Positions 1 to 64,000 of a DNA stretch of 64,000 nt are shown here, one piece after another. Position 1 is the first letter of the stretch; every line of letters begins with the position of its first letter. Source of the stretch: a virus; IMG/VR virus record IMGVR_UViG_3300046000_009133, positions 1-64,000 of that record, one strand, 5' to 3'. The notes beneath the pieces are model-generated. The model did no database searches, was not told the origin of the DNA, and saw only the letters and a program-made list of their open reading frames with translations. Both the position numbers and the translations under genes were made by a program.

Positions 1-204
1 GGGGAGGCGCCCCCGGTTGCCTAAAAAAGAGGCAGGACCCTAAGCCAAATGGAAAATCCTCAATGTGTTGATTTCGTTAGCCTTTTCACGCGCTACCAGG
101 CTGCACCTAGACCATTTGTCGCGCGGCATGGCGCGTGCAATGCGGAAAAATTCAGCATTCCTTAGAGTCGATCATGTATCAGGAGTCGCCTATTCCGCGC
201 GCCA

Positions 205-540
205 GGCAGCAGGGCAGCACGGCAGCACGGCAGCAGGGCAGCACGGCAGCAGGGCAGCACGGCAGCAGGGCAGCACGGCAGCACGGCAGCAGGGCAGCAC
301 GGCAGCAGGGCAACAGGGCAGCACGGCAGCACGGCAGCAGGGCGGCCACGGCAGCAGGGCAGCAGGGCAGCAGGGCAGCAGGGCAGCAGGGCAGCAGGGC
401 AGCAGGGCAGCACGGCAGCACGGCGGCCACGGCAGCAGGGCAGCACGGCAGCACGGCGGCCACGACGGCCACGGCAGCACGGCGGCCACGGCAGCAGGGC
501 AGCACGGCAGCACGGCAGCAGGGCAGCAGGGCAGCAGGGC
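205..540. repeat. 8-bp minisatellite GGCAGCA(G/C)
   Basis: About forty copies of the 8-mer GGCAGCAG or GGCAGCAC run head to tail, broken in places by short GGCGGCCACG inserts. Because 8 is not a multiple of 3, the array is open in all frames and gives apparent AARQQGST-type proteins on both strands. These have no ribosome-binding sites and look like artefacts. The first 60 bases of the window show nothing I can name. The array may be a slippage-prone spacer after the leftward operon. Confidence 0.9.
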
Positions 541-545
541 ACAAA

Positions 546-573
546 TGCAAAACCCCGCCACAATGGGCGGGGT
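546..573 (-). terminator. Intrinsic terminator of the leftward early operon
   Basis: On the minus strand an 8-bp GC stem (ACCCCGCC / GGCGGGGT, 6-nt loop) is followed directly by TTTTGCATTT. It lies 26 bases past the last leftward stop codon at 599, where a terminator for genes 2364 to 599 would be expected. Confidence 0.75.
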
Positions 574-598
574 CAAGGGCAGCAGGGCAGCAGCTTGA

Positions 599-853
599 TT
601 AGATCACAGCGCTAAATTGAATCTCAATCCCCGCGCCCATTGTATCGCGGAGTCGCCATTGCCAGAACCCGCGCGCATTCAGATAACGCCAGATCAGCAC
701 TAGGTTAGCCTGCCGCCTTGCCCTAGTCGACAATTGCCATTGCTCAATCAAGGAGTCGGTCACCCTGACAAGCTCATGCCGGCGCCCTATGACGCGCGAC
801 TCGGTGGCCAGAAAGACTCCATGACGCAACACCTCAATGGATAGATTGATCAT
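599..853 (-). CDS. Hypothetical protein, 84 aa
   Basis: I do not recognise this protein. It is basic, with no signal peptide or membrane segment. Its ATG overlaps the stop of the gene upstream (ATGA) and is preceded by GGGAGTC, so it is probably translationally coupled as the last gene of the leftward operon. A terminator follows it. Confidence 0.65.
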   Translation of the reverse strand: MINLSIEVLRHGVFLATESRVIGRRHELVRVTDSLIEQWQLSTRARRQANLVLIWRYLNARGFWQWRLRDTMGAGIEIQFSAVI

Positions 854-1095
854 GGCGCGACTCCCATATGATCAGTTGCAAGGCAAGCTTTGGCGCTGAT
901 CCAATGAATCGCGCAAAGGCTTTCCATATCCGGCGCTGCAGCAATGGCGATTAATGTTTCCGCCAGATAGGCCAGATAATCAGGATCTGGATTATGGGCG
1001 CCCATATCGGACTCCGTGTATCTTGCATCTTCGCACAATTGCGCAAAGGCTAGTTTGATTGTTTGAAAGGTTGTTAATTGGATATCTTGCGCCAT
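850..1095 (-). CDS. Hypothetical protein, 81 aa
   Basis: Unknown small acidic, probably soluble and helical protein. The reading frame can be extended to a TTG at 1101, but the ATG at 1095 sits 8 nt after AAGGA and is the better start. It overlaps the genes on both sides by a few bases, as is usual in this operon. Confidence 0.65.
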   Translation of the reverse strand: MAQDIQLTTFQTIKLAFAQLCEDARYTESDMGAHNPDPDYLAYLAETLIAIAAAPDMESLCAIHWISAKACLATDHMGVAP

Positions 1096-1097
1096 GA

Positions 1098-1457
1098 TCA
1101 ATATTCCTTGATATATGGAATGGCGTAAATTGTGCCAAGCAAGCGACCGCGCCTATCGGTTAGCGTCAAGCTGCAGGCATTGTCCACAATGATGCAATGC
1201 GATATCGCTTGGCGCATTGTAAGCGGAAACCACCAGCCACCAGCCCTATCAAATGCCTTGCGGTGATAATGTGGCAAGGCTTGACGAATCGCGGCATAAT
1301 CCGGCCTCAGGTGTTTTCCATCTATCAAGTGATAGGCGCGGAATGCCTCTTTATCGTCGATTGAATGCACAACGCCTATCCGCTTTTCATGCTGCAGGCG
1401 ATGTAGAAGATTCGCGCGCGGATTAGCGCAAAACGTGATGTCATAAAGAACAATCAT
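1098..1457 (-). CDS. Hypothetical protein, 119 aa
   Basis: Unknown protein with many His and aromatic residues. Its start has the exact initiation cassette GGAGTCCTGATTATG that is reused at 1648 and 2364. The strong ribosome-binding site and compact packing support a real gene. No fold or function can be assigned by eye. Confidence 0.7.
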   Translation of the reverse strand: MIVLYDITFCANPRANLLHRLQHEKRIGVVHSIDDKEAFRAYHLIDGKHLRPDYAAIRQALPHYHRKAFDRAGGWWFPLTMRQAISHCIIVDNACSLTLTDRRGRLLGTIYAIPYIKEY

Positions 1458-1459
1458 AA

Positions 1460-1648
1460 TCAGGACTCCTTGCTCACAAGATTCATCATTGCAGAGTCAT
1501 GCGCCTTGATAGCCTTGGCGATTGCCAATTGTGCCGCGCGATAAGATTTGAATTCGCGCAATGGCGGAATTCCGTATGGCGATACTTTGCAGATAGGCTT
1601 GTCAAAATATCCATGGATAAAATAGCCGCGATAGTTGTGTGTAAACAT
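1460..1648 (-). CDS. Hypothetical protein, 62 aa
   Basis: Small basic protein of the type often seen in phage early regions: a short aromatic beta-rich start (YRGYFIHGYF) and a helical FKSYRAAQLAIAKAI segment. It starts with the GGAGTCCTGATTATG cassette. Function unknown. Confidence 0.7.
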   Translation of the reverse strand: MFTHNYRGYFIHGYFDKPICKVSPYGIPPLREFKSYRAAQLAIAKAIKAHDSAMMNLVSKES

Positions 1649-1660
1649 AATCAGGACTCC

Positions 1661-1894
1661 TTATGAATAATAAAATTCTGCAACATTGCAGTTTTCATAT
1701 TTGCGCGCCACAGTTGCGGCATTGATCCGAATTGAAACTTGGCCACAATGCGAAAACGCAATGAAATTGCTTTGTTTGCTATCCTTGCGACAATAGCCTT
1801 CAAGGCGTCCTAGATAGCCTTCAAGGATACATGGGCGTGCAGTTGCCAAATCAGCGCGATATTGTGCGATTGATGGGGATGGATAATGCGACAT
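1661..1894 (-). CDS. Hypothetical protein, 77 aa
   Basis: Unknown protein. The start at 1894 is preceded by GGGAGTCGGTCTA and overlaps the end of the gene upstream by one base. It has three cysteines but no clear zinc motif and no membrane segment. Confidence 0.65.
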   Translation of the reverse strand: MSHYPSPSIAQYRADLATARPCILEGYLGRLEGYCRKDSKQSNFIAFSHCGQVSIRINAATVARKYENCNVAEFYYS

Positions 1895-2364
1895 TAGACC
1901 GACTCCCTAACGATTGGCCCATTGAAACCATAATCAAATTGAGCAGGAACAATTGACATTTCCTGAGCCTCCTTGTCGAATTCGCTTTTGACATAATCGC
2001 TCAGGCATTCTTGAAACATATCGGCGATATATTCCTTGATCTCATTGCGATTAACTCCAGTCACGCGAATATCGAATCCGCCAAACGTAGGAGTCACAAT
2101 GACATTGTGTTCAGTCCATCCATCATACATTCCCGAGTCGTTCATATGATGAAAGGACGTCTTGAAAACAAGCCGATTGCGCTTGCTATCTTCTGGCAAG
2201 AATTCTGATCCACTATCAAAGCCTGATCCGCGCGGCAATCTTGCGTTGATTTCATCCAAGACAGGAGTCCACATTGCGACAAATTTTGTGTCGTCTTGCG
2301 TCATGATCCGCGCCACATCGGCGCAATATTCAATCAACTGTTTCGCGTGCATCTCGATAAACAT
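1894..2364 (-). CDS. Hypothetical protein, 156 aa, first gene of the operon
   Basis: Unknown acidic protein. The frame is open to 2412, but the ATG at 2364 carries the exact GGAGTCCTGATTATG cassette, so I take that start. It is the first gene of the run 2364-599. A degenerate copy of the phage-wide dyad lies about 70 bases upstream, where its promoter should be. Confidence 0.7.
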   Translation of the reverse strand: MFIEMHAKQLIEYCADVARIMTQDDTKFVAMWTPVLDEINARLPRGSGFDSGSEFLPEDSKRNRLVFKTSFHHMNDSGMYDGWTEHNVIVTPTFGGFDIRVTGVNRNEIKEYIADMFQECLSDYVKSEFDKEAQEMSIVPAQFDYGFNGPIVRESV

Positions 2365-2430
2365 AATCAGGACTCCGTTTGTTGCCATGCTGATTCGCTG
2401 GCCATGAGTCACAATGACACGTTACACGAT

Positions 2431-2456
2431 ACTTACAAGTAAAAAGTGAAAGTCTA
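2431..2456 (-). promoter_or_regulatory. Degenerate dyad/operator upstream of 2364
   Basis: On the minus strand the sequence reads TTTCACTTTTTACTTGTAAG. It matches the left arm and core of the phage-wide dyad, with a weak right arm. TAGACT just upstream could be a -35 box. It lies between the leftward operon and the rightward lipoprotein gene. The rest of 2413-2658 has no supportable gene. Confidence 0.45.
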
Positions 2457-2658
2457 GTTGATTGATCCTAAACAGGAATCCGCGCGCCCCATGTGTAGCG
2501 CAGCGCGCGCCTATACGCGGGCACAGATCAGCCACGCGCGACCCTGGGCTAGTCGGGGAAAATTGCGCTTGTCAGAGAAAACGGGCGGCGGCGGGGAAAT
2601 TTGCACGAGTCGGGGAAATGCAATAGCGTGGCCAGATTGAACCTTGAAAGGATATCAA

Positions 2659-3135
2659 ATGCGACCTTTAGCCTTGATCCTGGCAACTGTAGCCCTTGCC
2701 GCTTGTGTGAGTGAACCCGGCCAATCTGTTGACGTTCACACGGGCACGGCGGGCACGGCGGGCGCATTTAGCCGGGAATATCCGGCCGCGTCGACTCTGC
2801 TATCCAATTTGACCGCGGGCGCAATCGTGGCCACGCGCGGCGGGGAAACGCGCTATGGAGTCGGCATCCGATACACTGCAACCGGCACGGGCTGGGCCAA
2901 TTTCACCGCGGCTTGGTCCTATGGCCAGGCATTGCCGTACAAGGTCACCACGACACGAGTCGCAGGATGCGGCGGCGGTTGCACGATCATCGAGCAAGGC
3001 ACGATCACGCTAACGCGGGAACAATTCGACCAGGCGGCGCGGGCGGGCTTTGAATTCAAGCTTGAGGGAAGCGGGCAAAGCGTCATAGGCCGGTTGCCCG
3101 CTGCAGCGTTTCAAGAGGCTTTAGGGGAGCTTTAG
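2659..3135 (+). CDS. Predicted lipoprotein, 158 aa
   Basis: The protein starts with a short basic end, a hydrophobic stretch and the lipobox LAAC (Cys at about residue 16), so it should be exported and lipidated. The mature part is Gly, Thr and Ala rich, with two close cysteines in a CGGGC motif. I chose the ATG at 2659 because AAAGGA precedes it by 8 nt. It is the only rightward gene inside the leftward early region, so it may be an independently expressed lysogeny or exclusion gene. That role is inferred from position and export only. Confidence 0.75.
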   Translation: MRPLALILATVALAACVSEPGQSVDVHTGTAGTAGAFSREYPAASTLLSNLTAGAIVATRGGETRYGVGIRYTATGTGWANFTAAWSYGQALPYKVTTTRVAGCGGGCTIIEQGTITLTREQFDQAARAGFEFKLEGSGQSVIGRLPAAAFQEALGEL

Positions 3136-3503
3136 GCCGCGCAAATGTCAAAATCTAGGACTTTGCGGTAAGTTCCGCGACAATCGCTAATCAGGAATTT
3201 GCAGCCTTTGGCGATCCTTGAAAGCGTCATATCGTAAGACCCGAAGGTGTAAGTTAGCTTTGGAAGGTCTGGCTGGTGTATGCTTCCTTCAAATCTTTGC
3301 ACGTCTTGGTGGCTATGCGTCCAGAAACCACGGGTAGGATATAACCGCATCTCATAGGGATCGACGTGGTGACCGATGATTTTGCTTAGGCGGGCCGCTA
3401 TTTTGATTGCGGACCTTTCCTCTGTTGCGCTGAATCCTGCTAACTTTCCCGTCACCGTGGGGTAGCTGTGGTGCCCGATCAAAGGAAGGCATCCCAAAGG
3501 CAC
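3132..3503 (-). CDS. Hypothetical protein, 123 aa
   Basis: Unknown protein. Its 3' end overlaps the end of the convergent lipoprotein gene by 4 bases, and its 5' end overlaps the gene upstream by 25 bases in another frame. No recognisable motif. Confidence 0.55.
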   Translation of the reverse strand: MPLGCLPLIGHHSYPTVTGKLAGFSATEERSAIKIAARLSKIIGHHVDPYEMRLYPTRGFWTHSHQDVQRFEGSIHQPDLPKLTYTFGSYDMTLSRIAKGCKFLISDCRGTYRKVLDFDICAA

Positions 3504-3694
3504 GCCCCGGTGCGCGTTGCTTGCACCTCAACCTTGTACGTTCTAAGGTCGGCGTGCGTCGTGCCGATGGCTTTTGCGTGATCCTCCGAAAGCAGATACT
3601 TGGCGCGCGACTTGGCTGCGGTTAGACCTTCTACAATATCGGTGCAAATGTCGAATCCGTCGCGATCTTTCAAAACAACATCATATTCGCTCAT
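3479..3694 (-). CDS. Hypothetical protein, 71 aa
   Basis: Unknown small protein, first gene after the promoter/operator at 3722-3755. A phage modulator would fit the position, but nothing in the sequence shows a function. Confidence 0.6.
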   Translation of the reverse strand: MSEYDVVLKDRDGFDICTDIVEGLTAAKSRAKYLLSEDHAKAIGTTHADLRTYKVEVQATRTGACLWDAFL

Positions 3695-3721
3695 CGGTTT
3701 TACTTCCCTTGATTCGTGTTA

Positions 3722-3755
3722 TTCACTTATAAAGTGAAACATTATCGTTAGTCAA
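3722..3755 (-). promoter_or_regulatory. Promoter with perfect operator dyad
   Basis: TTCACTT-ATA-AAGTGAA is a perfect 7-bp inverted repeat at 3722-3738. On the minus strand a -35 box TTGACT (3755-3750) is followed after exactly 17 nt by TTATAA (3732-3727), so the dyad covers the -10 box. This is the clearest case of the phage-wide element and should drive 3694 leftward under repressor control. Confidence 0.75.
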
Positions 3756-3762
3756 GCGGCGA

Positions 3763-4932
3763 TTAACCGAAAAGCATAGCGCCCCCATAGAGTACCAGGG
3801 CCACGATTGCAGGCAATTTCCACCAGGGCCAAGGGCGGCGCGGCGGCGGGGTAACTGCGACCGGTTCGGCTTGGCAGAGAAAACGGGCGGCGGCAGGGAA
3901 AACGGGCGGCGCAACCGTAGCCCCGGCAACAAGCGCCACCCTACCCCGCATCACTTCCACAACGCGCCCCGGTTGCGGGACTCCGCGCCCGTCTGGTACG
4001 CTCACAATTGCCTGACCGGTTCCAAGCTGCAACACGTCTTGCGCGCTCACGTTCCCCGGCATGGTTTCAGCGGCCGCGCGCAAGCCCTTCTGTTGACGCG
4101 CCGTCGCAGCTCGCAAGCCATGCTGAATCCGCGTGGCCAGTTGCCCCGCGATAGCGTCGGGCAGATCGGCGGGCGATTGTGTGACATAGATCAGCCCGAC
4201 CCCCTTAGACCGGATCAAGCGAGTCACCTGCTCAATGCGGCGCACAATGGCAACCGGCGCCCCGTCAAAAACCAGATGCGACTCGTCAATCATGACCATA
4301 AGACCGGGCGCGGCCACGTCGCCAAGTTCGCCTAGACCCCGATATAGTGAGTCTAGGATATGCGCCACGGTTGCACCATAGAGCCCCGGAATCCCCGCAA
4401 CCGTTCCGAGGGCCAGCACGGCCACGCCTTCCACGTCGCGCCAATCCACGGAAGCGGGGCCAAAGGCCCAAGGGGCGGCGCGTTCAAGGCGCAACAAGCT
4501 GCGCTGCACCGCTGCAACTGATGAAGGCGACACAAGCCCATAAGCCGCGCTTAGATCATCGGCACGGGTCACCACGTCACCTAGAAGCGCCCGCAAATCT
4601 CCAAGGCTGGCAACCGGGCGGCGCTGATCATCGGCCCAGGCAAAAGCGACTTGCAGAGCCCCGGCTTGGGGTTCGGATAGATCAAGGGCACGCGCCACCA
4701 GATCCGGCCCAAGTTCGGAAAGGTTCAACTGCGCTTCCCATGGCTGATAGACGCGACCCAAGGACTCAAGGTCGCCTTTCGCGTCCAGGACCAGGACCGG
4801 GCAAGGGGCACGCTCCACAATGGCGGCGGCGGTTGTGGTTTTGCCGGTTCCCGTTGCACCGAAGATTGCAATATGGCGAGTCAAATAGCGGGCCGGAATA
4901 GTGCAACCGGGGGCGAGTTGGATTCCGGTCAT
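3763..4932 (-). CDS. HerA/DUF853-type ATPase with C-terminal membrane anchor
   Basis: This is a RecA-fold ATPase of the HerA-FtsK superfamily. Walker A is GATGTGKT at residues 25-32 and Walker B is MVMIDESHLVF near 210. The downstream VTQSPADLPD...QLATRIQHGLRA segment matches the conserved C-terminal half of DUF853/YjgR proteins. At 389 aa it is shorter than YjgR (about 500). It ends in a proline-rich linker and a hydrophobic stretch of about 17 residues that could anchor it to the membrane. DUF853 proteins are poorly understood; HerA relatives pump or unwind DNA, and some act in anti-phage systems. Its role here is unknown. Confidence 0.8.
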   Translation of the reverse strand: MTGIQLAPGCTIPARYLTRHIAIFGATGTGKTTTAAAIVERAPCPVLVLDAKGDLESLGRVYQPWEAQLNLSELGPDLVARALDLSEPQAGALQVAFAWADDQRRPVASLGDLRALLGDVVTRADDLSAAYGLVSPSSVAAVQRSLLRLERAAPWAFGPASVDWRDVEGVAVLALGTVAGIPGLYGATVAHILDSLYRGLGELGDVAAPGLMVMIDESHLVFDGAPVAIVRRIEQVTRLIRSKGVGLIYVTQSPADLPDAIAGQLATRIQHGLRAATARQQKGLRAAAETMPGNVSAQDVLQLGTGQAIVSVPDGRGVPQPGRVVEVMRGRVALVAGATVAPPVFPAAARFLCQAEPVAVTPPPRRPWPWWKLPAIVALVLYGGAMLFG

Positions 4933-5174
4933 GGGCGGGGCGTCTTGTCTTGATCAGCGCGGCCAGCGTTGCGGGCTTCCCATGTTGCCAGCCTTTCGGC
5001 ATAGGTGAGGCAAGTTAGCGCCATTTCATCCACAACATAGGCTGCACATTCCCAAGCGGCTTCTGGCCACAAAAAGCCAAGCTTTCGCCCATAGTATCGG
5101 TCTGAAGTCGCTTCAATGATTTCAACCGAATGACCTTTTGAGTCGGTGATGTAATCGCCTTTTGCGTATTTCAT
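4929..5174 (-). CDS. Hypothetical protein, 81 aa
   Basis: Unknown protein. It overlaps the ATPase start by 4 bases (ATGA), so the two are likely translated together. A short beta-rich start (YITDSKGHSVEIIEA) leads into a Trp-rich helical part. Confidence 0.65.
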   Translation of the reverse strand: MKYAKGDYITDSKGHSVEIIEATSDRYYGRKLGFLWPEAAWECAAYVVDEMALTCLTYAERLATWEARNAGRADQDKTPRP

Positions 5175-5440
5175 GATTCAAGCCCCCAATCCTTGCGCGC
5201 CTCATCCCATGACGGCGAGTCCACATTGAAACCTAAATCGCGCGCAGCCTTTTCAGTGCTAGGCCAAGGCTTCAATTCCTCATATCCGGACTTGGTCATC
5301 TCGCAAACTTCATACTGGCCAAAGTTTTGCGCGGCCGCGTATTCTTCGGCTTCCCGATGACTGACAAAGGGGCCGGCAAACTGGAAACCGGACGCGGAGT
5401 CGCCGGTCATCAAAATATAGCTCATGCGGTGAATATTCAT
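5171..5440 (-). CDS. Hypothetical protein, 89 aa
   Basis: Unknown protein. Two ATGs are adjacent. The second (5440) has the same spacing from GGAGTC as the cassette used elsewhere (GGAGTC, 6 nt, ATG), so I prefer it. No membrane segment or named motif. Confidence 0.65.
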   Translation of the reverse strand: MNIHRMSYILMTGDSASGFQFAGPFVSHREAEEYAAAQNFGQYEVCEMTKSGYEELKPWPSTEKAARDLGFNVDSPSWDEARKDWGLES

Positions 5441-5442
5441 CA

Positions 5443-5580
5443 TCAGGACTCCGCTTTCTTGATTGCCGCTTTGATTTGGTCAAAGTAATGGCGGTTAGGA
5501 TCATGGGGCGGAACGGCCGGCACGAATTGGCGAAGTGCGACCTTCAAAGCGGAAAGCAGTTCTTTTTCAATTTCGCTCAT
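5443..5580 (-). CDS. Hypothetical protein, 45 aa
   Basis: A short gene filling the gap between its neighbours. It begins MSEIEKELLSALKVAL and ends IKAAIKKAES, so it is probably a single helix pair. GGAGTCGTG precedes the ATG, and its stop overlaps the next start (TGATG). Function unknown. Confidence 0.6.
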   Translation of the reverse strand: MSEIEKELLSALKVALRQFVPAVPPHDPNRHYFDQIKAAIKKAES

Positions 5581-5582
5581 GA

Positions 5583-5768
5583 TCACGACTCCAATTCAGA
5601 TTGCAGCAATTCCACAAAGTCAGGCCCGAATTGTTGAAAGGCCGCGTTGTATGTCATGCCTTTGATTGACTTTTCCATATAGTCAAGCAACTGGCGGGCG
5701 GTTGCGCCGTTTTGCACGCATTCAATTGCAGCGCGCAAAAAGACTTGGTGAATCTCTTTAAGTTCCAT
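5583..5768 (-). CDS. Hypothetical protein, 61 aa
   Basis: Small, probably all-helical acidic protein. GGAGTC lies 6 nt before the ATG. It sits in the tightly packed leftward operon and its function is unknown. Confidence 0.65.
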   Translation of the reverse strand: MELKEIHQVFLRAAIECVQNGATARQLLDYMEKSIKGMTYNAAFQQFGPDFVELLQSELES

Positions 5769-5771
5769 GAT

Positions 5772-6101
5772 TCACGACTCCAGATAGGCGACAATCGCCT
5801 TTTGAGTTTGGGCAGGCAGATCAGACCAGGCAACACGCTTGCGGCGGTTCCGTTCGCGATAAGCTGCAGCTTGGTGCGGCTCAAGAAAGAAGTGGCAGCC
5901 TTGCGCGCCGCCCTTGTCAAAGTCCAAGCCGACAACCTGCATTTCCCGGCGCGGCGCGGGTTCCGGGCGCAAGATGATATCAAAATCAAGCGGCGCGGCG
6001 GGTTCAATCTTGATCAGGTCCAGCACCTGGGCGCGAACAATGGCGGGCGCGTCCTGCATGAAACGGCGCGGCATTTGGCGGGGGCGGTAAAGATCAGCCA
6101 T
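5772..6101 (-). CDS. Hypothetical protein, 109 aa
   Basis: Unknown protein. The frame extends to 6149, but the ATG at 6101 has a strong GGGAGA ribosome-binding site. The leader TTTCACCTTTCAAGGGAGAC resembles those of the genes starting at 35222 and 62628. The middle is Arg and Pro rich. Confidence 0.6.
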   Translation of the reverse strand: MADLYRPRQMPRRFMQDAPAIVRAQVLDLIKIEPAAPLDFDIILRPEPAPRREMQVVGLDFDKGGAQGCHFFLEPHQAAAYRERNRRKRVAWSDLPAQTQKAIVAYLES

Positions 6102-6130
6102 AGCGTGAGTCTCCCTTGAAAGGTGAAAGT

Positions 6131-6721
6131 TTAGCGGTAGTAAATCCAACCGCGGTAAGCTTCGATGTAGGTTTCACCAAATGACTCGGCGGCTTTGGTC
6201 ATATCGTCGCGGAATATGCCACCGAAAGAATAGCCGGCCGCATCGCTGGAATCCTCAAGAACCTGCCAACCGCCTAGACCTGGCTCCGGCTTATCCGGTG
6301 CCCAGAGGTCAAGCTTTAATTCTTCCCGATCCCAATATCCTACGCCGTGCCCTTGGCGGGTGAACCAAAAGTCATTTCCGGCCCGGTCTAGGGTGTACTT
6401 ATCGCTAACACGCTCAAACCATTGTTGCACAAAACAACCGTCTGGCATGATATGGGAAAGAAAGGCGTCACAATCCCGGGCGATTGCCGCCACGCTGGCA
6501 CGGGTCAACCGTTCGACTCCCCAGTCGTTCAACAGGTCTTCACGCGAGTCGCCCGTGTCGCCATTGGTAAAGAACATGGCTTCAACGTAGCCTTTCGCAA
6601 AGTCGCTCAAATCATTATAGGGGTGAACCTTGACCGGGTTTTGTGGCTTTGCATAACCATAGGCCACGGCGCGGTTATGATCGGCGCGAGTCGGCGGGGT
6701 GTTCAAGATGAATTGCGGCAT
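6131..6721 (-). CDS. Conserved phage protein with GHDFW-type motif
   Basis: The protein has the pattern DFAKGYVEAMFF...DCDAFL...AGNDFWFTRQGHGVGYWDR. I know this from many phage hypothetical proteins whose core reads DFWLTRNGHGAGFWD. Its function is not known in any of them to my knowledge. I use the ATG at 6721; an in-frame TTG lies 6 bases upstream. Confidence 0.75.
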   Translation of the reverse strand: MPQFILNTPPTRADHNRAVAYGYAKPQNPVKVHPYNDLSDFAKGYVEAMFFTNGDTGDSREDLLNDWGVERLTRASVAAIARDCDAFLSHIMPDGCFVQQWFERVSDKYTLDRAGNDFWFTRQGHGVGYWDREELKLDLWAPDKPEPGLGGWQVLEDSSDAAGYSFGGIFRDDMTKAAESFGETYIEAYRGWIYYR

Positions 6722-6723
6722 GA

Positions 6724-7179
6724 TCAATCTTCCCCGTATTCAGAAGCAAGATTCCCAGTGATGTATTCCACCGCGAACCGGAGTCCCCAAAGCAATGCCA
6801 TTGCATCAGTCTCCCGGCGCGTGCCGTTCTCGCCCCGGTAGTCATCCCAATTCGCGGCTTTGCGCGTGCTGATCATCACATCCGACCAATGCAATTCGCC
6901 GTCACGGTCGCAATGCGAGCCCAGTTTTTCCCCGGTTTCGCTCAAGTAGTCTTGCACGGCAGCGGCGATATCCGACCGGTAGCGACTGGCCATGGTCAAC
7001 ATTGAGGCGGTATAGATTAGATCATTCCACCAGCCCGTTTCCGTGCCGCGCATCGCATCGCCAAAGGCGGAACGGATAGCGACAAGACGCGCTTCCCCGC
7101 GCCATGCTTTGCCGGTTGGCAGATATTCGCGCGCCGATTTCAAGACAGTGCGGCGGCAATAGGCGGTCAAGCGTTGCAT
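6724..7179 (-). CDS. Hypothetical protein, 151 aa
   Basis: Unknown basic protein, first gene after the promoter at 7206-7240, with AAAGGA before its ATG. No motif recognised. The next gene starts within its stop region. Confidence 0.65.
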   Translation of the reverse strand: MQRLTAYCRRTVLKSAREYLPTGKAWRGEARLVAIRSAFGDAMRGTETGWWNDLIYTASMLTMASRYRSDIAAAVQDYLSETGEKLGSHCDRDGELHWSDVMISTRKAANWDDYRGENGTRRETDAMALLWGLRFAVEYITGNLASEYGED

Positions 7180-7205
7180 GGGTCGATTCCTTTTTCTAAG
7201 TTGCT

Positions 7206-7240
7206 TTTCACTTCTAACGTGAAACTAAATCATTAGTCAA
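7206..7240 (-). promoter_or_regulatory. Promoter with operator dyad
   Basis: TTTCAC-TTCTAAC-GTGAAA forms the dyad at 7206-7224. On the minus strand TTGACT (7240-7235) and TTAGAA (7217-7212) are 17 nt apart, the same layout as at 3722-3755. It should drive the gene starting at 7179. Its -35 box overlaps the stop of the XRE gene. Confidence 0.75.
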
Positions 7241-7428
7241 GCGACGATTAGCAGGGCTTCCAGGTCCAGACTGAAGGCGCGGCAAAAGATCAGTGCATCG
7301 GCGGCGCTAAGGCTCACGTCGCCCCGCTCAATCTTGGAATATGTCGCCTGGGTCTTGCTGATCAGCGCGGCGGCGGCGGTTTGATTCATGCCAGCGGCGG
7401 CGCGGGCGGCGGCGAGGTTGCGCAACAT
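7237..7428 (-). CDS. Small XRE-family DNA-binding regulator, 63 aa
   Basis: The whole protein is one Cro/C1-type helix-turn-helix domain: LAAARAAAGMNQTAAAALIS, then KTQATYSKIERGDVSLS and a final helix. At 63 aa there is no dimerisation domain, so it is Cro-like. It is translationally coupled to the gene upstream (TGATG). Its place beside the divergent control region makes it a candidate early switch protein, possibly acting at the palindrome at 7787 or at the dyads. Confidence 0.85.
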   Translation of the reverse strand: MLRNLAAARAAAGMNQTAAAALISKTQATYSKIERGDVSLSAADALIFCRAFSLDLEALLIVA

Positions 7429-7667
7429 CAGCGCTCACCCTTTGCCTGGTTGTCCAAGTTACCGTCGCAAGCCAATTCGTGCATGATAGCTTGGCCCAGC
7501 TTTGCGGCGGCGGCGGCATAGGTCAATTCCGAGTCGACCTGCATTCCATACCGCACCGCAAAGTTGTCTTTGGCGCGCTGCTGCAGGGTCACCGACCCCC
7601 AGCGGATGCACAATTTGTGGCGGGGTTCGGGTTTGGTGTAGTTTCCGCTTTTGGTAAAATATTGCAT
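7428..7667 (-). CDS. Hypothetical protein, 79 aa
   Basis: Unknown protein, first leftward gene after the divergent control region, overlapping the XRE start by one base. The C-terminal part is Ala rich and helical. No motif recognised. Confidence 0.6.
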   Translation of the reverse strand: MQYFTKSGNYTKPEPRHKLCIRWGSVTLQQRAKDNFAVRYGMQVDSELTYAAAAAKLGQAIMHELACDGNLDNQAKGER

Positions 7668-7720
7668 CTTGTCACCCTTTCAATTGAGCCAGAACTTCCC
7701 GGCGATTCGTTCGTGACTTT

Positions 7721-7751
7721 CACTTTGCACTTGTAACTAGCACCTAGTCAA
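7721..7751 (-). promoter_or_regulatory. Third copy of the leftward promoter/operator
   Basis: The TTGACT -35 box is present on the minus strand (7751-7746), inside the same TAGTCAAGCG stretch as at 3750 and 7235. The dyad is degenerate (TTTCACTTTGCACTTGTAAC) and the -10 box is poor (GCAAAG). It should be the promoter of the gene starting at 7667, perhaps weak or activator dependent. Confidence 0.5.
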
Positions 7752-7786
7752 GCGGGGATTAGTCGGGCTGCGATTTATCGGGCAAG

Positions 7787-7802
7787 TGATCTGTGCAGAT
7801 CA
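7787..7802. promoter_or_regulatory. Perfect palindrome TGATCTG-TG-CAGATCA
   Basis: A perfect 7-bp inverted repeat with a 2-nt spacer lies in the gap between the leftward (7667) and rightward (8038) operons. It differs from the TTCAC dyad, so it may bind a different regulator. Nothing else in 7752-7895 could be named. Confidence 0.55.
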
Positions 7803-7895
7803 GTTTAGCCTTTCGTGTGACGCCTGGTCGCGCTTACGCACGGGCGCGCGGGCTCAGGTGAGTGGGTGACAAGCTGGTAGGGAGAAAATTTTATA

Positions 7896-7958
7896 CCCCA
7901 GAGAAATCGGAGCCCCAGAGAAATCGGAGCCCCAGAGAAATCGGAGCCCCAGAGAAAT
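7896..7958. repeat. 17-bp iteron-like tandem repeats
   Basis: The unit CCCCAGAGAAATCGGAG occurs three times in full plus a fourth copy of 12 bases, without errors. Direct repeats of this size between divergent operons are typical of replication origins (iterons) or partition sites. No replication initiator was recognised nearby, so the role is open. Confidence 0.75.
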
Positions 7959-8037
7959 GCAAATCACTTTCACTTTTCATTTGACTTTCACGTTGATTCG
8001 CAGGAAACGTTCATCAAGCCACCACGGAGAAAACAGC

Positions 8038-8277
8038 ATGAGCATCACCATCGAAAACACCCTGCGGCGCGTCGTAGGTAATTGCACCGGCGTCGATCCC
8101 GCTTCGATTGAACCTGATACACCTTTGACCGGTGACAGCCTTGATCACGTCGAAGTGCTCATGGAAGTCGAAGATGAATTTGGCATTCAAATCGACGAGG
8201 TGAAGTGGGAAGACTGCAAAACCTTCGCCGACTATCTGGCTTTGGTCAAAGCGACCTATGCAGAGGTGGCCGCATGA
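8038..8277 (+). CDS. Acyl carrier protein, phage-encoded
   Basis: The 79-aa protein has the ACP signature GDSLDHVEVLMEVEDEFGIQI with the phosphopantetheine attachment Ser at residue 34. Its size and acidity fit an AcpP-type carrier. The ATG at 8038 follows GGAG and begins the family-typical MSITIENTLRRVV; the frame upstream is not ACP-like. It is the first gene of the long rightward operon and overlaps the next by ATGA. No acyl synthetase or ketosynthase is nearby, so it probably works with host enzymes or titrates them. That part is inference. Confidence 0.9.
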   Translation: MSITIENTLRRVVGNCTGVDPASIEPDTPLTGDSLDHVEVLMEVEDEFGIQIDEVKWEDCKTFADYLALVKATYAEVAA

Positions 8278-8510
8278 ACGATGTTGTCCCGCTTTTCCAC
8301 AGCGAAGATCGTTTCACCGCAGCAAACAGCATTTACTGCCCCGAAGCGCCAATGGTCGTTGACGTTGAGCCGGAAGACCCCGGACCCAACGTCAACTGCG
8401 GCAATCGTTACGACGCCGATCCTCTGGAATGGATATCGACACGGGCGATGTTTGCAGCTTCGGTTGGTTTTCTCGCGGCGATGGTCATCATTGCGGTGCT
8501 GCCATGGTAG
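8274..8510 (+). CDS. Small C-terminal membrane-anchored protein, 78 aa
   Basis: An acidic soluble part of about 55 residues is followed by one hydrophobic segment, MFAASVGFLAAMVIIAVLPW, ending the protein. It overlaps the ACP gene by 4 bases, so the two are likely made together. It could tether a partner to the inner membrane. Function unknown. Confidence 0.7.
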   Translation: MNDVVPLFHSEDRFTAANSIYCPEAPMVVDVEPEDPGPNVNCGNRYDADPLEWISTRAMFAASVGFLAAMVIIAVLPW

Positions 8511-8692
8511 ACTTCGATCCCCGCTGCACTCGCTGCGGCTGCCAGCTGAAGGTCGTGCTGTTTCAGGTGCGGGTTCCTCGCAACTTACCTCTTAATGCAA
8601 TGGAACATGCGCTATCTAGCGACCCCCTTCGCTACGACTACGAGCAGCGCGAAGAAATTTCAGACTGCCCCCGCTGCACTGGCTCGTATTGA
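8504..8692 (+). CDS. Small zinc-ribbon protein, 62 aa
   Basis: Two cysteine pairs, CTRCGC near the start and CPRC near the end, form a likely zinc ribbon. The ATG at 8504 lies inside the end of the gene upstream. Longer readings of this frame start in non-conserved sequence. Function unknown. Confidence 0.6.
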   Translation: MVDFDPRCTRCGCQLKVVLFQVRVPRNLPLNAMEHALSSDPLRYDYEQREEISDCPRCTGSY

Positions 8693-8699
8693 GGATATC

Positions 8700-8819
8700 A
8701 TGAAGCATTTTATTTTTGACTATGATGCGATCCTCCGCCCCGGATTTACTATTTACCGCCTGACCCTTCGGTGTCCAGCCCCGTGTGGGCTGGCGTCCAA
8801 ATGGCCAAAAGGAGAATAA
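8700..8819 (+). CDS. Very small protein, 39 aa
   Basis: A short open frame (MKHFIFDYDAILRPG...) with GAGG before its ATG fills the gap between two better-supported genes. It might be a truncated gene. Only spacing and the ribosome-binding site support it. Confidence 0.4.
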   Translation: MKHFIFDYDAILRPGFTIYRLTLRCPAPCGLASKWPKGE

Positions 8820-8825
8820 CAGATC

Positions 8826-9371
8826 ATGGATATCTTGAAAATTACAGCAGCGGATGTTGACGGCAAGAATTTTTATGTCGGACCGGACGTGTCGAATTGG
8901 CATGGCTCGATTGAGATTGCCGCAAGTCTGGGGCTTGTTACTTTTCCTGGCAAGATTTCGGCAAAATTCAATATTTCCATCAAGGCTGGCACATCCATCG
9001 AGGCTGGCGGGTCCATCGAGGCTGGCTGGTGCATCGAGGCTGGCGGGTCCATCAAGGCTGGCGGGTCCATCGAGGCTGGCTGGTGCATCGAGGCTGGCGG
9101 GTCCATCAAGGCTGGCGGGTCCATCAAGGCTGGCAAATCCATCAAGGCTGGCTGGTTCATCAAGGCTGGCTGGTCCATCGAGGCTGGCAGGTCCATCAAG
9201 GCTGGCTGGTTCATCGAGGCAAAAACCATAGGCTGTAAGCTGCGAATTTTTGCTAGCCTGTGCAGTTGGCGAATCCCGTCAGAGCAGGAAATGACAATCA
9301 CCGGGAAAATAGTCTCCGGGAATATCGCTTTCGGCATTCACAAATTGCCGGAGGCGCAGTCCAATGGCTGA
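8826..9371 (+). CDS. Hexapeptide-repeat protein, probable beta-helix, 181 aa
   Basis: After about 48 ordinary residues, fourteen six-residue units of the form S-I-(E/K)-A-G-x follow, with W, C or F at some positions. An Ile every six residues with Ala and Gly between is the pattern of left-handed beta-helix folds. The DNA is an 18-bp near-perfect tandem array (two repeat units) from about 8976 to 9221, so copy number can change without a frameshift. A non-repetitive C-terminal domain follows. Related repeats occur in acyltransferases and in some phage hypothetical proteins; I see no catalytic motif. Confidence 0.75.
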   Translation: MDILKITAADVDGKNFYVGPDVSNWHGSIEIAASLGLVTFPGKISAKFNISIKAGTSIEAGGSIEAGWCIEAGGSIKAGGSIEAGWCIEAGGSIKAGGSIKAGKSIKAGWFIKAGWSIEAGRSIKAGWFIEAKTIGCKLRIFASLCSWRIPSEQEMTITGKIVSGNIAFGIHKLPEAQSNG

Positions 9372-9783
9372 CACATCCACCAACTGGCAATGGTATCAAT
9401 CACGCCACGAAGATGGCAGCACGTGGTCTGGGCCACACGGCGACCGCGACGAAGCTATTCAATCTGGCCGCGCAGATTATGATGGCGATGGATTTTTTGT
9501 CGCTCAGGCCCACAACGAATCGATCCGTTTGGCTGATTATATCGGCGCGGATCAGGCGCTGGAATTGGCCGAGGATCGCATCTTTGACAGCGCCCGCGCC
9601 AACCCGGACTATGACGATGTGATTCTCGATGCGACCCCGGACCAGCAGCGCGACCTGACGGACCGCATCCGCCGCGCCTGCAACGAATGGCAGGACGCAC
9701 ATGGCCTGAAATTCGCCAGCAACACGTTTAGCGGCATGACTGCGCCGGAATGGATTGAACCGGAGGCGCAGTCCAATGGCTGA
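9364..9783 (+). CDS. Hypothetical protein, 139 aa
   Basis: Unknown acidic protein rich in Asp, Gln and Trp. Its start and end both lie in copies of the same 27-bp sequence (9348-9374 and 9760-9786), so the gene looks like a cassette placed between duplicated junctions. It ends in PEAQSNG, exactly like the gene upstream. Confidence 0.65.
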   Translation: MADTSTNWQWYQSRHEDGSTWSGPHGDRDEAIQSGRADYDGDGFFVAQAHNESIRLADYIGADQALELAEDRIFDSARANPDYDDVILDATPDQQRDLTDRIRRACNEWQDAHGLKFASNTFSGMTAPEWIEPEAQSNG

Positions 9784-9862
9784 CACCACCAAAATCGAAT
9801 GGACCGCCACCCGCCTTCTCGCCGGCGTGACCCATGACGGATTTCCGGGGGTAACGGCATGA
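9776..9862 (+). pseudogene. Remnant of a DUF5131 (phage Gp37/Gp68) gene
   Basis: The 28-codon frame begins MADTTKIEWTAT and ends LLAGVTHDGFPGVTA. The start is that of the phage Gp37/Gp68 (DUF5131) family, which normally continues into an N-P-x-x-G-C radical-SAM-like region of over 200 residues. The end resembles that family's C-terminus. An in-frame deletion of the whole core explains this best. The frame is still packed into the operon with an ATGA overlap. Confidence 0.6.
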
Positions 9863-10209
9863 CCGACACACACGACACCGCCGCCACTCGCGACGTTCTG
9901 GCAGAACGCGCCCGCCAGATTGCAGACGAGGACTGGACGCATGAACATGACGACCAACACGACGATGGAAGTCTTGCATCCGCTGCGGCCTGCTATGCCA
10001 GCCCAATTCAACTGACCATTGACGGGGCAGGAGTGGTTGTCGAGCCAGTTTCCGGCGACGAAATCCTGCCGCTTGGATGGCCGGAAAGTTGGGATTCTGA
10101 CTGGTGGAAGCCAAGTGATAGACGTCGCGATCTTGTAAAGGCCGCCGCCCTGATCTTGGCCGAGATTGAACGGATTGACCGCGCAGCCCTGAAAGGCGGT
10201 GCAAAATGA
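9859..10209 (+). CDS. Conserved phage protein of the RQI...EHDD family, 116 aa
   Basis: The protein shows VLAERARQIADEDWTHEHDD...DGSLASAAACYA...DRRRDLVKAAALILAEIERIDR, a pattern common in many temperate phages and prophages with no known biochemical role. It is full length. Its first nine codons are nearly identical to those of the gene at 11482. Confidence 0.8.
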   Translation: MTDTHDTAATRDVLAERARQIADEDWTHEHDDQHDDGSLASAAACYASPIQLTIDGAGVVVEPVSGDEILPLGWPESWDSDWWKPSDRRRDLVKAAALILAEIERIDRAALKGGAK

Positions 10210-10409
10210 AAGTCGAAGTTGGAGCCTATTCAAGCGTTGTCGGCGGCTCTGTCCATTTTTACGAGGATGACGGCAGGTTCGCTGGTCAGATTGCCATCAT
10301 GTGCAACACCGATACGCTGCGTGACCCCGCGCTGCAAAAGGCCATCTGCGAAGTCATGGCAAAGGCACTGACACAGTTTTTCGCGGAACAGAAAGGCGGT
10401 GCAGCATGA
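10206..10409 (+). CDS. Hypothetical protein, 67 aa
   Basis: Unknown small protein with a beta-rich N-terminal half and a helical C-terminal half, overlapping both neighbours by 4 bases. Confidence 0.6.
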   Translation: MKVEVGAYSSVVGGSVHFYEDDGRFAGQIAIMCNTDTLRDPALQKAICEVMAKALTQFFAEQKGGAA

Positions 10410-10570
10410 ACCTCACAAAAGCAATAGCGATAAAGCTGGCGGGCTTCGACGCCCCCGCTGTCATGTCACCACATGAGCCTACACCGCAGGCCCGTTTTGA
10501 CAGGCTGTGGCCGTCGGAACAAGCGCGCCTTTTGAAGCTGGCAGAGCGCATCGAAAGGATCGGAAAATGA
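10406..10570 (+). CDS. Hypothetical protein, 54 aa
   Basis: A short gene between two ATGA overlaps, beginning MNLTKAIAIKLAGFD and ending in a basic helix (LLKLAERIERIGK). Spacing and coupling support it. Function unknown. Confidence 0.55.
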   Translation: MNLTKAIAIKLAGFDAPAVMSPHEPTPQARFDRLWPSEQARLLKLAERIERIGK

Positions 10571-11022
10571 CCACCCCCATTGACCTGACCCGCCTTGTCG
10601 CGCCGCTGGTGTGGGAGCGCGGCGTCGTCGATTACGCCAAGCCCTTCCCGGGGATGAAATATGTCGCCTGCTCGACAACGCCACATGGATGCTGGGCGTG
10701 GTGGCTTGACGGTGATAGTTCCACGCGCACTGTTGAGCGCGACGAACACCACGCCAAAGCCGCCGCGCAAGCCGACTTCATCGCCCGCATCACCGCATGG
10801 CTAGACCCCGCCGCGCTTGCCGCGATGCTGGCCGAGGCGGTGAAGGCAGAGCGGGAAGCGTGTGCACGGGTGCTTGACGCCCGTATGGAGGAGATCGTGA
10901 AGGACGAAGGCTCTTGGGAGCCGGACACCAACGTCACCAACCTGCCAGAATGGGCCGAAACAGCTTGCGAAGAATTGGAAGCAGCCGCAGCCGCCATCCG
11001 AGCGCGCGGGGTGACGGAATGA
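10567..11022 (+). CDS. Hypothetical phage protein, 151 aa
   Basis: The C-terminal half is a long Ala- and Glu-rich helix (AALAAMLAEAVKAEREACARVLDARMEE), seen in many Ea22- or Ead-type phage proteins. The N-terminal half is variable. I start at the ATG at 10567, which overlaps the stop upstream. Confidence 0.65.
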   Translation: MTTPIDLTRLVAPLVWERGVVDYAKPFPGMKYVACSTTPHGCWAWWLDGDSSTRTVERDEHHAKAAAQADFIARITAWLDPAALAAMLAEAVKAEREACARVLDARMEEIVKDEGSWEPDTNVTNLPEWAETACEELEAAAAAIRARGVTE

Positions 11023-11165
11023 AATTTAAGATCGCACTATCGCTCATCGGCGTGGGGAATATCCTTATGGCCGTGGTTCTCATGATTGGCGGTGATCATG
11101 GCGGGGGCGAACAAACGATACAGACGGCGGTGCTTTTCTTCATCTGGGCAGAGGTGTGGGCATGA
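11019..11165 (+). CDS. Small two-helix membrane protein, 48 aa
   Basis: Two hydrophobic segments (IALSLIGVGNILMAVVLMIGG and TAVLFFIWAEVWA) flank a short GDHGGGEQ loop, a hairpin membrane protein in outline. It could be a holin-like or inner-membrane accessory protein, but it is far from the lysis genes. Confidence 0.6.
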   Translation: MKFKIALSLIGVGNILMAVVLMIGGDHGGGEQTIQTAVLFFIWAEVWA

Positions 11166-11485
11166 CCAGCGCATACCCACTACAATGGCCCGATCACCGC
11201 AAGCGGACGCCAGCAGAAGATCGCCGTTCGTCGCGTTTCAACGTGACGCCGGGAAAAGCGCGAAACGAACTGATGGCGGAGATTTTCTGCGCCGGTGGTG
11301 AATATGTGGTGCTATCCACAAACGTCGAGTTGCGCCGCCATGCCAAAGCGGGCATGGCGAACGGCATTAAGAGTTACTGCCTGCGCCGCACCCACAACTA
11401 TGAAGATGAAGCGAATGACATTGGCAGCGGGGTGATCTGGATTGGCGACCTTCTGCGTGTTGTATCCATGGAGTTAGGCGGATGA
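11162..11485 (+). CDS. Conserved phage protein of the AYPLQWP family, 107 aa
   Basis: The N-terminus AYPLQWPDHRKRTP followed by STNVELRRHAKA matches a family found widely in phages and prophages (AYPLxWPxGxxRT... SSNxPLRxDG). Function is unknown. The frame starts earlier at a GTG, but the ATG at 11162 overlaps the stop upstream and is preferred. Confidence 0.7.
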   Translation: MTSAYPLQWPDHRKRTPAEDRRSSRFNVTPGKARNELMAEIFCAGGEYVVLSTNVELRRHAKAGMANGIKSYCLRRTHNYEDEANDIGSGVIWIGDLLRVVSMELGG

Positions 11486-11793
11486 CTGACACACACGACA
11501 CCGCCGCGCTGGTGGCAAGGGCGCGGGCGGCGCTGGAAGGCACAACGCCGGGGCCTTGGACTGTTGAAAACAACGAAGATGACGGGGAGCGTTACTTGTG
11601 CAGCCCTTTGACAGAGTGCCCAGTAACGACCGTAATGACGTGCGATGACGGCATACTGTCCGAGGCGGACGCCAATTTCACCGCCGCCGCTCGCACGTTG
11701 GTTCCCGACATGGCCGATGCCCTCACCGGCCAAGCCGCCGAGATTGCGCGGCTGCGTAAACTACTCGGATATAACAATGGGGAACGCGAATGA
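11482..11793 (+). CDS. Ead/Ea22-like protein, 103 aa
   Basis: The pattern ARAALEGTTPGPWTVE...ADANFTAAARTLVPDMADALTGQAAEIARLRKLL is typical of the Ead/Ea22 family of phage accessory proteins. The C-terminal part is a coiled-coil helix. Function unknown. Confidence 0.75.
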   Translation: MTDTHDTAALVARARAALEGTTPGPWTVENNEDDGERYLCSPLTECPVTTVMTCDDGILSEADANFTAAARTLVPDMADALTGQAAEIARLRKLLGYNNGERE

Positions 11794-11855
11794 CCGACAA
11801 CGATCTAATCCGTCGCGGCGACGTGCACGCGCACCATCAGGAACCGGTGAAATGA
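11790..11855 (+). pseudogene. Probable truncated gene, 21 codons
   Basis: The frame MTDNDLIRRGDVHAHHQEPVK starts with an ATGA overlap and ends into the next start. Phage proteins often begin with DLIRRGD and continue for 100 or more residues, so this looks like a deleted remnant. Confidence 0.35.
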
Positions 11856-12037
11856 GTCGGCGCACTAAACCCTGCAAATGCGGAACGCTGATTTTGGATC
11901 GCGAAACGCAATGTTGCCATTGCGAGCAGGAAGATGAACAGGCTGCATTTGAAGCCCGAACTGACGTGATAATGCTGACCAGCGTTGACACGCTGGATGA
12001 CCTCAAGAACTGGATCAAGGAGTACCTGATCAAATGA
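11852..12037 (+). CDS. Small zinc-binding protein, 61 aa
   Basis: The motif CKCGTLILDRETQCCHC near the N-terminus should bind one zinc ion. The rest is an acidic helical tail. It overlaps the ThyX gene by 4 bases. Function unknown. Confidence 0.6.
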   Translation: MSRRTKPCKCGTLILDRETQCCHCEQEDEQAAFEARTDVIMLTSVDTLDDLKNWIKEYLIK

Positions 12038-12951
12038 CCACCTATCCCGCCAATTTGACCGCCGACGCCACCTACGAGATACAGCGCACCAGCGTTCCCG
12101 CTCTCGACCAGGTATTAGGTCACGCCTTTGATGTGCTCGACCATGGCTTCGTGCGCGTCATCGACTACATGGGCGACGACAGCGCCGTGGTGCAGGCAGC
12201 GCGCGTTTCCTATGGCACCGGCACCAAAGAAGTCTCAGACGACCGCGGGTTAATCCGCTATCTGATGCGACATCATCACTCGACTCCGTTCGAGATGTGC
12301 GAAATCAAGTTGCATGTAAAACTGCCCGTCTTCGTCGCGCGGCAGTGGATCAGGCACCGCACCGCCAACGTCAACGAATACTCAGCACGCTACAGCATCC
12401 TTGATCGGGAGTTCTATATCCCTGAGCCCGAGCAGATGGCGATGCAGGCGACCGACAACAAACAGGGTCGCGCCGAAGTGCTGTCCGCAGAGAAAGCCCG
12501 CGAGATTCAGGAATGGCTGATCCGTGATTCAACCAAAGCCTATGATGGATACATCGACGTATCCAAACCAGTGGCCGATGGTGGCGAGTATGGTTTGGCG
12601 CGGGAACTGGCACGCATGAATCTGCCTGTCAACATCTACACCCAATGGTATTGGAAGGTCGATCTGCACAACCTTCTGCATTTCCTGCGGCTGCGGGCTG
12701 ACCCTCATGCACAATGGGAAATCCGACAGTATGCCAACGTGATCTGCGAACTGGTCAAACAGTGGGTTCCGCACACGTTTGAAGCGTTCGAGGATTACAA
12801 GCAGCACGCGGTCACCTTCTCGCGGCAGGAGGTAGCGATGATCCAGGCTGCCACGCGCGGCTGTCAAATCTCGCCAGAAATGGCAACCAAGGCAGGCATG
12901 TCGCAGCGGGAAATAGTTGATTTTGTCAAGAAGATCGGCGGTGCGGCATGA
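12034..12951 (+). CDS. FAD-dependent thymidylate synthase ThyX
   Basis: ThyX methylates dUMP to dTMP using FAD, NADPH and methylene-tetrahydrofolate. The family signature RHRTANVNEYSARY (RHR-x7-S) begins near residue 107. The full-length 305-aa protein also has the DLHNLLHFLRLR helix near the active site. It sits in the early rightward operon, overlapping its neighbour by ATGA. With NrdJ and dCTP deaminase elsewhere in the phage it would raise dTTP supply for replication. Confidence 0.95.
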   Translation: MTTYPANLTADATYEIQRTSVPALDQVLGHAFDVLDHGFVRVIDYMGDDSAVVQAARVSYGTGTKEVSDDRGLIRYLMRHHHSTPFEMCEIKLHVKLPVFVARQWIRHRTANVNEYSARYSILDREFYIPEPEQMAMQATDNKQGRAEVLSAEKAREIQEWLIRDSTKAYDGYIDVSKPVADGGEYGLARELARMNLPVNIYTQWYWKVDLHNLLHFLRLRADPHAQWEIRQYANVICELVKQWVPHTFEAFEDYKQHAVTFSRQEVAMIQAATRGCQISPEMATKAGMSQREIVDFVKKIGGAA

Positions 12952-13325
12952 CCGAAGAAATGCCCGCTAACAGCAGCGGTGCGAAGCGTGAAAAGCTGCA
13001 CGCCCTGCCCTACGACTTGATCCCGTTCCAAGAGATCGTTGCCGCCTATGCCAGACCGGCAGAATTTGGCTCGATCAAATATGAACCATGGAACTGGAGC
13101 CGTGGTCTGTCCCGCGTCCAGTTGCTCGGTTCTCTGTTGCGTCACACGTTTTCCTATCTGCGCGGTGAAGACCGTGACACCGACTCCGGTTTGCTCCACA
13201 CCGATCACATCCTTTGGAACGCCGTGGCGCTGTGTCACAACGTTCACTGGAACCTGGAAGATGGGCGGCGCGGCGAACCGTCACGAGCTTACAAAGATGC
13301 TGGAAATTCAACGTCTGCCAATTGA
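12948..13325 (+). CDS. DUF5664 protein (dATP/dGTP diphosphohydrolase-like)
   Basis: The pattern FGSIKYEPWNWSRGLSRVQLLGSLLRHTFSYLRGEDRDTDSGLLHTDHILWNAVAL is the hallmark of DUF5664, a helical all-alpha nucleotide hydrolase-like family common in phages. His and Asp residues in RH...D.DSG..H are the likely metal ligands. It overlaps ThyX and probably belongs to the same nucleotide-pool module. Confidence 0.8.
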   Translation: MTEEMPANSSGAKREKLHALPYDLIPFQEIVAAYARPAEFGSIKYEPWNWSRGLSRVQLLGSLLRHTFSYLRGEDRDTDSGLLHTDHILWNAVALCHNVHWNLEDGRRGEPSRAYKDAGNSTSAN

Positions 13326-13354
13326 CGACCCACCATTTCACCTTTAACGTGATT
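13322..13354 (+). promoter_or_regulatory. Rightward promoter with operator dyad
   Basis: TTTCAC-CTTTAAC-GTGATT lies at 13336-13354. TTGACG at 13322-13327 and TTAACG at 13344-13349 are 16 nt apart and could be the -35 and -10 boxes. This would separately drive the GapR-like gene and the paralogue cluster. Confidence 0.6.
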
Positions 13355-13376
13355 CAAACATCACCGGAGAGAATCC

Positions 13377-13640
13377 TTGCCCTACCCATCGAACAGCGAC
13401 AACGCCTACAATGTGACCGCTGACGAACTGATACAGTTTTATGAGCGGCTTGATCAACTTGAAGCGGAGAAAAAAGACATCTCCGAACAGATCAAGGAAG
13501 TCTGGGCAGAGTTCAAGGGTCGTGGGTTTGATGTGAAAGTGGCCCGCATCCACCGCAAGGACCGCAAACTCAGCGCCGATGATCGGGCTGAACGTGACGC
13601 GAAACTGGAAATGTACAAAGCCGCACTTGGCGACATCTGA
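13377..13640 (+). CDS. GapR/DUF2312 family nucleoid protein, 87 aa
   Basis: The helix ERLDQLEAEKKDISEQIKEVWAEFKGRGFDVKVARIHRKDRKLSADDRAERD...YKAALGDI closely follows the DUF2312 family. Its Caulobacter member GapR binds AT-rich, overtwisted DNA ahead of replication forks. The likely start is TTG at 13377 after CCGGAGAGAA. This is a phage copy of a mainly alphaproteobacterial chromosome protein, probably acting on phage replication or host DNA topology. It has its own promoter/operator. Confidence 0.85.
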   Translation: MPYPSNSDNAYNVTADELIQFYERLDQLEAEKKDISEQIKEVWAEFKGRGFDVKVARIHRKDRKLSADDRAERDAKLEMYKAALGDI

Positions 13641-13658
13641 CCACAGAAGGAGACACCT

Positions 13659-14021
13659 GTGAAACTCGGCAATTTGAAATCAAGCATCCGTTCCACCAAA
13701 GGCAGCCCCGTGCTGCGGATCGAACTATCCCCCGGTATGGTGACCACACTCGCCCTGATGAAAGGCCCGCTGCTTGAAGCACTCGATGCAGCCTTTCCCG
13801 GTGGCAAAGCCGTGGAAACTGGCATGACGCTGGAGACCAAGGGCGATGACGCCGTGCTGCGTCCGGAAACCGGTGGCGTCTATGTGATCAGCGCCGCTGC
13901 ACCTGGTCCGCTACTGGCGATCATGGAGACGGTTGCTCCAGCCCCGGCAGCCTCGCTGCTCGACCTCGACGATGACCTGTTGCCTGCACCCAAGACAACC
14001 ACGCTTCTGCTGGACCTGTGA
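13659..14021 (+). CDS. Hypothetical protein with acidic LLDL tail, 120 aa
   Basis: Unknown protein starting at GTG after AGAAGGAGA. After a globular domain of about 95 residues it has a disordered tail with SLLDLDDDLL and a final TTTLLLDL. The ends of the exonuclease (62047) and the ssDNA-binding protein (62688) are similar, so the tail may bind a shared partner. Confidence 0.65.
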   Translation: MKLGNLKSSIRSTKGSPVLRIELSPGMVTTLALMKGPLLEALDAAFPGGKAVETGMTLETKGDDAVLRPETGGVYVISAAAPGPLLAIMETVAPAPAASLLDLDDDLLPAPKTTTLLLDL

Positions 14022-14022
14022 C

Positions 14023-14307
14023 ATGACCATCACCACCATCGACGAGTTGGAAGATATCATGGCGAAGATGGTGGTAAGTGGTGTTTCGGTTCACTTCGGA
14101 CCATCGACATCCCCGCTGCGCCAAGGGCAATGGTTCGCCAGCACGGGCACTTCGGACACCATGAGACAGGTTCGAGGCCCAACGCTGCGCGATGCCCTCA
14201 ACGCGCTGTTGGGGTTTCAAGATGTTGTTGACGTTATCACCGAACCTGCGAAAGCCGCACCAAGCCGGAAGCCCGCTGCCACCAATCTGATGGACCTTTT
14301 GGCATGA
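14023..14307 (+). CDS. Tandem paralogue 1 with NLMDLLA tail, 94 aa
   Basis: First of three neighbouring genes with the same layout: a GVSVHFGP-type strand, a G-x-W-x-x-S strand, a C-terminal helix (LRDALNALL), a linker and a leucine-rich tail (TNLMDLLA). Function unknown. Confidence 0.65.
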   Translation: MTITTIDELEDIMAKMVVSGVSVHFGPSTSPLRQGQWFASTGTSDTMRQVRGPTLRDALNALLGFQDVVDVITEPAKAAPSRKPAATNLMDLLA

Positions 14308-14549
14308 TGCGTATCATCGGCGATATCGGACGCATCATGGATGAGCGCGATATCCCAGTGATGTCGATCCGTCGACCGTCTGAAAAGACCAAGGGGAAAT
14401 GGCAAGTCTCGTTCAAGGAGACCGAGTTTCGACTCGACTGGACACAGGGAAAACCGTGCTGTGATTTCGTAAGCGCGTTGGAATCCTGCCTCGGGGAAAA
14501 AGTCGTTCAAGTTTCGCCAACCAATCTGGCGGATCTGCTTGATGACTGA
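14304..14549 (+). CDS. Tandem paralogue 2 with NLADLLDD tail, 81 aa
   Basis: Second copy of the same layout (IPVMSIRRPSEKTKGKWQVSF ... DFVSALESCL), ending TNLADLLDD. It overlaps paralogue 1 by ATGA. Function unknown. Confidence 0.65.
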   Translation: MMRIIGDIGRIMDERDIPVMSIRRPSEKTKGKWQVSFKETEFRLDWTQGKPCCDFVSALESCLGEKVVQVSPTNLADLLDD

Positions 14550-14769
14550 ATCTCTGGAAGACCTGCTGCGCCGTGCCCGTTCGTCTGGAGTGTCTGCCAT
14601 CACAATGGATCGTCCCATTGGTGGGGTGACGCGGGCAGGAGCGTGGAAGGCTTTCTCTCACTTCGGCACGGGTTACAACGAAGATCCTGCCGCTGCGCTC
14701 AGGGAGGCGCTTTTGAAGGCGATAGCGCCACCTCGCAACAAAACCGATCTCAGCAATCTGCTGGACTGA
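14542..14769 (+). CDS. Tandem paralogue 3 with DLSNLLD tail, 75 aa
   Basis: Third copy (GVSAITMDRPIGGVTRAGAWKAFSHF ... AALREALLK), ending KTDLSNLLD. It starts within the end of paralogue 2. The three are diverged but share order, spacing and tail, so local duplication is likely. Confidence 0.65.
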   Translation: MTESLEDLLRRARSSGVSAITMDRPIGGVTRAGAWKAFSHFGTGYNEDPAAALREALLKAIAPPRNKTDLSNLLD

Positions 14770-14801
14770 TCATCACTTTTCCCGTTAATTTCACGAGCAT
14801 C

Positions 14802-16190
14802 ATGGCAAAAATCATCCTTCATCCCGGCGACAATCGCATCAGTTTAGCCGCGATGGCTGAGAACAGCGTCGACTCTGTCGTCTGCGATCCACCTTACGGG
14901 TTGGTGAGCGTGGTTAAGCGGTTCGGTAAATCCGGCGCGGGTGACTGTACAAAAACCTCCGAACGCATTGCGAACAGAACTGACGGTTTCGCCAGAATTG
15001 CGTCTGGGGGTTTTATGGGAAAATTGTGGGACGGCAGCGGAATTGAGATTGACCCCGAGTTTTGGGCATTGGTTCTGCGCGTCCTGAAACCTGGCGGCTA
15101 CATCGTCGCCTTCAGCAGCAGCCGCACTTATCACCGCATGGCCTGCGCGATTGAGGATGGTGGCTTCATCACACATCCCCTGATCGGCTGGGTCTATGGG
15201 CAGGGTTTTCCGAAAGCACACGCTGCTGACAAAGCCATCGACAAGTTGCTGGGGAAAGCAGGCGAGGTGACCCCGCAGGGTGATCCTGTGAAGCGCATGA
15301 TCCCCGGCGCCGATCAACTCGACACCGGATCATGGCTCAAGGAAAACGGTCGCGAGTATCAGCCGGGGCAGTATGTCCCAGCCACACCAGAAGCCGCCGA
15401 GTGGGCTGGCTGGGCCTACGGGGGACAGGTGCGCAAGCCCGCGCTGGAACCGATCTACGTTGGTCAGAAGCCCTTCAGCGAGAAGTCGGGGGCTGCCAAC
15501 ATCCTAAAATGGGGTGTGGGAGCCGTCAACATTGATGGGTGCCGGGTTGCGGGGGAAAGCACTTTAGTCACGCGACCAGCAGGCAGCTTTGGAAGGATGA
15601 ACGACGACGGTTGGGAGCCTAAGCCTGGGACAAATGGATCACAATTGGGCCGTCACCCTGCGAATCTCATAACCGATGGATCGCCCGAGGTCATCGACCT
15701 GTTCCCCAACACCAAGAGCGGCAAACCCGGCGTCATGCGCAAGGGCGTCAATGACGGTGCCTGCTACGGCGCAGAGTCCCGGCCACCTGGCACCCAGATG
15801 ACGGGCTTCGGTGATGAAGGCTCTACCGCCCGCTTCTTCGAGTCCTATCCATTCGACGGCGAGCCCATTTTCTACCAAGCGAAGGGTGGCAAGGAGGATC
15901 GTGCTGGCAGCCGCCATCCAACGGTGAAACCCATCGCTCTGATGCAGGCATTAGTTCGACACATCACACCCCCAGGTGGCACCGTTCTCGATCCCTTCGC
16001 TGGCAGCGGCACAACCGGCGAAGCTGCCTTGCGTGAAGGCTTCAATTGCATCCTGATGGAAGCCGAGCCAGAGTATATCGACTTCCTCTACAATCGTTTT
16101 GCTGGTCGGATGAATGCCAAGTTATCTGTAAGCAATCTGAATGAGTTGTTGGATACTCCCTCAACCGATCTCAGAAACATTCTTTTCTAA
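14802..16190 (+). CDS. N4/N6 DNA methyltransferase (beta type), 462 aa
   Basis: This methylase has DPPYGL (catalytic motif IV) at residues 29-34 and FAGSGTT (SAM-binding motif I) near residue 402, the IV-before-I order of beta-class enzymes. HPTVKPIALMQALVRH precedes motif I. I start at the ATG at 14802, where homology begins; upstream frame extension overlaps another gene. No restriction enzyme is nearby, so it probably protects phage DNA or alters expression. The tail carries two copies of the phage peptide (SNLNELLD and TDLRNILF). A degenerate dyad lies just before the start. Confidence 0.92.
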   Translation: MAKIILHPGDNRISLAAMAENSVDSVVCDPPYGLVSVVKRFGKSGAGDCTKTSERIANRTDGFARIASGGFMGKLWDGSGIEIDPEFWALVLRVLKPGGYIVAFSSSRTYHRMACAIEDGGFITHPLIGWVYGQGFPKAHAADKAIDKLLGKAGEVTPQGDPVKRMIPGADQLDTGSWLKENGREYQPGQYVPATPEAAEWAGWAYGGQVRKPALEPIYVGQKPFSEKSGAANILKWGVGAVNIDGCRVAGESTLVTRPAGSFGRMNDDGWEPKPGTNGSQLGRHPANLITDGSPEVIDLFPNTKSGKPGVMRKGVNDGACYGAESRPPGTQMTGFGDEGSTARFFESYPFDGEPIFYQAKGGKEDRAGSRHPTVKPIALMQALVRHITPPGGTVLDPFAGSGTTGEAALREGFNCILMEAEPEYIDFLYNRFAGRMNAKLSVSNLNELLDTPSTDLRNILF

Positions 16191-16201
16191 AGGAAATTAC
16201 T

Positions 16202-16468
16202 ATGAATTTTGAAAACCTTCCGTTTGTCATCATGGCACAAAACGGCAAAGTCAAGGACACTTGGCGCGTTGTTTCAACCGGTGACTATGACCAAGACTGT
16301 GCTCTTGGTCGAAAACATTTTCGGGCACTCATGCTCGTGATGAATGCAACCAGCAACCCGCTTTACTTGGTTCGGGTGATCGAAGGGCAAGCCGCCAAGT
16401 ACGCCACATGGGGCGGCATCGAAGCAGGATTCCTGTCGGCCATGTCCGACGAACTCAGTTCGTTGTAA
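16202..16468 (+). CDS. Hypothetical protein, 88 aa
   Basis: Unknown protein, last gene of the rightward operon, with a good AAAGGAAA ribosome-binding site. The 105 bases that follow, up to the convergent spanin gene, hold only a weak GCCGGG/CCCGGC inverted repeat. Confidence 0.6.
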   Translation: MNFENLPFVIMAQNGKVKDTWRVVSTGDYDQDCALGRKHFRALMLVMNATSNPLYLVRVIEGQAAKYATWGGIEAGFLSAMSDELSSL

Positions 16469-16573
16469 GCATTTCTGGCATGGCAGCCTCCTGTTGGTAG
16501 GAAGATCAATCACCAGCCGGGATTTCGCTATGCGCCTATTGCGACCGCCAACAGCCCGGCGCAATCGCGCAGT

Positions 16574-16810
16574 TCATGCGCCGACATTCGCCGCGTGACG
16601 GCCCGCGCATTCGCCATACAGGTCGATCACCCGTCCGGCCCACACCTCGACTGCTTGGTCGGTTATCGGTGGGGCAGGAAGCCCCGGCAAGGGCGCGCAA
16701 AGCTGGTCAAGGCTGGCCTGCGGCGGCACGGTTGGCGGCTTTAATCCTCTGGTCGAGCCGCAAGCCGCGAGAAGGAGAGAGGCAAGCAGCGTTATATACA
16801 GGTTCCGCAT
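16574..16810 (-). CDS. Rz1-like outer-membrane spanin lipoprotein, 78 aa
   Basis: A short signal ends in the lipobox LLAAC, followed by a proline-rich mature part (KPPTVPPQ, LPGLPAPP), as in o-spanins. The start lies inside the Rz gene in another frame and the protein extends past its end. With Rz it should fuse inner and outer membranes at the last step of lysis. Confidence 0.8.
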   Translation of the reverse strand: MRNLYITLLASLLLAACGSTRGLKPPTVPPQASLDQLCAPLPGLPAPPITDQAVEVWAGRVIDLYGECAGRHAANVGA

Positions 16811-17036
16811 AGGCTTGATCCTCCAGTTCGCGTGATATCATCCGGTTAGCCTCCACAAGGGCCAGCCGTTCGGTCTCAGCCGCCGCAAGGGCGATGCCCG
16901 TCTCTGTGGCCTCCTGCTGCGCCACGGCCCACGCTGCGACGTGCTTGGCCTCATTGTCTGCCCGCCCCTTGACGTAGCCACCAGCGCCCGCGCTAAGGGC
17001 CATCAGCAGCGCGCCAAGGATCAGATAGGGGTTCAC
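16707..17036 (-). CDS. Rz-like inner-membrane spanin, 109 aa
   Basis: An N-terminal membrane segment (LILGALLMALSAGAGGYVKG) is followed by a helical coiled-coil region, the usual i-spanin layout. It overlaps the endolysin-side gene upstream by 4 bases, and Rz1 starts within it. Confidence 0.8.
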   Translation of the reverse strand: MNPYLILGALLMALSAGAGGYVKGRADNEAKHVAAWAVAQQEATETGIALAAAETERLALVEANRMISRELEDQAYAEPVYNAACLSPSRGLRLDQRIKAANRAAAGQP

Positions 17037-17218
17037 GCCGCCACCCGCTGCACGCAGGTAAACTCGGCGTCAAGCCCCGGCGTGACGCGCTCCATGAGCA
17101 TCACAACAGCCGCGCCCGTCAGGTTACAGGACCTGGCGTCATGGGTCAGCGCCCAAGGCACCTGTCCGGTTTGGCCGCCGAATGTCAGCGTGAGAACCAC
17201 GAGCCATTCCATCATCAC
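17033..17218 (-). CDS. Small exported protein of the lysis cassette, 61 aa
   Basis: A hydrophobic start (WLVVLTLTFGG) suggests export. Two cysteines could form a disulfide. It lies between endolysin and spanin with 4-base overlaps. Function unknown; a lysis regulator is possible. Confidence 0.6.
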   Translation of the reverse strand: MMMEWLVVLTLTFGGQTGQVPWALTHDARSCNLTGAAVVMLMERVTPGLDAEFTCVQRVAA

Positions 17219-17706
17219 GCCTCGTTGGTCGAAATAGCACCGTCACGGCGCATCAGCGACAGGGGTGTGTTGGGGTTCTTGAATGTCGAAGGCCATCGGA
17301 CAGCTTCGCAGCGGGTCTTGGCGATCCAAGTGTAACCGATGGCGTCACTCTGATTGCCCCCCAAAACCCGGTATTCGGTCGCGGACTGGCCAACGAGGAT
17401 GCCGACATGGCCACCAGACGGGCGCTTGAAGGCAGCGATGGCCCCAAAGCACGGGCGGCACTCGGACCCAAGATACATCCAATTCAGCGCCCAATAGGGG
17501 TTCTTGCCCAGATCGCCAGGGCGCGGCTCGTTAGGCAAGGCCAGATGCAGCGCTGTATCAACTGCGTCACCGCACCAAGGCAGCTTTGCCGGATCGCCCA
17601 ACGTCACCCCGTCTGACCTGAGCCATTTTGCCAGCCGATCATGGTCGCGGACCTCGTGCCAGCCCATGACCTTTTCAAATTCGGTGATCCATGGAATAGC
17701 GTTCAT
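17215..17706 (-). CDS. Endolysin, CHAP/NlpC-P60-like (TIGR02594 type), 163 aa
   Basis: The protein has KLPWCGDAVDTAL with the likely catalytic Cys and RPSGGHVGILVGQ with the likely catalytic His, in the order of CHAP/NlpC cysteine peptidases. It matches the layout of phage TIGR02594-type proteins. No signal peptide is present, so release depends on the holin. It should cut peptidoglycan cross-links or the stem peptide. Confidence 0.82.
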   Translation of the reverse strand: MNAIPWITEFEKVMGWHEVRDHDRLAKWLRSDGVTLGDPAKLPWCGDAVDTALHLALPNEPRPGDLGKNPYWALNWMYLGSECRPCFGAIAAFKRPSGGHVGILVGQSATEYRVLGGNQSDAIGYTWIAKTRCEAVRWPSTFKNPNTPLSLMRRDGAISTNEA

Positions 17707-17834
17707 TTGAGCACCTCAAGAATGCGTGGCAAGAACATGATCATCACGGCAATCGCCCCGCCCCATCGCAGCCGGTGCCACAGATCACTCAGCATAGATT
17801 TTCTGTCGCGGCGGATGGTGCGAGGATCAAACAT
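17703..17834 (-). CDS. Small single-span membrane protein, 43 aa
   Basis: A basic N-terminus (DPRTIRRDRKS) is followed by one membrane segment (WGGAIAVMIMFLPRILEVL). It overlaps the endolysin start by ATGA and the holin end. It could be an antiholin or pinholin-like partner. Confidence 0.6.
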   Translation of the reverse strand: MFDPRTIRRDRKSMLSDLWHRLRWGGAIAVMIMFLPRILEVLK

Positions 17835-18201
17835 CAGGACCTCCCTGATTGGGGTCGGACGGCAGCACACCGCGCCGCAAACGTGTCAACAACACCTCAA
17901 AGACACCTGGTAGGATCAGGCCGGCAAGATAAGCTGATGAACCAGCCAAGCCCCCCACAACGGGGGCTACGGTTTCGCTGGGCAGGTTTACGGCCCACAT
18001 CACCAGCGGCAAAGCCAGCGCACCCACGCCGCCCGCAACCAGCGCGCCAATTGCTGTGTGGCGGATCAGATCGCGGCGCGAAACCTTGATCAGCAAGCCC
18101 GATGTGGCGCCACCCATCGCCCCCCAGGCAGCCACGCTGAACACCGCAGAGCCAGCCACCGCTTGCAGCACATCCGCCCAAAGGCCACCTTCAGTTGACA
18201 T
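17827..18201 (-). CDS. Holin, 124 aa
   Basis: Three hydrophobic helices are visible (VFSVAAWGAMGGATSGLLI, TAIGALVAGGVGALALPLVMWAV, VVGGLAGSSAYLAGLILPGVF) in a small protein directly upstream of the endolysin. Size and place fit a phage holin. No sequence-specific family could be named. Confidence 0.7.
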   Translation of the reverse strand: MSTEGGLWADVLQAVAGSAVFSVAAWGAMGGATSGLLIKVSRRDLIRHTAIGALVAGGVGALALPLVMWAVNLPSETVAPVVGGLAGSSAYLAGLILPGVFEVLLTRLRRGVLPSDPNQGGPDV

Positions 18202-18344
18202 AGTTCACCCCTCGCGTCTGTGGTTTTTCTGGTCCTAGGGTCAGCGCCGCCGCTGCCGTTTTGATGATCCGCTTGACTAGCGCTTCTTTCTCGACAGTCA
18301 CTCAGTCCTAGCAGTTGCCATTTTCTGACCTATCCAAACACGAA

Positions 18345-18364
18345 TGTCAACTTTAGCGTGATTA
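18345..18364. promoter_or_regulatory. Operator-like dyad upstream of the lysis genes
   Basis: GTCAAC-TTTAGC-GTGATT is a variant of the phage-wide dyad, about 145 bases upstream of the holin start. It overlaps the last codons of the tail gene. No good -35 box was seen. The rest of 18202-18344 shows nothing. Confidence 0.5.
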
Positions 18365-18883
18365 TGCGGCCGGCGTATCGAACCCAAGGTAATAAGCAAC
18401 AAGCCTCAGTTTGTTCGTATTGCCGCTACCTGTTCCTCCGTTCAAGGTCACCAGAACATCTGTCGCCGCGAAGGTTGGAAATGGTGCGACGACTCCGATG
18501 TTCTGCGCGCCTGTCGTAACTCCTATGGTGGCACCAAATGCCGCAGGCGTGCCTGTGTAGCCTACGTCAAAGCTGGTCGGACCGCCTGTCAGTGCAGCGA
18601 CGACATAACTGGTGACGCAGAGAACGATGGCTCGCGCCGGGATCAAGGCTGTCGCTGTAACCGATGTGCCGTCTGGGGTCAGCAACACCATAGTCGCGTT
18701 CAATGACAAGCGACCCTGTGTGCCGACAGGCTTTACCAATGTTCGATTCAACTGCCCATCCAGCAGATCGCGGACCTGACCGAAGTTCCCTTCCCGACTG
18801 TTGCCGCCTTGAACCAGTGCAAAGATATCGGCAAGATCAAGAGTAGTCGCGTTGGTCAGAGCAGAAGTTTCTAGGTTCGCCAT
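18362..18883 (-). CDS. Phage structural protein, possibly tail fibre, 173 aa
   Basis: Ser/Thr/Ala/Gly-rich sequence with beta-strand periodicity and a start (MANLETSALTNATTLDLADIFAL) typical of virion fibre-like proteins. It follows the tail-tip gene in the late region. No domain named. Confidence 0.55.
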   Translation of the reverse strand: MANLETSALTNATTLDLADIFALVQGGNSREGNFGQVRDLLDGQLNRTLVKPVGTQGRLSLNATMVLLTPDGTSVTATALIPARAIVLCVTSYVVAALTGGPTSFDVGYTGTPAAFGATIGVTTGAQNIGVVAPFPTFAATDVLVTLNGGTGSGNTNKLRLVAYYLGFDTPAA

Positions 18884-18895
18884 TTTGGAAGTCCT

Positions 18896-21268
18896 TTAGA
18901 CTATGAGGTTGCCCGGTGCCATGTCGCCCGACAGCGCTAAGGTGTTGCCAGCCATGTCACCAGAAAGTGCAAGTATATCGTCGCTCGTAAGGTTCATGAT
19001 CACGCCGATCTCGTGCCCTTGCAGGGATTCCAGACCGTCCCGCACCGCGACAACCCGCACCACTGCCGATAGGTTGCCAGCAAACTCGCCGCGCGAAAGC
19101 AGGTAACTGGTGCCCGTCAACCCACTGATTGTGGCGATCGGTGTCAAGTCTGGCTCTGTAATATAGATCGTGGTGGTCTGACCGGCTTCCGGTCCCATGT
19201 CGCTGTCAGTCCAGAGCAGCGCCTGCGCGGATTCGTTGATCCGGTTGCGGCGAGCCCATGTCACCAACATTGACGTTCCGCCTTCTAGATCGAATGTGCC
19301 GAAGGCGGTCGTGTTGATCTTCACATTGGCCGGCCGATTGGGAAGATGCGGCCGTTCACTCAGAACAATATCGACCATCGGGGCATCAGCAATGGGTAGC
19401 AACCCAAGGCTTGTGCGTGTGCGAAAATGATAGGAAGCAGTTTCGAATGCTGATCTGCGCGTTGGATCGGGAACTTGCGTGTCGCTTGGGATAAACCAGA
19501 TACGAGTCCCGATCGCCCATTCTTTTGGAGTGGTGTCAAGCATACCGCGGTCCAGCGTATAGCCTGCGCCGTCAACAGTTCTCAGCAGAGCAATTTCGGT
19601 GGCACCATCGTCTTCTTGCCCAATCAGCACAAACTGACCGGGCGCTGGTGGCAGCCCGAGGTAACCCGGCATCGCAGGAATGATCGTTTCAACTTCTGCA
19701 TCCAAAATCAGATCGGTTTCCCAACTACCACGAAGTTGTCGGTCACCGAACGACTGCTGCACGATCTCGCCAGTTGACAGAGCGCCGTACCCGATCAACT
19801 CGTAACCTACGTCATCTTCGCCGTCTGGTCCGATGGTGAAGGCCGAAATAACCTCTGGATAGAGCAATTCGCTTACGTCATCCATCCCGAGCGCGGCGGC
19901 TGTCATGAACGCCGGGGCTGTTCCGGTCTGCAAATAGACCAGTGGTGCGGGCGGTTGCGAGGGATCGACCCAGCCCGTGTCTGTGGGCGATAGATAACTC
20001 GCGCGATCGAGCGAGAAGATGTCTTCGTAAAGCGATAGTTTGACCGTGTTCGAAGTGGTACCAACAACCACGTTTGCCACTCGGAAGTAGGCACTTTCAA
20101 TGCTGCGGTCTGGCCAGACGAGTTCAACAACATCGTAGATGACCGTCTTCCAGAACTGCTTGGTGACCTCGACATCGCAAGTAGCAATCGGATGAACCAC
20201 GGCCGCGAGGTCACGTTCGGCAACCGCTATGGCCAGTGTCTGCGATGCGATTCCGTGATAGTTCCGGCTGTCTGATGCTGGTTGAGCCCCTTGCATACCG
20301 ATAGCAGCCAGATCCTGAGCGACTACAGTTTCCTCTTTGCCCGTCTCTGGGTTGGTCCAGGTGACAACAATTTCGTTCGAGATGTCGCCCCAAAGCTTCA
20401 TCTTGAAGTTTGAGAGCTTGGCGTTATCAGGATTGACCTGCGGAACGGTCACTTCTGGATCAACTGCGCGGAGCAGTTTCAGCGTGTGCTTCCCCGTGGC
20501 CGGGTCCACGAACAACGCACCCTGGATATGATCCAAGCATTCTTTAACAAAATCTTCAATCTTGCTTTGGCGAGTCCATATCATATTCCCGCCGAAATTT
20601 TCATCATAAAGTGTCTGCGCAGCTTGTTCAAACGAGCCAATGTTGAACGCCCCGAAACTCTCACCCATCCCCCAGTCGCGATTTGTCATCGCCTCAAAGA
20701 TCATGTGGGCAAAGTTGGCCGACCACTGCTGATTGCCGAAAGAGTCGTCTGCCACTCTGATCATGGCGATTGAAGGATTAAGCCCTTGCGGTGCTCGACG
20801 AACACGAACGGTTATCTTTTTCAAGTATGGGTTGTTCGAGGACCAATGAAATCCTTTTGAGTCCGAAGCAGTTCCGTTCAGTGCCGCGAACGTAGGCCAG
20901 AGGAAACCCGTGTCTTCGATGTTGTCATTGCGCAGGCCGGTGAAAACCAAGCTGGCAAGCCCCCGGAAACCTGGGCAGGTTGAGGCTGTCAGGCCAAAGC
21001 GACTCCAGATCGGTCCCGGTAACTTCTGCTTTTCGTTGCCGTTCAGCCACCAGATCAGGCCCTTGACGCCACCTTCTTTCTTGTTGCCGCCGAACAGATC
21101 GGGCTTGTCGATCTTGCGAACCGTGTTGTTGGTGTCGGACCCACGCCACGCTTCTTTGTCACCGACTTTGATCGCAACGAGTTCCAGTCCAGGACCGGCA
21201 GCGCAGACGCCAACGTGCATCGACATATAATGCTCGGATACTTGGACTTCGGCGCCTGGCTTACCCAC
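18896..21268 (-). CDS. Tail tip / host-specificity protein (gpJ-like), 790 aa
   Basis: A large protein at the distal end of the tail operon, with the layout of phage tail-tip proteins: an N-terminal assembly region, a central baseplate-hub-like domain and fibronectin-like strands before the end. The last 30 residues contain two ALSGDMA repeats. The start is GTG at 21268, 8 nt after AAGGA. It should form the tip complex with the two large proteins encoded upstream. Confidence 0.75.
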   Translation of the reverse strand: MGKPGAEVQVSEHYMSMHVGVCAAGPGLELVAIKVGDKEAWRGSDTNNTVRKIDKPDLFGGNKKEGGVKGLIWWLNGNEKQKLPGPIWSRFGLTASTCPGFRGLASLVFTGLRNDNIEDTGFLWPTFAALNGTASDSKGFHWSSNNPYLKKITVRVRRAPQGLNPSIAMIRVADDSFGNQQWSANFAHMIFEAMTNRDWGMGESFGAFNIGSFEQAAQTLYDENFGGNMIWTRQSKIEDFVKECLDHIQGALFVDPATGKHTLKLLRAVDPEVTVPQVNPDNAKLSNFKMKLWGDISNEIVVTWTNPETGKEETVVAQDLAAIGMQGAQPASDSRNYHGIASQTLAIAVAERDLAAVVHPIATCDVEVTKQFWKTVIYDVVELVWPDRSIESAYFRVANVVVGTTSNTVKLSLYEDIFSLDRASYLSPTDTGWVDPSQPPAPLVYLQTGTAPAFMTAAALGMDDVSELLYPEVISAFTIGPDGEDDVGYELIGYGALSTGEIVQQSFGDRQLRGSWETDLILDAEVETIIPAMPGYLGLPPAPGQFVLIGQEDDGATEIALLRTVDGAGYTLDRGMLDTTPKEWAIGTRIWFIPSDTQVPDPTRRSAFETASYHFRTRTSLGLLPIADAPMVDIVLSERPHLPNRPANVKINTTAFGTFDLEGGTSMLVTWARRNRINESAQALLWTDSDMGPEAGQTTTIYITEPDLTPIATISGLTGTSYLLSRGEFAGNLSAVVRVVAVRDGLESLQGHEIGVIMNLTSDDILALSGDMAGNTLALSGDMAPGNLIV

Positions 21269-21269
21269 G

Positions 21270-21479
21270 TCAGGAATCCTTCTCGGCTGTGCGTTTCACT
21301 TCCACAATCCGTTCAATGTAAGGGTCGAACCCTTTTCCCATCAGTTCTGATTTCGGGAGCCCGTTCTTGACGAAGCTTTGAAAATCCACGCCAGCCTCAA
21401 TCATTCGGCGTCTGGTTCCACGAGAACAGAATAGCTGTCGAAAGTCGTCGATCTTGATGATTGGGTCTTCGTCGGACAT
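21270..21479 (-). CDS. Hypothetical tail-region protein, 69 aa
   Basis: Unknown basic protein between tail-tip genes, almost abutting both neighbours. A small tail-assembly role is only suggested by place. Confidence 0.6.
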   Translation of the reverse strand: MSDEDPIIKIDDFRQLFCSRGTRRRMIEAGVDFQSFVKNGLPKSELMGKGFDPYIERIVEVKRTAEKDS

Positions 21480-21482
21480 TGA

Positions 21483-21725
21483 TCAAGCTTTCACGTTGAA
21501 GGTCTTGGTAGATTTCTCGCCGAACCAAACGATATTCACCCCGCTAACTTCAATCTCTCCAAACACCACCGGAATAGGTCGACCGGATTCTGCTGTCGGG
21601 TCTTCAAGGTCTTTCACTTCATCCGGTTTTGCGCTTTTGGGCGTACCCATGAGCAAGTAGCCGATGACCTGAAGTGCGACTCCGACCAATAGTTGATAAA
21701 GGAAAGGTAAGAGTGCGAATGGCAA
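21483..21725 (-). CDS. Tail tip assembly protein, 80 aa
   Basis: A hydrophobic start (LLPFLYQLLVGVALQVIGYLL) precedes PTAESGRPIPVVFGEIEVSGVNIVWFG, the conserved opening of tail-tip proteins in many alphaproteobacterial phages. In some relatives this is fused to the tip protein; here it is separate. Confidence 0.65.
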   Translation of the reverse strand: MPFALLPFLYQLLVGVALQVIGYLLMGTPKSAKPDEVKDLEDPTAESGRPIPVVFGEIEVSGVNIVWFGEKSTKTFNVKA

Positions 21726-21748
21726 AGAACACTTCCTTCGGTGAGATT

Positions 21749-21765
21749 ATCACATTAAACGTGAC
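21749..21765 (-). promoter_or_regulatory. Dyad ATCAC-ATTAAAC-GTGAC
   Basis: A clear dyad in the 41-base gap upstream of the gene starting at 21725. TTTAAT on the minus strand could be a -10 box; no good -35 is seen. Confidence 0.6.
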
Positions 21766-21766
21766 A

Positions 21767-24247
21767 TTAGTAGAATTGGTTCTTCTGCGATAGGGGGTTT
21801 TCCAACGGGATCAGAGGCTGCCCACCAAAGTTCAGGATATTGCTGTGCAGCACGTTGCAGTCAGCCATGTTGCGACGACACCCAAGCACCACGTTGACGC
21901 TCATCGCGACCGCCAATCCGCGCAATGAACCGCGCACCGTCACTTCAAGGCCGCTTGCTTCCGCTTTGGCAATCGTGCGTGTCTCTTTACGTCCGCTTGC
22001 CGCTGTCCACTCCAACAGCCCACCGATGTATCGGGCAGGGTCAATGGGCGCAATAGCCACACCAACCTGCACCCGGTTGCGAATGATTCCTGTCACCGTC
22101 CTTGAAATCGTAGCATCAACTTTATTCGCACGGCACTGCGACCCGTAAAGCACATGGGGGCAACCAAGTTGATAGTTACGCCGAAGCCCCGGCCGCTGGA
22201 TTGATGTCGATACCGGCACCGCGTTGAAAGCGATTTCGTGCGAGTTGAACTCTGGTGCCGTGATCCGCCCGAGCCATTGCGCCGGGTAATCAACCAGTGA
22301 CGGAATGTCATCCATTTGTCCCTGAAACACGGTCAAATTGACAACCTGCGAGGGAGGGTAGCCGATGAATTCGTCTTCGAGCCCCGACCCTGCCGCCATT
22401 GTGATGGTGATGTCCGACTTGTCCAACGTCCCGGTCGTCGAGATGTCGCTGTGTTTAATGGCCCACGGTTGATAGGTGATGCCAGCTCGAACAATAGCTG
22501 TTTCGGCATTGGTGAAAGCATAGGGACCAAAGGTGCCATGCTCGAATGCACGACCCGGCGATGTGCGGCCGGTCAGCCAGTGGCCCGTGGCCCAGTTCGC
22601 AGCATCACCAAAGTAATCAGCGCGCGTCGGGAACACAGGATAGGGTCGTGCGTCCCAGGTCCACAAGCTGATCTTTCCGAAGTCGATCATGTCGGGGTTG
22701 TTCGGCCCATCTGGGTGCCAGTAATCCAGCGTTGCTTCCAAATAGGCACGCATCACAGCGGCGTCTGGACGGCCGTTCGAAAAGTGCGGCGTGTCACTCT
22801 CGCTGGATTTCGGATCAAGGAAGACGTTGGGCTGGTTCGGCCCTTTGTCGATGGCCGCGCAGCCGAGTTCGGTGAACACGATAGGCTTGAGTCCCGGCAC
22901 CCACGCTGTCGCTGAAACGTCACGCACCCCGGCCACGCGGTTGTGGTGGGCATTCGTCCACCAGCCCCGGATATCCTTCTGTCGAAAGACCCAAGGTTCG
23001 CTGTAGGCCCCATCGGTGATCGGGCTTCTGGTCTGATTGGTTCGCGCGAGATCGCTGGCGTAGAACCAATCGAAGTATTCCCCACCTTCGATGTTCGCTT
23101 TCAAATAATTCGGATCGTGCAGGGAGTTGAAGCCAGCGAGCCAGTCCAGATGCGTGAAGCCTTCGCGCCAATCGGCCCCGGGCGAATAGTTGTCGATGCC
23201 AACATAGTCGATGTTGATGTCTGACCACAGCGGATCGAGATGGAAGCGTACATCGGTGCCGATCTTGTGGGAGTGAAATTCAGACCAGTCGGCGGCGTAG
23301 GAGATGTTTACGTCACCCCCGAGAATGCTCCTGGCTGCCGCAGCAAGCGTTTTCAGCTTGGCGACGGCCGGATAGGCGAAGACCTCGTTGCGCACGGTGG
23401 TCAACCCGACCAATTCGCTGCCGATCAGAAAGTCATCGACTCCAGCAGCGTTGGCAATAGTGGCCATGTGCAGAATGAAACGGTTGAACTTCCACTCTGC
23501 TGCCCCGCTGTAATTGACTCGCAACTCGCCGGCGTTCCAAGAGAAGTCCGCAGCAGTGCTTCCACCGAAGAAGGCGTTGGCCTGCGTGGTGGCTGTGGTT
23601 GTCGCATCCACGCTGCCAGCCTCCCCCGCTGCCGGGTGGCAAGTGATCCGACCTCGCCACGGGTAGGCAGCTTGCGCAGCTTCGCCGTAGGGGTCTGGCA
23701 AGGCGTTGCCGGCAGCAATGTCCATCATGACGAAAGGATAGAGTGTGACCTTGAGCCCTGCTGCCTTGATGGCCACAATAGCTTCGTAGATGGTGCGGTC
23801 TGACGGGGCTCCACCATAGGCAGGTTTGCCTGAAATCTGCGAAACGACTTGGGCTGTGCCCCGGACAAGATCGCCCACTTTCCATTCGTAGGGCAGCGTG
23901 CTTCCGCTGGCAGTTTCGACTTTGGGCCGGATTTCGCAGTTCCCACAGCGTAGATCGGTCCCATGCCAGGCGACGACCAAGCTGACGTGCTCCAGATGTG
24001 GCGCAGATGCCAGAAGGTCTTCCAGCGACGAACTGAAATCACTGACTGCCTGCCCTGCGTATCGGTTCTTCGGCTGCCCGGTGCTGCTGTCAGTGACAAG
24101 CGTTGTGCCGTAACCGAATTCCGTCGCACCCGGTATGATGGTGACCGACCTCATCAAAGATTCCAGCATTGGATCGCTGCCCTTGAACAAGAACAACTTG
24201 CTGGGGTTGCCGCGATGCCGAGAGGATTCTTTGATACCAAATGCCAT
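21767..24247 (-). CDS. GTA TIM-barrel tail protein, 826 aa
   Basis: The middle has the hallmark of the gene-transfer-agent TIM-barrel family: IEGGEYFDWFYASDLARTNQTRSPITDGAY followed by WVFRQKDIRGWW. The C-terminal quarter (LGCPHVLYGSQCRANKVDATI) resembles the BR0599/DUF2163 family found beside it in gene transfer agents, so two usually separate proteins look fused. It probably forms the tail-tip hub and may bind host surface glycans. I take the ATG at 24247; an in-frame TTG lies 6 bases upstream. Confidence 0.85.
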   Translation of the reverse strand: MAFGIKESSRHRGNPSKLFLFKGSDPMLESLMRSVTIIPGATEFGYGTTLVTDSSTGQPKNRYAGQAVSDFSSSLEDLLASAPHLEHVSLVVAWHGTDLRCGNCEIRPKVETASGSTLPYEWKVGDLVRGTAQVVSQISGKPAYGGAPSDRTIYEAIVAIKAAGLKVTLYPFVMMDIAAGNALPDPYGEAAQAAYPWRGRITCHPAAGEAGSVDATTTATTQANAFFGGSTAADFSWNAGELRVNYSGAAEWKFNRFILHMATIANAAGVDDFLIGSELVGLTTVRNEVFAYPAVAKLKTLAAAARSILGGDVNISYAADWSEFHSHKIGTDVRFHLDPLWSDINIDYVGIDNYSPGADWREGFTHLDWLAGFNSLHDPNYLKANIEGGEYFDWFYASDLARTNQTRSPITDGAYSEPWVFRQKDIRGWWTNAHHNRVAGVRDVSATAWVPGLKPIVFTELGCAAIDKGPNQPNVFLDPKSSESDTPHFSNGRPDAAVMRAYLEATLDYWHPDGPNNPDMIDFGKISLWTWDARPYPVFPTRADYFGDAANWATGHWLTGRTSPGRAFEHGTFGPYAFTNAETAIVRAGITYQPWAIKHSDISTTGTLDKSDITITMAAGSGLEDEFIGYPPSQVVNLTVFQGQMDDIPSLVDYPAQWLGRITAPEFNSHEIAFNAVPVSTSIQRPGLRRNYQLGCPHVLYGSQCRANKVDATISRTVTGIIRNRVQVGVAIAPIDPARYIGGLLEWTAASGRKETRTIAKAEASGLEVTVRGSLRGLAVAMSVNVVLGCRRNMADCNVLHSNILNFGGQPLIPLENPLSQKNQFY

Positions 24248-24259
24248 GTTCAACAGTTC

Positions 24260-25558
24260 CTATGCTTCAGGTGTCAAAGATTCGAGCGCCATGATTTGCA
24301 CAACAGCCTGTCCAACATCATCGGTAAGCCACCGAATTGTCAAACTATCGCTGGCAAAACGGCAGACATTCAGCCAGCAAATCATTACTATTTGGCTTTG
24401 TGGAATATCTGCACCGACCGCAGTATCAAACTCGATTCTGCTGAACAGACCGCTGGACCCGGTGTCAAAGCTTTCGTCGAAGTCCAAAGAGAACGCACCG
24501 GGGCCGGGATCATCGGTGGCGATAATGTTGATGATTTTTCGAAACAGCCAGGTTCCGTCAAACAGTTTGATCGCCAACGCAGTTTCAACCGTGGAAAGTG
24601 CATACGTCTCACCGACTGCGCTGCCTACGACAGTCAGATACTCACTCCCATTGGCAATACCGCCGCTTGGCAGCATGTCGGTAGTCCAAGAAGGGCTGTA
24701 GAACTCCCCTTGGCGTCCGCGCATCTGATTGAACAAGGTCAACAGCACGCCGATGTCATCGCGGCTGCGATCCGCATAGTTAAACTGTGTGATTTTCGTG
24801 TAGAACTCGATCGGCAGGAATGCCTTCACGATGCCGCGGTCATAGTCAACTTCTTCGATACCAGAAGAAAAAGAAACCGATGGTTGCTGTGCCCAATTGG
24901 GTGAGGCAAGCAGAACCGGGCGGCCGTTGAACGTTCCGAGGGATGTTGAACCCATCAAAGGAACCCCACTGGGAGCATTTACTTCGAGCGAGATAGACGA
25001 TGTGGACACGCGATCGGTGACATGGTTAAGGGTTACGTTTTTGTTCAATCTCCCACTGACCACGGGGCGAATAACCGTGCCCTTGGGCCATGCTTTCGTC
25101 AGTGGGGCGGTTAGACCAATTTGCACATTGGTCAAAATAGTGTCGAAATCTTCACCGTAGTCGATGCTGAAAGACCCAACGCCAGTTAGTTCCTCGCCGC
25201 CAACAAACTCGCTTGCGTCCAGATCGGAAAGAACCAGGAGCATGTCTTCAGTTAGCCAAGGTGCGTTTTCAACTACGATTTCAGTTGCGCCAATGACTGT
25301 CGCAACTGAAAGCACTGCGGCATAGCGAGCAGGATCAGCAATCGAGATGCTGTCAGCGCCCCGAGAGTGCATCAGTGCCTTGAATGCCAAGAGGCGATCA
25401 TCCCAAAGCAGTGTCGAAAAACTGATGGTCCGACGAGGCGTCAGCCGCTCGGCTACGCGCTGCTCCCGGCCCGAGTAAGATGTGAAAACAGTCGTCCGAA
25501 ACTCATAGGTCTCAGTGACATTTTCGGTCCAGTTAGGCACAAGATGATAGTTCGTCAT
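24260..25558 (-). CDS. Distal tail protein, 432 aa
   Basis: The start PNWTENVTETYEFRTTVFTSYSGREQRVAERLTPRRTISF is typical of a minor tail protein family found between tape measure and tip in siphophages. The rest is beta-rich. It overlaps the tape-measure end by 4 bases and is likely the adaptor between tail tube and tip. Confidence 0.7.
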   Translation of the reverse strand: MTNYHLVPNWTENVTETYEFRTTVFTSYSGREQRVAERLTPRRTISFSTLLWDDRLLAFKALMHSRGADSISIADPARYAAVLSVATVIGATEIVVENAPWLTEDMLLVLSDLDASEFVGGEELTGVGSFSIDYGEDFDTILTNVQIGLTAPLTKAWPKGTVIRPVVSGRLNKNVTLNHVTDRVSTSSISLEVNAPSGVPLMGSTSLGTFNGRPVLLASPNWAQQPSVSFSSGIEEVDYDRGIVKAFLPIEFYTKITQFNYADRSRDDIGVLLTLFNQMRGRQGEFYSPSWTTDMLPSGGIANGSEYLTVVGSAVGETYALSTVETALAIKLFDGTWLFRKIINIIATDDPGPGAFSLDFDESFDTGSSGLFSRIEFDTAVGADIPQSQIVMICWLNVCRFASDSLTIRWLTDDVGQAVVQIMALESLTPEA

Positions 25559-28500
25559 CCGAGAACCCCGCCCAACTGACGGGATCTGCGAGTCATAAAG
25601 TTGAGCATGATCTTTTCGCCGATCTCCGTGGAAAGAGCAGCCTCCAGCACATCGGCAGGATCGAACACGTTCACGTTCTTGATGGTCGTGTTTGACTGTG
25701 CTGCACCACCATTCATCACATGCCGCGGGTCATCGCGGGTCAGCATTTCCTCGTCCTTCAACCCAATGATCGGCACCTCATTCGGCCCGAGTCCGAGAAC
25801 TCCGCCAGAGTGGAACCGCTGCGCGCCTGCAAAGACGCCGGGGTTGACCATGCGGCTGCCGGAACCACCGCTGCGACCAACCACACCGCCACTGTGGAAC
25901 AACTTGCCCAGCAACCCAGCCAAGAAACCACCACCACCTCCAGCTTTTGAGCCACCACTAAGCGCATTGAACAGCGCCTGTTTGACAATGGCCTTTCCAA
26001 TCTCGATCAGGAACTCCCCAATACCCTGCATCAAGGTTTGGAAGAACGCCTGAGCCACGTTCGTCCCATTGGCAATGGCTTCGGCCAAGGCGCTGAACGC
26101 ATTGCTTCCAATGTCGGCCAACCGCTCATTGATGCTTTCAGCATTCGGCAGGAAATTGGTTTCCAGATCCTCAATCACGTCTCCGATACCATCGCGAAGA
26201 TTCTTCAACTTCAGGATAGCAGCATCGGCACCGGGTCCACCCATAGCCGTCCAGAACATAATGGCGTCGTCGATTGCGGCTTGCAGCGACATTTCCGTGG
26301 CGTTGATCTCGCCGACGATCTCAATAACCTTACCACCGTCACCAGCAGCCTGTGCGATTTCGAGGCTTTCAAGCAGCAGAGATCGCTGCTCCAGCAGCCG
26401 GTTGACTTCCATTTCGACGTTCTGCCGGTCGAACAATGCGCCCGCAGTGCGTTCAATCTCTGCGCGCTGCTCCTTGGTCAGTGTCAGACCGGCCCGCTGT
26501 GCCTCAAGTTCTTCCTCTCGCAACGCCTTGGTAATAGCAGCCTGCCGCGCTTCCAGAGTGGCGTTCGACAATTCAAACTGCTGACCTTCAATGCGCTGTT
26601 TGTAGGCGTCAAGGTAGTCTTTTTCATTCTTGACCCGTTCGGCATCCAATTCGGAAAGGCGGGTATTGATCGCCAATTCGTTTTGCGATATGCCCATTTT
26701 CTTTTCGGCCCATGCCACAACTTCCGATGCGTTTTTGCCTTCCAGAATGCTTTTGTTCGCATTGATTTGGTCAGACCCAAGGATGTCCGATACAGGAGTC
26801 GATGCTTGGGCTGCCAATACCCCCGCAGCGCCCCGCGGACCAAGGAAGTGCGCCAGATAAAGCGCAGCGTCGGTCGTCGCGACACCGGCCTTCTGAAGCA
26901 CGGCCGCGTTCTCACGAGCATACAACTCGACCATTTGGCGAGATATTGCAGAGTCTTCCCGCAACGCCAGAATCGCGGCTTCGGTCATTCCGGCTGCGCG
27001 GTCGGGGAAGTATGTCTTGAACATCGACAACCAGGTTGCCGAGATAAATTGTCCCAAACCCGTGGCTGACGACAGTGGATTTTTCGCCGAAGCATTACCG
27101 CCAGATTCCACACCGACGATCTTATCCACCAGTCCAGACATGCCAGTGCCCAGCGTTGTATTGGCGGCGCTGCGGTCGAACGTGATCCCGGCTTGCTCAC
27201 GCAGCAGGCGCGTCTGTTCTTCAGTCAACCCAAGGAACTCAATCCCAAGTTCATTTGCACGTTCCAAGGCCGTATTGCGAGCATCCAGCAATGTATTCTC
27301 AATGAACTGTTCGCGGCTGGTCAGTGCTGCCAGATCGGCTTCTTCCCGCATCTTGGTGATCTGCTCATCCAAGAGCCCGTTGACATCAAGTTGGAGCTTC
27401 TTTTCTTCTTCCGTCGCGTCTGTCGTTTTATCTGTCGATGCAGTCACGCCGTCTTGTGCGGATTTGATTTCTTCAATCCGCTTGGCGATAGCCTGATATT
27501 GGGTCTCAACTTCTGCTAGCTGCTTTTTCAAATCTGTGGTGACAGAAGTGTCCAGAGCGTTCGCGCCGAACATTGCCTGATCCGCGAGTTGTTGTTGTGC
27601 AATAAGACGGCGAAGATCTTGGCGCTGCTTGTTCAACGATGCTTCTTGATCGGGGAGTGATAAATTCTCAAACGATGTTCCAACAGCGACGCCTGCCGCC
27701 AGACCTTTCGTAACTTTTTCGAGGGCGATGACGGCCAGTTCCGCCGCACCAGTTATGCTGCCGAGAAGGATCACTACGGCATCGAACACCACTGAATCTG
27801 CCAACGCAGTAACCAGATCGTCCCAGGCTGAAGTGAGTTCTTTTATGTTGGTTTCGAACGATGTGGCTACAGGAACCGTGTCTTTCAGTCGTCCAGCCAA
27901 AATGCGCTGTGCTTCACTCAGCGCGGCAGCCCGGTCACCGCCGGCGTCCATTGCGCGGATGTGGGCAAGTTGATCCGCGGTCAGGAATTTCAGTTCCTGG
28001 TCGAGCGTCCTTACATCGTCAATGTTTCCCGTGAATGCCTTGGAGAGTTTCGCAGCCGCGTCGCCAACGTCGATACCTGCAACGTCCGAAAGTTGCTTCG
28101 CCATCTGGGCCAAGGGAAGCATCTCATCGCCAGAAAGACCTTCTTTGATAAAGGCCAGCGAAATCTTCCGAGCATCCTCGATCGCGATACCGAACTTCTG
28201 CATTTCGCTGGCGTTGGCTGCTAAAGATTCCGCGCTGTACCGCCCCCCATCTGCCATCAGCGCCAATTGTGAAGTGAAGACTTCCACGGATTTAGATTCT
28301 GTGCGGACCCGCATGAAAGCCGCTATGAACGGCGAAAGAACTGCAGTAACGGCTGCGATCTGCGGAATGGACCGGACTAACCCGACCATCATCTGTGGCC
28401 AAATCTGGGCGAACTGACCGGCCTGCTGTGCGAGGATTTGGATGGGTGCCTGACCCATCGCTACGCCGCCGATCACGTCATTGAGTTGATACCCGAGGTT

Positions 28501-29238
28501 GACCATCTGATACGGTCTCAGGCCGTAGAGTTCAACGTCTTGGGATTCACCTTTGCGACCGCCGCTGTCGCCTCTAACTGGCCGATTTCCTCTACGACCA
28601 CCCCTGATCCATTCCACCTCTGCTGCAATAATTCTGGCTTCTGACGCTTGGGCAGCCGCAGCAATACGATCAGCATCATCTTTGTAAGACTGAGCCAAAG
28701 CTACGGCAATGGCAGATCGCCTCTGGTCTTCCTTTTGAATATAGTTCCCGCCAGGGGCGTCGGTTATAATCCCTTTACTGGACGCATTATTGCTGACCGC
28801 TGCAACTTTGTTGAGCGCCGTCGCCGTTTGATTGGCCGCAGTGGTTTGCTGCTGCATCAGTGCGACGTTGTGACTCCAGGAACTAAAGCCGCTTTTCTGT
28901 GCTGTGGTGATAGCTTGAGTTCTGTTAGTGACTTGCCCCAGCGATGCCTGCAACTCCAGAGCCTTCGCTTGCAGTTTGGCTTTTTGGGTAATTATGCGCG
29001 CCATCTCGGCACGGCTGGCACCTTGCGTTGAAATCAGTTGCTTGAATTCGACATTGAGATTTTTGATTGAAGTCTGAGTTTCGGCGAGAGCCTGTTTGTT
29101 CGCAATCGCCATGCGCTTCATTGCCGTCGCGGAAGTCGCGGCGACATCGTTTTGCATCTTCTTCAGGTTGTCGAGAACCTTGCTGAACTGATCTCTGGCG
29201 CGAACAACCAGATCGACTGTGCGTTCGTTATTCGCCAT
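25555..29238 (-). CDS. Tape measure protein with lytic transglycosylase domain, 1227 aa
   Basis: The long helical, coiled-coil protein sets tail length. Residues about 695-840 carry a soluble lytic transglycosylase domain (GVESGGN...SSATGLGQFISATW), with the Glu of VESGG as the probable catalytic acid. It should open peptidoglycan during DNA entry. Hydrophobic stretches near 300 and a Gly-rich C-terminus (GGSKAGGGGGFLAGLLGKLF) fit membrane insertion. It overlaps the tail-chaperone frame. Confidence 0.9.
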   Translation of the reverse strand: MANNERTVDLVVRARDQFSKVLDNLKKMQNDVAATSATAMKRMAIANKQALAETQTSIKNLNVEFKQLISTQGASRAEMARIITQKAKLQAKALELQASLGQVTNRTQAITTAQKSGFSSWSHNVALMQQQTTAANQTATALNKVAAVSNNASSKGIITDAPGGNYIQKEDQRRSAIAVALAQSYKDDADRIAAAAQASEARIIAAEVEWIRGGRRGNRPVRGDSGGRKGESQDVELYGLRPYQMVNLGYQLNDVIGGVAMGQAPIQILAQQAGQFAQIWPQMMVGLVRSIPQIAAVTAVLSPFIAAFMRVRTESKSVEVFTSQLALMADGGRYSAESLAANASEMQKFGIAIEDARKISLAFIKEGLSGDEMLPLAQMAKQLSDVAGIDVGDAAAKLSKAFTGNIDDVRTLDQELKFLTADQLAHIRAMDAGGDRAAALSEAQRILAGRLKDTVPVATSFETNIKELTSAWDDLVTALADSVVFDAVVILLGSITGAAELAVIALEKVTKGLAAGVAVGTSFENLSLPDQEASLNKQRQDLRRLIAQQQLADQAMFGANALDTSVTTDLKKQLAEVETQYQAIAKRIEEIKSAQDGVTASTDKTTDATEEEKKLQLDVNGLLDEQITKMREEADLAALTSREQFIENTLLDARNTALERANELGIEFLGLTEEQTRLLREQAGITFDRSAANTTLGTGMSGLVDKIVGVESGGNASAKNPLSSATGLGQFISATWLSMFKTYFPDRAAGMTEAAILALREDSAISRQMVELYARENAAVLQKAGVATTDAALYLAHFLGPRGAAGVLAAQASTPVSDILGSDQINANKSILEGKNASEVVAWAEKKMGISQNELAINTRLSELDAERVKNEKDYLDAYKQRIEGQQFELSNATLEARQAAITKALREEELEAQRAGLTLTKEQRAEIERTAGALFDRQNVEMEVNRLLEQRSLLLESLEIAQAAGDGGKVIEIVGEINATEMSLQAAIDDAIMFWTAMGGPGADAAILKLKNLRDGIGDVIEDLETNFLPNAESINERLADIGSNAFSALAEAIANGTNVAQAFFQTLMQGIGEFLIEIGKAIVKQALFNALSGGSKAGGGGGFLAGLLGKLFHSGGVVGRSGGSGSRMVNPGVFAGAQRFHSGGVLGLGPNEVPIIGLKDEEMLTRDDPRHVMNGGAAQSNTTIKNVNVFDPADVLEAALSTEIGEKIMLNFMTRRSRQLGGVLG

Positions 29239-29455
29239 TCATCATGTCCTTCAAAACGTTACTGAGGTCTTTGGCAGCTCGTTTTGTGCCTTCTGGCTTG
29301 ACGTTCATATTGGGGATCGTGGAGAGCGCCATTTGCAAAAGCGAGGTCTGTGCTGCCATTTGAACGCCTATCCGTTTGGCCACTATTCCAGCTTCCACAA
29401 AAACCATTCCGACCGGATATCGCATTGCATGGGGGTGTCCGTGATCGAGCAACAT
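29228..29455 (-). CDS. Tail assembly chaperone, T-like part, 75 aa
   Basis: The frame lies between the G-like chaperone and the tape measure, the position of lambda gpT. It is open upstream past its ATG into the end of the G-like gene, in the -1 frame, with no stop between. It could therefore be made as a G-T fusion by frameshifting near 29495-29501 (CGAAAAC). It could also start at its own ATG, which has no clear ribosome-binding site. Confidence 0.65.
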   Translation of the reverse strand: MLLDHGHPHAMRYPVGMVFVEAGIVAKRIGVQMAAQTSLLQMALSTIPNMNVKPEGTKRAAKDLSNVLKDMMNGE

Positions 29456-29490
29456 GCTGACCTGGCTACGGATACCTGCGACCCATCGGT

Positions 29491-29919
29491 TCAGGTTTTC
29501 GGGCGTGTCAGGCTTACCGCGCCTTGCATCGCCCGAACGACGATCTCCATCACCTTTTCCAGTCCACCTTCAGCCACCAGCGTCAACCGCATGATCTTGT
29601 CCAAGGCGTCGATCTGCACACTGAAGGGCAACGTTGCCACCTTGTCTGCGGCCGACAGATTGCCCATTGCACAGGCAATGATTGCCGATGCGAGCGGGAC
29701 AAAACCCTCACCCATCTCCATGGCAATCGCAGTTGGATCGCCAAACAGCTTTCCACTGACGGCTGTGTCGTAGATGGGCGCCAGTTCGGGCAAGTAATGC
29801 CGCACAATATACATGACCTGAGCCAGTCCGAGACCGCGAACCTGATAGCGTTTGCCATCAAATTCGACGATCTCGAACGGGATCACCAGATCAGCAATGT
29901 CATCGAATGTGTCTCCCAT
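29491..29919 (-). CDS. Tail assembly chaperone, G-like part, 142 aa
   Basis: Acidic helical protein directly after the major tail protein and before the tape measure, where siphophages encode the chaperone that coats the tape measure. ATLPFSVQIDALDKIMRLTLVAEGGLEKVMEIV fits this group. It ends LTRPKT just before a possible -1 shift site. Confidence 0.7.
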   Translation of the reverse strand: MGDTFDDIADLVIPFEIVEFDGKRYQVRGLGLAQVMYIVRHYLPELAPIYDTAVSGKLFGDPTAIAMEMGEGFVPLASAIIACAMGNLSAADKVATLPFSVQIDALDKIMRLTLVAEGGLEKVMEIVVRAMQGAVSLTRPKT

Positions 29920-29928
29920 TTCGATGCC

Positions 29929-30717
29929 TTACGCGGCAGGGAAGTTGTTGCGGTAGGCCAGCGGCAGTGAACCAAGCTTCAGCGCCGTGATGGTCAGCGG
30001 AATTTGCTGCCAGGTTGGCGAGTCAGGATCGGTCAGCATCGACAGGTCACCGTTGGGCGTGATCGTCGCACGCGGAATCCAGATTTCGGACTGCTCGCCA
30101 AAGGGGTTGTTCGAGAGGAATTTGATTTCACCTTCGACTTCTTTGTTGTCGGCCAGGATCTGCTTGTGCGTTGATGCTGCCACGTTGTAGATAACAATCA
30201 GATCTGCGTCTTCGGCGATGCCACCACCGCTCAGGACAGTTAGCATACCGGACGCCACGTCGAACGTGTAATCGGTGTTGTTGACGTGAACCGTCGCGCC
30301 GGTCGCTACCGAGGTAACGGTGACATTGCGCAGGCCGGTCGGAGCAACCAAACTGACGCCCAACTGGTACATCCGTCCCTTTACCACGTCGACCAGAGTT
30401 TCGGTTGATCCAGTCGCCGATGCCGTGGTAATCGTGGTCACGCTCGCAGACATGAACCACAGACGCATGTTGTCTGCCTTCACGTCATCGGTCATCACCG
30501 AACCGGACAGATCGTCACCAATGATCAAACGCTTGTCACGGTTCCGATAACCTTGTTGCGAAGACCGATGTTCCAGCGGCGTTACGTCGCGGGACAGCGT
30601 GAATTCTGGGCAGTTGCCCATTGGAAGGTAACCCTTGCCAGCGAACGTGCCAGTGACAAACGGGTTGAAAAGGATGGACCCACGCGGGACCACGAGGTTA
30701 TTCGACTGATAGTCCAT
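29929..30717 (-). CDS. Major tail tube protein, 262 aa
   Basis: Single abundant-type tail protein at the expected place between terminator and chaperone genes. The order of beta-rich segments (RLIIGDDLSGSVMTDDVKADNMRLWF ... EGEIKFLSNNPFGEQSEIWIPRATITPNGDLSML) fits tube proteins. A middle insert (TGLRNVTVTSVATGATVHVNN) may be a surface domain. Confidence 0.78.
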   Translation of the reverse strand: MDYQSNNLVVPRGSILFNPFVTGTFAGKGYLPMGNCPEFTLSRDVTPLEHRSSQQGYRNRDKRLIIGDDLSGSVMTDDVKADNMRLWFMSASVTTITTASATGSTETLVDVVKGRMYQLGVSLVAPTGLRNVTVTSVATGATVHVNNTDYTFDVASGMLTVLSGGGIAEDADLIVIYNVAASTHKQILADNKEVEGEIKFLSNNPFGEQSEIWIPRATITPNGDLSMLTDPDSPTWQQIPLTITALKLGSLPLAYRNNFPAA

Positions 30718-30736
30718 GGTTCACTCCTTTGTTGTA

Positions 30737-30755
30737 TTGCACTTATAGCGTGAAA
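30737..30755 (-). promoter_or_regulatory. Operator dyad upstream of the major tail gene
   Basis: TTGCAC-TTATAGC-GTGAAA lies 20 bases upstream of the start at 30717. The minus strand has CTATAA in the dyad as a -10 box, with a weak -35. It should start transcription of the tail operon. Confidence 0.65.
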
Positions 30756-30804
30756 TTGCGCCTCTTGGAAGGGGGTCAATGCGACTCCGAGCATCGCTGC
30801 CCCC

Positions 30805-33159
30805 TTATGCCGACAACCGCAGCACAGCGTCACCGTATCCGGTTACGTCGATCAAAACCTGCGACCCCGCGACAACCGTTGACCCGACAGAAATCGTCCC
30901 GCCTGTCGAAAGCACCTCAACCGTGCGACCATTGAGTTCGCTTGGGATTGCAACGGCCGTGTTCGTCAGGGTCTGGTGGGCTGTGATATAGACGTAATCC
31001 TTGCCGTCCATGCTGACGATCACGCCGGGCACCGTCAGGTCGGTGTCGGTTGGCAGGAATGGCGCGCGGAAAGCAGTCACCAGATCATTGTTGCCAACGG
31101 CTGCGTCACCCGCCGCGAAATCAACGGCAGTCGGATACATTTTCTCTGCTGACGAGAAAAACAGCACGTCATTCACTTTTGCCGCCCGTGCCGCAGGCAC
31201 ACCCAACCCGACATCGCGGCTATAGCCAAATAGATGCCCCGAAACTGCAACCCCGCCACTGTCTTTGCCGATCAGTGCAAAATGGCTGGCCGGATCGGCA
31301 GGATTTGTGCAGGACGTGCGCGGGATACGGATTTCTGCGGCGTTGGCCGTAATGTCCGCGACGGATTGGAAATTGTAGCCAGATACGACCGACACTGACG
31401 GCACATAGAGGCAGACCGCGCTTTGCATCCCCGGCGTGCTGTCCGCAGGCAGTGCCAGCCGTTGCAACTGGATGCCGCCCCAATAGTCGGTTGCCGCAGA
31501 ACGGCGATAGGCGTCTTTAACACCATGCCCCGCACGGACTGACATCGCGCCCCATTGGTTCCACTCGTAGACATAAGCAAAACGCACTTGCTGTTTGGCC
31601 GAGGTATAGTTGGGCGTCACTGCCCCAACTGCTGCAATCAGCGCGTCTTGTTGAGCGGCGGCGTTGATCAGCGCGTAGGTTTCGCCAATGATCAGCCGCG
31701 CGCCAGCATAGACCCCATCTGCAGTAATGGCCGTGTCGTCGAGGCGCACATTCACGACATAATCCGTGATGATCGGGTGCATCTGGATTTGCGCCGATGC
31801 GCTGGCCGTGATGGCCCCGGTATTGGTAGCGCCAGACACATGCGTAAAATTGAGGCTGGACGGGGCTGACGTGGCGATGGACCACTTGTCTTGCGTCCCG
31901 GTATAGCGCCGCACGAATGACAGCGTTCCGGTCGTGTCGATCAGCATCATCACCCAGTTGCTCGTCCCGTCCGACCAGATTGACCCAACATCCGCGTTGG
32001 CCTTGCCATGGGCAGCCGCAGTCAGGCGATAGCCAATCACACCATGCGATCCGCCTAAATACATGCTGTTGAGCCGGATCGGACATGCCTCGTCAAATCC
32101 GCCAAAATGCACCAGCGTTGACGTGTTGAACGCTGCAATGGTCGAGATGGCGGTGGTCGATTTTGCAATAAAGCGGATGCCCCGGAAATCAACAACCTGC
32201 GACTGTATTAGGCGGCTGCGATCCAGCGCGCGGCCAACGTCCAGTCGCCAGACCACATCATAGGCGGTGGATTGCTGCGCCCCGGCACGGATGTAAAGCT
32301 CCGATCCTTGCCGCGCGACTGTGATTTGTCCGGTTTCGACCGGGTTAAAATCAGCAGCAGCGGCGGTATAGACGCCACCGGAATAGGCAGCGAAAGACAG
32401 CGCCGATGCACCCTCGTTGAGCATGGTCGCAGCCGAAACCAGATCAACATGCGCCGCCGTCACTGGCGTTGCGGCAGAGAAGTCCGTTGTGTTGCGCATG
32501 TTTGGCGCGACAGAAACCGCAGCGGCAGGCGTCGTGAACGTGATCTGACGCGGCAATGCGGCTGGAAGCGGGTTGAACCCGGTCGTGATGTAGGAATGCA
32601 GCGATCCGTCAGCGTTGTAAAATTGCAGGAACCCGTTGGTGTGGAGATACGTCCCACCCGGTGCGCCATGGATTGACAGAGTGTAGGTCGTGTTTGCTTT
32701 TAGCATCGGCGTCTTGCGGCTGACCCACCACGACCAGCCGCTGCCAGCCGTGGATATTGCGGACAGCAGCCCAGTCGTGTTGCTCCGCACGCGCGCGAGT
32801 TGATTCGCAGTCGTGGTCCCGATGGCCGGGGCCACATCACCAGACGGCGCGGCCACGTCCGAGATCGCCGGGTTCCAGTTGTTTGTCAGGTCAGGGCTGG
32901 AAATGATGCTCAACACGTCAACCTGCGGCAGCGGTTCGATAATCGAATCTGCGGCGGCCCGCGCTGCATCGCGGGCGGCTTCGGCGTTTTGCGCCCATGC
33001 CATCGCTTCATCGGAATATGTCTTACCAATCGCCTCATCAATGACATCAGCAACGAAACGTTGGCCCACCCGCAATTTTGCAGCGTCAATTTGACCTGTC
33101 AAATTGTCAGGATAAAGTGATGGGATAGCATCGCGGAGATCATCAGTGTCTACAGGCAT
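30805..33159 (-). CDS. Large structural/fibre protein in its own cassette, 784 aa
   Basis: Residues 1-90 are helical and acidic and could attach to the virion. The rest is rich in Ala, Ser, Thr and aromatic strands, like tail fibre or adhesin proteins. It ends STGGTISVGSTVVAGSQVLIDVTGYGDAVLRLSA, a compact C-terminal domain. It lies between the tail terminator and the major tail gene, an unusual place for a fibre, with a dyad on each side. Structural role is inferred from composition and place. Confidence 0.6.
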   Translation of the reverse strand: MPVDTDDLRDAIPSLYPDNLTGQIDAAKLRVGQRFVADVIDEAIGKTYSDEAMAWAQNAEAARDAARAAADSIIEPLPQVDVLSIISSPDLTNNWNPAISDVAAPSGDVAPAIGTTTANQLARVRSNTTGLLSAISTAGSGWSWWVSRKTPMLKANTTYTLSIHGAPGGTYLHTNGFLQFYNADGSLHSYITTGFNPLPAALPRQITFTTPAAAVSVAPNMRNTTDFSAATPVTAAHVDLVSAATMLNEGASALSFAAYSGGVYTAAAADFNPVETGQITVARQGSELYIRAGAQQSTAYDVVWRLDVGRALDRSRLIQSQVVDFRGIRFIAKSTTAISTIAAFNTSTLVHFGGFDEACPIRLNSMYLGGSHGVIGYRLTAAAHGKANADVGSIWSDGTSNWVMMLIDTTGTLSFVRRYTGTQDKWSIATSAPSSLNFTHVSGATNTGAITASASAQIQMHPIITDYVVNVRLDDTAITADGVYAGARLIIGETYALINAAAQQDALIAAVGAVTPNYTSAKQQVRFAYVYEWNQWGAMSVRAGHGVKDAYRRSAATDYWGGIQLQRLALPADSTPGMQSAVCLYVPSVSVVSGYNFQSVADITANAAEIRIPRTSCTNPADPASHFALIGKDSGGVAVSGHLFGYSRDVGLGVPAARAAKVNDVLFFSSAEKMYPTAVDFAAGDAAVGNNDLVTAFRAPFLPTDTDLTVPGVIVSMDGKDYVYITAHQTLTNTAVAIPSELNGRTVEVLSTGGTISVGSTVVAGSQVLIDVTGYGDAVLRLSA

Positions 33160-33178
33160 GTCTAACTCCCAAGGTGAT

Positions 33179-33197
33179 AATCACCTATAACGTGATT
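33179..33197 (-). promoter_or_regulatory. Operator dyad AATCAC-CTATAAC-GTGATT
   Basis: A perfect 6-bp inverted repeat with the usual 7-nt core, 20 bases upstream of the gene starting at 33159. On the minus strand TTATAG or TATAGG could be the -10 box. Confidence 0.7.
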
Positions 33198-33200
33198 TGA

Positions 33201-33737
33201 TCAACTCGCAAAAGGGTTTTCGAGGTCTTCCGCCAAAAGCAGGGTAACGCCAACCAAGAAGTAGGCATGATCAGATATTTCATCGCGACCAGGGCGATGT
33301 ACTGGCTGGCCGATCGACATGCTCATCACACATGGAGCCCTCATCGGTTTATTGAGTCCGAGAATTCCCGTCGACGATTGCTTCGCTCTCACAAGCGCTT
33401 TGGTGACTTCGGCAGATAGCCCATAGGCAGGGTCAAGGGGATGGTTCTTGTCGTCAGCGACGAATCCCTGAATCAAGACTCGGAATGTATTTTGACTTTT
33501 CCCGCTTGTGGTCGAACCGTTGAATGCTTCCGGCGCACGCGGATCTTCCAGCACTGATAACATAGGTAGAGGATCGTTGGCACCGAAGAAGTCGCGCCCG
33601 CGGAACACGCGCTCGGTCACACGATCTGCGCTATCCATGAAGTCACCAAGGTCAAAAGTGTAATAGTTGGCAACGGTGATTTCTTTCAGCGCATCGCAGA
33701 TGCCCTTCATCACTTGAAGGCGGAATGGGTCACCCAT
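33201..33737 (-). CDS. Tail terminator-like protein, 178 aa
   Basis: The protein follows the minor-tail-Z-like gene, the usual place of the tail terminator (gpU-like). I use the ATG at 33737, giving MGDPFRLQVMKGICDAL; the longer frame lies inside the gene upstream. FRVLIQGFV and YFLVGVTLLL form a beta-rich core. Confidence 0.65.
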   Translation of the reverse strand: MGDPFRLQVMKGICDALKEITVANYYTFDLGDFMDSADRVTERVFRGRDFFGANDPLPMLSVLEDPRAPEAFNGSTTSGKSQNTFRVLIQGFVADDKNHPLDPAYGLSAEVTKALVRAKQSSTGILGLNKPMRAPCVMSMSIGQPVHRPGRDEISDHAYFLVGVTLLLAEDLENPFAS

Positions 33738-34365
33738 TGCTTTTCTCCAGCAGTTCAATTTGGCGATGGAACTCACCGACCATGAAATCTAAAGCTTCGG
33801 GGCTCAGTTCTTCATAAACGCCATCACCATCTGTGGCAGCCAGCAGCGCCTGATCAACAGATGGTCCGTAAAGGAGCCAGAGGTTTTTCCCGATCTCTTT
33901 CGGCTTATAGGCGCCGGGCGGCTGACCTCCGTTGGTTCGGACAGCCAAGCCTACGTTGTTGTTCCGCAACCTGATCAAGAAGGCCCGAGGAATTGCCTTA
34001 AAGCCGCCACCGGTTTTGACGCGCACGTCGATCTTGTCACCCTTGGGGCGCTGTGATCCTGCCGTTGGCACCTTCTGTTTTGCGAATCGTGCAAGTGAAG
34101 TCGCAGCGTCTCGCCCCTCGATCGAGCCGAACAGTGATCCGTTGCGAGCACGCTGTCGAACCCACAGTCGCTTGGTCGCTGGCCCAAGGTAGGACGCAGG
34201 AAAGGCCACCTGGTCCAGCACGGCGCGGGCGGCACGGGTGCGAGTACGATCCAAAGTCTTGTTAATGGATCGGGTAATGGCAGTTTCGATGTTGACAGGA
34301 AGATTGCCGGCCGCATCCGCGAACTTTTCCAAGCCTTCCAGAATGATCACGGAATCCTGATTCAT
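33730..34365 (-). CDS. Minor tail protein Z-like, 211 aa
   Basis: A basic protein with a helical start (AITRSINKTLDRTRTRAARAV) and AIPRAFLIRLRN, as in the prophage minor tail protein Z family, between head-tail and terminator genes. The ATG at 34365 overlaps the stop upstream (ATGA). Confidence 0.7.
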   Translation of the reverse strand: MNQDSVIILEGLEKFADAAGNLPVNIETAITRSINKTLDRTRTRAARAVLDQVAFPASYLGPATKRLWVRQRARNGSLFGSIEGRDAATSLARFAKQKVPTAGSQRPKGDKIDVRVKTGGGFKAIPRAFLIRLRNNNVGLAVRTNGGQPPGAYKPKEIGKNLWLLYGPSVDQALLAATDGDGVYEELSPEALDFMVGEFHRQIELLEKSNG

Positions 34366-34775
34366 GTCAGCACGCCGATCCATACGGGGTCGCTGAGATC
34401 AAGGTCTACTATCAAGGCAGTCAACTCGGTCTGCGCCACTTCGCTGACTTCAACCCAGATGTAGGTTTCTCGCTCTGGTTTGCTCGGCCCTGTGAAGTAG
34501 GCTTCTGTGCTGCTCAAGATCACATAAGCTTTTGACAGCACGCCTTCTGGGACCACAGGCAATTGTGATTTTTGGAAGATGATGCGATCTGCAGTGTCCA
34601 ACATCGCGGCACCATCGGTTTCAAACTGCGGTCGCTCAACCACTGGCTTGCGATGCACGCGGACGGTAACAGCGACAGGTGTGCCTGTGGCGTGAGTCAA
34701 GTAGACAGCCGGAATTTCGAAGTGCCTATGCACGTCGCCCAGCATCGCTCGCTTTTTCTCACGCCACCCAGCCAT
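34362..34775 (-). CDS. Head-tail connector protein, 137 aa
   Basis: Small beta-rich protein between the capsid region and tail genes, in the position of lambda gpFII-type connectors. No diagnostic motif, so the role is taken from gene order. Confidence 0.55.
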   Translation of the reverse strand: MAGWREKKRAMLGDVHRHFEIPAVYLTHATGTPVAVTVRVHRKPVVERPQFETDGAAMLDTADRIIFQKSQLPVVPEGVLSKAYVILSSTEAYFTGPSKPERETYIWVEVSEVAQTELTALIVDLDLSDPVWIGVLT

Positions 34776-34778
34776 TGG

Positions 34779-35222
34779 TCAGTCGATCAAGTTTTTCGAA
34801 GCTTTGCCTTTCAGCTTGGCTTCGGCAGCAGCAGCTTCGGCAGCAGCAGCTTCGGCAGCAGCGGCTTCGGCAGCAGCGGCTTCGGCAGCAGCGGCTTCGG
34901 CAGCAGCGGCTTCGGCAGCAGCGGCTTCGGCAGCAGCGGCTTCGGCAGCAGCGGCTTCGGCAACAGCGGCTTCGGCAGCAGCGGCTTCGGCAGCAGCGGC
35001 TTCGGCAGCAGCGGCTTCGGCAGCAGCGGCTTCGGCAACAGCGGCTTGCAGATCAGGGTTGCTCATTTTGAACAACGCGATCTCGGCGCTGGTGGCCTCA
35101 CGAATTGCACCCATCAGCAGCATTTCCGCGAAGTTTTTCACATCGGTCACAGGCAGCACAGTGCCAGGTTCGATTGCGATCTGCCGCATGATGATCCGAT
35201 GCAGACTATATGCAAAATCCAT
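34779..35222 (-). CDS. Head-region protein with (AEAAA)n helix, 147 aa
   Basis: The N-terminal 55 residues form a small folded part. It is followed by about fifteen AEAAA pentapeptides and a basic end (KLKGKASKNLID). An EAAA array should be a long single alpha-helix, perhaps 10 nm, acting as a rigid spacer or coiled coil. It lies just after the capsid terminator in the place of lambda gpFI-type packaging accessory proteins, which also have variable Ala/Glu-rich regions. AAGGGAGAC precedes the ATG. Confidence 0.75.
   Translation of the reverse strand: MDFAYSLHRIIMRQIAIEPGTVLPVTDVKNFAEMLLMGAIREATSAEIALFKMSNPDLQAAVAEAAAAEAAAAEAAAAEAAAAEAAVAEAAAAEAAAAEAAAAEAAAAEAAAAEAAAAEAAAAEAAAAEAAAAEAKLKGKASKNLID
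34821..35045. repeat. 15-bp tandem repeat GCTTCGGCAGCAGCG
   Basis: About fifteen nearly identical 15-bp copies; only a few bases vary (GCAACAGCG, GCAGCAGCA). The repeat is open on several frames and produces large shadow ORFs. Multiples of 15 keep the real frame, so copy-number change would lengthen or shorten the helix. Confidence 0.9.
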
Positions 35223-35243
35223 GGGAGTCTCCCTTCTAAGATG

Positions 35244-35274
35244 AAAAGCGCGCAGCCCCGTTGTGAGGCTGCGC
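35244..35274 (-). terminator. Terminator after the capsid gene
   Basis: On the minus strand an 8-bp stem GCGCAGCC/GGCTGCGC with a 9-nt loop is followed by GCTTTTC. It lies just past the major capsid stop, so it probably ends much of the head transcript. Confidence 0.65.
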
Positions 35275-35281
35275 TGTTGGC

Positions 35282-36394
35282 TTACGGTGCCAGCACGTTG
35301 GCCAGCAACGTAGCGTTCGGGTTGATCGGCACCATCAGCGGAGCGGACTCGTGCTGAATGTATTCGACCTCTTGGGGCTTCGGCCCCAGCCAGTTCTGGC
35401 CGAAGATTTCCAGCGGCATGTAACTGGCGGCGCGGGACTTGATCGCACCGAACGCCTGGTGACCCATCACGTCTTCAGCAGTGCCGGTGAACAGCATCTG
35501 ATGCGAACCCAAGTAGCGGGTCGATGCGTTCGTCTGCGGATCGAGGTAGGTCGAGTTGTCCACCCACAGTTCGATGATCTGGCCAGAAGCGCCGCCGACG
35601 CCGATGGTCCCAACACGGAACACTTTCTGACCCGCAGCCGTGTAAAGCCCACGCTCATATTCCAACACAGGCTTTGAACTGTAGTTCATATCCAGCAACG
35701 CTTTGAACTCAGCGTTCGCACGCATCGCTTTCCAGACGTTCGCGCCCATGGTCACACGAACCGGGACTGCGCCAAAGGCCGTCACGGACATGGTGTCGAT
35801 CACCAGTTGCAGGAAGTCCAGAATGGACACACCAACATCACCGAAGCGGTCACCTGGGCCAAGCGTGATTGTGTGCCCAGCGTCACGCTGGAAGTCCACC
35901 AGGGTCGAAGGGTATTCATCCCCGACCAAAGTGATCTTGCCATCACGCAACGCCACAGCCGCCATGTAGTTGTGCGTGCGCTTGATGGCACGAACATGCG
36001 AGGAAGTCATCGCAGCCCGGATCAAGTCGAGGCGCTGCATGGGGGTGATCAAATCCAGGCGCACTTGGCTCATGTTCGAGTCGATACCAACGCGCCGGGT
36101 CAGGGGCATCAGAGGGTCGATCTCGTCATGCACCTTCACATAGGCAGGCTTGAACCGATAAGCAGTCGAACTGTCGTCATAGACCGACCGGCCCCGCCCT
36201 TCAGGCAACACGAACGGCGCCAGTTTGCGGTTCAGAATCGGCATCTTTTCGAAGTCGATATAACCGGTCGCATCGGTCTCGACGGTTTTGGTGAACCACT
36301 GCATCCAGTAGAGGGGATCTTCCTCCACATGGCGCATCACACCCAAGAAGGTGTTGGTGTCCCAAAGTTCATAGTTCACAGAAGTCGAAGGCAT
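35282..36394 (-). CDS. Major capsid protein (lambda gpE-like), 370 aa
   Basis: The protein matches the Phage_cap_E family (HK97 fold): the N-terminal NTFLGVMRHVEEDPLYWMQWF, the conserved middle DEIDPLMPLTRR and MGANVWKAMRANAEFKALLDMN. Full length. It follows decoration and protease genes as in lambda. Confidence 0.9.
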   Translation of the reverse strand: MPSTSVNYELWDTNTFLGVMRHVEEDPLYWMQWFTKTVETDATGYIDFEKMPILNRKLAPFVLPEGRGRSVYDDSSTAYRFKPAYVKVHDEIDPLMPLTRRVGIDSNMSQVRLDLITPMQRLDLIRAAMTSSHVRAIKRTHNYMAAVALRDGKITLVGDEYPSTLVDFQRDAGHTITLGPGDRFGDVGVSILDFLQLVIDTMSVTAFGAVPVRVTMGANVWKAMRANAEFKALLDMNYSSKPVLEYERGLYTAAGQKVFRVGTIGVGGASGQIIELWVDNSTYLDPQTNASTRYLGSHQMLFTGTAEDVMGHQAFGAIKSRAASYMPLEIFGQNWLGPKPQEVEYIQHESAPLMVPINPNATLLANVLAP

Positions 36395-36412
36395 GGTGTG
36401 GGCTCCTTTCCG

Positions 36413-37195
36413 TTATGCGCCGCGAACAGCGACGATGATGTTGGTAGGGGTAGGAGCGTCACGGAATGCCGCTTCTTTCTTCGCGTTGGTGTCGTAAGAA
36501 CCGTGCCAGATCAGCGCGTCACGGTTGAAGCAGCCCGAATACCAGACAGGAGCGCCCAACGTGCCAGTTGCACCGAGGGTGGCAGACTGCGCCAGAACGC
36601 CAATGGGTTTCACGCCGCCAAGGTTCCGCCCGCCCGCCAACGTCGCGGCGCCGAACGAAGTACCAGTGCCCGCTTCCGTGGTGACAACATCGTTACCGTT
36701 CGGACCTAGTTCCTTGGCCGTGATCGTCACCACGCCAACCGCAGACGAAGCGGTGACAGACGGATGGGATACAGTGTCCGCTCCGTAGGTCGTGCCAGCA
36801 CCAGCGGCGCCATTGATTGCGGCAACCAAGTTGGCAGCAGACGCCGTGACGGAAGCGCCAATCAGCACCTGGTTTGCAGCAGTCAGTGCTGCAACGAGCG
36901 TGTAGGTCCGCGTGCCGATGGTGATGGTGTCTGCAGCCGTGCCTACGCCCGAGAACGTCAGAGTGCCAGTTGCAGCGGCCGCAGCCGCACCATAGGTCGC
37001 CAGTGCCAGTTTGCCGGCAGCATCCAGACCAACGACTGAAAACTGCGCGAACGAAGTATTGATCGCCATCGGGAAGCTGAACGCCTGTTGCAGTTCTGGA
37101 TGCTGACCAGCAAGCAGATAGTTTTGCAGATAACTGTCCATGACCTCAAAGGAGGCACGGCCCAAATCAGCATAGGGTGGGGTGATGGTTGCCAT
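36413..37195 (-). CDS. Head decoration protein (gpD-like) with inserted beta domain, 260 aa
   Basis: The ends match the head decoration family (MAINTSFAQFSVVGLDAAGKL and a final ALIWHGSYDTNAKKEAAFRD). Between them lie about 110 residues, TLTFSGVGTAADTITIGTR ... ANQVLIGASVTASAANLVAAING, a beta domain common in phage structural proteins. Decoration proteins are usually about 110-140 aa, so the insert doubles the size and may display a binding domain on the capsid. Confidence 0.82.
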   Translation of the reverse strand: MATITPPYADLGRASFEVMDSYLQNYLLAGQHPELQQAFSFPMAINTSFAQFSVVGLDAAGKLALATYGAAAAAATGTLTFSGVGTAADTITIGTRTYTLVAALTAANQVLIGASVTASAANLVAAINGAAGAGTTYGADTVSHPSVTASSAVGVVTITAKELGPNGNDVVTTEAGTGTSFGAATLAGGRNLGGVKPIGVLAQSATLGATGTLGAPVWYSGCFNRDALIWHGSYDTNAKKEAAFRDAPTPTNIIVAVRGA

Positions 37196-37201
37196 TGGTA
37201 C

Positions 37202-37660
37202 TTACTCCTTCTTGGCTTTGAAACCGTCGATGCCGAACTCCCGAAGGTTGCTCAGCACGCTCGACTTGGCGTCGGTCTTGTCGTCCTCGTCGTCGTCGCC
37301 CGCTGTGATACCGGGTTGCTCAGTCCCAGCCATCGCTGCTTTGAGCATTCCTTTCGGAGCCCCTGCGGTGGCCGTGGTCTGCTTGTCGCCAGCAGATGCA
37401 ACCGCCTTTTCTTCCGGTAGCTTGGCTAGTTCGATGGCAGCAGCTTCGGCGGTGATGCCCAGATTGACCATCATCCGGGCGGCGCTCGGGCGGGTCTTGG
37501 CCAGATCGGAATCCAGAATGGTGGAAATCCGGGTGCGTTCGTCGGTGACGCCGAGGGTCTTGCCTTCGCTCACACCTTCCGCTTTCGCGGTCGCGGTCGC
37601 AGCAGCAACAGCCGTTGCAACCTGCGCTTCAACTTGGGCCTGCGTGATATTGTCGGCCAT
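37202..37660 (-). CDS. Scaffold protein from an internal start, 152 aa
   Basis: Within the protease gene, GAAGGAGAGG lies 6 nt before an in-frame ATG at 37660 (MADNITQAQVEAQVATAV). Lambda makes its scaffold Nu3 from such an internal start in gene C. The product would be the helical, acidic scaffold alone. Confidence 0.65.
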   Translation of the reverse strand: MADNITQAQVEAQVATAVAAATATAKAEGVSEGKTLGVTDERTRISTILDSDLAKTRPSAARMMVNLGITAEAAAIELAKLPEEKAVASAGDKQTTATAGAPKGMLKAAMAGTEQPGITAGDDDEDDKTDAKSSVLSNLREFGIDGFKAKKE

Positions 37661-38539
37661 TTCGTCCTCTCCTTCAGAGTTGATTGTGGCCACGAAGGCC
37701 GTGATTGCGTCGTCAAAAGTGCCAATTGCATCGGCCAACCCGTTTTCGATCGCCTCTTGCGCCATGAACGTCAGAGCATTGGTTTTATCGACCGCCACTT
37801 CGCTCATTCCGCGGTTCCGTGCCACAATGGCCACGAACTGATTGTGGAACTCATCCACGCGAGCCTGAATGCGCTCTTGGGCATCCTTGCTCAAAATCTC
37901 ATAGGGGTTACCTTCCATCTTTCCAGGCTTCGACCTGATAATAGTGGTCTTGTATCCCGCGTTCGCCAGCATCTCGGAATATTCCATGTGGATAACAACC
38001 ACACCGATAGATCCCACCCCACCCGTCCGCGCCACGGTGATGCTGTCAGCGACAGAGGCGATGCTGTAGGCAGCCGAGTAAGCATGTTCGCAGGCAAAGG
38101 ATTGGATAGGCTTGCGCCCGCGCACCGCGAATATTTTGTCAACCAGTGCGAAGTTGCCGGAAACCAGCCCGCCGCCAGAGTCGATCACCAGAGCGATACC
38201 CTTCACATCCGAGTCGTCCATGCCACGCTTGACGGCTTCCCAGATGTATTCGTAGCCGGTGGCGTAAGCGCCATAGGCGTAGGGGAAGTTGTTCAGCAGC
38301 ACGCCTTTGACCGGGACATGCAGAATGCCATCTTTGACTTTGTACGGCCGGTAGTAGGACCGATAGTCATCTGTGCTGAACCAGAAGTCGTTGTCGTTCG
38401 CCGTTTCGATCTTGGCGAATTCCGCCGAGGCTTCCTCAACTTTGGACAAGCAGGCTTCCAACCACGCGCTGCGGCCTTCTTCGATCAGCGCAGGCTGATC
38501 ATTGAACTGCGCCATCAGATGATTCATTTTATGCGACAT
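37202..38539 (-). CDS. Head maturation protease (S49/SppA-like) fused to scaffold, 445 aa
   Basis: Residues 80-280 are an S49 (ClpP-crotonase) peptidase: VIDSGGGLVSG, then HAYSAAYSIAS with the likely catalytic Ser near 153, and GGVGSIGV. Residues from about 293 form an acidic helical scaffold domain, as in lambda gpC/Nu3. The start overlaps the portal stop. It should cut portal and scaffold during capsid maturation. Confidence 0.88.
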   Translation of the reverse strand: MSHKMNHLMAQFNDQPALIEEGRSAWLEACLSKVEEASAEFAKIETANDNDFWFSTDDYRSYYRPYKVKDGILHVPVKGVLLNNFPYAYGAYATGYEYIWEAVKRGMDDSDVKGIALVIDSGGGLVSGNFALVDKIFAVRGRKPIQSFACEHAYSAAYSIASVADSITVARTGGVGSIGVVVIHMEYSEMLANAGYKTTIIRSKPGKMEGNPYEILSKDAQERIQARVDEFHNQFVAIVARNRGMSEVAVDKTNALTFMAQEAIENGLADAIGTFDDAITAFVATINSEGEDEMADNITQAQVEAQVATAVAAATATAKAEGVSEGKTLGVTDERTRISTILDSDLAKTRPSAARMMVNLGITAEAAAIELAKLPEEKAVASAGDKQTTATAGAPKGMLKAAMAGTEQPGITAGDDDEDDKTDAKSSVLSNLREFGIDGFKAKKE

Positions 38540-40208
38540 TCTTCTCCCTTTCTTTTCCGGTTAGGGAGTTCTGCATGTCCTGGGTGTTCGGGTCGGTGTA
38601 GATGGACGGTATCTTCAAATCTGTATCCATTGCCAGTTCGCGCTTGATCTGCCGCTTGATCTGCCGCCAGTCGCCGCCCGACATTTTCGCAATTTCAACT
38701 TCCTGCGTGGACAAGCCGTTTTTCATCCGCAGAATTGCTGCCTGCGTCTCTTTCAACGGGTCGATCTGTCCCTGCCCCGCACCGATCCACGCAGCCTCAC
38801 AATAGGCGTCGATGTTCTGCGACTCGTAGAAGTTTGGCATGTTGCGGCGCTTGAAGCATTCCAGATCGGCATAGTTGACGGCTTCTTCCATCCACAGCCG
38901 ATAAACGAAGTTCGCGGTGCCATCGGCCACGAGGCGTTTCTTGGGCAACATGCCACGCAGCGACTCGCCAATGCTGGCACGGGCCGACGAGTAGTTCGTC
39001 TTCGTGTAGTCGCGCGAAAGCTGCTCGTAAGAGACCCCGAGGCTGGTTGCGATGTGGCGCAGCAGCGATGCTTCGAATTGCTCACCCAAGGGGCTTTGCG
39101 CGCCGGGGTTTTGAATTTTCAGATGGGTGTTCGGCAGGAAGACGGGGATCTTCGCGCCTTCCATATGGATGTTACGGGCGCTGTCTTGGTAAGCAGCCTG
39201 CATCTCCAGAAACTTCTGGATACCATCCACATAAGGGTTTTCAGATGTCTGACCGGCGCCCATGGACAGGGCAGCTTCGCCCGGAATATCAGTTTCGATG
39301 GTGGCAGCATAAGTCGCGCCGATCACGGCACGCTGCAATTCGGTCTTGCGGAAATGCTTCAGCATCCGCATTTCGCTAAGAGCAGTCACCATCCCAGCTA
39401 CGCCGCGCGTCTGATCCGGCCGCAGGCTTTCGTAGATGTGCAGAACCTGCTGTCGACCCCAAGGGTTGAACCGCTTCACCCGTTTCCAAGTGGGCAAGCC
39501 AAAGTTGCCGTAGGTCAGCCGCACGTCATTCGGATGCTCTGTGCGAATGTGATATGCGATTGGGGCACCGCGCTTCGTGCGCTCAACACCCGAACGAATC
39601 CGCTGAGTGTAGGCGAAATCCAACCCTTGCGGTGTGCTCAGGCGATCCGCGTCAATCATCATCATGTTCGAGGCAAACGGGCGTCCATCATCGTCCCATT
39701 CAGCAGTGCCCAGCACCTCGCCACCAGAGACATGGGTGCCGACAGCAAGCCGTATCAAACCTGTCAGCGTGTTGACGCGTTGCGCATCCGGCCAGCACAT
39801 CGGGCTTTCAGCCCAGAAGCCGAAACGGGTTTCGATTTCTTCCTGCGCCTCGGATTCCCAGTCCTCATCAATTTTGCCAAACAGGATCTTGCTGTTGGGC
39901 TTCGCATTGAGGCGATACTGCTCACCAACGATGGTGTCTTTGTGGGTCGCAGCGCCGCCCGCCACATAGGCATCGTTGCGCTGCATGTCGCGCACACGGG
40001 CGTCCAGACGCGGTTTCTCATAGAGCATGTCACCGTCAGCGGAACGTAGCGGCGGTGCCCATGTCGCAAGTTGATCATGGACGCTCGACCCATCATAAGC
40101 TACTCCGCCACCGGCCACTGCCATAACCGGTGGCGGAGCAATCGCATCAGCCGTGGTCAGGGAGACACCATCCAGAGGGCCGAGCAGATGGGAGAGATCG
40201 GTGCTCAT
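38529..40208 (-). CDS. Portal protein (lambda gpB-like), 559 aa
   Basis: The protein belongs to the lambda portal family: RDMQRNDAYVAGGAATHKDTIVG near the start, GEVLGTAEWD, and SYEQLSRDYTKTNYSSARASIGE late in the protein. The longer frame to 40289 lies inside the gpW gene; the ATG at 40208 overlaps its stop (ATGA). The N-terminus is MSTDLSHLLG, close to the shared phage peptide. Confidence 0.92.
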   Translation of the reverse strand: MSTDLSHLLGPLDGVSLTTADAIAPPPVMAVAGGGVAYDGSSVHDQLATWAPPLRSADGDMLYEKPRLDARVRDMQRNDAYVAGGAATHKDTIVGEQYRLNAKPNSKILFGKIDEDWESEAQEEIETRFGFWAESPMCWPDAQRVNTLTGLIRLAVGTHVSGGEVLGTAEWDDDGRPFASNMMMIDADRLSTPQGLDFAYTQRIRSGVERTKRGAPIAYHIRTEHPNDVRLTYGNFGLPTWKRVKRFNPWGRQQVLHIYESLRPDQTRGVAGMVTALSEMRMLKHFRKTELQRAVIGATYAATIETDIPGEAALSMGAGQTSENPYVDGIQKFLEMQAAYQDSARNIHMEGAKIPVFLPNTHLKIQNPGAQSPLGEQFEASLLRHIATSLGVSYEQLSRDYTKTNYSSARASIGESLRGMLPKKRLVADGTANFVYRLWMEEAVNYADLECFKRRNMPNFYESQNIDAYCEAAWIGAGQGQIDPLKETQAAILRMKNGLSTQEVEIAKMSGGDWRQIKRQIKRELAMDTDLKIPSIYTDPNTQDMQNSLTGKEREKNVA

Positions 40209-40432
40209 GAGAAAATCGGTCGCAAAGGACGAACCGCTGCGGTCGTCGTGCCAGCGATCTGCTGCTTGAGCCACTGGATATACGCCCAAAGCCGAGACGC
40301 ATTTGCTGCGGTGTAGCGCGCACGTTCCCCGTTCGCGTCCTGCGCTTCCACCATCGACTTGCCAGTTTGCAGGTCGTGATAGGCTGCTTCAGCCTCGACC
40401 AGCCACGCTTGCATTTGTTCGACGGTCGCCAT
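40205..40432 (-). CDS. Head-tail joining protein gpW, 75 aa
   Basis: The size and pattern (MQAWLVEAEAAYHDLQTGKSMVEAQDANGERARYTAANASRLWAYIQWLKQQI) match gpW, which helps close the head and accept the tail. Its place between terminase and portal is the lambda order. Confidence 0.88.
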   Translation of the reverse strand: MATVEQMQAWLVEAEAAYHDLQTGKSMVEAQDANGERARYTAANASRLWAYIQWLKQQIAGTTTAAVRPLRPIFS

Positions 40433-40481
40433 GTGAGAACGGTCCTGTGAGCAATCCTATTGCAGGAATACATCAGTCACG

Positions 40482-40523
40482 TTTCACTTGCAAGTATTGC
40501 TTGATTTTCAATCTGTTAGTGAA
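40482..40523 (-). promoter_or_regulatory. Two operator dyads between terminase and gpW
   Basis: TTTCAC-TTGCAAG-TATTGC (40482-40500) and TTCAA-TCTGTTA-GTGAA (40507-40523) both match the phage-wide element with one weak arm. They lie 50-90 bases upstream of gpW and may start a separate head transcript. Confidence 0.55.
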
Positions 40524-40526
40524 ACT

Positions 40527-42737
40527 CTAGCCTAGCTTCTTGGCCAGTTCTTCCATCGTGAGGCGTTTCACCTTCACCGGTTCTGTGGGCGGTGCATCCT
40601 CGTAACTCGGCAAGAACACATGATCGTTGCCGTCCCACTCGGCTGCCCAAGATGGAACATTGGTTTCTTCATCCCATCCAATCCGATGGAACTGGATATT
40701 GTCGAAGGGCGAGTCCACTTCCACCGGCCGCATCGCTAGTGCCAAGGCATAAGCGGTCAAGTCAAAGGATTCATTGCGGCGGCTGCCGATCTTCTTCCAA
40801 CCTTTCGCATCTCTGATTTCGTTTGTCATCTGCTTGAAGAACCACCCAGGCATCCAATTCGGGTAGCGCAGCATCCCGCCGCCAGCATCGTCCTCCGACT
40901 TGACCCTCCTCGCCATGAACCCGGCCACGCCGTCTTTGGCAATCGTTGAGCCAACGTGAATGCGGGGAATTGCACCGCGCACCAGCGCGTGTTTCGAATT
41001 CGCACCAGCTTCCGTGATGCTGGTCTTGGCGATGGGCCAGTTCGGCGTCGGTTCACCTTTGGTGATCGCGAACTTCCGGTGGCTTCCATCGCCAAGTTCT
41101 TTTAGGCGCAACCAGAAACGATAAGCTTGCGTGGTGACGCCTTCTTGTCCGTAACCGTCAACTGAGCACATCTTGACGCGCATCCGGCGTCCTGATCCAT
41201 CAGCCAGTTCGTAGGTCCGCTTGAAGCATTGCTCGTAGAGCATGTCCCAATCTTCGGGAAAGGCTCGGGGATCGACGGGCAGGTTCTTGCCATCACCATC
41301 CAGCCGGTCTGACGAAGTGATCTTGAATCCGTCGATCACCACCATATCGCCGTTCGGCATGAAGCCGGTCGTCTGGCAGACAAAGCCATCGCCTTGCACG
41401 TCAACCGTGATCAGGATGAATCGCACGCCCTCTGGTACCGTGGGATTGTCTTTGGTCGATCCCCAATCTTCAACCTTCTCTTTCAGGTCTTCCGGGTTCC
41501 GGTCAGACAGTCGCGCCTTAGAAATGTAATAGGAACCATTGTCGGTGGTCGTCCACTTGCGCAGCGGGCCTTCATCTCTAGTCGCCTCAAATGCGCGGCT
41601 GGCCGTGAGATATGATGCCACCAACTCGCCCCAGGTGTAGTATCCGGCGGCCGGCCCCTTGAGCCAAAAGCTTGCAATCTTGCTGCGGCGCATCTTCTGC
41701 CCAGAGATCGGCACCATCTCCCCTTTGGCGTTGATGTAGGCACCCTGCGGCACCCAGCGGCCGCGAGCGTTAAGCCCTTCCTTGGCTGCTGGCGGAATTG
41801 GTTTGCCGCAGCAAGGGCACTCCAGATAGACCGCTTCGGCAGCTTCTGTGATGTCCTCAATATCCTGCCAGCCTTTCAGCAGATCAAAGGTGCCTTCGAA
41901 CCATTGGAGGCAATCATCATGGACGCACTGCCACATCCAGAGCCGCCGATCGCCGCGGTTGTAGAGTTCGAAGATTCCAGTCGAAGGTGGTGCCTCGTGT
42001 GGGTGGGTCGGGCGCCACTTCGGATCTTCCATTTCCTTGTCGGGGTTCGGGCTGCTCTCAGCAGCGCACATGCCACGCCGCCCCTTGGTTCGCGTCCGTA
42101 CTGAGCCGAGATCGTAGGGGTTGGAGGATTCAACCGCATCATCGGGAATCCGGTCATAGTCCATAAAGCCGACCTTACCCACGGTGATGGCCGAGAGGTT
42201 CGATGCGGTCGGGAAGGTCAAGTTGAAGCGCATCCCAGATTTGAATTGCTTGTCGAATGTGTTGTCGAATTGCCTCGCTGTCATCTGACGAGCGCGAACG
42301 TCAGTTGAGGCAATCAGAAAGCGATCAAATTCTCCCTTGGACCATTTTCGACCGTTCTTCATGTCATTGTGAACAATCAGCATGTCGTCCGGGTCGTTCA
42401 TTACCGTGTGGGTTGTCCAGTTCAGAAAAATCACGGACTTCCCTGTTCTCGCCGGCCCCACGAAAATCATGCCCGTATGATCAAGGCTGGTGAGCGTGTC
42501 CTGGGGTTCGGCGATGTAGGGTGTCTTGCGCAGGGACCAATGCACTGTGCGACCGCCACCGTCACCGAGCATGGTGTATTTCATCGCGGACTCGGTGACC
42601 GTCAGCCGCTCGTTGGGCACGAAGTCGCTGGCCACTTTGGCAAGCAAGCCCTCCAGCGTGCGGAAGGGCGCGCGGTCTAACGTCTCCTGCATCGAGGGGG
42701 CTTTGGTGACCTTCTTAGATTTCTGTGTGGTCGTCAC
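40527..42737 (-). CDS. Terminase large subunit (lambda gpA-like), 736 aa
   Basis: Full-length GpA-type packaging ATPase/nuclease. FVGPARTGKSVIFLNW is the Walker A region. ECPCCGKPIPP is a zinc motif, and the C-terminal nuclease has ITVDVQGDG and MCSVDGYGQEG with metal-binding Asp residues. The start is GTG, overlapping the stop upstream (GTGA). Confidence 0.93.
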   Translation of the reverse strand: MTTTQKSKKVTKAPSMQETLDRAPFRTLEGLLAKVASDFVPNERLTVTESAMKYTMLGDGGGRTVHWSLRKTPYIAEPQDTLTSLDHTGMIFVGPARTGKSVIFLNWTTHTVMNDPDDMLIVHNDMKNGRKWSKGEFDRFLIASTDVRARQMTARQFDNTFDKQFKSGMRFNLTFPTASNLSAITVGKVGFMDYDRIPDDAVESSNPYDLGSVRTRTKGRRGMCAAESSPNPDKEMEDPKWRPTHPHEAPPSTGIFELYNRGDRRLWMWQCVHDDCLQWFEGTFDLLKGWQDIEDITEAAEAVYLECPCCGKPIPPAAKEGLNARGRWVPQGAYINAKGEMVPISGQKMRRSKIASFWLKGPAAGYYTWGELVASYLTASRAFEATRDEGPLRKWTTTDNGSYYISKARLSDRNPEDLKEKVEDWGSTKDNPTVPEGVRFILITVDVQGDGFVCQTTGFMPNGDMVVIDGFKITSSDRLDGDGKNLPVDPRAFPEDWDMLYEQCFKRTYELADGSGRRMRVKMCSVDGYGQEGVTTQAYRFWLRLKELGDGSHRKFAITKGEPTPNWPIAKTSITEAGANSKHALVRGAIPRIHVGSTIAKDGVAGFMARRVKSEDDAGGGMLRYPNWMPGWFFKQMTNEIRDAKGWKKIGSRRNESFDLTAYALALAMRPVEVDSPFDNIQFHRIGWDEETNVPSWAAEWDGNDHVFLPSYEDAPPTEPVKVKRLTMEELAKKLG

Positions 42738-43228
42738 TTCAGAAGCTCCGCAAGGTTGCTACCCGAAAGCAAAACCAGCGGCGCGTCACCCTTCACATAA
42801 AGCGGGTGGCGCGGGCTTCCATGCTTAGTTTTTCCCAAACATTTCAAACGCGATCCACAAATCTCAATCACATCAATTGCACGATAGTTCGCCATTGCGT
42901 GCGCGCCCCATGCGCCGACGAGGGGTCCGTCAATCCGTTCAACGAGGTTTTGAATGAAGTGGTCATTCTCCGGTCCAACGGGGTCTTCAGTTCCGAACAA
43001 ATTTTCAGGGTTGGTGGACCTGAGAGCGAACAGATTGGCGACCATGATCGAACCGCAGTTTTCGCGCTTTGCAAATTGAATGCAGCGGCGAATTGTGGGG
43101 TCGTCGGCTTCAGCATCAGCAGTGCTTGGGTTCAACATGATGAAACCCATAGTCGGCCCGTCAGACCATCGGCGCGTCAAGCGGTAACGATACAACCCAC
43201 AGTTTGAAATGATTGCATCCGACTTCAT
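42734..43228 (-). CDS. DUF1643 protein inside the terminase operon, 164 aa
   Basis: MGFIMLNPSTADAEADDPTIRRCIQFA and NLFALRSTNPENLF...DPVGPENDHFI are the hallmarks of DUF1643, a family of unknown function. It separates the small and large terminase genes with 4-base overlaps. It ends SGSNLAELLK, a version of the shared tail peptide. Confidence 0.85.
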   Translation of the reverse strand: MKSDAIISNCGLYRYRLTRRWSDGPTMGFIMLNPSTADAEADDPTIRRCIQFAKRENCGSIMVANLFALRSTNPENLFGTEDPVGPENDHFIQNLVERIDGPLVGAWGAHAMANYRAIDVIEICGSRLKCLGKTKHGSPRHPLYVKGDAPLVLLSGSNLAELLK

Positions 43229-43932
43229 TCCCCACCTGCCTCATCATAACCATCCAGCCGCGCGTCAGAAATTTCGTCCATGATCGTGTGACCCATCGAC
43301 GCCGTGGCGAACTGCTTCGGCTTGTCAACCAAGGCGTCTTTCACGCGCACCATCAGCAGATTCACCTGATCGGTGATCCAGTTGTATTGCTCGTTTGACA
43401 GCGTGTCCTTGTCGGGCATGTCCTCGACCCAGTTCTGAGTCTCGCTCTTGATCATCATCAAAACACGGCCGAGCAGCGCCATCACATCGTCGTCGTGCCA
43501 CAGTTGACCGGCTTTCTGCATCGCGCGGATGCGCCCGTTCATGGAATCCCAGAACGCCTTGGAAACCTGCGGCGGTAAGCTGGCTTGGTTCTGCTGGGCG
43601 AACCAGTCTTCGATGTCACCTTTGGGCGGCACCAGATAGGTCATGGCCGTCATCAGATCGTACATGGGATGCTGCTTGCCCTGATGCGTGGTCCAGGATG
43701 CAACGGGGCACTTCTCCAGACGCTTTTGTATCTGGCGCGGTTGTTTACCGAGCATTGACGCCAAGAAGGTCGCACCGACCGGCTGCCGGAACACGCTGTA
43801 ATGCGGCATGGTCATGCTCATCGCAGCTTCTTCGGCGTCACGGGCACGCAGCGCTGCTTCTTCGCGCGTCGGGCGTCCGAGCTTCTGGCGCGGCGCGTCT
43901 TCGCCAAGCAGGTTCGACAGGTCAGTTGGCAA
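43225..43932 (-). CDS. Terminase small subunit, 235 aa
   Basis: Position just before terminase (with DUF1643 between) and a helix-turn-helix-like segment (TFLASMLGKQPRQIQKRLEKCP) fit a DNA-recognition subunit. The frame extends to 43980, but a TTG at 43932 overlaps the AlpA end and gives an N-terminus PTDLSNLLGEDA that mirrors the portal. I prefer it. C-terminal region helical and acidic. Confidence 0.7.
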   Translation of the reverse strand: MPTDLSNLLGEDAPRQKLGRPTREEAALRARDAEEAAMSMTMPHYSVFRQPVGATFLASMLGKQPRQIQKRLEKCPVASWTTHQGKQHPMYDLMTAMTYLVPPKGDIEDWFAQQNQASLPPQVSKAFWDSMNGRIRAMQKAGQLWHDDDVMALLGRVLMMIKSETQNWVEDMPDKDTLSNEQYNWITDQVNLLMVRVKDALVDKPKQFATASMGHTIMDEISDARLDGYDEAGGE

Positions 43933-44104
43933 GGGTTTCTTCCATCCACTTGTCAACGACTTCAAGCGGCCACACCGCAACCCGGTGCGAGAGGCGCTTC
44001 GGCGCTGGAAAACGACCGTCCCTGATCCTGCGATGGATTTCCGTCTTCGACAGGGCGGTCTTCACCACCAAGTCTTTCATCCTAAGAAACTGTCCGTCGC
44101 TCAT
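43922..44104 (-). CDS. AlpA-like regulator, 60 aa
   Basis: The protein FLRMKDLVVKTALSKTEIHRRIRDGRFPAPKRLSHRVAVWPLEVVDKWMEE is a typical AlpA/MerR-like winged helix DNA-binding protein. The longer frame to 44155 runs through the operator; the ATG at 44104 is better. It may control the terminase operon or act as an excisionase. Confidence 0.88.
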   Translation of the reverse strand: MSDGQFLRMKDLVVKTALSKTEIHRRIRDGRFPAPKRLSHRVAVWPLEVVDKWMEETLAN

Positions 44105-44132
44105 TGATGCGCCCCCATGTGGGCCAATGAGT

Positions 44133-44149
44133 ATCACATTTCGCGTGAC
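44133..44149 (-). promoter_or_regulatory. Operator dyad ATCAC-ATTTCGC-GTGAC
   Basis: Clear dyad 29 bases upstream of the AlpA start and on the boundary with the RNA region. It shares both arms and the flanking TAT and ATT with the site at 21749. Confidence 0.6.
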
Positions 44150-44179
44150 ATTCAACTACGAATCACGCTATGAAGATCA

Positions 44180-44697
44180 GGTGAAGTGCAGAGGGATTGA
44201 GGCGATGGGCCAAAACCTCGAACTGTAGCCAAGGAGCCAGCCATGAAGCTGTAACCCGCCTGTAGTTGAACAAACGTTGAAAATCGGCTTTGAGACTAAA
44301 ACGAGGGGCGCGTCTCGGGTAACGCGCAACAAGTTACGAACCGTGGCGGACCTTATGGTTGCAGGTTCATCATGGGAATAGGCCACAGATACCCATGGCT
44401 TAAAGGCTGAAGTGACAAAACGCGGCTTGACGACGCCAGTAGCAGCCCAACCGTCTGCGTGGTCCCGGAAATACGGGACAACCGCTTTCTGGCGGTGCAT
44501 CATTGGAGAAATTGGGCATAGTTTCTCTGTAATACCAATGCCAAGGTTTTGATGCACCCCCTGAGCGCGGAAAACGACACTTAGTAAGCGGGCCTGACAC
44601 CACGCAGAGAAGTGAAGGGTGATCGCCGTGCTCTCCATATCCCTCCATGGGATGACTGCCCTGTCAAACTGGCTCCTGCTTCGGCGGGAGCCTTTTT
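44180..44697 (+). ncRNA. Candidate large structured RNA
   Basis: This region of about 520 bases has no convincing gene. Read rightward it holds several strong inverted repeats: GCGCGT/ACGCGC (44308-44327), CATGGG/CCCATG (44371-44397), GTCCCG/CGGGAC (44462-44479), and a nested set from 44494 to 44558 where GGTGCATCA/TGATGCACC encloses ATTGG/CCAAT and GAGAAA/TTTCTC. It ends in a strong intrinsic terminator, followed at once by an HNH gene. This is the layout of a structured RNA, not of a coding gene. I could not match it to tmRNA, RNase P or a group I intron. The 5' end is a guess. Confidence 0.6.
44671..44697 (+). terminator. Intrinsic terminator of the RNA
   Basis: GGCTCCTGC-TTCG-GCGGGAGCC followed by TTTTT: a 9-bp stem with one G-T pair, a stable UUCG tetraloop and a T tract. 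The HNH start is only 14 bases downstream, so its expression would need read-through. Confidence 0.88.
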
Positions 44698-44710
44698 ATG
44701 AGAGGGTGTT

Positions 44711-45619
44711 GTGCCGAAAAGAGTAGATTTCACGGGTCAAGTAATTGGCGAAGTTCGTGTGGTAACTTACCTTGGCGAATACAAGTACGCTTGCGTTTGC
44801 TCATGTGGGGAAACCTATACGGCCAACTATCAGCATCTCACAAAATCGTTGAATCCAAACTGCGGATGTACCCCGCAAACACGGAAACCAAGAATAGATC
44901 TTTCTGGAAAGCGTTTCGGAAAGTTACAGGTGCTATCCTACGCGAAACGCAGCAATTGGCGGTGCCTGTGTGACTGCGGCAAAGAAACCATTGTGAACAG
45001 TCAAAACCTAAAGAAAGGCGCCACTAAGTCATGTGGCTGCGGACGCGGTTTATTTGACTTAAATGGAATGAAATTCGGTAGATGGACGGTTTTATCAAAG
45101 GTAACCGTTGCCGAACGGAAAACTTACTATGGAAGTAAATATCTATGCCAGTGCGAATGTGGCACAATAAGAGAAGTTTATGCAAGTGCTCTAAATAAGA
45201 TCGAAGGCGCTGCCGGCAGATCAGCAAGTTGTGGCTGTCTAATGCGCGAAATAGTTACGAAAATGAGAACTACCCACGGCAAAACCAACACTTCACAATT
45301 TCAAATGTGGCAGAACGCCAAAAACAGAGCTAAAGCGAAGAAACTGCCGTTCACAATATCCGTGGATGATATTGTTACGCCAGCGACCTGCCCCCTCCTT
45401 GGTATTCCGCTGCTCGCATCGAAAGTAAAAAAGAATCCTGGTAGCCCAAGCTTGGACCGAATCTTACCTCATCGGGGCTATGTCAAAGGCAACATTCAAG
45501 TAATTTCAGATAAAGCAAACACGATAAAAAATAATTCATCGTTCGTGGATTTTGAAAAAATTTACCTCAATTGGAAAGCTACTATTAGCAGAACTGATCT
45601 CAGTGAACTGCTACGATAA
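44711..45619 (+). CDS. HNH endonuclease with CxCG...SCGC zinc repeats, 302 aa
   Basis: Four modules of the form C-x-C-G-x...-C-G-C (for example CDCGKETIVNSQNLKKGATKSCGCG) fill the first 190 residues. A C-terminal HNH-like nuclease follows: TCPLLGIPL, SPSLDRILPHRGYVKGNIQVIS, ANTIKNNSSF. The modules probably bind DNA through zinc. It is rightward in a leftward region and lower in GC than its neighbours, which suggests a homing-type mobile gene. The start is GTG. The end is TDLSELLR, the shared phage peptide. Confidence 0.85.
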   Translation: MPKRVDFTGQVIGEVRVVTYLGEYKYACVCSCGETYTANYQHLTKSLNPNCGCTPQTRKPRIDLSGKRFGKLQVLSYAKRSNWRCLCDCGKETIVNSQNLKKGATKSCGCGRGLFDLNGMKFGRWTVLSKVTVAERKTYYGSKYLCQCECGTIREVYASALNKIEGAAGRSASCGCLMREIVTKMRTTHGKTNTSQFQMWQNAKNRAKAKKLPFTISVDDIVTPATCPLLGIPLLASKVKKNPGSPSLDRILPHRGYVKGNIQVISDKANTIKNNSSFVDFEKIYLNWKATISRTDLSELLR

Positions 45620-46807
45620 GAAAAGTGTCAAATCAGTTTTAGACTTTTGACCTGCAACTATGTCTAACCTGTTTGACCACCAAGTCATAAGTGCTACTCT
45701 TTGCGGCCACCATTCGGCCGCGTTATAGGCTGACCTGACTCTATCCAAAGGAACATGGGCCAACTGGCGTTCGATCCAGTCTGACTGCCACAACCCACTT
45801 TCGTTAAGAACCGTAGAGGCTAATCCCCGAAAACCGTGAACGGTAGTTTTAGCCCCGCTGCTGTGCGGCCCGTAACCGAGGTCCGTCAAAAAATAGAGCA
45901 AGCAATTGTTCGACACCGGCTTCTTGTTGCTGACGAAACCGGGCAAGATCCACGGGCTGCCGTCTGACAGATCGCGCAGCCGGCGCAGCAGATCCTGCGA
46001 CTGCCGTGTCAGCGGAACCATGTGGGTCTTGCCCATCTTCATCCGTTCGCCGGGAATCGTCCACACGTCGCCGTCGATCTCATCCCACCGGCCAAACTGG
46101 ATTTCATTCGGACGCACGAAGGTATGGACGACCAACTCCAGCGCCAGTTGGGTTCGACCTGCACCGCTGGCACGCAGGCGCCGGAAGAACTCGGGAAGTT
46201 CACTTTCGGCCAGCTTGGCGCGGTGCTTCACATCCGGCATCGGTTTCAAGGCGGGCTTGAGATCGGCAGCCGGGTTGAATTTGATCAGCCCCTCGGCAAT
46301 GGCATATCGGAAGATTGTGTTGACCATCTCGCAGATGCGCTTGGCCGTGTAGATCGCTTCCCGATCCTCGATCGCCCGCAGCAGCTTCAAAATTTCAGGC
46401 GGTTCGATTTGGTCGATAGGACGTGACCCGAGAACCGGCAGAATGTCATCCTCGATCCGAGACCAGAAGCGGGCGCTGTAAGAGGTCTTCCATTTAGCCT
46501 GGTTGTCGGCGAACCAGCGACGGGCGATTTGGTCGAAGCTCTGCAATGCTGCTGCTTTCGCCCCAGGGTCTTTCCCCTCGCGTAGCATCATCTTGATGCG
46601 CTCCCGTTCAGCCCGCGCCTCGCCCAGCGATGTCGCCGGATACTTCCCCAAGGCAGCGGTGCGGCGCTTGCCGGCGTAGGTGTAGTCCATGCGCCACAGC
46701 CGACTGCCGTTGATCTGCACGAGCAGGTAGAGCCCCGCAGCGTCGGTGATCTTGTGGGGCTTGTCGGTCGGCTTGGCGGTGCGGCAGGCGGCGTCAGTTA
46801 GGGGCAT
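45611..46807 (-). CDS. Tyrosine integrase (P4 type), 398 aa
   Basis: The N-terminal arm-binding domain DAAGLYLLVQ...RLWRMDYTYAGKRRTAALGKYPATSLGEARAE is typical of DUF4102/P4 integrases. The catalytic domain has VHTFVRPNEIQFGRW (Arg), VHGFRGLAST (HxxR) and HVPLDRVRSAYNAAEW (Tyr). Full length. It should integrate the phage, often at a tRNA-type site. Its first codons are duplicated upstream at 46947-46985. Confidence 0.93.
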   Translation of the reverse strand: MPLTDAACRTAKPTDKPHKITDAAGLYLLVQINGSRLWRMDYTYAGKRRTAALGKYPATSLGEARAERERIKMMLREGKDPGAKAAALQSFDQIARRWFADNQAKWKTSYSARFWSRIEDDILPVLGSRPIDQIEPPEILKLLRAIEDREAIYTAKRICEMVNTIFRYAIAEGLIKFNPAADLKPALKPMPDVKHRAKLAESELPEFFRRLRASGAGRTQLALELVVHTFVRPNEIQFGRWDEIDGDVWTIPGERMKMGKTHMVPLTRQSQDLLRRLRDLSDGSPWILPGFVSNKKPVSNNCLLYFLTDLGYGPHSSGAKTTVHGFRGLASTVLNESGLWQSDWIERQLAHVPLDRVRSAYNAAEWWPQRVALMTWWSNRLDIVAGQKSKTDLTLFLS

Positions 46808-46927
46808 TTAGAACTTTCGCAGGTTCCAAATTATCTGAACACAGTTCCAGATGATACCAATGCCGAAAACGATCTGAACAAAGACACACATCATTGTGGC
46901 CATGTTGATAATTTCTACAACTTCCAT
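46808..46927 (-). CDS. Tiny membrane protein, 39 aa
   Basis: A hydrophobic stretch (MMCVFVQIVFGIGIIWNCVQ) makes one membrane span. The stop abuts the integrase ATG, and AAGGAAACGGAAG precedes its start. It fills the gap between the duplicated integrase start and the real one. It may be real or a by-product of the duplication. Confidence 0.45.
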   Translation of the reverse strand: MEVVEIINMATMMCVFVQIVFGIGIIWNCVQIIWNLRKF

Positions 46928-46946
46928 CTTCCGTTTCCTTTTTGCT

Positions 46947-46985
46947 CGGCTTGGCAGTGCGGCAGGCGGCGTCACTTAGGGGCAT
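46947..46985 (-). pseudogene. Duplicated start of the integrase gene
   Basis: The 13 codons MPLSDAACRTAKP copy the integrase start MPLTDAACRTAKP with one amino acid change, and the DNA before the duplicate matches too. After them the frame leaves the integrase sequence. A partial duplication or replacement of the integrase gene is likely. Confidence 0.7.
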
Positions 46986-47188
46986 TGCGACTTCACCTCG
47001 GGATGATAGATGATCGTCGCGTTCATCTCGGTTGCCGTGCGAGTCAGTGCATCGAACATTGTTTCATCGCGGTATTGAACGAAGCCGGTCAAGGGTTCCT
47101 TGCGACCATCGACATAAACCACAGTCAAGCCGTCCAAGCCGACGCTCGCCAGAGGGATGCCCGTGTGCTTAAACTCTGGAATTTCCAT
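46976..47188 (-). CDS. Hypothetical protein, 70 aa
   Basis: Unknown small protein (MEIPEFKHTGIPLASVGLDG...). I chose the ATG at 47188 after GGGAGATGGGAAG. Its stop lies in the duplicated integrase start. It may be an excisionase-like or regulatory gene, but there is no helix-turn-helix. Confidence 0.5.
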   Translation of the reverse strand: MEIPEFKHTGIPLASVGLDGLTVVYVDGRKEPLTGFVQYRDETMFDALTRTATEMNATIIYHPEVKSQCP

Positions 47189-47234
47189 CTTCCCATCTCC
47201 CACTACGGTATCGCCGAGCGACTACCGTGAAATC

Positions 47235-47454
47235 TACCGTGAATTTTCTGGGACACATGGGTTCCCACCGGCACCTATAATCTAGGCCATCCGTTGAAAA
47301 ACCTCAAGAAAAATACTCATTGGCACTCACCCCTTGCCGGATTGGTGCGGATAAAAGCAACCACTTATCATTTGAAATCAACGCGGTAGACGGGTCGATG
47401 CCGTAAATGATACCGTAAAATAGTTGGGACGCATGGGTTCTTATGGGCACTTAT
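47235..47454. repeat. Pair of 44-bp direct repeats, possible attP region
   Basis: 47235-47278 and 47411-47454 agree at 33 of 44 positions; the best core is TGGGAC(A/G)CATGGGTTC. They lie in a 260-bp gene-free stretch upstream of the integrase. Integrase arm or core sites are the likely reading. The DNA between is AT richer than around it. Confidence 0.55.
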
Positions 47455-47462
47455 GCAGCGAA

Positions 47463-47936
47463 TCAAGCAAGCAAAGTTGCCCGACGGGGAACGACACCTC
47501 GCCCAAGCGGGGGACCGTACTTCATGCTGTGTTCCATCTGCGCCGCCATGATACGAGGGTCTTCACCAAACCGTTTCTCGCGCACATAGGCATGGATGCA
47601 GGAATACCGATCCCTAGAGACATCGCGCCAGGAGAAGTTCGGAATTTCCTTTCGGAACATGCACCATTCGCCATCAAGACCATCCCAGTATTCCCGCTCC
47701 TTGTGAACGCAGTAAGACAAGACAATCGGATAGGCTGTGCCGTTCCAAACGCCAACATGCGCGACCGTTGCCGAGATCATATAGGGTTGAAACGGTCGCA
47801 CCCAATCTTCGAAGTATAGGAACGATACATTATCGCCCACTTCGAGAAACGGTGCCCTTGGGGGTGCCCCGATAGCAGACAGTGGGATGACAGCAAGCGC
47901 GCCGCCGGCAACCAAAAACTCACGACGACTCAGCAT
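47463..47936 (-). CDS. Tat-exported protein, 157 aa
   Basis: The start MLSRREFLVAGGALAVIPLSAIGAP is a twin-arginine signal peptide (SRREFL) with an A-x-A-like cleavage site. The mature part of about 130 residues has many aromatic and charged residues and four cysteines, and no family I know. Its place beside the integrase suggests a lysogenic-conversion gene. Confidence 0.7.
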   Translation of the reverse strand: MLSRREFLVAGGALAVIPLSAIGAPPRAPFLEVGDNVSFLYFEDWVRPFQPYMISATVAHVGVWNGTAYPIVLSYCVHKEREYWDGLDGEWCMFRKEIPNFSWRDVSRDRYSCIHAYVREKRFGEDPRIMAAQMEHSMKYGPPLGRGVVPRRATLLA

Positions 47937-48174
47937 TTAGGTCTCCCTGTTTCTCGGTCAAAAGCTCAGCAATCCGGCAGGATAGTTCGCCATTCCCACC
48001 GCTATCTTCATTCAACAATGACGGGCATTCACCGACGACCATTGCGTGAAGTTCTCTCAACGCATCAGTCAGTGCATTGATCTTAGCGCAACGTGTACGA
48101 TTGCTAGCCCAAGCTTGTTCCAGAGCTATTTTGCAACCGGCCAATTCTGACCGCACTTTTGCCCCCGCTTCCAT
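47920..48174 (-). CDS. Hypothetical protein, 84 aa
   Basis: Unknown helical protein, possibly a spanin- or Ea-like coiled coil (KVRSELAGCKIALEQAW...). The ATG at 48174 overlaps the gene upstream by one base; the longer frame reads through that gene. Confidence 0.5.
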   Translation of the reverse strand: MEAGAKVRSELAGCKIALEQAWASNRTRCAKINALTDALRELHAMVVGECPSLLNEDSGGNGELSCRIAELLTEKQGDLNAESS

Positions 48175-48470
48175 CACGCCGCCACCAGCCACACATGCAG
48201 CGGGTCGACCCACTGCCGCAGCATCCGATAAATCCGCTCCAGCCCCGCAGGCTCAGGATGCGAGCGCACCCATATGCCCGTGCTCGGGTTGAAGTTGTCC
48301 CTGAACCACTCGTCGAGATCCGGCCGCATGGTGCTGCGTTCCAGATCGACCTTTCGCGCCGTGTGATCGAACACGGCATCGGTGACGAGTGAGTCGTCGT
48401 GGACCTCATAGGCCCAAGCGTAGACCGCGACCCGGATGCGGAGTTGAGTTTCTTCGCAGACGCCGATCAT
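48174..48470 (-). CDS. DNA ligase LigA-related phage protein, 98 aa
   Basis: AVYAWAYEVHDDSLVTDAVFDHTARKV resembles the small Ia domain of NAD-dependent DNA ligase (which contacts NMN), in a phage family with FNPSTGIWVRSHPEPAGLERIY. The adenylation domain is missing, so it is not a ligase itself. Confidence 0.7.
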   Translation of the reverse strand: MIGVCEETQLRIRVAVYAWAYEVHDDSLVTDAVFDHTARKVDLERSTMRPDLDEWFRDNFNPSTGIWVRSHPEPAGLERIYRMLRQWVDPLHVWLVAA

Positions 48471-48640
48471 CAGATTCGCCCCCGATTGTAATCATCCCAA
48501 CGCTCTTGCCAGTATTCCTCCATCTCGTCGAAGCAAGGCGAGCAACTGATCATCCAGTTGGAGTCCTCATCGACGTAGGCGGTATTCATGCGCCGCCGCG
48601 CAACAGTGGTAGCTTCTTTTTCACAGCATGGACACTTCAT
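48470..48640 (-). CDS. Small zinc-finger protein, 56 aa
   Basis: MKCPCCEKEA at the start and ISCSPCFDE in the middle form a two-CxxC zinc site, and the end is acidic and aromatic (EEYWQERWDDY). It overlaps the methylase start by 4 bases. Function unknown. Confidence 0.65.
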   Translation of the reverse strand: MKCPCCEKEATTVARRRMNTAYVDEDSNWMISCSPCFDEMEEYWQERWDDYNRGRI

Positions 48641-50631
48641 GCGGCACACATCCAAATCACCATTGCATCGGTCTGCACCGGCACCGCGTCGATGATTATC
48701 CCGTCCAGTTCGGCCAGATGCCGGTCGAGGCGTCGCCCGATCCAGGTGACGCAGGGCACGGCCCAACTGTTGCCGACTTGCTTGTAGCGGGGTCCATCAG
48801 CAGCCATTCCCTTGCCGACTGGTACTAGGGTCCAATTTTTAGGAAAGCCCTGGAGTGATTCACATTCTTCGGGCATCAAACGCCGCACCGCCATTTCGGT
48901 CGAAGCTATGATCGGCTGCCCGCGACCCGTGCCGTCCTCTGAACCATCGAATCCTTCTGCCTTCAGCGTGTGAGTGATGTCGCCAGTCACGCAGACAGCC
49001 AGTTGCCCGCCGCCGTTTACATGTGACCCGGAATGGTTCATCGCCCGCATCGTCGGTGCCAGATCAGCCGTCTCATCATTGCCGTAGTCCTTCGACGAGA
49101 ACGCCAGCACATGCGGCTTGTCACCACCACCACCACTCGCCCGAAGAGTCCCGGCCACCTCGTCACCCAGTTCCGCCGTGCCGCCGCCTTCCCTGCCGCG
49201 CAGAGCGACTGATATGGCGACTGCTGGCGGATGGTTGCCCGCGGCCAAGCTGAAGCAGGGGTCACCCCACTGCGGGTTGCTGCCGTTCTCGGGGCTGGTG
49301 ATCTGCGTCGTGTTGAAGGGAAGAACGGCAACCGCGTGCTGCTTTGAGGATTGCAGCGTGAACATCGGATCACCATCACTGCCAATGCCAATGCCAGCGC
49401 GCGGGTCGGTGGTGCTGTTTCCGGTTCGCGCACCAGCTTCCAGAATCGGGATGACAGGTTGCAACACTGCAGGGAAGCGGTTCTTTTCAGGCATCGTTTG
49501 GCCCTTGTGCAGCACCGCGTCGAGCGTCTGGCTGATGGGCGAACCGTCCCACCATTGCGGGGCTAGATCAGCAGCGCCGGCCACCTGGTGACCGGCGTAC
49601 ACCGATTGCATGGTGGCCTTGTTGAATCCACACTCGGTATCCAGAGCACCGACTAATTCAGCAGCGCCATCCAATCCGCTTCCGACAAGATATGCTCCCC
49701 GCTGGCTGAACAGTTCTTGGTTGCTTTGTCCAATTCCACCTGTGTTGAAGGACTGGTTGAGACTGGGATGGGGGTTGGCGGGGTTGTCCCAGTGACTGCC
49801 GCGGTAAGCGCCTTCATCAGAGGTTCCGGCAACGCTTTCCCCCGCGTCTCTGCTCGGCGCAGAATCCCGGCGCAGGCCGTCGAACTCAAGTAATACGACT
49901 TGGGGATCAAACCCCTCACGAGCACTTGCGACAAGGAACACACGCTCGCGTCGTTGGGCCAAACCGAAATATTGGGCATCGCTGGATCGCCAACCGACTG
50001 TCCTGCGGGGTCCAGCAACAGCACCTGCACTTGGCCACTTTGCCACATGCTCACTGGTTTCTTTTTTCCATGTCCAATGGGCAGAGGACCGTCCCTGTTC
50101 AGGTCGTGGACCCGGTTCGACGGGATATTCCACACCCACGAGTGCTGCGAGAAAATGTCCGAATGCGTTACCGCTGTCGCTTCTGACACCTGGAACGTTT
50201 TCCCAGAAGACAACACAAGGCTGCTGTCCGCGAGCAGCGCGGCGATCGTCGATGGCATTGGCAAGTTCCACGAATGAGAGTGTCAATTGGCCGCGAGGGT
50301 CACTCAAACCGCCGCGCAGCCCCGCGATCGAAAACCCTTGGCACGGCGTACCTCCGCAAAGGATATCCGGTGCTTCGGCAGCACCAGTTCGCACAGCTTC
50401 CGGCAGCCGGGTCATATCGCCCCAGTTGACGATTCTGTCGCCCCACTGGATGCGCTTCAGCGATTTCTCTGTACCTTCCATTGGAAAGCGTGGCGCAGTC
50501 GCGCCGAGACGATGTGCCAAAACCGCAGACGCAGAAACATCAACTTCTGCCAGCCAAGCAGCCTCCCAACCAATGGAGTGCCATGCAACGCTCGCCGCTT
50601 CAATTCCCGAACACACCGAACCGAACCGCAT
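48637..50631 (-). CDS. C5-cytosine DNA methyltransferase, 664 aa
   Basis: The conserved motifs are all present: GSVCSGIEAASVAW (I), GTPCQGFS with catalytic Cys 97 (IV), FWENVPG at 143-149 (VI), QRRERVFLVA (VIII) and GNSWAVPCVTWIG (X). A long target-recognition region of about 300 residues lies between VIII and IX, larger than usual. No partner nuclease is nearby. It likely protects phage DNA. Two tandem operator half-sites lie directly upstream. Confidence 0.93.
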   Translation of the reverse strand: MRFGSVCSGIEAASVAWHSIGWEAAWLAEVDVSASAVLAHRLGATAPRFPMEGTEKSLKRIQWGDRIVNWGDMTRLPEAVRTGAAEAPDILCGGTPCQGFSIAGLRGGLSDPRGQLTLSFVELANAIDDRRAARGQQPCVVFWENVPGVRSDSGNAFGHFLAALVGVEYPVEPGPRPEQGRSSAHWTWKKETSEHVAKWPSAGAVAGPRRTVGWRSSDAQYFGLAQRRERVFLVASAREGFDPQVVLLEFDGLRRDSAPSRDAGESVAGTSDEGAYRGSHWDNPANPHPSLNQSFNTGGIGQSNQELFSQRGAYLVGSGLDGAAELVGALDTECGFNKATMQSVYAGHQVAGAADLAPQWWDGSPISQTLDAVLHKGQTMPEKNRFPAVLQPVIPILEAGARTGNSTTDPRAGIGIGSDGDPMFTLQSSKQHAVAVLPFNTTQITSPENGSNPQWGDPCFSLAAGNHPPAVAISVALRGREGGGTAELGDEVAGTLRASGGGGDKPHVLAFSSKDYGNDETADLAPTMRAMNHSGSHVNGGGQLAVCVTGDITHTLKAEGFDGSEDGTGRGQPIIASTEMAVRRLMPEECESLQGFPKNWTLVPVGKGMAADGPRYKQVGNSWAVPCVTWIGRRLDRHLAELDGIIIDAVPVQTDAMVIWMCAA

Positions 50632-50666
50632 CCAAAACTCCCCAAAACAGAGCCTCAGACTACCCG

Positions 50667-50700
50667 TTCAAAGTGAAACTGTAAACGTTAAAAGTGAAAC
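50667..50700 (-). promoter_or_regulatory. Two tandem operator half-sites before the C5 methylase
   Basis: On the minus strand TTTCACTTTTAACGTTTAC and TTTCACTTTGAACGGG stand in the same direction 21 bp apart. Each keeps the left arm and core of the dyad and loses the right arm. This could be a co-operative repressor site or an activator site. Confidence 0.55.
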
Positions 50701-51375
50701 TCAGAGTCTTTCTGCAAAAGTCCGTATCTGTTTCCACCCATTGGATTTTTCCACTTCGAACGTCCCACCCTTGCGTTTTCCTTGCACTTCGACCTGCTCC
50801 CAATCCAATTCAAAGAATTCGCACTGGAGCGGTCCCACCAGTAAGACGGCGATTAGAATCGTCGCACGAGCTTCAACGGGAACAGATACTGTCCAGTCCT
50901 CGCCAGCGAGTCGTCCGGTCACCACATGAAAGGCATACTGCGCACCCTTGATGATTGCATAGAGGTCTATCTTCTCCTGCGCTGCCCTCACATCATCATC
51001 ACGCGGAAACGCAGGATGAGCGCCGCACATTCCAACAAATCCTGCTACAACGTTGACTGCTCCATCGGCGGATGCGTTGCGAACTCGCTTCTGTTTTTCA
51101 TTCAGATCAGGCGATTTCCCTATGGAAAGCCAAGCCTCATCGACCTTCAACACTTGTGCGAGAGTCGAAAGCGTCTTGAAGCGCGGACGCGCTTCTCCAG
51201 CGAACCACTTTCGCACGGTTTCCTGTGTCACCACCTGACCCGACTTCTTTTCGATCTGGGCAACGAACCAGCCCAGACGCCCATAATTGGGCGGCGGTAC
51301 ATCTGGGTTTCCGTCACAAGCTTGGGCCATGCGAACGGCGAAATCTGGATGCGTTACCTTGTCAATTTTGGCCAT
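50701..51375 (-). CDS. Probable phage repressor with helix-turn-helix and new C-terminal domain, 224 aa
   Basis: Residues 1-85 hold a Cro/C1-like domain: LGWFVAQIEKKSGQVVTQETVRKWFAGEARPRFKTLSTLAQVLKVDEAWLSIG. The remaining 130 residues (YAFHVVTGRLAGEDWTVSVPVEARATILIAVLLVGPLQCEFFELDWEQVEVQGKRKGGTFEVEKSNGW) lack the LexA/S24 Ser-Lys peptidase motif. RecA-driven self-cleavage is therefore not expected. A PD-(D/E)XK-like or ligand-sensing domain is possible. A dyad lies upstream, which suits self-control. I prefer ATG 51375 by spacing from AAGGA. Confidence 0.78.
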   Translation of the reverse strand: MAKIDKVTHPDFAVRMAQACDGNPDVPPPNYGRLGWFVAQIEKKSGQVVTQETVRKWFAGEARPRFKTLSTLAQVLKVDEAWLSIGKSPDLNEKQKRVRNASADGAVNVVAGFVGMCGAHPAFPRDDDVRAAQEKIDLYAIIKGAQYAFHVVTGRLAGEDWTVSVPVEARATILIAVLLVGPLQCEFFELDWEQVEVQGKRKGGTFEVEKSNGWKQIRTFAERL

Positions 51376-51421
51376 CAACTTCATCCTTTTACTCTGAGTT
51401 ACAGTTCACGAGGATGAAGTA

Positions 51422-51438
51422 TTAACTCTTAATGTGAA
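51422..51438 (-). promoter_or_regulatory. Operator dyad upstream of the repressor
   Basis: TTAAC-TCTTAAT-GTGAA lies about 50 bases before the repressor start. On the minus strand TTGATT and TACTTC are 17 nt apart and could be promoter boxes overlapped by the dyad. Confidence 0.6.
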
Positions 51439-51440
51439 AA

Positions 51441-53831
51441 TCAACATTTATAGAGAAAATTTTGAATTATGCGATCCTGAGTTGCACCTTTCTCTTGCAA
51501 CACGTCCAATGCGCGTTCATCATAGGTGCCTTCAGCAATGATGGGATAAATCAGCACTTGCTTCGTTTGTCCAGCGCGAGGCAGCCGCATGTTGGCCTGC
51601 TGCCACAGTTCCAGCGACCAGGTGAGATCGAACCATGCCGCGAGGTGCCCTCCATACTGGAGGTTTGTGCCGTGGCCGATCGAATTATGAGAGACGAACA
51701 TATCGCCTTGCTTGTTGCGGATCAAGAAGCGATGGCGCGGCCCGCAGTTCACTAGGTCGTAGACATCGGCTCTCCGCTCAACATCAACTCCAGAGAACGC
51801 TGTGCCATCAGTCTGCGCCGGCGACCTGTCGCGTTCGGCCCCGTTCCGTACATCGAAGCCTTCGCGTCCCTCACAGCTTCTTCTGCACTCATTCCTTGCT
51901 TCATGCGACTGCGCAGACGAGTCTTTGTTATCCCGCTCCGTCGACACACTTCCGCAAGATGAAGATGTTCCCCCTGAAATCCCAGAAGCAGGTTGTTCCG
52001 TTTGTTTGACTGTTGTGCGAACGGAGTGACCCAAGTGCAGTTTTCGACACAGTAGTTGCCGTTTACGTCCACTCTTTCCAAAGTGGAAAACTCCCGGTAG
52101 TTGGTAGCCATGTCTCTGAAAAAATTCTCGAAAGTTCGCCAGTCCCGCGATACTGAAATGCCTCTGGCGCCGTAGTTCTCCCAATCCTGCGACTTCGGGT
52201 TCAGACAGCGATCCTTCATGCCGTTCCAAATCCTGTATATCCGACTGGCGCTCATATGATGATGTTTTTCTGTCTGCAGAGCACAATGTCGGCAGAACTT
52301 TCGTCCCGACGAAGTGTGTTTTTTGACATTCTGCATCGTGGTGCAGGACATCGCCCAGCATTCCGAGCATCGCACGATAACGAGCGTCATCTCCCTTGTA
52401 GGTGTACTGCGCCCTTTCTCTAGTTGCGTAAGAATTTCCAACACTATCAGCCCTTTCCCATAGATCGTTGACCAGAATCTTGTGATCCGGTGTCATTTCG
52501 ATACCAAATACGCTGATTACGGGCTTGAAGCCCGAGTACGAACATCCCTCGTGTTCGACAAACTGCTCACCATCGAAGACGCGATCAGTGCTCAGGACAT
52601 CCGCGATCTTGATCCATCCGCGGAACTCGGTCAAAACTTCTGTCTCACCAGCCAAGCAGGCGGGGTGAGCTGCCAATTTCTTGATCTTTCCCCGATTCCA
52701 GTCAGCAACCAGATCACCCTTATACTCGTTGGCAACCACCGCGTCAGGATGGTGCTTCAGGATCATGTCTTTGGTGAATTTGTAGCCGTAGAAGATCAAC
52801 CAGTTTTCATCCGGCGCCATTTCAAGAAGTTCGTTCAGCGCCTCAATCTTTGCCTCGTGAACGTGCGCCACGCTGCGGTCTTCGCGATAGGCACCACCAC
52901 CGGCCATCTGCATGAGTTTATTCGCCAGAACGCCTTTCGAGACCGCCTCAACATCGTGGATCTGCGAGTAGAGCGTCTTCTCAAGCTCGCGGTATTCCTC
53001 CATCGCTTTGGGCGGCAGCCGCACGCGCATCGGGATGAACTGTGCATCCTCAGACACCTTCTTCGGGGGAATCGTGACGGCAAGGTCGCCCATCTGCGAC
53101 AGGATGCCTGTTTCAGCATTTCCCTTCGGCGTGATGGTGTGATTGTAAGGGTCTTTGTCGAACCACCGTTTTTCGAAATCGCTCTTGTCGCGTCCGAGCG
53201 CGGCACCCTGATCCAGCAGATACGATTGACCCCAGAGCCCTTTCAAATCGCCGGGTGTGCCGGTCAACTCGACGATGCGCTTGATCTTGCGGCGGGCAGT
53301 GGTCATCACACCGAAGCGAGTCATGTTGCCGCCCGCTCGCGCCTTGACCACAATCTCGCCGGTTGCCTTGTTGACGGTCTTCACTTTGGTCGGCAGAGTG
53401 CGGCCTTCCCCGGCACGGAACCGGGACGACTCGTCGATGATCACCATATCCCAGTACCAGTTTTCGATGGTGCGGATTTGTTTGGCGAGCCACGGTAAGT
53501 TTTCGAAGTTGATCGTGGTGATCTCGGCGCGACGGTTGATCGCGCTAATGCGTTCTTCTGCGGTCCCAACCGCGACCGCGCAACTGACGGCTTGTGTCCG
53601 CTGCCAGACTTTCAGTTCGTCGGGCCAAGTGTTCATGGCGACAAAGCGGGGGCCGATCATAAGAACGTGCTGCACTGTCAACCGGTTCAGCAAACTGACA
53701 GTTCCATCCAGACTACCACCTGTCTTGCCTTGGCTCATGTCAGCAATGATCATCACCGCCTCACGCTCTTGCACGAGGCGGCTGATCAGTTTCTGCCCGT
53801 CCCAGAGGTCGTCAGGACTGCGAATGGGCAT
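51441..53831 (-). CDS. SNF2-type DEAD/DEAH helicase interrupted by an intein, 796 aa
   Basis: The helicase has ADMSQGKTGG (Walker A), IIDESSRF (DEAH-like box) and LTGTP in the first lobe. It resembles phage SNF2/DEAH helicases that often accompany VRR-NUC nucleases. The second lobe is cut at LAAHPA by a 325-aa intein, with SIGHGTNLQYGG and RAGQTKQVLIYP after it. Rejoined, HPASIGHGTNLQ gives helicase motif V. The ORF extends to 53966, but the ATG at 53831 overlaps the dcd stop. Confidence 0.92.
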   Translation of the reverse strand: MPIRSPDDLWDGQKLISRLVQEREAVMIIADMSQGKTGGSLDGTVSLLNRLTVQHVLMIGPRFVAMNTWPDELKVWQRTQAVSCAVAVGTAEERISAINRRAEITTINFENLPWLAKQIRTIENWYWDMVIIDESSRFRAGEGRTLPTKVKTVNKATGEIVVKARAGGNMTRFGVMTTARRKIKRIVELTGTPGDLKGLWGQSYLLDQGAALGRDKSDFEKRWFDKDPYNHTITPKGNAETGILSQMGDLAVTIPPKKVSEDAQFIPMRVRLPPKAMEEYRELEKTLYSQIHDVEAVSKGVLANKLMQMAGGGAYREDRSVAHVHEAKIEALNELLEMAPDENWLIFYGYKFTKDMILKHHPDAVVANEYKGDLVADWNRGKIKKLAAHPACLAGETEVLTEFRGWIKIADVLSTDRVFDGEQFVEHEGCSYSGFKPVISVFGIEMTPDHKILVNDLWERADSVGNSYATRERAQYTYKGDDARYRAMLGMLGDVLHHDAECQKTHFVGTKVLPTLCSADRKTSSYERQSDIQDLERHEGSLSEPEVAGLGELRRQRHFSIAGLANFREFFQRHGYQLPGVFHFGKSGRKRQLLCRKLHLGHSVRTTVKQTEQPASGISGGTSSSCGSVSTERDNKDSSAQSHEARNECRRSCEGREGFDVRNGAERDRSPAQTDGTAFSGVDVERRADVYDLVNCGPRHRFLIRNKQGDMFVSHNSIGHGTNLQYGGHLAAWFDLTWSLELWQQANMRLPRAGQTKQVLIYPIIAEGTYDERALDVLQEKGATQDRIIQNFLYKC
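51684..52658 (-). mobile_element. Intein in the helicase, 325 aa
   Basis: The first residue is Cys (CLAGETEVLT, block A; codon 52658-52656). Block B is VFGIEMTPDHKILV. The last part, DVYDLVNCGPRHRFLIRN (block F) and VSHN (block G; Asn codon 51686-51684), is followed by Ser. All catalytic residues for splicing are present. Between the two splicing parts, the main frame is low-complexity and has no endonuclease. The HNH gene lies there in another frame. Confidence 0.9.
51752..52444 (-). CDS. HNH homing endonuclease encoded in an alternate frame inside the intein, 230 aa
   Basis: The frame is +1 relative to the intein. It has two CxxC-type zinc pairs (CSEC, CRHC) and an HNH core: SRIYRIWNGMKDRCLN, WENYGARGISV, FREFSTLERVDVNGNY-type residues and CVENCTWVTPFAQQSNKRNN. 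A helix-turn-helix-like part follows (LAEVCRRSGITKTRLRSRMKQG). The start is GTG at 52444, 7 nt after AAAGG. The end overlaps intein block F. It should cut intein-free alleles to spread the intein. Confidence 0.85.
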   Translation of the reverse strand: MLEILTQLEKGRSTPTREMTLVIVRCSECWAMSCTTMQNVKKHTSSGRKFCRHCALQTEKHHHMSASRIYRIWNGMKDRCLNPKSQDWENYGARGISVSRDWRTFENFFRDMATNYREFSTLERVDVNGNYCVENCTWVTPFAQQSNKRNNLLLGFQGEHLHLAEVCRRSGITKTRLRSRMKQGMSAEEAVRDAKASMYGTGPNATGRRRRLMAQRSLELMLSGEPMSTT

Positions 53832-54280
53832 CAGTTTTGCAGGATTGCCGGGATGGGACGGTCGGCCTGCCCTTGATACTTGCCACGGTACTGCGCCGGT
53901 TGCCGCAACTGATGGAACAGAACCTGCGCGATACCAGATCCCGCCACAATTCGAAGCGGTTTCCACCCGTGGTAAATCAACTCAAGAGTCAACCAACCTT
54001 CCCATCCGCTTTCGATCACGGTGTTAAAGACCGACAGTTTGCGCCGTGCCCAGGTGCTCTTGTCATGAACCACACCGACCAGATCGTCAGGCATCTGGAA
54101 ATGTTCAATCGTGGATGCCAACACGAAGCGGCGCAGCGGATGCAGCACCACATCCTGTTTAATGCGAATGTCGTAGCCTGCTTCGCTCAGGCCATAGGAG
54201 ACACCGTGGAGTCGCATCTTCGCACCCATCATATCCGTGATGGGTGCTGCATTCAGAAGTGCTTGCTGATTGACGATCAT
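53831..54280 (-). CDS. dCTP deaminase, 149 aa
   Basis: GYDIRIKQDVVL, DKSTWARRKLSVFNTVIESGWEGWLTLEL and AQVLFHQL...YRGKYQGQ match dCTP deaminase. It makes dUTP from dCTP and so feeds dTMP synthesis by ThyX. The start is ATG 54280, since the longer frame runs into the NrdJ end. Confidence 0.88.
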   Translation of the reverse strand: MIVNQQALLNAAPITDMMGAKMRLHGVSYGLSEAGYDIRIKQDVVLHPLRRFVLASTIEHFQMPDDLVGVVHDKSTWARRKLSVFNTVIESGWEGWLTLELIYHGWKPLRIVAGSGIAQVLFHQLRQPAQYRGKYQGQADRPIPAILQN

Positions 54281-54281
54281 T

Positions 54282-56585
54282 TCAGCCGCACTTGCTGTGG
54301 CCGCAGTCGATGCACTGGAAACACCCGGCTTCATGCTTCACGTTCCCCGAAAAGCACTTCGGGCACATCTCGCCACCCTTGCGAGGCTCTGACACCTCGA
54401 CCTCGTGACCACCATCATCAACCATCGCAGCGCGAGTCTCGGCGATATAGCCGATCGCAATCATGTGCCGCTCGATCACCCCACCAATGGCAGCCAATAC
54501 CGAAGGAATGTATTTCCCCTCGACCCATGCACCACCCTTCGGATCGAAGACGGCTTTCAGTTCTTCCGCGACGAAGCGACTGTCATGCGGGCGACGGAAG
54601 ACCGCGGAGATCATGCGAGTCAGAGCCACCGTCCAGGCGAAATGCTCCATGTTCTTGGAATTGATGAACACCTCGAACGGCCGACGCTGACCGTTCTCCA
54701 CAATGTCGCTGATGGTGACGTATATCGCGTGGTCGCTCAACGGCCACTTGATCTTGTAGGTTGCGCCGTCTAGCGCGTCGGGGCGTGCGACGATCTCGCC
54801 AACTAGGGGCACCACTTCTTTCTTCGGTGCTTCGGTCACGCTCAGAACCGAACCGGTTACATCATTCGGCCGATAAGTGGTACAGCCTTTGCAGCCAAGT
54901 TCATAAGCTCTAAGATACACCGACTTGAAGTCTTCGAAGGTGATATCTTCGGGCAGGTTGATGGTCTTGGAAATGGAACTATCGACCCACTTCTGAACTA
55001 TACCGGTCATTGCCAAATGCGCTTCGGGGGAAAGATTTTGTGAGGTCACAAAATAATCAGGAAGCAGATCGTTTGACCAGTTCGAAAAGCCGTCGCTGTT
55101 GTCGTTCCAAAACTCTCGGTAGGCAGCAACAGCATAATCTTCGACGATTTCTTCACGTTTCGAACCATCGTCCTGCAAGACCTTTCGAACATAGGACAGA
55201 GCAAATACAGGTTCGATACCAGAAGAAACGTTACCTGCATAAAGGCTGATGGTGCCGGTCGGTGCAATAGACAACAACAGAGCATTGCGGATGCCGTATT
55301 TTGCGATTTCACTTTTAAGGCTGACAGGCAACATGCGACCGGCGAAACGTGGTGCCTTCAAGAACTCATCAGCGTCGAATGTTTGAAAAGAACCTTTTTC
55401 GATCGCCAAACCAAGACTGGTATTATAGGCAGCTTCGGCAATCAGGGCCATGACTCGGTCAGTCCAAGCCACAGCAGCCTCTGAGCCGTAAGTCAGGCCG
55501 CACATGATCAGGGCGTCAGCCAATCCCGTCACACCCAAGCCAAGTTGCCTGTCGCTTTTGGCTTTCAACATCTGCGCTTCAAGAGGGTAGTTACTCACCT
55601 CAATCACGTTGTCCATTGCACGGATCGCAGTTTCAACCACTTCTTCCAACCGATCCATGTCGATCCACGAAGCCTCGGTAAAAGCATTTCGAACGAGCAT
55701 AGCCAAATTTATCGACCCAAGAAGGCAGGAAGCGTATGGTCCCATTGGCTTCTCTGCGCAAGGGTTAGTGGTGGCAATAGTTTCTATATACCCTATGTTG
55801 TGATCAGCATTCACGCGGTCAATGAAAATAACACCAGGTTCAGCAAAGGCATAAGTATTGCCCATGATACGATCCCACAGGTCGCGTGCCTTGATCGTTT
55901 TTTCCGAAATCGTTTCCCCATGTCGGTTCTCAAAATGCAACCGCCACGGGGCATCCTCTTTTACCGCGCCCATGAAAGCATCTGTGACCAACACGGAGAG
56001 GTTGAACATACGAAGTCGGGCAGGATCTCGCTTTGCTTCAATGAACGCTTCAATATCAGGATGATCGCAACGCATCGTCGCCATCATCGCGCCGCGCCGA
56101 CTGCCTGCAGACATTATAGTTCTGCACATGGAATCCCAAACGTCCATAAAAGATAATGGTCCTGAAGCATCGGCTGCCACACCCTTCACTTCAGAACCCA
56201 TGGGGCGAATAGTGCTGAAATCGTAGCCGATCCCACCACCCTGCTGCATGGTCAAGGCAGCTTCCTTCAGATGCGAAAAAATCCCATCCATGGAATCCGG
56301 TATTGTGCCCATAGTATAACAGTTCGCAAGCGTGACTGCTCGACCTGTTCCAGCGCCAGAAATGATGCGACCAGCAGGCGAAAACTCGCGGCTCACCATG
56401 ATGTCGTAGAACTGCTTTTCCCAATGGGTTCGATTAAAAACACCATCTTCCGCAGCAGCCAACGCCTTAGCAACCCGCCGCCAAGTATCATTCATGGTTT
56501 GATCAATGGGCGTGCCATCGGCAGCTTTGAAACGATACTTCATATCCCAAATCTGATGGGAAATCTGCGGCAGTTCATCCGTCAT
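54282..56585 (-). CDS. B12-dependent (class II) ribonucleotide reductase NrdJ, 767 aa
   Basis: The protein has NPCAE (active-site Cys), a Gly-rich PTGTISLYAGNVSSGIEP loop and the C-terminal redox/zinc tail CPKCFSGNVKHEAGCFQCIDCGHSKC. This is a class II enzyme and makes dNTPs without oxygen limits. I start at ATG 56585; upstream codons cross the operator. It leads the operon nrdJ-dcd-helicase. Confidence 0.95.
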   Translation of the reverse strand: MTDELPQISHQIWDMKYRFKAADGTPIDQTMNDTWRRVAKALAAAEDGVFNRTHWEKQFYDIMVSREFSPAGRIISGAGTGRAVTLANCYTMGTIPDSMDGIFSHLKEAALTMQQGGGIGYDFSTIRPMGSEVKGVAADASGPLSFMDVWDSMCRTIMSAGSRRGAMMATMRCDHPDIEAFIEAKRDPARLRMFNLSVLVTDAFMGAVKEDAPWRLHFENRHGETISEKTIKARDLWDRIMGNTYAFAEPGVIFIDRVNADHNIGYIETIATTNPCAEKPMGPYASCLLGSINLAMLVRNAFTEASWIDMDRLEEVVETAIRAMDNVIEVSNYPLEAQMLKAKSDRQLGLGVTGLADALIMCGLTYGSEAAVAWTDRVMALIAEAAYNTSLGLAIEKGSFQTFDADEFLKAPRFAGRMLPVSLKSEIAKYGIRNALLLSIAPTGTISLYAGNVSSGIEPVFALSYVRKVLQDDGSKREEIVEDYAVAAYREFWNDNSDGFSNWSNDLLPDYFVTSQNLSPEAHLAMTGIVQKWVDSSISKTINLPEDITFEDFKSVYLRAYELGCKGCTTYRPNDVTGSVLSVTEAPKKEVVPLVGEIVARPDALDGATYKIKWPLSDHAIYVTISDIVENGQRRPFEVFINSKNMEHFAWTVALTRMISAVFRRPHDSRFVAEELKAVFDPKGGAWVEGKYIPSVLAAIGGVIERHMIAIGYIAETRAAMVDDGGHEVEVSEPRKGGEMCPKCFSGNVKHEAGCFQCIDCGHSKCG

Positions 56586-56606
56586 GGCAGTCCTCTTTTG
56601 ATTGAT

Positions 56607-56625
56607 TCTCACTTCATAAGTGAAA
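56607..56625 (-). promoter_or_regulatory. Operator dyad upstream of nrdJ
   Basis: TCTCAC-TTCATAA-GTGAAA, 22 bases upstream of the nrdJ start. On the minus strand TTATGA in the dyad could be the -10 box. Confidence 0.65.
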
Positions 56626-56658
56626 ACTACATCTTGTTTTCAGATAAAGCAACCAGTG

Positions 56659-57957
56659 CTACCAGGTGTAGACGATGCAATGTCCTGCGCCACCCGTGCC
56701 GCCATTGCCACCAAGGCCGGGGTTCATCCCCACACCCCCGCCGCCAGCACCACCACCGCCCACACCACCGTCACCACCATTAGCACCGCCTACCGATGCT
56801 GTAACCGATGTTCCGCCCCCACCGCCTCCGTGACCCGCACGTCCAGAGTTACCGCCGCCGCCCGCACCACCGGCAGTCGGGGCGGCACCGTCCGTGCCAA
56901 CAGCGCCGCCGCCCGCGCTGACATAGGAACCTGATCGCCCGCCTGCTCCACCAGCGACAACCGTAGGTGTCGCGCTGTGTGATCCACCAGCACCGCCGCC
57001 GCCGCCACCCCGGATAGATGATCCGCCATTTGATCCCGCAACGGGCGTGGCCGCAATACCAGCGCCCGCCGCGCCGCCAAACTCCGCGTTTACGTTCGTA
57101 CCAACTACGACCGTTCCGGTGATACCCTGCCCACCCGCACCGTTTGAGGCAGACGTTGGCAAGCCGCCCGTACCACCGGATGTGCTGCCAGTCCCACCGG
57201 CGCCACCCGCACCACCGCCACCCCCGCCACCCGTAGCAAGTGCAGAAATTGCACCGCCTGCACCACCACCGCCGCCGAACGCGGTAAGCCAGTTCCCAAA
57301 CGAGGTGTTGCCACCAATACCACCCGACCCGCCCGCAGCACCCGCTACGCCCCGGATACCTGCCGCCCCACCCGTGCCGATGGTAACGGCCTCGGTGCTG
57401 GATAAATCAGATGCGGCGAACGTGCTCAGCGCATGAGCGCCACCACCGCCCCCACCGCCGCCCTTGGCGACAACGGCAGTTGCAAGCGATGCCCCCGCCC
57501 CACCACCGCCGCCAGCCCCAATGGCCTCAACAATCACGATCTTCGGGGTAAAGTTCGTCGGTTTGATCCATGTGCCGCCCACCCCGGAAAATACCTGAAT
57601 ATCAGGATACCCATTGGGGGCGACACCTGATGCAGACCATCCCTTATCCAGCGTGAAAAACACCGCTTGACCAGCAGAGATGACCTCGCGCCATTGGATA
57701 TGCGCGACAGTGCCGTTGTGCTTGTCGATCGTCACCGTTTGCGGGCTTGCGCCGTTGTTGAAGATCACCAAAGACTTGATCAACCGCTGACCAGCCCCCG
57801 GCGCGGCGAGAGCCGTTGTTGTTGTCGCCGTGCTAATCGTCACCTCGCTTGACCCCACTGTCGCCCCCGGCAAGTCGGCGTAGGTAACAGACACATCCGT
57901 TGATGACGCCGCAGATGTGGTTACGCGAAGTGTTGTTGAAGCATCATCCAAGATCAT
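56659..57957 (-). CDS. Tail fibre/adhesin with polyglycine domain, 432 aa
   Basis: After an N-terminal beta domain of about 150 residues (IKSLVIFNNGASPQTVTIDKHNGTV...), the rest is over 40 percent glycine with GGGGG runs. It ends AGHCIVYTW. This is the layout of phage glycine-rich tip adhesins (gp38 of T4-like S16), whose polyglycine helices form a layered bundle displaying receptor-binding loops. I start at ATG 57957. Confidence 0.75.
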   Translation of the reverse strand: MILDDASTTLRVTTSAASSTDVSVTYADLPGATVGSSEVTISTATTTTALAAPGAGQRLIKSLVIFNNGASPQTVTIDKHNGTVAHIQWREVISAGQAVFFTLDKGWSASGVAPNGYPDIQVFSGVGGTWIKPTNFTPKIVIVEAIGAGGGGGAGASLATAVVAKGGGGGGGGAHALSTFAASDLSSTEAVTIGTGGAAGIRGVAGAAGGSGGIGGNTSFGNWLTAFGGGGGAGGAISALATGGGGGGGAGGAGGTGSTSGGTGGLPTSASNGAGGQGITGTVVVGTNVNAEFGGAAGAGIAATPVAGSNGGSSIRGGGGGGAGGSHSATPTVVAGGAGGRSGSYVSAGGGAVGTDGAAPTAGGAGGGGNSGRAGHGGGGGGTSVTASVGGANGGDGGVGGGGAGGGGVGMNPGLGGNGGTGGAGHCIVYTW

Positions 57958-57958
57958 A

Positions 57959-58150
57959 TCAAACCACCCATGAAAAAATCGGGCTCGGTGGCTGCCAATC
58001 GGCGTCACCGTCCGTCGCGCTGGCCTTGGTCAGCACTTGCCCCGTGGTGCCACCAGCAGGCACGCCAGCGCCGCCGCCCGGCAGGCTGTCACCAGTTGGC
58101 AACTCCTGCGTCTGACCTGCAATGGTCACAAGTGGGCGACGTTCTGCCAT
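57959..58150 (-). CDS. Small structural protein, 63 aa
   Basis: PGGGAGVPAGGTTGQVLTKASATDGDADWQPP is the G-x-x-G-Q-V-L-T-K motif found in many phage fibres. It is probably a fibre segment split off from the adhesin downstream. Confidence 0.65.
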   Translation of the reverse strand: MAERRPLVTIAGQTQELPTGDSLPGGGAGVPAGGTTGQVLTKASATDGDADWQPPSPIFSWVV

Positions 58151-58153
58151 GAC

Positions 58154-58654
58154 TTACACCAGCAGAATCGACGGGTTGCTTTGGAAGTTCACGGTTGTCG
58201 TGCTGGTGGCAAACCCCACGACTTGCACCACGTTACCTGCCGCCGATGGTGCCGCTGCCTGACCCGCTCCAGCCGTGGTAGATAGGAACACTTTGCCAGC
58301 GGTTTGGCCGGTCACTTGGGTATTTGTGCCCTCAAAATAAACCGTCGCAGATGCCGCCGATCCGAATGCAGACAACACAAAACCCATAGCCTCTTTTCCC
58401 GAGACTGTGGCATCGGCCTTGCGCGCTTTAGCACCAGTGGAGTTCCAGATGTTTACCCAATCTCCAGCAGCAAGTGCTTCACTCGTGGTAATTACCTGCG
58501 TATCAGCACTGACACCCACAGGCATCATGGACGAGTCAATGCGACCCGTCCCGTCCAGTTGCGGGATTTTGCCAGCATCCCCAGCGCCCGCCGACGCAAC
58601 AAGCCCTGAAACCTCTGTCATTTGCCCCGCGACGTTTGCGATGTATTTAGCCAT
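58154..58654 (-). CDS. Tail fibre-region structural protein, 166 aa
   Basis: The sequence GKIPQLDGTGRIDSSMMPVGV is a common fibre element linking domains. The rest is beta-rich with Ala, Thr and Gly. It is likely a virion surface protein in the fibre cassette. Confidence 0.65.
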   Translation of the reverse strand: MAKYIANVAGQMTEVSGLVASAGAGDAGKIPQLDGTGRIDSSMMPVGVSADTQVITTSEALAAGDWVNIWNSTGAKARKADATVSGKEAMGFVLSAFGSAASATVYFEGTNTQVTGQTAGKVFLSTTAGAGQAAAPSAAGNVVQVVGFATSTTTVNFQSNPSILLV

Positions 58655-58657
58655 GTC

Positions 58658-59128
58658 TCAACTCCTATAGATGGTTGGTCGCAGATTTACTGCAATTTTG
58701 GTTGCGCTGACCGCTGTGCCAATTTGACGTAACGTACCAATGGGTTCGGTCTGTGTTAATACACCCACATTCCCGACGAAGATCGGCCCACCTGGCGTCC
58801 ATGTCCAAGTCGGCTCATCCATGACGCCATTGTGAATATAGTCCGCCGGTGTGCCTATAGATGCAGCACCGGCGGTGATCCCGATGGCTAGATCAATGGT
58901 CTCTTCAGTGGTGTGAAGGCCCTCTGCGGTGATGACGCGATGTCCACCCAATGCTTCACCGGCGGTGATTGTCTCTTGCGCAGGAGTCCCAGGTTCGCCC
59001 CGCAGCCCCCGATTCACGTCCAGCGAGACCGCTACAGTCTGATCCCGCGGAGATGCGATCAGCACCGAAGACTTGCCGCTCGGCTGAAGTTCGACCGTCG
59101 CGCGGGTCAGTTTGAGCAGGACCGACAT
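58658..59128 (-). CDS. Tail fibre-region structural protein, 156 aa
   Basis: NRGLRGEPGTP looks like a short collagen-like start, followed by a beta-rich domain with EPTWTWTPGGPIFVG. A fibre role is likely. I use the second ATG (59128). Confidence 0.55.
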   Translation of the reverse strand: MSVLLKLTRATVELQPSGKSSVLIASPRDQTVAVSLDVNRGLRGEPGTPAQETITAGEALGGHRVITAEGLHTTEETIDLAIGITAGAASIGTPADYIHNGVMDEPTWTWTPGGPIFVGNVGVLTQTEPIGTLRQIGTAVSATKIAVNLRPTIYRS

Positions 59129-59436
59129 CACCTGACCTCGATCTGGACAGCTTCTAGGGTATCAACCAGATCATCGCCGTTGGAGAAGTAATCCGCATCG
59201 CTTCGAGAAATCCGCAGCAGATGCACCCCTTTTGGCCACGTTGCTGTAACTACCGCCGATGCGTAAATCTCAAAATTGCGCGTGTCGATCTGCGTCACTG
59301 TGCAGACTGTATTTGGTGCTGAACCTGAAAAATCGACGACCGCAGACAGAGTTGTAGCACCAGTGAAAGGATCACCAGCCTTCCATTCGCCGGGAAGAAC
59401 GAACGAACTACCGCCCGTGAACAGAATTTTGCTCAC
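59128..59436 (-). CDS. Structural protein, 102 aa
   Basis: Small beta-rich protein (PGEWKAGDPFTGATTLSAVVDFSGSAP...) at the head of the fibre cassette. It may be an attachment domain. No motif. Confidence 0.55.
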   Translation of the reverse strand: MSKILFTGGSSFVLPGEWKAGDPFTGATTLSAVVDFSGSAPNTVCTVTQIDTRNFEIYASAVVTATWPKGVHLLRISRSDADYFSNGDDLVDTLEAVQIEVR

Positions 59437-59446
59437 AACATGTCCC

Positions 59447-59836
59447 TCACATTTCCCGTGACTTTAACGTGTTTCCCGTCGCGGAGCAAGTCGTCTGACT
59501 CTTGAGAAATTCGATAGTCTCATCTGCGGTGTAGAACACTTTTACCTCCACCCCGACCGCTGCCAGTCGCTTGTGTTCCTCGGGCTGGCCTGCTGTGAAT
59601 GCGGTCTTTTTGCCCTTGCGCAGCACCTTGAACTCGATCGGGATGATCTTGCCGAAGCCAAAGAAGAAGCGATCCGGGCAACTGCGCCTCCCGGCGTACT
59701 GCATCTTGCGCACAACCCATCCATTTGATTCAGCCCAGGCAACGGCCGTCAGTTCTTCGTTTGCTTCCAGTTCGCGCCGCTCAAAGTCGAAATCATCAGG
59801 CACTTTCACGGTGAGGGCTCCATAGATAATGCACAT
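59447..59836 (-). CDS. VRR-NUC nuclease, 129 aa
   Basis: AGRRSCPDRFFFGFGKIIPIEFKVLRKG is the VRR-NUC core: PD...EFK is the PD-(D/E)XK active site. Phage VRR-NUCs pair with SNF2-type helicases like the one at 51441, but here they are separated by about 5.6 kb. I start at ATG 59836 after ACGGAACC. Confidence 0.88.
   Translation of the reverse strand: MCIIYGALTVKVPDDFDFERRELEANEELTAVAWAESNGWVVRKMQYAGRRSCPDRFFFGFGKIIPIEFKVLRKGKKTAFTAGQPEEHKRLAAVGVEVKVFYTADETIEFLKSQTTCSATGNTLKSREM
59458..59489 (-). promoter_or_regulatory. Promoter/operator ahead of the fibre cassette
   Basis: On the minus strand TTGCTC (59489-59484) and TAAAGT (59466-59461) are 17 nt apart. The -10 lies in a degenerate dyad (TGACTTTAACGTGTTT). 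It overlaps the last codons of the VRR-NUC gene. Confidence 0.5.
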
Positions 59837-60014
59837 TGGTTCCGTAGAATCGGATGTGGCAGTGTGGGTGCTCGACCAGTGGCCAGTTGCGCTGAAACCG
59901 CGCCTGCTGCCACCGGGTGCCGGGGTGATTCTCGTACTGGAAAACCCCTTCGCCAGCAGCGACCGCGCCACCGCAGCGGTAGCAGGTTCCAGCGAAACGG
60001 TTGATCTCGCTCAT
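59796..60014 (-). CDS. Zinc-finger phage protein, 72 aa
   Basis: CYRCGGAVAAGEGVFQYE and EHPHCHIRFYGT give a Cys/His zinc site seen in small phage proteins beside polymerase genes. It overlaps both neighbours. Function unknown. Confidence 0.7.
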   Translation of the reverse strand: MSEINRFAGTCYRCGGAVAAGEGVFQYENHPGTRWQQARFQRNWPLVEHPHCHIRFYGTNVHYLWSPHRESA

Positions 60015-62047
60015 GGCGCCACCGCGAACTGCGACAGGACTGCCCTGCGATTGGCCTTGGTGATGCGGATGCGTTTTTGGGGTGGTTTAATCTCACCAAA
60101 GTAGCCGAGGTCACGCAAAATTTCAGTCGTTTCCTCGATATACTTCGCGTAGTCGATGTCGCTGGGAAACTCATCGGGAAGATTCATCGCAGGGATGGCG
60201 CCATCAGATTTCGGCACCTTTTTGAAATTGCCGGTCGAGGCGTGAGGCTCTTTTTCCATGATCGGTGCGCCGTCGATGCCCCAATAATAGCGCACCACCT
60301 TACCGAGATACTCGTCGCGCCAAGTTGCGCCCTTTGACGCCTTAATCACCGTCACGAAGTCCCGGATGTCACGGCTGGCGCGAATTGTGTCCTCAATCGA
60401 AGTGCCGTCCTTGATCAGCCCTAGCGCAGCGTCAGAGCAGATCGTCGCCTGGGGGTTTTTCATCAGTTGCCCGCGCACCGGGTCGAAATCGGATGAGTCT
60501 TTATTCCATGGGTTGCCGAGCGGACCTTTGCGCTTGTGACCGCCATCGGGCTTGATCGCAAAATAGCTGTTGACCGACTGGTTGTAGACAGACTTGTATT
60601 CGCCGAACTCCAATTCCATCACGGTGTCGCGTTCCCATTGCGAACAGATCGCTTCCAATGGTGACGGATTCAGCCGGTCGCGATTCAGCCCCCCGTAGAG
60701 GTGCCGCGGGCATCGGAACAGCACACCATCAGTGTTGCCGCTAACAACCGGAATCCCGGCACCCTCGGCGCGCTCGATCAGCATCAACAGGGTCAGTTGA
60801 CCGGTCAGCGTGACCGAGATCATTAGGTGGGGGGCATAGAGAGCGCTGTATCTGCTGCCGAGCTTTCCGTACACGCCATTGAGCTGGATCTTACCCCCCT
60901 TGTCGGCGACCTGGCATTCAAGAAGCTCTTGCTCCAGCAACTTTTTTCGATCAGGATCGTTGACGCTTTTGAGTTCGACCTTGACATCCTTGCTGCGCTT
61001 TTTCGCCCTAATCCTTGTGTCCATCACTTCCTGATAGACGGTAAGGAAAGCGGGTCCGAGCGCCTGGGGATACAGTCCGAGCATCAGAATCAGGCGGGGG
61101 TACTGGCCGGCGACATCAGCGTCCACTAAGATTGAGTCTTCATCGCTGTGAACCGCGCGATTGGCCTCAGTGCTATGTAGCCCGCCGATACCCATTTGAT
61201 AGGTTGTAGCGCCGATGGTGACCTTCGTATCGGCCAACCACTTCGGCATGTCGACCTTGCCGTCAGAGGTGATGATGAAATCGGTCGTGCGCAATCGCTC
61301 AAGGATGCTCTGCAACTCAGGCGTCCGAAACCGCATGAACTCGGGAACCGGATAACGGAACATCGTTCCCGGCTTAACGGACGGCCGGTCGATCTGTTTA
61401 CCTGTGATCTGCTCGACCCGCTTCTTAACGATGGCTTCGCCGATCTGGCTATCCGACTTCGACATGAAATAGAGACCGTGCTTCTCACCCAAGTCACGGC
61501 GCAGTTGCAGGGGTTCGGCGAGAGTCGTCCACAGGTTCTCGGTCGCATCGAGATCGCTATGGAGACAGTAATCGCCAACAACATCCATCTGCGCATCAGT
61601 TAGAACTGTGCTCTCATGGTAAGGTAAATCCTGCAACCGCGTTCCGTGCATCCGACCGTTGAGCGCCTTCAAACCGGCAAAGGCATTCGGCTGCGGTTCC
61701 ATGAGGTCGATGTGGTGGTTCTTTACGTCCCACGGTAGCCGGATGCCAAGGAAGTCCTCAACCTCCCACGGCTTCAGATTGCCCTTGATGATGCCATCGC
61801 TGGCCCGCTTCAACTTTTCATTGGTCACGTTCTCGTCGAGCGAGTACCAGATCATCGGCAAGTCATAGGTCAGGCTGTTGTAGCCCACGGTTTCATTGCG
61901 CAGCAAAATGCGCCGCACGAAATCCCGATCATAGTTCTGATTGCGCCCGCTGAACTCGACACCGACCCGCTTTCCATCGTGCTGGCGCTTGAAGCCGACG
62001 AAAAAGTAATTCTGGTAGCACTCAATGTCGGTGAAAATTGTGTGCAT
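60011..62047 (-). CDS. Family B-like DNA polymerase with 3'-5' exonuclease, 678 aa
   Basis: N-terminal exonuclease: FTDIECYQNYF (Exo I), VGYNSLTYDLPM (Exo II), YCLHSDLDAT (Exo III). Polymerase: DADVAGQYPRLI (motif A, about 308), QLNGVYGKLGSRYS (motif B, about 386) and SGNTDGVL (motif C, about 435). Motif C has N-T-D-G in place of D-T-D-S, so one of the two Asp residues is Asn. Similar forms occur in phage polymerases. It is the main replication enzyme here. Confidence 0.88.
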   Translation of the reverse strand: MHTIFTDIECYQNYFFVGFKRQHDGKRVGVEFSGRNQNYDRDFVRRILLRNETVGYNSLTYDLPMIWYSLDENVTNEKLKRASDGIIKGNLKPWEVEDFLGIRLPWDVKNHHIDLMEPQPNAFAGLKALNGRMHGTRLQDLPYHESTVLTDAQMDVVGDYCLHSDLDATENLWTTLAEPLQLRRDLGEKHGLYFMSKSDSQIGEAIVKKRVEQITGKQIDRPSVKPGTMFRYPVPEFMRFRTPELQSILERLRTTDFIITSDGKVDMPKWLADTKVTIGATTYQMGIGGLHSTEANRAVHSDEDSILVDADVAGQYPRLILMLGLYPQALGPAFLTVYQEVMDTRIRAKKRSKDVKVELKSVNDPDRKKLLEQELLECQVADKGGKIQLNGVYGKLGSRYSALYAPHLMISVTLTGQLTLLMLIERAEGAGIPVVSGNTDGVLFRCPRHLYGGLNRDRLNPSPLEAICSQWERDTVMELEFGEYKSVYNQSVNSYFAIKPDGGHKRKGPLGNPWNKDSSDFDPVRGQLMKNPQATICSDAALGLIKDGTSIEDTIRASRDIRDFVTVIKASKGATWRDEYLGKVVRYYWGIDGAPIMEKEPHASTGNFKKVPKSDGAIPAMNLPDEFPSDIDYAKYIEETTEILRDLGYFGEIKPPQKRIRITKANRRAVLSQFAVAP

Positions 62048-62628
62048 TACAGATCAAGCATGGTGCTACCAATAGCAGGATCAGCCACAACCTTCCGACC
62101 CTTGATTTCCTGCCACATGCTGCTGACCCACATCGCCTGATGCCGAGCGTCATCCAGCGCGTTGTGATAGACGCCGGCGCTGCTCTCAATCTTCGGTGCC
62201 CTGCGACCAGCCAGCAGCGCGACTGTGCGACAGCAACGCACGTTCCAGAACTTCCAGGGTGACAACTGCCCGAGCGCCTTGTGATAGGCATATTCGAGAA
62301 TCGTCATGTCGAAACTGGGTCCGTTGCCCCAAACCTCAATATCTTTCCAGCCTGAGCGACCGAATTTCGTCAGTTCAGTAAGCCCTTCAGCCAGCGTCTT
62401 TTGACCCGATATCGCAGCTTTACGAGCAGGGTCAGCCTGTGACATCCACCACTTGAAAGTATCACCATCTGGAACACTGTGATGAAAAGCATCGACCGGC
62501 GAAATCGCGACATAGAACTCGGCGCCGAGCTTCGATTTGTCCGGATCAAACATCACCGCCCCAATCGAAAGCACAGGTGCATTTGCCCGCTGCCCGCAGG
62601 TCTCAATGTCAATCATCATATGGTTCAT
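62047..62628 (-). CDS. DEDD-type 3'-5' exonuclease, 193 aa
   Basis: MMIDIETCG, a middle VWGNGPSFDMTILEYAY and the final YHNALDDARHQA give the D-E-D-D-h motif of exonucleases (DUF5051-like). It overlaps the polymerase by one base. The end is GSTMLDL, similar to the ssDNA-binding protein. I use ATG 62628 after GGGAGA. Confidence 0.85.
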   Translation of the reverse strand: MNHMMIDIETCGQRANAPVLSIGAVMFDPDKSKLGAEFYVAISPVDAFHHSVPDGDTFKWWMSQADPARKAAISGQKTLAEGLTELTKFGRSGWKDIEVWGNGPSFDMTILEYAYHKALGQLSPWKFWNVRCCRTVALLAGRRAPKIESSAGVYHNALDDARHQAMWVSSMWQEIKGRKVVADPAIGSTMLDL

Positions 62629-62681
62629 AACGTGAATCTCCCGTAAAAAGTGATTCGAGGGGCAGTGCAAACCGCCCCTCG
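62626..62681 (-). terminator. Terminator and leader between the ssDNA-binding and exonuclease genes
   Basis: On the minus strand an 8-bp stem CGAGGGGC/GCCCCTCG (62681-62656) is followed by AATCACTTTTTACGGGAGA. The T run could end transcription. AATCAC-TTTTTAC is also a copy of the operator left arm and core, and GGGAGA is the exonuclease ribosome-binding site. Confidence 0.55.
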
Positions 62682-62687
62682 CTGCTG

Positions 62688-63374
62688 TCAGAGGTCCAAC
62701 AAGCTGCCAGACGAAGCGGCGCCGGTCTTCGGTCCGCTGTCGAAGCTGTCGTCTTCTTCCAGCGTGTCAAAGTCGTCGTCATCGACATAAATGCCGCCGC
62801 CGCCCAGACGCTCGCCTTCCTGATGCGACCGAACCGCCTCGACAGAGCACGTCAGACGCGCAGTTCCGCCATTGTCGGTCCCATAGAAACTGATGATAAC
62901 GTCGCAGTACGAACCGTTGTAGACGATCTCGTTGATCTTGGTGACATCCTCGATCACCTTCTTGTAACGATCGCGGATTTGAGGTCTGCTTTTTCCAGCG
63001 GCCGGACCTTTGCTCGCAAGAACGAGGTTTCCTTCATAACCCTTGTATATTTCACCCTTGTCGGTTTTGAACCGCTCGCCTTTCCGCAACGCACACTGCT
63101 TCGGATCATCGGCCATCAAGGTCTTGTACCAGTCTTCCGGTCGCTTGAACTCACGCGCCGCGGCCTTCATCGCCGAAATAGTGGCAGCCTGATTGCTCTC
63201 GAAATCCGGCGAACCTGTTTCCAACAGCCAGTTTGCACCATGCGTCGGTTTCGCAGATGGGTCTTTGTTCTTCTTCGGAAGTGATGCTACTTGAAGCGAC
63301 TCAGCAAATGAAGCACGCACCCTTGTCAGTGTAACGGTGCGGCCAGTTGCGTCTTTGGAATTCACTTTTCCCAT
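62688..63374 (-). CDS. ssDNA-binding protein (DUF2815), 228 aa
   Basis: YNGSYCDVIISFYGTDNGGTARLTCSVEAVRSHQEGERLGGG is the core of DUF2815, the T7 gp2.5-like ssDNA-binding family. It has an acidic C-terminal tail (DDDDFDTLEEDDSFD) ending SSGSLLDL, as usual for recruiting replication partners. Gene order with exonuclease and DUF2800 nuclease is typical for a phage recombination/replication module. Confidence 0.85.
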   Translation of the reverse strand: MGKVNSKDATGRTVTLTRVRASFAESLQVASLPKKNKDPSAKPTHGANWLLETGSPDFESNQAATISAMKAAAREFKRPEDWYKTLMADDPKQCALRKGERFKTDKGEIYKGYEGNLVLASKGPAAGKSRPQIRDRYKKVIEDVTKINEIVYNGSYCDVIISFYGTDNGGTARLTCSVEAVRSHQEGERLGGGGIYVDDDDFDTLEEDDSFDSGPKTGAASSGSLLDL

Positions 63375-63404
63375 TTTCTCTCTTTCTCTCTTTCTCTCTT
63401 TCTC
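63375..63404 (-). repeat. 8-bp repeat AGAGAAAG in the leader of the ssDNA-binding gene
   Basis: On the minus strand (GAGAAAGA)n, 3.7 copies, ends directly before the ATG at 63374. There is no other Shine-Dalgarno sequence, so the repeat itself must serve. Copy changes could alter expression. Confidence 0.75.
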
Positions 63405-63407
63405 GGT

Positions 63408-64000
63408 TCAGTCTAAGTCTTCAAAGTCATCATCCGAAATCACCGTATAGGCTTCCTTCGGATGATCAGCCGATACGAGTTTCGGCCTTCCTGGTGGTCG
63501 TCGCACCAGTTCCTGAAGGGCATCATACTCATCAGGATGCCCTAATTTCTTGCGACCCGGCTTCATCAACCGTTCGATTTCTGTGATACCGATAACCTGC
63601 AGAGGCTTGAAAGCATCAGCCCGCAGCGCCTTCACAACCAGTGTCTCGGCAGCCTTCTCATCAGCGAAATAACGGTGACCCTGATCGCCCATGATGGCCT
63701 TGGAACCCGGATCGGGGTCGCCTGCCATTGCTGCGTCAAGCGAAGCCTGGTGCATCTGCGCAAGCCATGCACGAATGTCGGAAGCGTGTTTGACGATGTA
63801 GTAGCGCAGAGCCTTGGGCATTTGGGCTGGGTCGCGAAACGTTGGTGCCTCACTGCCGTCCATCAGGCCAACACCGAGCATGTTCAGGTGCCAAGCGTTC
63901 CGCGCAGCGCAGCCACGCTTGGTTTTGCGAACTGGACACCACTGGCAGCCTGCCTTGGTCGGTACAAATTCCACGTCGCCACGCTGGACGCGATCATACG
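63408..64000 (-). CDS. DUF2800 nuclease, C-terminal part (cut by window edge)
   Basis: The frame is open to the window edge (last codons read YDRVQRGDVEFVP). CQWCPVRKTKRGCAARN is the 4-Cys cluster at the end of RecB-like DUF2800 nucleases. It is followed by EKAAETLVVKALRADAF and an acidic end DDDFEDLD. The PD-(D/E)XK core must lie beyond 64000. Confidence 0.8.
   Translation of the reverse strand, partial: YDRVQRGDVEFVPTKAGCQWCPVRKTKRGCAARNAWHLNMLGVGLMDGSEAPTFRDPAQMPKALRYYIVKHASDIRAWLAQMHQASLDAAMAGDPDPGSKAIMGDQGHRYFADEKAAETLVVKALRADAFKPLQVIGITEIERLMKPGRKKLGHPDEYDALQELVRRPPGRPKLVSADHPKEAYTVISDDDFEDLD

What the first reader, a model, noticed from the sequence alone, without database searches (positions are those of the whole stretch)
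44180..44697. Large structured RNA candidate next to an HNH gene
About 520 bases without a convincing gene hold at least five inverted repeats, including a three-level nested one (44494-44558), and end in a UUCG-loop terminator. A GTG-started HNH gene with zinc repeats follows at once. RNA followed by a nuclease gene recalls HEARO/omega RNAs with IscB, and large ornate phage RNAs (GOLLD, ROOL), but the protein here has no RuvC domain. It may be a new RNA class or RNA-guided or RNA-regulated mobile unit.
Basis: partly seen in the sequence, partly recalled or inferred. Interest (0 to 1): 0.85.

Follow-up and report, generated by a model that had tools for sequence, protein, structure and literature searches.

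The report
Conserved phage RNA beside integrase
Between the integrase and excisionase genes of a temperate bacterial virus lies a gene-free stretch that looks like a folded RNA; one 22-base piece of it is repeated letter for letter in four other viruses and is in no RNA catalogue, while the nuclease gene beside it appears to be an unrelated passenger.

Summary
The stretch is real and gene-free, but it is not an RNA-plus-nuclease unit. The window is a temperate Casjensviridae-like phage. The stretch fills the gap between int (46807-45611, minus) and alpA (44155-43922, minus) and ends in a strong plus-strand terminator. As a whole it is only modestly over-structured (about top 2% of the window). 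Two parts are conserved elsewhere. (A) A 21-bp imperfect hairpin, 44482-44570, recurs in the same int-alpA gap of phage contig L060 (covariance model E 4e-4, two compensatory pairs). (B) A 3' module, 44563-44634, whose 22-nt core GGCCTGACACCACGCAGAGAAG is identical in L060, S-ESS1, L054 and L055, in different gene contexts. Rfam and a full-text search do not know it. L060 has A and B without the HNH gene, and close relatives lack HNH in that gap, so HNH is probably a separate insertion and the HEARO/IscB analogy fails. The 153-aa frame has no relatives. Best reading: a divergently transcribed, roughly 517-nt phage RNA with a new recurring regulatory module, perhaps controlling read-through of the terminator behind it. 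RNA rather than a DNA site is favoured but not proven.

The parts
44130..44160 (-). alpA promoter/operator (TTGAATGTCACGCGAAATGTGATACT)
   Evidence: same sequence upstream of alpA in relatives
44145..44174 (+). candidate divergent promoter GTGACA-N18-TATGAA (inferred), predicted start about 44181
   Evidence: GTGAC[AT]-N17/18-TA in 7 of 9 relatives with GTGAC; score not above background
44181..44697 (+). proposed noncoding transcript
   Evidence: no gene; terminator at its end; transcription not shown
44454..44463 (+). 10 nt complementary to 44599-44608 in the conserved core (alternative pairing, window only)
44482..44570 (+). hairpin A: 21-nt imperfect arms 44482-44502 and 44550-44570 around a 47-nt loop with an inner hairpin
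   Evidence: covariance model of this hairpin alone finds L060 246-344 (E 4e-4); two compensatory pairs; unique in the window
44563..44634 (+). 3' module: stem P1 44563-44570 with 44627-44634 around the conserved core
44591..44612 (+). invariant 22-nt core GGCCTGACACCACGCAGAGAAG
   Evidence: identical in L060, S-ESS1, L054, L055
44671..44697 (+). intrinsic terminator with UUCG loop and T5
44711..45619 (+). HNH endonuclease gene, judged a separate passenger
   Evidence: phrog_374 E 5e-42, phrog_3322; absent from this place in relatives

Best explanation
The stretch is a noncoding RNA gene of a temperate phage, transcribed from about 44181 away from alpA and ended by the terminator at 44671-44697. 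Its 3' part carries a compact module (stem P1 plus an invariant 22-nt core) that several phages carry in the untranslated stretch between genes. I propose that the module works in cis on the transcript being made: it influences whether RNA polymerase stops at, or passes, the terminator that follows and so reaches the next gene (HNH here, terminase in L055). Hairpin A and P1 share bases 44567-44570, and 44454-44463 can pair with the core, so in this phage the module could be switched off by alternative pairing. Shown: conservation of hairpin A and of the module, the terminator, absence of a supported gene, occurrence without HNH. Inferred: transcription, RNA rather than DNA as the acting form, terminator control, the switch.
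For: Core identical in five phages in four gene contexts. In S-ESS1, L054 and L055 it lies on the strand of the flanking genes, shortly 3' of a stop codon, and in L055 and the window an intrinsic terminator follows. P1 and hairpin A stay paired in L060: two compensatory changes and three wobble switches, all G-U on the + strand. HNH starts 14 nt after the terminator, so a transcript from upstream must cross it. A divergent promoter-like arrangement is shared by relatives. In relative L012 the same gap holds a tRNA-Cys gene on the same strand, so a noncoding RNA gene can stand there.
Against: Only two sequences share hairpin A and five share the module, so covariation is thin, and pair-shuffle controls cannot reach significance with two rows. 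A contiguous invariant 22-mer is as typical of a DNA site or antisense target as of an RNA fold. Flank pairing is significant against shuffles in L060 (p 0.001), weak in the window (0.035) and not significant in S-ESS1, L054 or L055. S-ESS1, L054 and L060 have no terminator directly behind the module, and in L060 no plus-strand gene follows. The promoter score is not above background.
Confidence: 0.4

Rival explanations
1. DNA site: the repeats and the core are protein-binding sites of the integration/excision region (attP arms, AlpA/Xis sites) or another phage DNA site (for example a replication or regulatory site). Inverted copies of one binding site mimic base-pair covariation.
For: The gap follows int directly, where attP of such modules is expected; L012 has a tRNA-Cys gene there, a common attachment target. 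Most relatives have some long inverted repeat with a 36-65 nt spacer in the gap, with arm sequence changing from phage to phage. Hairpin A arms resemble each other beyond what pairing needs. A contiguous 22-nt invariant block is typical of a DNA site.
Against: S-ESS1 and L055 carry the core with no integrase detected, and in L054 the int-alpA pair lies some 10 kb from the core. No host match within 2 mismatches in 389 Pseudomonadota genomes. Not cos. Wobble changes are G-U on the plus strand in all three cases. A plus-strand terminator with no gene in front of it needs an explanation.
Confidence: 0.3
2. Trans-acting small RNA or 3'-UTR element: the transcript is a regulatory RNA or its module a processing/stability element; the invariant core pairs with a target RNA or binds a protein.
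For: Position shortly after stop codons in S-ESS1, L054 and L055 and before terminators in the window and L055; L060 has no downstream plus-strand gene to control; an uninterrupted invariant core suits antisense pairing.
Against: No match within 2 mismatches in 389 Pseudomonadota genomes (the reverse strand was searched too), so no conserved host target was seen; phage targets were not searched.
Confidence: 0.2
3. RNA and HNH form one mobile unit (HEARO/omega-RNA-like or intron-like).
For: Adjacency in the window and an unrelated HNH gene 104 nt after the module in L054.
Against: L060 has hairpin and module without HNH; S-ESS1 and L055 have the module without HNH beside it; the two HNH genes are of different families; no RuvC; no Rfam match; a terminator separates the two.
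Confidence: 0.04
4. Degenerate spacer DNA with chance repeats.
For: Folding excess is modest; most of the 5' part (44181-44450) has no detectable relative.
Against: Identical core in five phages and E 4e-4 for hairpin A.
Confidence: 0.06

Closest known systems
int-alpA RNA motif (recalled from memory as a published motif; its name is used in PMC12370729)
   Same: structured RNA candidate near integrase and alpA genes of mobile elements
   Different: no Rfam match up to E = 10 in the window or in L060; the module here also occurs away from int-alpA
HK022 put RNA (PMC9378689)
   Same: about 70-nt phage RNA element; put acts in cis and lets RNA polymerase pass terminators, which is the mechanism proposed here
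   Different: put is two stem-loops behind early promoters of HK022; no sequence likeness is claimed and no function was tested here
HEARO / omega RNA with IscB
   Same: RNA candidate in front of an HNH gene
   Different: no RuvC, no Rfam hit, and the RNA occurs without HNH
GOLLD / ROOL large ornate RNAs (PMC12286853)
   Same: several-hundred-nt RNA candidate in a phage
   Different: no Rfam match; only a hairpin and a roughly 70-nt module are conserved
Phage HNH endonucleases (phrog_374, phrog_3322)
   Same: family of the adjacent gene
   Different: no difference in kind was seen; it appears to be an ordinary member

Membership tests
int-alpA RNA (Rfam) | match to the Rfam covariance model | tested here: not met
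   cmscan: nothing at gathering threshold in the window, nine relatives or L079; none up to E 10 in the target or L060
int-alpA RNA (Rfam) | lies between or near int and alpA | tested here: met
   window and L060; not so for the module in S-ESS1, L054 or L055
HEARO/IscB | match to the RNA model | tested here: not met
HEARO/IscB | partner protein with RuvC and HNH domains | tested here: not met
   302 aa, HNH/endonuclease families only
GOLLD / ROOL | match to the RNA model | tested here: not met
put-like antitermination RNA | RNA that contacts RNA polymerase and suppresses termination | not testable with these tools
   only position before a terminator in two of five cases
attP core | sequence shared with a host attB | tested here: not met
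   no match within 2 mismatches in 389 Pseudomonadota genomes; 385 Alphaproteobacteria gave one 3-mismatch site for a 23-mer; the true hosts may be unsampled
cos site | lies at the packaged genome ends | tested here: not met
   RcGingersnap and RcCWillis ends do not hold the core, and the window record's own end resembles the RcGingersnap left end
structured RNA | base pairs kept by compensatory change | tested here: inconclusive
   two double and three single-sided changes, none breaking a pair, but only two sequences

The most novel reading that the evidence does not exclude
The 22-nt core with its variable closing stem is a new, recurring phage regulatory RNA class (antiterminator, riboswitch-like or protein-binding element), found in front of packaging, replication and homing genes of otherwise different phages.
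Probability: 0.35. Interest if true: 0.7.

Novelty: new variant of a known kind. Interest (0 to 1): 0.5.

Why it matters
A 22-nt sequence kept without a single change in five phages, in different gene settings, is under strong constraint and is in no catalogue searched. If it is RNA it would be a new phage element testable with a single reporter; if it is DNA it would be a recurring phage site of unknown use.

Tried and rejected
Nucleotide search of the whole 620 nt in phages and plasmids gave only the 29-nt S-ESS1 match, at first easy to dismiss at E 0.05. Two guessed patterns in viral contigs failed; L009 is a chance hit inside a gene. Integrase and terminase scans found relatives without the RNA. 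Blastn in 385 alphaproteobacterial genomes gave chance hits only. Whole-body alignment of window and L060 is not significant by sequence (p 0.13); the link rests on hairpin A and the module. L018 scored 25 bits with default filters but 7.6 with filters off, so it is not counted. A five-mismatch look-alike beside int in RcCWillis lies in an int-side hairpin also seen in L014 and is not counted. A sequence-only model of the module found no further members in the held loci. cos, tRNA, att core and known RNA families were tested and rejected or disfavoured. AlphaFold was not used: the HNH protein is already placed by family.

Full report
What the place is. The window is 64,000 of the 69,667 bases of a virus record. 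Terminase, integrase and alpA genes, and best matches to Rhodobacter capsulatus phages of the RcGingersnap group (Casjensviridae; int 50%, small terminase 50%), make it a temperate phage of that kind. Those RcD phages form lysogens and have 12-base 5' overhang ends (PMC8601537). The end of the window's record resembles the left genome end of RcGingersnap (CCCGATTCAT...TTTTGAAAAAT), so cos is probably some 25 kb from the target.

The target fills the gap between int and alpA, two genes on the minus strand. In relatives this gap is about 80-400 nt, or carries cargo: a 167-aa protein in L017 and L044, a 680-aa gene and small genes in L019 and L021, a tRNA-Cys gene in L012. None of the close relatives whose gap was read has an HNH gene there. 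In the window the gap is 555 nt plus the HNH gene, whose 3' end overlaps that of int by 9 nt.

Is it noncoding? Yes as far as tested. No frame has a family match. The 153-aa frame has codon use unlike the phage's genes (not decisive, because the real HNH gene scores the same) and no relative. Its only protein-level match, 29 residues in L060, is the translation of the conserved DNA block, which is identical at all 22 positions, third positions included.

Is it structured? Folding energy alone is modest (z -2.5 on plus, -1.9 on minus), about the top 2% of strand-windows of the same phage. The nested inverted repeat at 44482-44570 is unusual: it is the only site in 64 kb with 21-nt arms of at least 17 Watson-Crick pairs and a 35-70 nt spacer, and such sites are rare, of the order of ten in 350 kb of related sequence.

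The comparison that changed the picture. Blastn of the whole stretch gave one 29-nt match at E 0.05 in Synechococcus virus S-ESS1, also Casjensviridae, in an unannotated stretch about 72 nt after a DUF932 gene. A scan of viral contigs for 16 bases of it returned ten places. S-ESS1, L054, L055 and L060 share a longer block; the others diverge right after the 16-mer and lie in long open frames. The core GGCCTGACACCACGCAGAGAAG is identical in all five. L054 and S-ESS1 agree at 36 of 37 bases, E 2e-8; S-ESS1 and L055 share 86% over about 50 nt, E 6e-5. Contexts differ: the int-alpA gap (window, L060); before an HNH_3 gene and a DNA polymerase (L054); after a small gene and before an intrinsic terminator and the small terminase gene (L055); after DUF932 (S-ESS1).

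L060 is the most telling relative: terminase, alpA (48%), the gap and an integrase remnant are in the order of the window, without HNH. A covariance model built from the window hairpin alone finds L060 246-344 on the same strand with 26.3 bits, E 4e-4 in 356 kb, while in 303 kb of other sequence the next hit has 15.6 bits. The repeat is partly palindromic, so the model also matches the opposite strands with lower scores. The two stems agree in pyrimidine mismatches at the same three positions, and differ by two compensatory pairs and one wobble switch. The 3' module stem P1 is also kept, with two wobble switches. All three wobbles are G-U on the plus strand; a minus-strand RNA would have A-C mismatches. 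This favours plus-strand RNA but rests on two sequences. In most relatives the gap holds some other long inverted repeat with a 36-65 nt spacer (p 0.007-0.07 in each of seven gaps including the window), which fits either a conserved hairpin or binding sites of changing sequence.

Extent of the RNA. The 3' end is the terminator 44671-44697. The promoter score is not above background.

What it does. The module precedes a terminator in the window and in L055, and lies between genes on the same strand in S-ESS1, L054 and L055. HNH starts 14 nt after the terminator and can only be expressed by read-through or from a promoter inside the stretch. A cis-acting control of read-through (works like put RNA of HK022, PMC9378689; membership not claimed) fits best, at about 0.4. 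Weak points: three of five copies lack a directly following terminator, and L060 has no plus-strand gene behind. The chief rival is a DNA site (0.3). The core is not cos, is not near the integrase of L054, and has no match within 2 mismatches in 389 Pseudomonadota genomes.

RNA plus HNH as one system: not upheld. The 10-bp pairing of 44454-44463 with 44599-44608 would mask the conserved core and was seen in the window only.

Noticed in passing
window 51441-53966 and 51752-52444, both minus: A helicase gene with an intein stays open in one frame while, inside the intein part, another frame (offset 1, same strand) encodes a complete HNH endonuclease (phrog_3377, E 5e-47): an out-of-frame nuclease gene nested in an intein.
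   Followed up: partly
L012 1368-1441, minus: A whole tRNA-Cys (GCA) gene lies in the int-alpA gap of a relative, on the strand of the proposed RNA.
   Followed up: no
L017 1450-1953, L044 1435-1938: The closest integrase relatives (60%) carry a 167-aa gene with a signal-like start between int and alpA; the gap appears to be a cargo site.
   Followed up: no
window 44454-44463 with 44599-44608: Ten perfectly complementary bases that would mask the conserved core, not found in the other carriers.
   Followed up: no
end of the window's record, G000 about 69,620-69,667: Sequence like the left genome end of RcGingersnap, so the contig probably ends at cos.
   Followed up: partly
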